Source: Rozella allomycis CSF55
Taxonomy: Eukaryota; Rozellomycota
Assembly: GCA_000442015.1 (NCBI GenBank)
Contig: KE560951.1
Coordinates: 1-22,912, forward strand
Reading direction: 5' to 3'
DNA: 22,912 nucleotides
In this document: piece by piece, positions 1 to 22,912 of the stretch
Layout of the letters: each line of letters starts with the position of its first letter
Numbering within the stretch: the first letter of the stretch is position 1
Notes under the pieces: generated by a model
Told to the model about the DNA's origin: nothing
The model's database searches: none
What the model saw: the letters and a program-made list of their open reading frames with translations, nothing else
Made by a program: the position numbers and the translations under genes

Positions 1-37
1 ACTCCCCGTCCGATTTAACGAGCACTGCGAGACTTGT
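1..37 (-). repeat. 37-nt repeat, copy 1 (inverted relative to copies 2 and 3)
   Basis: These 37 nt are the exact reverse complement of 2682-2718 and 3612-3648. The flanks of all three copies differ on the ACAAGT side, which defines a sharp boundary there. The window begins inside the repeat, so its other side is not visible. The sequence, with a CTCGTTAAATCGGAC core, resembles terminal inverted repeats of Tc1/pogo-type DNA transposons, but no transposase is visible, so that is inference. It could also be a short dispersed repeat at which the assembly broke. Confidence 0.75.
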
Positions 38-296
38 TTTTCCTCATTAACCTGTCTCCATTTTTGTTCTTTAAGACAAGGCCAAGGTACTCATGTTTCA
101 GGACTTTGCTAGAATCCCACTTGGATCAGTTAACATAAACTGTTAAGCGAAACAAAATGAAAAAGGTGCCGAAACTTAGTATTATAGAATCTAGCGCTTT
201 AATCATATAAAACAATATATATTATATGGATATGTTTTTAAAACAATAATATAAGGCTAGAACAGTTTTTGACAATAAATATACACTTTCAAAAAT

Positions 297-304
297 AAAA
301 AAAA
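297..304 (-). terminator. Pol III T-run terminator of tRNA-Arg
   Basis: A run of eight T on the minus strand starts two bases after the tRNA discriminator base. This is the usual RNA polymerase III stop signal. Confidence 0.75.
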
Positions 305-305
305 C

Positions 306-378
306 TAATCGTGGCGGGACTCGAACCCGCAGCCTTCAGATCCGAAGTCTGACGCGCTATCCATTGCGCCACACGATC
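306..378 (-). tRNA. tRNA-Arg (anticodon TCG)
   Basis: A complete 73-nt tRNA cloverleaf is on the minus strand. The 7-bp acceptor stem pairs GATCGTG with CACGATT (one G-U), followed by discriminator A. The D arm contains GCGC..GCGC, the anticodon loop is CTTCGGA with anticodon TCG (plus-strand bases 343-345), and the T arm has the GGTTCGAGTCC core (B box). The A-box-like sequence TGGCGCAATGG is present. There is no intron and no encoded CCA. It reads CGA (and by wobble CGN) arginine codons. A T8 run follows directly. Confidence 0.97.
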
Positions 379-534
379 AGCTGCTTATTGAGCAATCTTT
401 TGGTATATAAATTTAACATAGCACCGGCTTTCTTTCTTGATTGTGTAAATATAATGGGCGAACACGGGACAGTAGTGAAAATATCAAGGATTTTTTTGGG
501 AAACTTCAATAGTTCTTAATTTTATTTAACATCG

Positions 535-936
535 TCATTCCATAACTTTATTCATCAATTGATCTCTTGGTACCAAATATGGAAGGCAACTCATGCAAGA
601 GCAAACATGATATCTCTTCTGATAAAGATTGTAAATGTTCTTGCACCCATATTTTGATCTGCTATTTATCATTGGACAAGTATTCTTCAGTCTGAATTTA
701 ACACCTGGAATATCTGCATAAACTTTATATTCAAATAGCGCTGAATTGTATATGCTAATATTTGTGTTGTTGTTTCCTCTCACAGAAACCAATTTAAAAA
801 CCGTTTGCTCCTTACATTTGGCCTTTATGGTCTTTTTAATCAATACACATCGACGGTTTCCTGAATTAGGCTTCTTTGGTTTGACAAATACTATGCTTTG
901 GATTATTCCTCTGAATTGTGGTTGCTTGATGTACAT
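535..936 (-). CDS. MRPS12: mitochondrial small-subunit ribosomal protein uS12m (divergent)
   Basis: uS12 is a core protein of the decoding centre, here the mitochondrial version encoded in the nucleus. The diagnostic motif KPKKPNSGNRRCVL is followed by PGVKFRLK and RSKYGCK, matching the S12 signatures KPNS..RKV, LPGVKYH and RSKYG. The first ATG in frame gives 133 aa. The frame stays open upstream to about 1005 without another ATG, so a short unseen 5' exon or presequence is possible. The middle, normally the G/IPGEGHNLQEH segment, is not recognisable: about 50 residues lie between the PNS and PGVK motifs against about 43 in bacteria. A GT..AG segment there would break the frame if spliced, so I treat it as coding divergence. 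AATAAA follows the TGA stop (minus strand, 521-526). Confidence 0.8.
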   Translation of the reverse strand: MYIKQPQFRGIIQSIVFVKPKKPNSGNRRCVLIKKTIKAKCKEQTVFKLVSVRGNNNTNISIYNSALFEYKVYADIPGVKFRLKNTCPMINSRSKYGCKNIYNLYQKRYHVCSCMSCLPYLVPRDQLMNKVME

Positions 937-1204
937 GGACTGGTGGCGAAGTTCCAATATGTCAATGTGAACAATGAAAACTGTCGTAAAATTTAATGAA
1001 ACATATTAAAATCAATATCATGGATTGATATTTTCATTTTTGTAATTATTTGTGGACTAAGCTAATCTACCCGCAATAGGGCAGCGTGGAATTGGAACTA
1101 CTCCATGCAAAACTCAAGGAGAAAAAACTGGAAAATTAGTAAGCATTTCATTATATCCTACATTATTATGAAACTGTATAGCGTGTATAGTGATTTATAT
1201 TGCT

Positions 1205-2321
1205 TTATTTTTGCTCATAGGAACGAACGATCTTCTCCGCCTTTTTTACAACTCTTAGAATGCAAAATTGAATCATTACCAGGAAGATCTACAACTTTTC
1301 CTTGGTATTCAAAGGCTCCAATACCTCGATCTATGTGTTCCTGATACTTTTGAACTATTTCCAGTGCTGACTTATATTCTGGATATATGAGAAATATTTA
1401 TCGTACCTTTTTCAGAGGGTGAGAATAAGCCTTGTATAACTTTGATTTGATCAGGATGAATGGCTTGCTAATTCCAATTTTAATCCATGAATTACTTTTC
1501 CTGTGTATCCCATGGAGCGACCCATGGTACATTCGCGTTCAAGTTTTTGAGTGTCTTTATAATCCAGACACACCATATCAATTGCTTGTAAACCAAAAGA
1601 CTTGGCTATCAAGGAGCAGACAGATAGAATTACCGCATAAAGCCAAAGCGGATCTGGGGTAAAGTAGTTCCATACCTTTATCTGATCTTATAATATCTTT
1701 CACATCAATTTTGTTTATATACCAGATTCAGCACAAAAATCTTCAGCAGAAAACTAATAACAGATACAAAATCTTGGTACCACTAAACCGGCCAATCTCG
1801 AAGAAGAAAGACAAATATCTTTCATCGAGCTAAAAGCTTTGGAGCTTTCAATACATGCCAATAGTTGTATGTTTGTTCTATAATGTATAATGATTATATG
1901 TACTTGGTCCTTTTGGCATTCAAATAGTACTCCACAAAATTTATCATCGACGGTTGTTCCACTTTCGGCAGAACAATAGAATCAATGTCACACTCTGCAA
2001 TGCAATTTAAATCATCAATTTCGAATCCTTGTATAAAAAGAATGCAAAGAATACCCGATCCAATAGCATTCATGCGTATTGACACTTCCCTTCCGTTTCT
2101 TTTAAAATCCAAATTAATATATGTCATGGATTATTTACTTTAATAGCTTTGTAAATCATATTTCTAGCATCAACCTTGCCATTTAACGGAACTCCATCTT
2201 CGAGATCAAATACTATAGTATCCGCCATAAGAATGGATGCCTTTTCAATTTTCTTCATGCTATTTCCTGGGACATTGAATATACAACGTCTCGAGAATAA
2301 GGCACGCGCAATGGAAGACAT
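1205..2321 (-). CDS. CLYBL: citramalyl-CoA lyase, mitochondrial (CLYBL-like), ten exons
   Basis: CLYBL cleaves citramalyl-CoA to pyruvate and acetyl-CoA in mitochondria, which clears itaconyl-CoA. Nine introns of 26-29 nt lie at 2110-2138, 2028-2054, 1878-1903, 1754-1780, 1697-1722, 1606-1633, 1468-1495, 1379-1406 and 1252-1279. Splicing gives 870 nt, 289 aa, with no stop. Family landmarks in order: VPGN near the N-terminus, VFDLEDGVP (Mg-binding acidic motif), SIRMNAIGSG, IVLPKVE, FSAEDF, SFGLQAID, MGYTGKQAIHPDQI, SPSEKEY and IGAFEYQGKVVDLP near the C-terminus. The chosen start gives a basic presequence, MSSIARALFSRR; an ATG at 2351 would add ten residues. Human CLYBL is 340 aa, so the segment around the third and fourth introns is shorter here. 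The first intron ends in TG, not AG. The stop codon lies inside AATAAA. Confidence 0.92.
2110..2138 (-). other. 29-nt intron 1 of CLYBL with a non-canonical TG 3' end
   Basis: The 5' end is GTAAAT. The 3' end reads TTAATTTG, followed by exon GAT TTT. It is phase 0. Excising exactly this piece joins the KAIK and DFKRNG segments with no gap or insertion against the family (24 residues from ARN to RMN, as in human). Both AG dinucleotides downstream within 60 nt put the reading frame wrong. Confidence 0.75.
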
Positions 2322-2681
2322 ACAAAATTCATAAATAATCAACTGAGGCATAATAATTGACAACAGGTCCACGGGAGAATATTATTCGTTTAAAAATTAA
2401 CATTATTCCTCATTAATCAATTCAGGTCATGCAAAGTTCTATAAATTTATAGTTTCAAAATGATAATAAATGTCTTAATTCTGCTGTGTTTTCTTTGTGA
2501 ACAGTAAAACACGACGAAATGAACTTTCAATCCTCAAGAATTAAATTGGTGTCTTTACTGCATGAAACAAGCACACAAACCTCAAAACACTTTTGACATT
2601 CTAATTTTTAAATATCACTAAACGCAGAGCTACGTAACAGTAAAAATGTTCAAAAGATATCGACAGGGTACCCTGGTGGCT
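2322..2681. other. intergenic region upstream of CLYBL
   Basis: I see no gene that I can support. It must hold the CLYBL promoter on the minus strand. An ATG on the plus strand at 2646 opens a frame that runs into the 37-nt repeat up to the N at 2730 (about 28 codons), but nothing supports it as a real exon. Confidence 0.4.
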
Positions 2682-2718
2682 ACAAGTCTCGCAGTGCTCG
2701 TTAAATCGGACGGGGAGT
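2682..2718 (+). repeat. 37-nt repeat, copy 2
   Basis: Identical to copy 3 at 3612-3648 and the reverse complement of 1-37. It is followed by a short AT-rich stretch and a single N at 2730. Right after the N comes ACTTGT, the outer six bases expected of an inverted second end. This suggests that an element was collapsed to its ends by the assembler. Confidence 0.8.
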
Positions 2719-2960
2719 TTATAATTAAANACTTGTGGTTCCTTTGGGATCGCTTTGGATTTCAAAACTTACTATTTCAGAATCTTATTTTGGGATGATT
2801 CCATAATTGCTGACAGTTGACAGTTGACAGTTGACACCATTTTATTTATCATTGCTTCGAGTTGATGTCAGTGTCTTTATCCACTCTCTCCAGGCGCAGT
2901 AGGATTTATATATTTTTGTAATCCTTATTGTTCATAATAGGGTGAATCAAAAATAAAATC

Positions 2961-3086
2961 ATGTCTCATCAATCAATGGCAGAGCCTTTTGGCTTTTCTG
3001 CCATGATTGACCTAATCGGTGTGTTTTCTTCATGCGGACGACCTTCCAAATTCCAAATTACCAGCGACTTTCTAGTCGCGTTGTGA
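2961..3086 (+). CDS. 41-codon ORF inside unit A, function unknown
   Basis: An ATG opens a 41-aa frame with a hydrophobic core, MIDLIGVFSS, followed by KFQITSDFLVAL and a TGA. Beyond the TGA the same frame continues with MDLPLKYDIDISLF before a TAA. The pattern faintly resembles the first two strands of a telomere-binding (POT1-type) OB fold, but that is weak inference. The ORF is unchanged in unit B (3850-3975). It could be a relic exon or chance. Confidence 0.25.
   Translation: MSHQSMAEPFGFSAMIDLIGVFSSCGRPSKFQITSDFLVAL
2969..3010. repeat. 42-nt imperfect palindrome, unit A
   Basis: The arms TCAATCAATGGCAGA and TCTGCCATGATTGA pair with one bulged A. A nested GCC-TTTT-GGC stem lies inside. 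The same palindrome occurs in unit B at 3858-3899. It lies within the 41-codon ORF. Confidence 0.7.
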
Positions 3087-3254
3087 ATGGATTTACCATT
3101 AAAATACGATATCGACATATCGTTATTTTAAGTCCATTAAATGATTTTTTATTTACAATTTAATGTCTTTGATAAAAAGTTAATTATGCATTACAGGCAG
3201 CGCCTTTTTCGAATAGTACTCTTCTCCACAAATAATAATACTCCGATGAATAAN

Positions 3255-3540
3255 TGCCATGGAAATTGTGATCAAATCTAAAATTTAATCGATATGTATT
3301 TCATTTTACCCTTTGCTTCTATCGCTACTGAATTCATCTACCGTTGTCCTCCTGCGAATCCCGAATCTGAGTCTCCATAATTTTGTTCTAATAAGTGACT
3401 GTCTAAAAATTGTAGCATTTAATTAATATACATTATAATTGTATGATCGATTCGAATGTAAACTTTTCTACACCATGGAATTCAAACTAGGTGTAACATG
3501 CGATTCTTATGGCTCTAAAGCGCCAATAAAGAAAATAAAA
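3255..3540 (+). other. sequence between two N joins, possible truncated gene start
   Basis: This 286-bp piece is bounded by single Ns at 3254 and 3541 and is found nowhere else in the window. A CACC-ATGG start at 3475 opens a 22-codon frame beginning MEFKLGVTCDSYGSKAP, which is cut off by the N. Alternatively, the AATAAA at 3524 marks the 3' end of a plus-strand gene. I cannot choose between these. Confidence 0.25.
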
Positions 3541-3545
3541 NAAAT

Positions 3546-3611
3546 AGGATATCGACATATCATTATTTTAAGTCCATTGAATGATTTTTTATTTACAATT
3601 TAATGCCTTTG
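3546..3611 (+). repeat. unit C, diverged fragment of the tandem unit
   Basis: This matches 3106-3171 of unit A with only a few differences (for example CATATCAT for CATATCGT, CATTGAATG for CATTAAATG, AATGCC for AATGTC). It then stops sharply at the 37-nt repeat, where units A and B continue instead with AAAAAGTTAATTATG. Confidence 0.75.
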
Positions 3612-3648
3612 ACAAGTCTCGCAGTGCTCGTTAAATCGGACGGGGAGT
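3612..3648 (+). repeat. 37-nt repeat, copy 3
   Basis: Identical to copy 2. It directly follows the truncated unit C and is followed by an N at 3660 and then by TCTTGT and unit B. This repeats the arrangement seen at copy 2. Confidence 0.8.
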
Positions 3649-3660
3649 TTATATTCACAN

Positions 3661-4143
3661 TCTTGTGGTTCCTTTGTTTGGATTTCAAAACTTATTATTT
3701 CAGAATCTTATTTTGGGATGATTCCATAATTACTGACAGTTGACACCATTATATTTATCATTGCTTTCGCGTTGATGTCAGTGTCTTTATCCTCCTATAT
3801 ATTTTTGTAATCCTTATTGTTCATAATAGGGTGAATCAAAAATAAAATCATGTCTCATCAATCAATGGCAGAGCCTTTTGGCTTTTCTGCCATGATTGAC
3901 CTAATCGGTGTGTTTTCTTCATGCGGACGACCTTCCAAATTCCAAATTACCAGCGACTTTCTAGTCGCGTTGTGAATGGATTTACCATTAAAATACGATA
4001 TCGACATATCGTTATTTTAAGTCCATTAAATGATTTTTTATTTACAATTTAATGTCTTTGATAAAAAGTTAATTATGCATTACAGGCAGCGCCTTTTTCG
4101 AATAGTACTCTTCTCCACAAATAATAATACTCCGATGAATAAT
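3661..4143 (+). repeat. tandem unit B, leading into the glycosyltransferase gene
   Basis: Second full copy of the unit described at 2731. It includes the palindrome (3858-3899) and the 41-codon ORF (3850-3975). It runs without an N into the upstream region of the gene at 4206, so this copy shows the true downstream neighbour. Confidence 0.75.
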
Positions 4144-4205
4144 GTAAGGCCAAATTCGTATGAATCCTTTCAGTGCTAAATTGGTCGAATTTTCCTAAAA
4201 TTGTT

Positions 4206-5714
4206 ATGAAGGACATGTTAATTAGGAACCTGAAGAAGGGACTATGGGCGTCCATTTTTATAGCATTTGTCACTTTTGCTATATCTTATGCCAGTTTGAA
4301 ATACAGAGGAACTCATAAACTGGATCGTACATTTCAGTCACTTGTAAACGTTACTGACAAGCAAAAGTACTTTGAAAGAGAATGCCTTAAGCTTCCTAAA
4401 TTGCAGTACAGTGAAGACGATAAAAGAATACCATCATGTCCATTTATCTCGGGTGATACGTATAGATCATTCTGCCATCACGTTTTTGATGACTCTACGC
4501 CTCCTTCAGTTTACTATTACAAAGCGGGTCGAATTAAGAAGAATGAATTAGTGTTTGTTGCTACACATATCTTGGATAAAGTCTCACCTGCTCTTCTTCA
4601 AAATGCCAAAGAACCATATATTTTAATCACATCTAACAGTGACGATTCCGCGCCAAATAATTTTCAAGACTTACTCAAATCTGAAAAGTTAATTGCTTGG
4701 TTTCCTCAAAATGCTGATATGATTCATGAAAAAGTTTATCCCATTCCAATTGGTTTGGCTAATTACATGTGAGATCACGGAAACTTTCATTTAATTAATG
4801 AGTTGTCGGCAAAAATAAAAAGATTTGCTGATAGGAAAACGCTTTTGTGCATAAACTTTGGGTATAGTGAGTCATCAAGAAAAAATATTGAATCAAAGTT
4901 TCGTGGAATGAAAAATGTAAAGTTTTTACAAAGTAGAGTGGATTTCAAAGANAACTTACTCAAATCTGAAAATTTAATTGCTTGGTTTCCTCAAAATGCT
5001 GATATGGTTCATGAAAAAGTTTATCCGCTTCCTATTGGATTGGCCAATTACATGTGGGATCACGGAAACTTTCATTTGATTAATGAGTTGTCAGCAAAAA
5101 GAAAAAGATTTGCTGATAGGAAAACGCTGCTCTATATAAACTTTGGGTATAGTGAATCATCAAGAAAAAATATTGAAGCAAAGTTCCGTGGAATGAAAAA
5201 TGTAAAGTTTTTACAAAGTAGAGTGGATTTCAAAGAATATTTGGAGCATATGATGGATTCAAAGTTTGTTTTAAGCCCTAGAGGTCATGGGATTGATTGC
5301 CACCGAAGCTGGGAGTCAATGATCATGGGTGCCGTTCCTATAGTTTTATCTACGGCGATAGACGAGGCATTTAGAAATACTAAAAGGGCAATAATCTTAG
5401 ATTCATGGGATGAGTTGAGTGTAGAATTATTGGAGTCGTATGATCCAGGTGAAGATATTATTCCNCAACGCTAGAGGTCATGAGATTGATTGCCACCGAA
5501 TCTGGGAGTCATTGATCATGGGTGCCGTTCCTATAGTTTATCTACGGCGATAGATGAGGCATTTAGAAATACTAAAAGGACAATAATTTTAGATTCATGG
5601 GATGAATTGAGTGTAGAATTATTGGAGTCGTATGATCCAGGTGAAGATATTATTCCTGACGTTCTCTACGCGAAATTCTGGTATGACGAAATTAATTCAA
5701 AAAGAATTCCTTAG
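4206..5714 (+). CDS. exostosin-like type II membrane glycosyltransferase, broken by assembly joins
   Basis: The product looks like a Golgi glycosyltransferase: a short cytosolic tail, one membrane anchor (about residues 12-30, FIAFVTFAISYASL), a lumenal stem, then an exostosin-like domain. The domain carries YILITSNSDD, VYPIPIGLANYM and the strong motif SPRGHGIDCHRSWESMIMG..PIV, typical of this superfamily's nucleotide-sugar site. Acceptor and donor cannot be inferred. Ns at 4952 and 5465 each sit between near-identical segments: 4669-4951 with 4954-5236, and 5278-5464 with 5471-5656. Counting each once gives about 343 aa in one frame. The first copy has TGA (4770-4772) where the second has TGG. 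The third segment has a one-base deletion in a T run. I read this as merged alleles or paralogues, not one decayed gene. The upstream GTG at 4173 is not needed as a start. AATAAA is at 5721-5726. Confidence 0.75.
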
Positions 5715-5776
5715 AATGTGAATAAAACCTATTCTTCTTGATTGTCATTTAATTTAAGTAATTTATTTGATTTAAG

Positions 5777-8233
5777 TTATGATTTAATTACTGTCACGCA
5801 ATCTGTAAGCATACCCGTAAACACTTCAAAGAGCTTGGTCGAGGAAAATTGCGAATTGCTTATTTTGACATACTTGATGCCAACTTTAAGTATCGCTGCC
5901 ACAATAATCTCAACTTTTTCAACGCAGTCAATCTCAACAGTGAAGGAAATGTCAATGTGCTCTATTGGAGATCCTCTCAATGAATTAATCAGCTCGTGTA
6001 ACTGATCTGAAGACATTTCGTTTCTCGATATATTCAAGTACTTTATTCTTTTTAATCTTAATCCTAATGTCTTCCAAATTCCAATATCTGGAGTCCGAAA
6101 TGCATTTACTAGCGTAAGCCTTTCAAGTTTGGAATCTTCTAACCCAGAAATAAAGGAAAAAGATGCTTTGGAATTCATATTCATTCCAGTTAGACTGAAT
6201 TCTTCAAGATTGCTAATTATTTTTCCCAACATTTCTGCATGGTCTGGATCTAATCTATTCAAACGATCAATAAAAATTTGGCCAAAGTCAAGTTTTTTAA
6301 TATTTGGGGCGATTTGTTGAAGTAAATGAAGGAGTCCCATTTTTGTTGTTGCCATTAAATGAAGATAAAGTTCTTCAATCTGATTATCGCCAAGATTAAT
6401 CAAATGTTTTTGAGCAACAACTCTTTCAAGACTCAACTTTTTGATTTTGGAATTTGATATTTCAGATATTATGCTTCCAACAAGCTCTGGATCAGACATG
6501 CCCACAATGAAAAGATGTTCTAAATTTTTGAAAGAACCAGAGAAGAATGTCTTATAATATTCAGAAGAATTATCAACGCAGTCAAAAAACATTTCATGAT
6601 GACAAGAGCATTCACAATTGCATGCCTCATTATGTACATCTTTGCAAACACAGCTACTATCATTTTTGTTGTCTATTTGTCCAGAAAGATGAAGTTGGGA
6701 AATGTCCAAAGATGTTATTTTCGTACTTGACAAGTGAGACCCCAGTATTCTTAATTGATCCAGCGCCATTTTAGCATTCCTTAAATTCAATATCTTGATA
6801 TTCCTAAAACTTTTAAAAAGATTATTCATTTTATAAAGTGACACTTTCTCAAAATTACTGCCAAACAAATCAAGAGAATTTATAGCATCAAATTTCAGCA
6901 AGGAATCAGCCAACAAACTGGCTCCAATGTCATCAAATCGAATATGGTGAAGGATAAGATTTTCAATTTTGTCAAGCTCGCTTAAATTTCTAATAATGGA
7001 AAATTCACTTCTATACACATCAGCGTCGATATTGAAAATGAACCTGCTGGTGCTGAAGAATGGCTGAAAATATTTCAAGGTATCAAAATACAGATCAATA
7101 GAAGAGAACACAACATCAATCTTGATATTCTCCCAAAATTCCTTTTCCCAATTGGCTCTTATGTAAAATTCCTCCAAATTTCCAATGTGGGCGTATACGC
7201 GAAAGTGATAGTCAATTGAATCATGCGTCATCTCTAAAGCTTGGAAAAGCGATAGCACAGAGCATAAATAAGCAAAGTGCTCTTTGTAAATAGGATTCTC
7301 TTCTAAATACCTATAGACTTGTTGGCCGGTAAAATTTTCAAAATTTACATTTTTCATTTTCATTAGTTTGAATGGATTAGGATAATTGTCTAAATTTGAG
7401 GCAGGTGTTTTAAAAGCTAAAACCTTATCTGGCAAAACAAACGTGTCATCGTTAGCGATAGGCCTCATATCACGAGCTGGAGAGGCAGAAGTTTGGGAAT
7501 CAACCCTATGGGTGACAGCCACAGACTTTGCTCGAGTTCCAGAGCTTGATTTTGTCTGCTCTGGCCTTGAAAGAGCTACAGATGTAATTTTGGTCTGCGT
7601 CGACTTTGAAATCGTTTCCGGTTTCTGTGCAGGTCTTTTAGGGACTAATCTTACATTGGTCTGCGTATATTTGGAATGAGTTTGAGGTTTAACATTTGTC
7701 TGTGCAGGATTTTGATTTTCAGAATTGACATTTGTATGCACAGGTTTTAAAACGCCAGATGTAAATATGGTCTGCGTAGACCTTGAAAGTTTTTGAGTTG
7801 TCTGCGTAGACTTTGAAAATGTTACATATCTGACATTGGTCGGTGCATGTACTACAGATCTAACTATGGTCTGCGTAGACATTGAAAGAGATTTAGGTTT
7901 AGCATTCGTCTGCGTAGGTCTTGAAGTTGTTTCATGAGTCGCACTGGGCTGGCCGATTGTTTCTGTCTCAGCGTTGGCATTAGACGTCCCGCCATTCTTT
8001 TCTTGACCTATTTCTATTTCCTTGCTCTTTAGAGTCCCGTTCTCTTTTTCTTTTTCTTTTATAGCCTCGTCCTCTTCTTTACTTCCATCCTCGATGTAAC
8101 ACCACTTTCCATCATTATACACCTTGGCAGGGTAACTTCCATCATTTACTTCCCTCAAACCAATAAAACGTTTGTGAATACCAGTGTAAGATATGATTTT
8201 GAAAAGACACAACAATAGAATTAGAATATTCAT
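5777..8233 (-). CDS. secreted leucine-rich-repeat protein with six TQT (LC8-binding type) motifs
   Basis: A single-exon 818-aa protein. Residues 1-18 (MNILILLLCLFKIISYTG) form a signal peptide. Residues 51-80 are charged (KEEDEAIKEKEKE). Residues 100-250 are disordered, with TQT at 107-109, 120-122, 143-145, 153-155, 190-192 and 212-214, mostly as [KR][SY]TQT, plus degenerate AQT, EQT and SQT copies. From about 290 to the end there are RNI-like leucine-rich repeats (LDLFGSNF, LNLRNAKMALDQL, LDISQLHLSG, LNISRNEMSSDQL). A Cys/His-rich insert CVCKDVHNEACNCECSCHH lies near residue 525. [KR]xTQT is the known anchor for dynein light chain LC8, normally cytosolic or nuclear. The start is fixed by the signal peptide. 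It converges on the glycosyltransferase gene; AATAAA is at 5762-5767 on the minus strand. No orthologue is recognised, and host targeting is inference. Confidence 0.85.
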   Translation of the reverse strand: MNILILLLCLFKIISYTGIHKRFIGLREVNDGSYPAKVYNDGKWCYIEDGSKEEDEAIKEKEKENGTLKSKEIEIGQEKNGGTSNANAETETIGQPSATHETTSRPTQTNAKPKSLSMSTQTIVRSVVHAPTNVRYVTFSKSTQTTQKLSRSTQTIFTSGVLKPVHTNVNSENQNPAQTNVKPQTHSKYTQTNVRLVPKRPAQKPETISKSTQTKITSVALSRPEQTKSSSGTRAKSVAVTHRVDSQTSASPARDMRPIANDDTFVLPDKVLAFKTPASNLDNYPNPFKLMKMKNVNFENFTGQQVYRYLEENPIYKEHFAYLCSVLSLFQALEMTHDSIDYHFRVYAHIGNLEEFYIRANWEKEFWENIKIDVVFSSIDLYFDTLKYFQPFFSTSRFIFNIDADVYRSEFSIIRNLSELDKIENLILHHIRFDDIGASLLADSLLKFDAINSLDLFGSNFEKVSLYKMNNLFKSFRNIKILNLRNAKMALDQLRILGSHLSSTKITSLDISQLHLSGQIDNKNDSSCVCKDVHNEACNCECSCHHEMFFDCVDNSSEYYKTFFSGSFKNLEHLFIVGMSDPELVGSIISEISNSKIKKLSLERVVAQKHLINLGDNQIEELYLHLMATTKMGLLHLLQQIAPNIKKLDFGQIFIDRLNRLDPDHAEMLGKIISNLEEFSLTGMNMNSKASFSFISGLEDSKLERLTLVNAFRTPDIGIWKTLGLRLKRIKYLNISRNEMSSDQLHELINSLRGSPIEHIDISFTVEIDCVEKVEIIVAAILKVGIKYVKISNSQFSSTKLFEVFTGMLTDCVTVIKS
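7590..7935 (-). repeat. degenerate coding repeats (TCTGCGTAGAC on the plus strand)
   Basis: Variants of the plus-strand string GTCTGCGTAGACNTTGAAA recur at irregular intervals, encoding S(K/R)STQT on the minus strand. The DNA similarity suggests fairly recent internal duplication of the motif block within the LRR-protein gene. Confidence 0.7.
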
Positions 8234-8235
8234 CT

Positions 8236-8270
8236 GTGGCTTTTCTAATTTTTTCAATCAGAAAAGCCAC
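8236..8270. promoter_or_regulatory. perfect 11-bp hairpin directly upstream of the LRR-protein start codon
   Basis: GTGGCTTTTCT and AGAAAAGCCAC are perfect complements separated by 13 nt. They begin 3 nt before the ATG of the LRR gene (8231-8233, minus strand), so in mRNA they would form a stem in the 5' leader. A role in translation or as an operator is inference. Confidence 0.55.
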
Positions 8271-8299
8271 CGAAGGATCTGCCTTAAAGTTCAAATTTA

Positions 8300-10462
8300 T
8301 TAAACTGGAAATAATGACTGCCTGCGTTCCTTTTCATGTTTCGCTTGAACCTGTTTGAAGTACGAGATTAAATCTAGAAATTCCTTTGTGGTTTTAGTTT
8401 TCTTTTCAACTGGACTAGAGAGTGTTGGCCTGAACTTAGCGTCTTATTAGATTTTTACTTTGATAAAAGAGATACTGATTGTACACTGTTCAACCTATTT
8501 CTCAATGTCGCAAACGCGCTACTCTGCGGCAGCAACATTAAGAGACCGTAGAGGGATTTATACAAGAAAAAATACTTATCAGGCTCGAGCAATTGGAGTC
8601 TTAAAAATGAGAATATTGGAGATTCAATTAGTTGCACCAATTTGTCAACTTGCACCAAGAAATTAACTGTGATTTCATATTCGGAAAATGTCATGATCAA
8701 GTAGTAAGCATGCTCATACATTTGAGCTAAAAAGCAAAGGGCCAATGTCGAAACTGGGTTATGGACCCATGATTTATACAAAGCATGGAATAGAGAAATA
8801 TTATCCTTCAAATCCATAAATTTCAATTTCCGCCTTAAATCAACAAGTTCCGTTGCAGTCAAAAGTATTATTGTCAAATGCTGAACAATAAAACTAGCAA
8901 ATTCTAAATCCTTATCTATATTTAACGTAGATCATTACATTTTCAATTTCTAAAAATTCAGAAAACGAACAAAACACTTTTTCTGGTTGCAATGAAATGC
9001 AGAGTTGTCGAATAATTAAAGACCCCTTTGTTTCCAAAAGTTTTCTGTCGGATTTAAATAGTTCTAATAGTTGAATTATGAAATTGTTAAATGATTCCCC
9101 AGAAAACGACGATGAAATTTGTGAAAGTAGGTGAAGCGTCTTTTTAATTGCCTCCTCAGAACAGTCAGACAATGACTTTAATAGCGACATAAATAATTTA
9201 TCATCCTCACAAAATACCTTTCCAAAAACCTTAAAGAGCCTTACTTTTTGTGGACACTTCAAGTGAATCATCAAAAGCCAATCCAGAGATGCAAGTCTGG
9301 CAGATTCATTATCTTGAGTAGCAAATTGGACTAACGTTCGAGTCAAAGCGTCATATCCTATATCCTCATTCGAGCTTTGAATGATTTGAAAAAGTTTGCT
9401 GTTGAGCGAAGTCCCAATTTCTCTTATGGCAAGTGATGAACAAGACATGGAACGTACTATCGCGAATAATGCTTTGTCTGAAAGGAAAACAATCGACGTC
9501 GAATCTATTTTGATGACTGTCTCAAGCCACTGTAAAGCTATTTCCCGGGGTAGATCATCTAATTTATAGAAATGGAAAAGCAAACCTTCCATAGTGGCAA
9601 AATCCAAAAGAATTACGGAGACCCTCCGCATGTCTAAATCCGTTTTTTCTCTCATGGAAATCGCAGATAAAAATGCGTCGAGACATGACCTTGTCATGGT
9701 TCTTATATCTTGAGATTCATCAGACAGGTAGCGAAATAAACCATCAAGAAATTCTGGAAGAAATACAATGAAATTTAATTCTGGAAGAGAATGAAGAAGA
9801 CAAACCCACGAAACTAAAAATTGACGGGCATTTTTCATTTGAACAAATATCCTCTCCTTTATTAAAGGAATAAATCTTTTTCTTTAAAAAATTCATATTA
9901 CTTTTCAACATTGAATATAGGCTTTTCATTTACAATATCCCGTAACAGTCGATCCAAAAGTTCGGCCCCATTTCGAACAGATAATTCGACGTCTGTACAC
10001 AACTGTATTCAATATGAATATTATATTTACTTTACATAGGCAGTCAAAAATTTCATTGAAATAGATTAGAATGTTATGTCTCGTTGTTTTTGCAATATTA
10101 TACATCGCTTCGCACGCATAGTATCGTACTCGGCTATCTTGATCTGAAAAACAAGCTAGTATGGGTGGACATATATCTTTCAATATTTGATCCGCATCCA
10201 TTAACACGCATAATTAAGATATTACTTCTCCCATTGCAATAGCGACCGCTGCAAGACCAATTAGGCCTCCATTTCTAGAATTAGGGAAGACTGAAAATGC
10301 AAATTCTTGAGACAAGTATTCAATTGTCTGCTTAATTTTTGCAATATCCCTATTTTGCCACATATCTTTAACACTTCTCTCAACTTCAATTGCAGCAATT
10401 TTTCGTTTTTCATATAGTTTGTCACTCAAATTCTTAAATAATACTTGCTGCTCACTTGCCAT
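8300..10462 (-). CDS. VAC14: VAC14, scaffold of the PIKfyve/Fab1-Fig4 complex, six exons
   Basis: VAC14 is a HEAT-repeat scaffold on endolysosomal membranes that holds the PI3P 5-kinase and the FIG4 phosphatase. Introns lie at 10199-10225, 10003-10030, 9876-9901, 8911-8938 and 8430-8458 (26-29 nt). Spliced length is 2025 nt, 674 aa (human 782). Landmarks: SDKLYEKRKIAAIEVE near the N-terminus, NSRNGGLIGLAAVAIAMG, RVRYYACEAMYNIAK, NGAELLDRLLRDIV, ARQFLVSWVCLLHSLPELN, FLPEFLDGLFRYLSD, RKLLETKGSLIIRQLC, SWVHNPVSTLALCFLAQ, VNFLVQVDKLVQLIESP, YGLLMLLPQSSAFATLRNRL. The last exon encodes the conserved tail YFKQVQAKHEKERRQ. The acidic linker of the animal protein is missing. The first intron ends in TG. 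The stop overlaps AATAAA. A pyrimidine tract plus CAG lies 17 nt before the ATG. Confidence 0.96.
10199..10225 (-). other. 27-nt intron 1 of VAC14 with a non-canonical TG 3' end
   Basis: The 5' end is GTAATA, the 3' end GTTAATG, followed by exon GAT GCG. It is phase 0. Removing exactly these bases aligns AMGE-DADQILKDI with the family with equal length (19 residues from the G of MGE to ACF, as in human). The next AG gives the wrong frame and deletes conserved positions. Reading through meets a TAA after three codons. Confidence 0.78.
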
Positions 10463-10569
10463 TGAGTCAACAATTTAACCTGAAGGAAAAATCACAAATG
10501 TTCCAATTTTTGACTATATCATTTCTCTTAATTATAATGCCTTGAAGAGACATCTCAGAGACTCAGACA

Positions 10570-10671
10570 TGAATATTCTTAATCCCTTATTAGATAGTTG
10601 GTCATGCAATTGCAACAACTCACCAGTGAAAGATTTGAAGTCACAAGTTTCGACCAAAGCATTTGGTTAAA
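10570..10671 (+). CDS. possible 33-codon small ORF, unknown
   Basis: A plus-strand ATG opens MNILNPLLDSWSCNCNN and ends with TAA, with AATAAA about 5 nt later, the spacing seen at real genes here. The frame is open upstream to about 10480 without an ATG, so a missing 5' exon is possible, but no GTA-type donor is visible. It would converge on BAP31. Chance cannot be excluded. Confidence 0.2.
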
Positions 10672-10705
10672 TACAATAAAGGCAAATAAAAAATATATTT
10701 ATTAA

Positions 10706-11416
10706 CTATTTGCTTTTCTTTTCTTCGTATTCTCTGCGTTCATATTTCTTTTCCAAGTCATTATATTTATCAGCAAGCCTTAAATATTCCTCTTGCTGAC
10801 TTTTAGCCTGCTTTAGAACAACTTCAGCATCCTTTGACTTCTTTTGCAATTCCTCTGTCAATTTGCTTCTTTCTTCTAACTCTTTTTCGAGTTTTTCCTT
10901 TTCTTCAGTGAGTCTTTCATATTCCTTTTGTTGATTTTTAGCCTGCTTTTCAACGACTGCTATTTTTTCTTCATGTTTCATGATTTCACTCAGAATAGCT
11001 ATCAATCGGCTGCAAACAATGGCGAGGAAGAGTGTGAAGCCTGTAAGATACATGTTTCTTTGAGAATAGAACATTTTGGCGTGAATTTGAGTGTCAGTGT
11101 GTGCATCTTTCATCAAGTAATCAGATTTCTTGTGCTCGTCTCTCGTCTTACGAGATCGACTTACAGAGTCTGAAAGAAGTAAAGTTTTGATGGTTACCGA
11201 CAAAGAGAATGAACACAAAGAGAAATAATATTTTAGCTACGTATCGTATGTGAGATGCAAATGGTATTCTATCAAACGAACTGACTATTCTCTTTCTCCT
11301 AATATATCAACTTGATCATTGCCTTACCAACTCAATGGGAGTGGAGCAATTAAAATTAAAATTAGGGCTATTTCCAAAAGAAGAGTGGCCAGTGTTAATT
11401 CGTATGGAAGAGACAT
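10706..11416 (-). CDS. BCAP31: BAP31-like ER membrane protein, three exons
   Basis: BAP31/Yet proteins are ER membrane chaperones that sort membrane proteins and link the ER to mitochondria. Introns at 11299-11327 (29 nt) and 11170-11197 (28 nt) give 654 nt, 217 aa. The start MSLPYELTLATLLLEIAL matches the family start (MSLQWT...). Three membrane segments follow at about residues 7-28, 43-65 and 103-125, with the family signature FYSQRNMYLTGFTLFL before the third. The cytosolic C-terminal half is a charged coiled coil with an internal repeat (KQAKNQQKEYERL and KQAKSQQEEYLRL). It ends KKSK, fitting the KKXX ER-retrieval signal. AATAAA lies 3 nt after the TAG stop. Confidence 0.93.
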
Positions 11417-11708
11417 CGTATTTCTGTAATTTTCCAAAAACCGAGTTATCCTATTTTTTAAAACATAGAGCTCGATAAATCGAGATATTTTTTTCGTCAA
11501 AGAAGTGAAGGTATCTTGAAAATGAAATGGAAGCTAGTGAAAGTTGAAGGTTTTCCCGAAAGGAGTGTATTTTGAACAATTGGATAATGGATTTGCTCAT
11601 TTAAATTTATGGACTTATGGCTTCATAATTTAAATAGCATTTACCTTTAAAGGCTGGAAAGGATGATATCGCAATTGACTAAATTTTTGAAATTCCAATT
11701 ATCAGACA
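11417..11708. promoter_or_regulatory. divergent intergenic region between BAP31 and the AcrB-like gene
   Basis: This 292-bp AT-rich gap separates two divergently transcribed genes and must contain both promoters. I see no clear TATA box or repeated operator. No ORF here is supported. Confidence 0.4.
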
Positions 11709-13594
11709 ATGGGGGTTCTACGATCAATTCTATTCATTGCGCTTAATATGTATTTAGCCATTGTCATAACAAACTCGCTGTACCTATTTTTTGATGAATT
11801 TTGGATATTTCTTATCGTTCGACTATTCTATTTGGTTCTGATAGTGACGTCAGTGTCATATGACTCGATTAATCATGATGTATCTATATTGGTTTTGTTT
11901 TCTTTAAATTTTTTAGACTGCACCTTAAATTTATTTGGGATGACTGATTTAATATCAATGATGACAAAAGTTCTTGTTGTTTTATTGATATCATCATTTG
12001 TGTCAATTATGATTGCTGGTGGCGTTGGGTTTCAAATTATGCTTCGCCGTGTATTTGTTGAAAGAATCTGTTGGAGAAATGTTGAATCGGAGCCAATGTC
12101 TACGAAAGATGATTGGATTGTATTGATGGCAAAGTCAGTGTCATTTCCATATTCTTGGATAAAAAATTTACAAATAAAATCAAAATTTTTGAAAATGGGA
12201 ATGTGGATGGTTGAAGGATTACTATTTTCTCTAGTATTTGGCAAAGATGCTTTGGAGCCATTACTGGTAAACATGAAGATCGAGTATTTAAAATATGTTT
12301 GCAAGTTGCAAGAATGCAATGATTGGCATTCCTTACACCAAGATCATGTTGAGTTTAAGGTGCTTGCTGTATCGTCAACTAATGCGATGATTGAATATGA
12401 TGAATACAGTGAAGATTGGCTATTTACAATTAACGGAGAGTTTTATGGTGATTACATTGTTAATAAAAGATTAAAACTTTTACTGTTTAAATCGCTACAT
12501 CCAAACACCGACTATCGGGTGACAATATTCAAAGAAGGATCCAACGTTAATAAAATAGATTTTATTACTCTGCCAAGTGGTAATAGCTTTAATTAAGCCT
12601 TTGTAGGTGCTGTTAGTGTTTTGAGTTGCATCAATGAGAATGAATTTGAAAATCTGGAAGGAACGATTTTTGATCAAAACTCATTGAATGATCGATTAGT
12701 AGAATTCTCTACGCAATATTTTAATTTAACAAATAAATTAAAACGATTGAGAAAAAGAAAAGAAGATTTAATAAATTCACATAAAAAGAAAATGAATTTT
12801 CTTAAACTTAATAATTTGCTTTATTCAGATGAACGAATTGACTACCTTAAAACAATACATCCAACAAATAAATTCATTGATAATATTAATAAACGTATCA
12901 ATAAAGTTTCTAAAGAGTATCAAGCTGTATTAAATGAACGAAAGCGGGATCATGAATTGAACAGCGCTTTAAAGGAAGAGGTTGAAAATCTAGAAAATGA
13001 ACTTCAAAAATTGAAAGATAAATATAAGAATATGTTGGAACACAAAAATGATCAAAATGTTTTATTTGAGGGTGAAGACAAGTCCAAGTTTAGGGTGTCA
13101 ATTGATTTGNAGACAAGTCCAAGTTTAGGGAGTCAATTGATTTGAATTTGTCAAACAGGGAAAATAATATTCTACAAATGTTTTACCAACGCCATCCATA
13201 CCTCAAAAACGCTTCAATCGCCACGATTAAACAGATTAACGTGGCGACGAGAAAATGTTTTGATTGTGACACAGATTCCATTGAAATATCTGAATCACTT
13301 ATTTCCCAATACTCAGAGGCTATGAAAACTCTAAAAACTGTAACAGAAAAGGAATCGGCTGAAAGGGAATTACAAATGAAGAAATCTGAATCTCAACTAC
13401 TTGAATTAACACAAGAATTAGAAAGATTAGTCCAAGAAGAAGAAATATTAAAAGCATCGCTAGTTAATAGACAAAGTCTCAGAAAGGAATGTAGATCTTT
13501 ATGGCAAAGGAGGGAAGAATTGAAATCAATGCGCAAGGAAACTCTTGAATTATTCCTAAAAACTAAACAATCCATCGATTGTACAACTACTTGA
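11709..13594 (+). CDS. AcrB-like membrane protein with FN3-like domain and coiled coil, two exons
   Basis: Exon 1 (11709-12579) and exon 2 (from 12607) are joined across a 27-nt intron at 12580-12606. Unspliced, exon 1 would stop at 12594-12596 and exon 2 would have no ATG. The product has four or so N-terminal membrane segments (residues 1-115), a beta-rich FN3-like domain (about 215-290, WLFTINGEFYG, LHPNTDYRVTIF, DFITLPSG), then a long coiled coil. This order matches fungal AcrB ('ubiquitination network signalling', implicated in carbon-source signalling); the match is by architecture and short motifs. An N at 13110 lies between two copies of a 34-nt segment (13076-13109 and 13111-13144, one mismatch). 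Counting it once gives 607 aa in a single frame, so the break is an artefact. AATAAA is at 13626-13631. Confidence 0.72.
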
Positions 13595-13734
13595 AATCTT
13601 CATCGATTGTACTCTTCTTACTTGAAATAAATTCCATGGTTATAAATATATATTTTTAAACAACTTTTTCTATTTCCGTCATTCGATTTGAAACAGGAGC
13701 ACACCCCACTGTTACAGACCCAAAATCATCAAAA

Positions 13735-14871
13735 ATGCGACATATATTTTTTCTAGTTATACAAACGTTTCTAATATTTTCCATAGCTCAACCTATCTTA
13801 GCCAATGGGCAAGGCGTTGTCCAGTCCACATTTCCTGGTCACAATATTCCAACCGGTCAGCAAAGGGCAAATCACCCTCTAGGAACCCAACAACCAAAAT
13901 TAAATCCTTCCGACCAAAAGCAAACTAATTGTATAACTCTTGTTGATCAAGCATCAATCATATCGTTATCCGACACTGGCCCAACATTCACAAAATCATG
14001 TGATCCTTCTTTGGTATCTCGCCAGTTAGATGGATGCAATATTCACCAATTACTTGACAATGGAATGTTAGGCTGCTATCAATGCGCACCTCAATTGATC
14101 CCCGCTATCGTCAATAGAATTTTTGGTCTTTCACAAGTTCTTCAAACACCCTCATGTATTGACCAGTTTGCAGCCGTACCTGGGTGTGTGGTATACAACG
14201 AGGTTAGAACACTTTACCGATATCAGTGTGCACAATGCCAAACATCGTCAATGCGAATAGTAGAGCTTGTGAATGGAGCTCTTAGTCAGACAATATGCGC
14301 AGAAACGTTAGATATTTCTGGAGGACAGTGGTCAAGCTGCACCAAAGTGCGACCGGCCATGTGGGGAGAGAGCAACTTCAAGTTCATTTGCGTAGACGAC
14401 AAGGCGGCTACCAGTGTACGATTACTAGTGAACACTCCAAAGAATGATAATGATTCTAAAAGTCCTGATAACAACCAAGCTGCATCTCAATCCTCGCCAG
14501 ATGATATCTCATGCTTGTTTGGATCTTCAAAAGGAATTCTACAATTCGATGGTAACTGTAACGCCCCAACTACAGGAAACAGTTGGATAAAAAATGAATC
14601 CAACAACTTTTGTCTTGCTTCATCCTTGAATTTCTGCTTATCAATTTCAAATATCAATGCAAATGATAAACAAGCAGATATTGTACTAGGACCACCAAGC
14701 ACTGATAACACATTCCGCTTTGGTGCATCTGGAAAACTATTTTGCTATGACAGAGAAAATCAAATTGTAGGGTGCTTTGGGATAAAGAAAAATGCCCCGA
14801 TTCTCCTGTTGGGAGATGATTTAGATACAATTGACAAATGTACCAGCCTTACAACAGCGCAAAATCAATAA
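13735..14871 (+). CDS. secreted Cys-rich protein, unknown
   Basis: A single-exon 378-aa protein. Residues 1-24 (MRHIFFLVIQTFLIFSIAQP then ILANG) form a signal peptide. A Gly/Gln/Pro-rich stretch follows (residues 25-62), then 19 cysteines, including GCYQCAPQ and YQCAQCQ, suggesting a disulfide-rich extracellular fold in two halves separated by an Asn/Ser/Asp linker (about residues 232-258). There is no membrane segment at the C-terminus and no GPI-like tail, so it is probably soluble and secreted. I recognise no family. The stop codon lies within AATAAA (14867-14872), and the FITM2 stop on the other strand is 10 nt away. Confidence 0.82.
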   Translation: MRHIFFLVIQTFLIFSIAQPILANGQGVVQSTFPGHNIPTGQQRANHPLGTQQPKLNPSDQKQTNCITLVDQASIISLSDTGPTFTKSCDPSLVSRQLDGCNIHQLLDNGMLGCYQCAPQLIPAIVNRIFGLSQVLQTPSCIDQFAAVPGCVVYNEVRTLYRYQCAQCQTSSMRIVELVNGALSQTICAETLDISGGQWSSCTKVRPAMWGESNFKFICVDDKAATSVRLLVNTPKNDNDSKSPDNNQAASQSSPDDISCLFGSSKGILQFDGNCNAPTTGNSWIKNESNNFCLASSLNFCLSISNINANDKQADIVLGPPSTDNTFRFGASGKLFCYDRENQIVGCFGIKKNAPILLLGDDLDTIDKCTSLTTAQNQ

Positions 14872-14883
14872 AGTATATTTATT
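14867..14883. terminator. back-to-back poly(A) signals of two convergent genes
   Basis: AATAAA at 14867-14872 (plus) and at 14878-14883 (minus) each overlap the stop codon of their own gene. The two coding regions end 10 nt apart, so any cleaved mRNA of either gene must extend into the antisense of the other. Confidence 0.7.
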
Positions 14884-15572
14884 ACTCGAAAATGTCTTGA
14901 ACAAAGTTTATAAATTGATGAATTAGAATTGAGCAAGTGAAAGCAACCACAGCAGATATACACTTCTCTGTGAATGAATGATAATGAAGTAAAGTAATAA
15001 CAATTGAAATTCCATTCAATCCAAGGATTGAATATCCTAATATGTTTAATGAACCATTGTTTAATTCAGACAGTACATAAAGTGAAGAATGAACAAGAAT
15101 AAAGATATGTCCTGAAACATCAGTTCCAAACCACTGTCCGTCTACTTTCAGGCAGCTTGACTTGTTGTGTACAAACAAGGATTCAGAGATATTTGGTCCA
15201 CAAATACCCACATAATGATAGAAAGCTGGAAATGCATAGTTTATAGTAACAAACCAGAGAAATGTATANGTTTATAGTAACAAACCAGATAAATGTATAT
15301 AAGCAATAATTCAAAATCATCCATAGTATTCTCCTTGAATTCTTTCTACTTATAATCATATTTGTGATTGCAAATGCCGAAATATAAGCCCATAGACTCT
15401 TTATAAAATACATATTCAAAACACTCCTCTTTTTGGTAATGATAGAATCACTTTTAGACAGCAACTGAATGAAAGATAACTGATTTATAAAAGGTATATT
15501 TATCGAAATCAACAAAGATACGAATATGATACTAGAGAAAAAGAGGAATGTTTGTCGAAAGTTACGCTTCAT
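14882..15572 (-). CDS. FITM2: FIT-family ER lipid diphosphatase (FITM2-like)
   Basis: FIT2 proteins are ER membrane acyl-CoA diphosphatases needed for lipid droplet budding and ER homeostasis. Family motifs: KKRSVLNMYFIKSLWAY (human KRNVLNVYFVK), QWFGTDVSGHIFIL (FDISGH with the first catalytic His) and LHYHSFTEKCISA (second catalytic His region). Multiple membrane segments are spread over the chain. An N at 15269 separates two copies of a 30-nt segment (15239-15268 and 15270-15299, one mismatch). Counting it once restores one frame of 219 aa with no intron (human 262). The ATG (15570-15572) lies inside the last codons of PPCDC, giving an 11-nt overlap in a different frame. The stop overlaps AATAAA. 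Confidence 0.9.
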
Positions 15573-16238
15573 AAATTTCCGAAATAACTTGTGCTAGCTT
15601 AGTCGCAATGCATTCTGGTTCTTCCATAGCACCGATCCCTAAATTCAAATAATAATGTATCATTCACCTATATCTCCGCAAGCTAATTTCTTTGATATGG
15701 GAGGTATTATTTGTATTCCCCATGACTCCAAATTTCTCAATTGCACACTGGTTAATGGATGATTCCACATATGGACATTCATTGCTGGAGCAACTAAGAA
15801 GGGCTTTCGAAAATCCCACGCTCTCGCAATACACGTCTATTAAACACAATAAAATAGCTTACTAGAAGATTGTCACAAATACCATGAGATATTTTTGCCA
15901 AACTATTTGCAGACAGAGGGGCAATAAGAAAAACGTCTGCCCATTCACGAAGCTAAAATTTGGGGCTATATGTTAAGCATACTTGAATGTGCAAAACTGG
16001 GTCTCCTAGTTCTTCCCATAGCCTAATAAGTCATGTTTAAGATATTTTACCATTCAGAGTCATCATCGAGAATAGTTTCAGAGCCCAAATTGCTGTTGAC
16101 GAGAAAATGTTTCGCACGGGCAGTCGTAACGATTTTAATTTGAATGTTCCGGTCTTTAATATTTTCTTTAATACAGTGTAATAATTTTTCCAGTTTAACA
16201 GTAGCAACTGATCCAGTAACTCCAACCAAAATATTCAT
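15562..16238 (-). CDS. PPCDC: phosphopantothenoylcysteine decarboxylase, five exons
   Basis: PPCDC is the FMN-dependent enzyme that decarboxylates 4'-phosphopantothenoylcysteine in CoA synthesis. Introns at 16023-16050, 15953-15982, 15837-15862 and 15639-15667 (26-30 nt) give 564 nt, 187 aa (human 204). Landmarks: [12 protein letters not shown] (FMN-binding loop), [23 protein letters not shown] with the catalytic His of LHI and the ASANS-type FMN motif, [17 protein letters not shown] (PAMN motif) and LACGDIG with the substrate-loop Cys. The start is the first ATG; a TTG upstream is not needed. No AATAAA is seen at or after its stop before the FITM2 frame, unlike the other genes here, which suggests co-transcription with FITM2. 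Confidence 0.95.
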
Positions 16239-16312
16239 GATTTTTACCAAAACGAATTAGAAGAGAAAAATATACAAAAATGGGAATGAATAATTCGAAA
16301 ATGAATTTTTTA

Positions 16313-18412
16313 TTATGAGCCAAATGATGGTTCATGAAATGCATCTGGAAAGTTTTCCATGACAGCTAACCAAGGTCTTTCTACTACAACCATATCGTTA
16401 TCCATAAAATCAACAAACATTAAAGGCTTATAATAATTGTAAATCTTGTACGCGCACTCTTTTTGATTCTTAAACTTCTTTTTATGGTCTGCTTTTCTTT
16501 TCCCCGTAATCATTGCAGGGTTCTTTTGCCCTTTGCAAATCTAAATATCATAGTTATTCAATACGTACTCTGTTCATATCTATCAAACCAAAAAAGGAAG
16601 TTGTGTAGAAAAAGAAAGATTCTGAGCGGTCAGAGTGGAATGCAAACCCTTGGATAAAATCTCTTTCTTTAGTATTTTTGAGAGGATCGCTAATTGATCT
16701 GAAACTAAAGTGTTTCAAATCTAGATCATAAATTTGAATGCATCTATCGAAAGTAGCTAACAACAAAAGTGGGTGATTGTGGTGGAAAGCCATAGCAGTA
16801 ACATCTTTCTCCATTGGAAACGAATCGGTTATAGCAAAGTCGATAATGTCCACAATTGTTATTTTGTTATCTGCGGAGCATAAAGCTATATTTTTTGATT
16901 TTGAATCGACGACAGACTTTATAATCAACCCTGGTAAAGTAAGATTTAAGCAATTACCATCATCCACGAGAAGAACTTTTTCTTCCAAAGAATCATTATC
17001 AAATGCAATCAAAGAATTATGGTCTGTGAATACCAAGATGTTATCAATAAATGCAATGGTTCTAGCGCTTCGAGGAAAAGTCTTTATCTTGACGACTTGT
17101 TTCTCATCAGAGTTGAATTTGAACAATTTTGTTTCGAAAGGATCAGAGACTGCGATTAAAGAGCCGGTATTATTGATAGCCGCCTTAATGATTGGAAGTT
17201 TAAAGTTTAATTGTAAGAGACAAACGGAATTCTTTTCTGCTGTAATATCATCTTTGGAGGAATTTTCCATAATCATATTTTCAAATAGGTTGACTTCCAA
17301 TCCAAACACCTTTACGCTATTTTGTTTTTGGACAAGCATCATGTGACTCTCTTTGGCCAGTGAGATTATTGGATCAAGAGGATAAGGAAGAATGTAACTG
17401 GTTGGACCTTTAGGGAACGACAGGGGCTCATGGTGAAGTCTCAATTGGCAATCTATTCCTCCAGAAACAACTAATCCAAGGTCTTCATTACAAGCAATCG
17501 CACGCACATCATGTGAATGGAGCTTACCGCGGCCAGAAACATGCCATTTTTGCAACGATAATGGAATGTTCTCAGACGTTGTACGTACACGTTGAAACAT
17601 AACAGTCTTTGTGTCAATCCCAGCTGAAAATACATGAAAGTCATCATAAGCAGCAACCGCAAGAACATCCGCCGCGTGTGAAGTAAACGCTTGTAATAAA
17701 ACACCGGTTTCCATGTCCCAAAACGACGTTCTTCCTGTAGAATCTCCACTAACAAGAACACCGTCATTCAAACTGGTAACGCTCCATATAAAGGTGTCGT
17801 CTTTCTTGGTTTGTTCAACAGTCATCTGTTTAACACATTGAAGAGTAACTGGATTCCACAATAAGATGAAACTATTTGCAGTTCCACACGCAATTAAATT
17901 GCTTTTCTTATCCCAACAAATAGATAATATTCTTGTTTGGTCCCTTTTTAACGCTTTTGAATAAATTAATTGCCCATCTGAGATATCAAATAACCTTACA
18001 GATCCATCTTCACATCCAACTGCAAGAATATTTTCTTCTGATGACGCACATATGCACCATGCAGCCCCACCATAAGAATCAATTTGTTGCTTCTGTTTTC
18101 CAGTTTGTAGATCCCATTCTATAACTCGCCCATTCAAGGAACATGAAAAAAGTCTATCGCCAACCCACGTTATTCCTTCCGCAGTTTCATAAGTATCTTT
18201 TTTATAGAATTTCTATAATGTTCAAAATATCATATTACCATTATAGGCAGCCAATGTTCTGTGACATTAAATATCTCTATTTCTCCGTCAGCTCGAGCAA
18301 CTGCTGCAAAGGTTGAATCTCCCGGTTGAATAGAAGGTTTGAAAGATATCGCTTGTATAGCACTCGGTACATAATCTACAAATCTACAGCGGTGCACTTT
18401 AGTTTTTTGCAT
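16313..18412 (-). CDS. UTP4: UTP4/cirhin, SSU processome WD40 protein, three exons
   Basis: UTP4 is part of the t-UTP/UtpA complex that binds nascent pre-rRNA in the nucleolus. Introns at 18213-18238 (26 nt) and 16541-16568 (28 nt) give 2046 nt, 681 aa (human 686). The N-terminus KVHRCRFVDYVPSAIQAI matches the family start (VHRVRFFNYVPS). WD-type repeats follow (VGCEDGSVRLFDI, VSGDSTGRTSFWDMETG, VVSGGIDCQLRLH, ALCSADNKITIVDI, LLATFDRCIQIYDL). The third exon encodes the conserved basic segment and tail MVVVERPWLAVMENFPDAF. The chosen ATG (18410-18412) lies 85 nt downstream of the TMLH stop. The frame is open further upstream into TMLH, but that part is not conserved. The stop lies in AATAAA. 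Confidence 0.96.
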
Positions 18413-18497
18413 TAAAATACTGTGGCTTGGCGGCAGAAAAAATGTTAGAAACAATGTAACACACATTATCAGATAGAATGCGGTAATATGCACTTTA

Positions 18498-19842
18498 TTA
18501 CTTTTTTGAATATTTTTCACGTAAAGTAGTGAGTCTGCTAATATAATCATCGCGGTTTATATAGCAGCCACTTAGCCGCCTGTGACCAACATACTCATTT
18601 CTACCATGCAACACTCTCCAGTTATCAAATATAACAACAGTTCCCGGCTCTAATTGAATCCAATATTCATTTCTTTGATCCCGTAAAATCTTTCAGGTTT
18701 CAATTGGGCTTGTTACCTTGTTCCATTCGTTAAGAGCAAAATAGAAATCTTCTATATTCTTGGCATTTTGCTTCGACAGAAACGTACGATCGTTGTTGTT
18801 AAAGCGTATTTGATAAAGTTTATCATGCTCGTCTAGTCTTATAATGGGATTTCCATGTGATATGAATTTCGCGTTTTCATCTCCTACATACTGATGAGAC
18901 AGTTTTATCTTGGTTAATATTTCAAAGGCCTCTGGCTGAAGTCTTTTTAACTCTTCAGCAATGCGGAACCCGTCAACAAACAAGCTCTTGCCACCAATTC
19001 CCTGGAATTCAAGTAAATGGAACATTTGAAGACCAATTGGTTCAGTGAAATATGTAGTATCAGTGTGTGCACCTAAACCGATTGTTGTATATGCAGTATC
19101 GCCATGTTCCAAGTTGGCAGTAAAGTCCCAGTATTTTCCATAGTGTGTCTCTCTGATGAATGAAATTCTACGTGCTAGTGCTTCTGAATCCTGTGTACTT
19201 CTAGTTCAAAACATTACCTTAGCATTGTGCGGCACGTTCTTAACAAAGCAAATACCATATTTCTCAATATTTTCAAGCCATTGAAGTAAAATTTTATCAT
19301 CACTCATTACTTGTTTGAATTCTACTTTTGGGTGGATCTTTCTTATATCTTTAGAGTTCCATAGCATCTTCTTGTTCCTCTATTTAATGGCACACATAAT
19401 TACGAGTTTGTTTCGTCGTTTAACTTGGGATCGTAAGAATTATTGATCAGGTAGTTTTCTGGAAATATAGAGCGATGATTATCACTCCAATGAATTGTAA
19501 TTTTTCCCCTTGAATAGTCTAAAGATCGTGCGTTGATATCTAGAGGAATCTTAATAGGGAAAAATAAGTAAGAACTACTGTATATGTATCAACAAGCCTT
19601 TGCATTGAAACAGAGTGACGACAGCAAGGGCAGTTTTCTCGCAACCAAACATTATTGCTTCTTTAAAGCTATATTTAAATTTACAAAGAGGCAGTTTGTT
19701 GGTTGCTAAAGGTGATTCTACTAGTGTACGTTTTCTGAGAACATACACAACTATTTCTTACCGCTCGTGATTGCGATCCAGCTAGATTGGACGGGATTTT
19801 TGAGAATCCATAATTAAGAAATAGAGCTTTGAAAGTTAACAT
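18498..19842 (-). CDS. TMLHE: trimethyllysine dioxygenase, mitochondrial, seven exons
   Basis: TMLH is an Fe(II)/2-oxoglutarate dioxygenase that makes 3-hydroxy-trimethyllysine, the first step of carnitine synthesis. Introns at 19735-19761, 19658-19684, 19550-19578, 19378-19403, 19191-19217 and 18690-18716 (26-29 nt) give 1182 nt, 393 aa (human 421). The start MLTFKALFLNYGFSKIP looks like a mitochondrial presequence. VWLRENCPCCRH matches the N-terminal zinc-binding domain. Iron ligands are seen as AHTDTTYF (His214, Asp216) and WRVLHGR (His358). The basic 2OG-binding region is GHRRLSGCY. HTDTTYF, and not HTDYP, favours TMLH over gamma-butyrobetaine hydroxylase. The stop lies in AATAAA. Confidence 0.95.
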
Positions 19843-20142
19843 TCGGTTTCTTTGGAGATCAAATTTTCATTGACCGAACTTTTTATTGTCACCACTAGTT
19901 GTTTCATCTAACAGGATTAAGAGATATTCATATTGAGTCCACATCAATGAGTTAAATCTATGTTAGCTATCACTAACGTTAATAGCGTTGTTTAGAGCTG
20001 ACCATAACCCTGATATTACGTTGTAGCGTGGTTTGTGTTGAAAACATTTCAGGTGCAACATTTAGGTATTTTAAACGAATAACTATTGTGAATATATTAC
20101 GTCATCAAGATCATCAAATTATTTAAGCAGGTAGAACAGCGT
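19843..20142. other. intergenic region upstream of TMLH
   Basis: About 300 bp without a supported gene. It contains the TMLH promoter and leader and the 3' flank of the 295-aa gene. No repeat or RNA gene is evident. Confidence 0.5.
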
Positions 20143-21030
20143 CTACTGAAATTTATTTAAAAGCGCTTGTAAGTTTATAGGCAATGGTTCATCAAGGCTT
20201 TCATTTTCTCTCCACATGCCGCAATTCCATGGATCTCCGATAATTTGATCTCCAATCAAGCTCAACAATCCATTTCCATTAGAACTTTCATCTAAAAACC
20301 TTAAAATTCTCGGAGGCAGACGGCGAGTCAAGTATTTACCGCGAAATTTACCTTTCGCTTTGACAGCTTTATAGTCTTTATCATCAATCAGATAGGTTTG
20401 TGTTGCTTTTACTATCGGGGAACCCCTTGGACCTTGAAAATGGAAAGCAAAAAATTTTTGGTCCTGAAAATAGAATATTGCATATATTCCAGACCCATCA
20501 TTTGAAAATATATTTTCTTTAAAACCAATTTCATTCTTCTTGAACTGTATAAAAGATTTTGTTTCCATGCTTTGTAAGTGGAGGTTTACATCCTTCAGAG
20601 CATCTCTTATCTCAGGCCCTAGATATGAATAAACTTTACAAGAGTCCAATAATAACATCAAAGAGGATAAATAACAACGCCTTGGAATGAGCTTAATTCG
20701 ATCATCGAGTAATGATTTCAATTCAGTGGCCTCAAAATGCTTTGAAAGGAGGCTCTCAAGTGTGTCACTCTCATCGCATTCATCCTCATCTTCCTCATCA
20801 CCAAAACTCCGAAATTCTTGAAGCCCTAAAAAGTATTTGTTCTGAATGTCCTTGTTGTTTTCTATTAACTCTTTTAATGATAATTCTTTGGGTGTCAAAT
20901 CTTCCGGATTCTTCTTTACCTTGGACAGCTTATAAGCAAAAAAGTCCAAGGTCTCATTGGAAAGTTTGGTCAAATCCACAATTGCATCTCCTCTTTGAGC
21001 AACGAAATAGCTATAGGCACCCATGTTCAT
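20143..21030 (-). CDS. uncharacterised 295-aa intracellular protein
   Basis: A single-exon frame starting at an ATG (MNMGAYSYFVAQRGDAIVDL) and ending with TAG. It has no signal peptide or membrane segment. An acidic stretch (EEDEDECDES, about residues 79-88) separates an N-terminal helical part from a C-terminal part rich in beta-type sequence (GIYAIFYFQDQKFFAFHFQG) and a basic patch (KAKGKFRGKYLTRRLPPR). I recognise no family. AATAAA occurs 7 nt before the stop. It heads the minus-strand block with TMLH, UTP4, PPCDC and FITM2. Confidence 0.75.
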   Translation of the reverse strand: MNMGAYSYFVAQRGDAIVDLTKLSNETLDFFAYKLSKVKKNPEDLTPKELSLKELIENNKDIQNKYFLGLQEFRSFGDEEDEDECDESDTLESLLSKHFEATELKSLLDDRIKLIPRRCYLSSLMLLLDSCKVYSYLGPEIRDALKDVNLHLQSMETKSFIQFKKNEIGFKENIFSNDGSGIYAIFYFQDQKFFAFHFQGPRGSPIVKATQTYLIDDKDYKAVKAKGKFRGKYLTRRLPPRILRFLDESSNGNGLLSLIGDQIIGDPWNCGMWRENESLDEPLPINLQALLNKFQ

Positions 21031-21400
21031 AGTGCGAAATATTTTGAACCTTTAATAACTATCGAACCTGAACCTTAAAATTGCAGAATTTAGAAAATTA
21101 AATGGTTTCCCCTTCCTTTACTTTAAATATTAAATATTTAAAATGTAAAAAAATTGTTGAGCTATTCACCAAAATCATCATTAAGAAAGTCAGAGTTCAG
21201 TGACATTGAAGCATTAGAGGTTATCATAGCATCACCTAAGAAGGGATTGTAGGCTTTTCAGGTAAATTTATTTAAATCTCGCTTGAAACATTGCCATTGG
21301 TCCCTTTGACATTGAAAACACCATGTACATCTATAAATACGAGTTGACTGATAGGCTATCAAACATATACGTTTGACTTTTATTAATTAAGAGAAAGTTT
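21031..21400. other. flank of the 295-aa gene, no supported gene
   Basis: On the minus strand two short frames look protein-like: one ends SDFLNDDFGE-TAG near 21169, preceded by YNPFLGDAM; the other encodes RCTWCFQCQRDQWQCFKRD near 21285-21340. I could not connect them with a GT..AG intron of the size used here, so I do not call a gene. Confidence 0.3.
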
Positions 21401-21559
21401 GCAGCCATATTTCATTTTGAGAAAGATGGGACAAGTGTGAAGACTGGGATGTGCTTTTGAGGAAAGGTACCGGTAAACGGGAGCTTGTCGAAGGATTGAT
21501 GCGGTGTTTTTGTCAATGGTGATCCGCTGTTGGTGTTAATTCTTGGAATTTGTTGATGA

Positions 21560-22111
21560 ATTTTACAGAGGAGAACTGGGAAACTTATTTTCAACTATGG
21601 TGTCGCTGTTTACAACAAGCAAGTAAACTTAAAACCCCTTTCTACAACATTGAAAACAAAGTCTACTCTCGTCTTGGCTAAATAAAAAAGTTGCCCGAGC
21701 GCTATGATTTTTACGTTTATTCAAACTTCCCCTTGCAAAGCATTGACCAAAGAGAATTGGGAGACGCGCTTTGATGATTGAAGGGCATCTATGTTCAACG
21801 CGCTTCATTCAGCAAGTAAGCCTTAATGGACTTTGAATAATAAGTAGACCCTCAGATAGCGATGAACGTCCGTTTCAATCCAGCAAAAGTTTTCGCAAGA
21901 CCTATGGCGCCCCAAGCAAGTGATAACATTTTGATAATTTTAGTGGTACCAATCGCAAGAAGTCATGGAAAAGAAAATTATTCACATTAATACTGCTGGC
22001 GTTGATTTTACCTTTTCTGACCGAGATGTGGGAATGAGTAAACTTATCCAATGTGAGTATGTTCGGTTCCGAATCAAGCTACCGACAGAAATTTTCATGA
22101 AATAGCATTTC
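21560..22111 (+). pseudogene. decayed coding sequence, plus-strand arm of a fold-back pair
   Basis: Plus-strand frames with many stops show related fragments: EENWETYFQLWCRCLQQASK (from about 21568), then KENWETRFDD..LHSASKP (from about 21751), then GVDFTFSDRDVGMSKLIQCE and RIKLPTEIFMK up to 22111. The last part matches the minus-strand reading of 22215-22600. The family is not recognised. It is probably a relic of a multi-copy gene or element. Confidence 0.45.
22071..22111 (+). repeat. best-conserved part of the inverted repeat, left arm
   Basis: It begins GAATCAAGCTACCGACAGAA and ends CATTTC, and pairs with 22215-22262, which carries a 6-7 nt insertion and scattered mismatches. About 100 nt separate the arms. 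Confidence 0.75.
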
Positions 22112-22214
22112 TAGCAGATGGCCCCGGATCTGCAAAGTGAAAAGTCAAGATTGTTTATGGAACTTTAGAGATATTTCAGTCGAATCTGATTTTCCATATT
22201 CAGGACGTTCGCTG

Positions 22215-22262
22215 GAAATGATATTTCATGGCCATTTCTGTCGGTAGGCGGTAGCTTGATTC
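22215..22262 (-). repeat. best-conserved part of the inverted repeat, right arm
   Basis: On the minus strand it begins GAATCAAGCTACCGCCTACC and ends CATTTC, the diverged partner of 22071-22111. Similarity, weaker, extends on both sides to about 21830 and 22500. Confidence 0.75.
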
Positions 22263-22690
22263 TTAAAGTACAGTATTCCCAGTCATATTGTATAAGTTTA
22301 TTCATTCCATTATCTTGGTTAGAAAAGGTAAATCCACTTTCTTAGTTTCAAAATATTTTTCCTTTGGATGTATTCTTGGGATCGGTGCCCGTTGCCACTT
22401 AAATTATCCCAAATTTATCATGTTGTACGGTTAGAGGAACATAGTAATTTGGTCCTGCTTGAAATCGACGTGTTGCATGTCTATTTATTATTTAACCAGT
22501 CTCTTGATTCTTACGAGCCTGTTGTTGAAAATACTTTACCTTTTCCTCTGTATTCCAATCCAAGAGGTCTTGACTCTCATCATTTTTTGACCGGGGTCTG
22601 AATTGTAAACCTTATCGAATCATCTGCATCTAGTCTATCTCCAAAGCCTATTTTGACCATATAAAAAGAGCTTCCTGGAAGCAACCCATT
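22215..22690 (-). pseudogene. decayed coding sequence, minus-strand arm of the fold-back pair
   Basis: Minus-strand frames, interrupted by stops and frame changes, read in order GSSFYMVKIGFGDRLDADD, SIRFTIQTPVKK, DWNTEEKVKYFQQQARKNQE, GPNYYVPLTVQHDKFGII, then GFTFSNQDNGMNKLIQYDWE and RIKLPPTDRNGHEISFPA. The last pieces match the plus-strand arm. Short introns might bridge some stops, but I could not make a continuous model, so pseudogene is the safer call. Confidence 0.45.
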
Positions 22691-22912
22691 ATTTCATAAA
22701 TAACTTTTATGGACGCGCCAGTGTTTCAAAATTTTAGATTTTCTTTTCCGTAAGGAATTTTACATTTCCATCTTCAACAAACGTCAAATCAGTCAAATAT
22801 ATTCCTTTATCGTATTTCCAACGCTTACCAATCAATGTATGGCACCAATGGTTTTAATCTTCCCTATATAGCCTATATCATATATCCCATTGGACTCATT
22901 AGCACATAACAA
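22691..22912. other. window end, no supported gene
   Basis: AT-rich sequence. Short minus-strand frames (for example KRWKYDKGIYLTDLTFVEDG) may belong to the decayed arm before it, but nothing can be assigned with confidence. Confidence 0.3.

What the first reader, a model, noticed from the sequence alone, without database searches (positions are those of the whole stretch)
5777..8233. Secreted LRR protein carrying an LC8-binding motif array
A clear signal peptide precedes a disordered region with six TQT motifs, mostly [KR][SY]TQT, the established anchor for dynein light chain LC8 (DYNLL). LC8 is a cytosolic and nuclear hub, so a protein that leaves its own cell would meet LC8 only inside another cell. 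A secreted multivalent LC8 ligand with a large LRR domain looks like a candidate effector of an intracellular parasite that recruits or sequesters host dynein/LC8.
Basis: partly seen in the sequence, partly recalled or inferred. Interest (0 to 1): 0.85.

Follow-up and report, generated by a model that had tools for sequence, protein, structure and literature searches.

The report
Divergent secreted LRR protein of Rozella
A parasite that lives inside water moulds carries a small family of probably exported repeat proteins with a head resembling part of a ubiquitin ligase, and one divergent member has gained a stretch of repeats that look like docking sites for a dynein light chain; whether those sites are used is untested.

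Summary
ORF 5777-8233(-) encodes 818 aa: a hydrophobic N-terminus, a long low-confidence region with six TQT motifs, then a ribonuclease-inhibitor-type LRR domain. The organism is Rozella allomycis CSF55, an obligate intracellular parasite of Allomyces (PMC5701793, passages). The public gene model fuses the ORF to VAC14 across a VAC14 stop; I judge that false.

New here: the protein is the most divergent of nine loci of a family whose database relatives were all Rozella. Seven of nine begin with ATG and a hydrophobic run; six of these go almost straight into an F-box-like segment, then LRRs. Nearest known kind: secreted F-box-LRR effectors (SSGP-71, GALA/RipG).

The TQT array was found nowhere else in the genome and is a decayed DNA repeat of about ten units; all six TQT use ACG CAG. 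By published rules one site is clean, one nearly so, four carry a disfavoured residue. LC8 binding is plausible; selection for it is not shown. Anatomy firm; effector role inferred; LC8 hijack a minority reading.

The parts
5777..8233 (-). Whole ORF, 818 aa, ATG to stop, one open frame; divergent member of a Rozella LRR family
   Evidence: family membership
8180..8233 (-). Putative signal peptide (residues 1-18), hydrophobic run with Lys12 inside
   Evidence: seven of nine family loci, this one included, have ATG plus hydrophobic run
7994..8095 (-). Lys/Glu-rich stretch, residues 47-80, pLDDT under 35
7544..7930 (-). About ten decayed units of type SKSTQTNV (residues 102-230); six keep TQT (Q108, 121, 144, 154, 191, 213)
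   Evidence: no second copy found in the genome
7199..7339 (-). Segment aligned with the F-box-like head of the paralogues (residues 299-345), without the LPxE start
   Evidence: not recognised as F-box on its own
5780..6904 (-). Ribonuclease-inhibitor-type LRR domain (about residues 444-818; modelled with some confidence from about 471, save the Cys-rich loop)
6578..6652 (-). Cys cluster in an LRR loop (7 Cys in residues 528-552), absent from the paralogues whose sequence reaches this far
8300..8302 (-). Stop codon of the upstream VAC14 gene, skipped by the public fused gene model

Best explanation
A fast-diverged member of a Rozella-specific family whose common plan is signal peptide, F-box-like head, RI-type LRR domain. 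The proteins most likely leave the parasite, which grows as a naked protoplast in its host, and the LRR binds host proteins. In the typical members the head may plug into host Skp1/cullin ligases. In the window member the head has lost its LPxE start and an insert of about 280 residues lies between signal peptide and head; it probably works as a multivalent binding scaffold, with the TQT repeats as weak docking or dimerising sites. Shown: ORF, family, LRR fold (by model), repeat origin of the array. Inferred: secretion, host delivery, ligase mimicry, disorder of the insert, any LC8 contact.
Against: F-box evidence is weak: 1 of 8 heads hits Pfam F-box, at 16.4 bits against a cut-off of 20.5; 13 of the 15 PDB matches are not F-boxes; the window head alone does not match the family head profile (probability 1.3); the head is modelled with low confidence; F-box-LRR chains do not outrank NLR or RI chains. 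Three of four paralogue queries do not list the window. The database model O9G_001065 starts without the hydrophobic run. No expression, secretion or localisation data.
Confidence: 0.42

Rival explanations
1. One reading: a secreted multivalent LC8 ligand that recruits or sequesters host LC8/dynein in Allomyces.
For: Six TQT in a region modelled without structure, four of them [KR][SY]TQT; Ser -4 in all six and a basic -3 in five, like the phage-selected consensus; intracellular parasite; two of three genome matches to a degenerate SK[x]TQT DNA pattern lie here about 200 bases apart.
Against: No Pro, Asp or Glu at +2 in any site; four of six carry a disfavoured residue by PMC6607443. Decayed DNA repeat, anchor not better kept than its flanks. 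Uneven spacing of 13, 23, 10, 37, 22. The reversed control pattern matches twice, so three genome matches are no excess as a number. PMC3078936 searched only cytoplasmic disordered segments because known sites lie there.
Confidence: 0.18
2. A surface-bound or lumenal Rozella LRR protein with a Ser/Thr-rich, O-glycosylated stalk; the TQT repeats are an accident of repeat expansion.
For: Residues 81-250 are 32% Ser plus Thr; units have uneven spacing and identical codons at the anchor; a Cys cluster and six N-glycosylation sequons.
Against: No internal segment is as hydrophobic as the N-terminus, so no clear membrane anchor; RI-type LRR and F-box-LRR proteins are mostly intracellular (established knowledge, not tested here).
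Confidence: 0.27
3. The public gene model is right: the ORF is the tail of a VAC14 fusion and stays in Rozella's own cytosol, where it could meet Rozella LC8.
For: Public 1035-aa vacuolar protein 14-like model; the ORF lies 66 bases behind the VAC14 stop; Rozella has LC8.
Against: As I read, the model needs an intron with donor GTTTAA that removes the VAC14 stop; it also cuts 17 residues out of an open frame and leaves our frame after residue 458 of 818. Paralogues stand alone with their own ATG. A hydrophobic helix would lie mid-protein.
Confidence: 0.06

Closest known systems
SSGP-71 effectors of the Hessian fly (Mayetiola destructor)
   Same: Insect effector family, N-terminal F-box then about 13 LRRs, likely acting in host cells; one named member lacks the F-box (PMC4617103, passages)
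   Different: No sequence relationship tested; Skp binding is reported for SSGP-71 and untested here; Rozella heads are only F-box-like and the window member has a long insert with TQT repeats
GALA/RipG effectors of Ralstonia solanacearum
   Same: N-terminal F-box followed by LRRs, host-acting family (PMC4617103 and PMC4312480, passages)
   Different: Bacterial, type III injected, with a GAxALA motif; no homology tested or claimed
Host-exposed large gene families of microsporidia (LRR families, NemLGF2 RING family)
   Same: Lineage-specific families enriched in signal peptides in related intracellular parasites, some with LRR or RING domains (PMC5423893, PMC4928854, passages)
   Different: No homologue outside Rozella among the candidates scored; an F-box-like head is not mentioned in the passages read
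Multivalent LC8 ligands (ASCIZ/ATMIN)
   Same: Several LC8 anchors in one intrinsically disordered protein (PMC5963919, PMC10046861: search listing with start of abstract)
   Different: ASCIZ is a transcription factor inside the cell; here no site has an acidic +2, units are decayed and the protein is probably secreted

Membership tests
Rozella secreted F-box-like LRR family (defined here) | RI-type LRR domain alignable with the paralogues | tested here: met
Rozella secreted F-box-like LRR family (defined here) | ATG plus hydrophobic run at the N-terminus | tested here: met
   window and six other loci of nine; C115 and C21 cannot be read
Rozella secreted F-box-like LRR family (defined here) | F-box-like head directly after the signal peptide | tested here: not met
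   the window head lies about 280 residues downstream and lacks LPxE; so it is a derived relative by its LRR domain, not a typical member
F-box protein | Pfam F-box above the gathering score | tested here: not met
   window 0 F-box hits; best paralogue 16.4 bits against a cut-off of 20.5
F-box protein | Binding to Skp1 | not testable with these tools
   needs a binding assay
LC8 client | TQT-type anchor in a disordered segment | tested here: met
   six anchors; pLDDT 20-24 and no secondary structure over residues 101-230 (shallow alignment of four sequences, so low pLDDT is a pointer to disorder, not proof)
LC8 client | Flanks free of disfavoured residues | tested here: inconclusive
   clean at 144, nearly at 213, penalised at 108, 121, 154, 191 (rules)
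LC8 client | Measured binding to LC8 | not testable with these tools
   needs ITC or pulldown
Host-targeted effector | Found in the host cell | not testable with these tools
   needs localisation in infected Allomyces

The most novel reading that the evidence does not exclude
Rozella, on a branch near the root of fungi, exports a family of F-box-like LRR proteins into its fungal host, and one member has been retooled: its ligase head decayed while a repeat expansion supplied a multivalent LC8 ligand, turning a substrate receptor into a scaffold that clusters targets on host LC8 or dynein.
Probability: 0.13. Interest if true: 0.82.

Novelty: new variant of a known kind. Interest (0 to 1): 0.5.

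Why it matters
Rozella is a fungus-like relative of microsporidia, and how it handles its host at the molecular level is little known to me. A secreted F-box-like LRR family would give it a counterpart to the host-exposed LRR and RING families of microsporidia and would name genes to test. The corrected gene start matters by itself: the public models of the window gene and of its paralogue O9G_001065 both hide the probable signal peptide.

Tried and rejected
The protein search for the whole ORF returned only the fused VAC14 model; the family-profile and C21 searches returned four and one proteins, all Rozella. Each scored only about 8000 candidates sharing most words, so distant relatives elsewhere are not excluded, and no outgroup is at hand for selection tests. 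Pfam lists no family for the window protein even at E 10. PDB sequence searches gave nothing for the C171 paralogue at E 10 and nothing for the fused model at E 1e-5, so the view that VAC14 proteins normally end near the stop at 8300 rests on recall of the human protein. Tandem Repeats Finder reports no array in the TQT region; the units were picked by eye and counted by script. In some searches two of the ten units stood one residue out of register; one search gives the corrected counts. Independent gain of six motifs was rejected because the codons are identical. The head as a proven F-box was rejected: weak scores only. Genome searches for the array list only the array itself; the tool warns that no match does not show rarity. 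Paper searches: Rozella with dynein light chain gave two papers, Rozella with F-box and leucine-rich repeat two; PMC13358043 and PMC4928854 were read as passages, PMC2651865 and PMC4746824 only in the listing. The other Rozella searches were seen as listings, from which I opened PMC5701793, PMC5423893 and PMC6690862 as passages. PMC5746249 was seen as outline and abstract only. The Rozella genome paper (James et al. 2013, cited in PMC5701793) was not read, so earlier notice of this family is not excluded.

Full report
WHAT IS THERE. The ORF at 5777-8233 on the minus strand is open and complete: 818 aa. It starts MNILILLLCLFKIISYTG, continues with a Lys/Glu-rich stretch and a Ser/Thr-rich region holding six TQT motifs, and ends in a long alpha/beta repeat. 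AlphaFold with a four-sequence alignment (mean pLDDT 46.6, pTM 0.44) gives an N-terminal helix (2-16), pLDDT under 50 and almost no secondary structure for 18-300, a weak helical zone from 287 to about 440, also mostly under 50, and RI-type LRRs with block pLDDT 55-88 from about residue 560 on, 55-72 for 471-520. Foldseek and VIA-align place the LRR with ribonuclease inhibitor, NLR, RanGAP and F-box-LRR chains; a shared fold shows no function.

ORGANISM AND GENE MODEL. The one database match is a 1035-aa vacuolar protein 14-like protein of Rozella allomycis CSF55. Comparing it with the DNA, its model joins VAC14 to our ORF through an intron that starts GTTTAA and so removes the VAC14 stop (8300-8302), cuts 17 in-frame residues further on, and leaves our frame after residue 458. 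I judge this wrong: a free-standing ATG plus hydrophobic run recurs in the paralogues. That VAC14 proteins end near that stop is from recall; one search found no PDB match.

A FAMILY. With the window protein as query the genome yields itself and one locus on C21, E 1.2e-5. The C21 protein finds eight further rows, the window among them at E 9.8e-6. Queries from C201, C111 and C191 complete nine loci: C171 (three in tandem), C201, C191, C115, C111, C21 and the window; these three queries do not list the window, which is the most divergent. Fragments also lie at C21:3446-3616 and C201:154856-155095, and an LRR-only match at C77 (E 0.0096). The profile of eight paralogues matches the window protein over residues 298-709, probability 96.6, E 5.5e-10, and BLASTP with the C21 protein gives E 2e-12, about residues 304-763. 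Database relatives found are all Rozella: four proteins and one more, among about 8000 scored candidates each.

SIGNAL PEPTIDE. Seven of nine loci show ATG plus a hydrophobic run; C115 and C21 cannot be read because of N or a missing start. In the four close copies the first 17 codons have dN/dS 0.08-0.47 over six pairs, with few changes each, and the whole readable genes 0.24-0.30, so the run is probably translated and the genes constrained. No signal-peptide program was at hand.

HEAD. Seven of the eight other heads read P[WF][ED] at the start; Ile12 and Leu16 are invariant in all eight. One of eight hits PF00646, E 0.0085, below the cut-off. The head profile has the Cdc4 F-box as its best PDB match, E 0.04, and FBXW8 sixth, E 0.57; the other 13 of 15 listed are not F-boxes. 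Reading: F-box-like, perhaps derived from an F-box, not proven. In the window protein FENFTGQQVYRYLEENP aligns with it by position, but alone it scores nothing.

TQT ARRAY. Ten units can be aligned on their second Thr: T+1 is kept in 10 of 10, Q0 in 8, T-1 in 6, Ser -4 in 7, Lys/Arg -3 in 7, Asn +2 in 5. The Thr kept at T-1 is ACG in all six and the Gln kept at Q0 is CAG in all eight, while T+1 shows three codons. This is what a decayed repeat leaves. T+1, with three synonymous codons and no replacement, is the one hint of constraint. Protein and DNA searches list no second array in the genome. A degenerate DNA pattern for SK[x]TQT matches three places in 9.97 Mb, two of them here; the reversed control matches two, and the third place lies in a 104-residue open frame on C132. 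By PMC6607443 (sections 9 and 12) and PMC3078936 (abstract, sections 6 and 10) the upstream flank is good (apolar -5 in four of six, Ser -4 in six, basic -3 in five) and +2 is poor (N, I, T, I, N, K in order); Pro or Tyr at -2 spoils two. The genome holds two Dynein_light matches; the one on C177 matches solved dynein light chain 2 over 67 residues, E 4.3e-42, nearly residue for residue. Allomyces LC8 was not tested; a fungal flagellum survey treats DYNLL1/2 as an orthogroup with numerous paralogues (PMC13358043, passages).

HOW IT MOST LIKELY WORKS. Rozellomycota grow as naked protoplasts inside their hosts (PMC5701793, passages), so a protein put out by the secretory path could meet host proteins. 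Related microsporidia have lineage-specific, signal-peptide-rich LRR and RING families regarded as host-exposed. A F-box-LRR effector plan is known in Hessian fly SSGP-71, which is reported to bind Skp proteins and has a member without F-box, and in Ralstonia GALA. I therefore read the Rozella family as candidate host-acting LRR proteins, and the window gene as a member that lost the head motif and gained the insert. A surface or lumenal role with an O-glycosylated stalk is the main rival.

NOVELTY. New variant of a known kind. I saw no report of the family in the listings or in the passages read; most listed papers were not opened and the genome paper itself was not read.

Noticed in passing
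window 8233-10462: VAC14 gene on the minus strand, mis-fused in the public model to the LRR ORF behind it.
   Followed up: yes
window 4173-5700: Exostosin GT47-like gene (PF03016 E 7.4e-8, 32.5 bits against a cut-off of 33.4) present as near-identical tandem pieces with N; assembly artefact or recent tandem copy.
   Followed up: no
window 13735-14871: Another probably secreted 378-aa protein, with many Cys and no Pfam hit.
   Followed up: no
L026:2683-3156: A 158-aa ORF with an F-box-like match of its own (PF00646 E 0.0056, 17 bits, below the cut-off) lies between the two LRR pieces of the C191 family locus; nested gene or assembly mix-up.
   Followed up: no
L024 (G000 C171:40001-49500): Three tandem family copies, two of them interrupted by N or stops, so the array may be partly pseudogenic or misassembled.
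   Followed up: partly
window 6578-6652: Seven Cys in 25 residues inside an LRR loop of the window protein; metal or disulphide cluster.
   Followed up: no
P0004 (O9G_001065; locus L025): Public model of the C201 paralogue begins with a short exon that leaves out the hydrophobic N-terminus and skips internal residues.
   Followed up: partly
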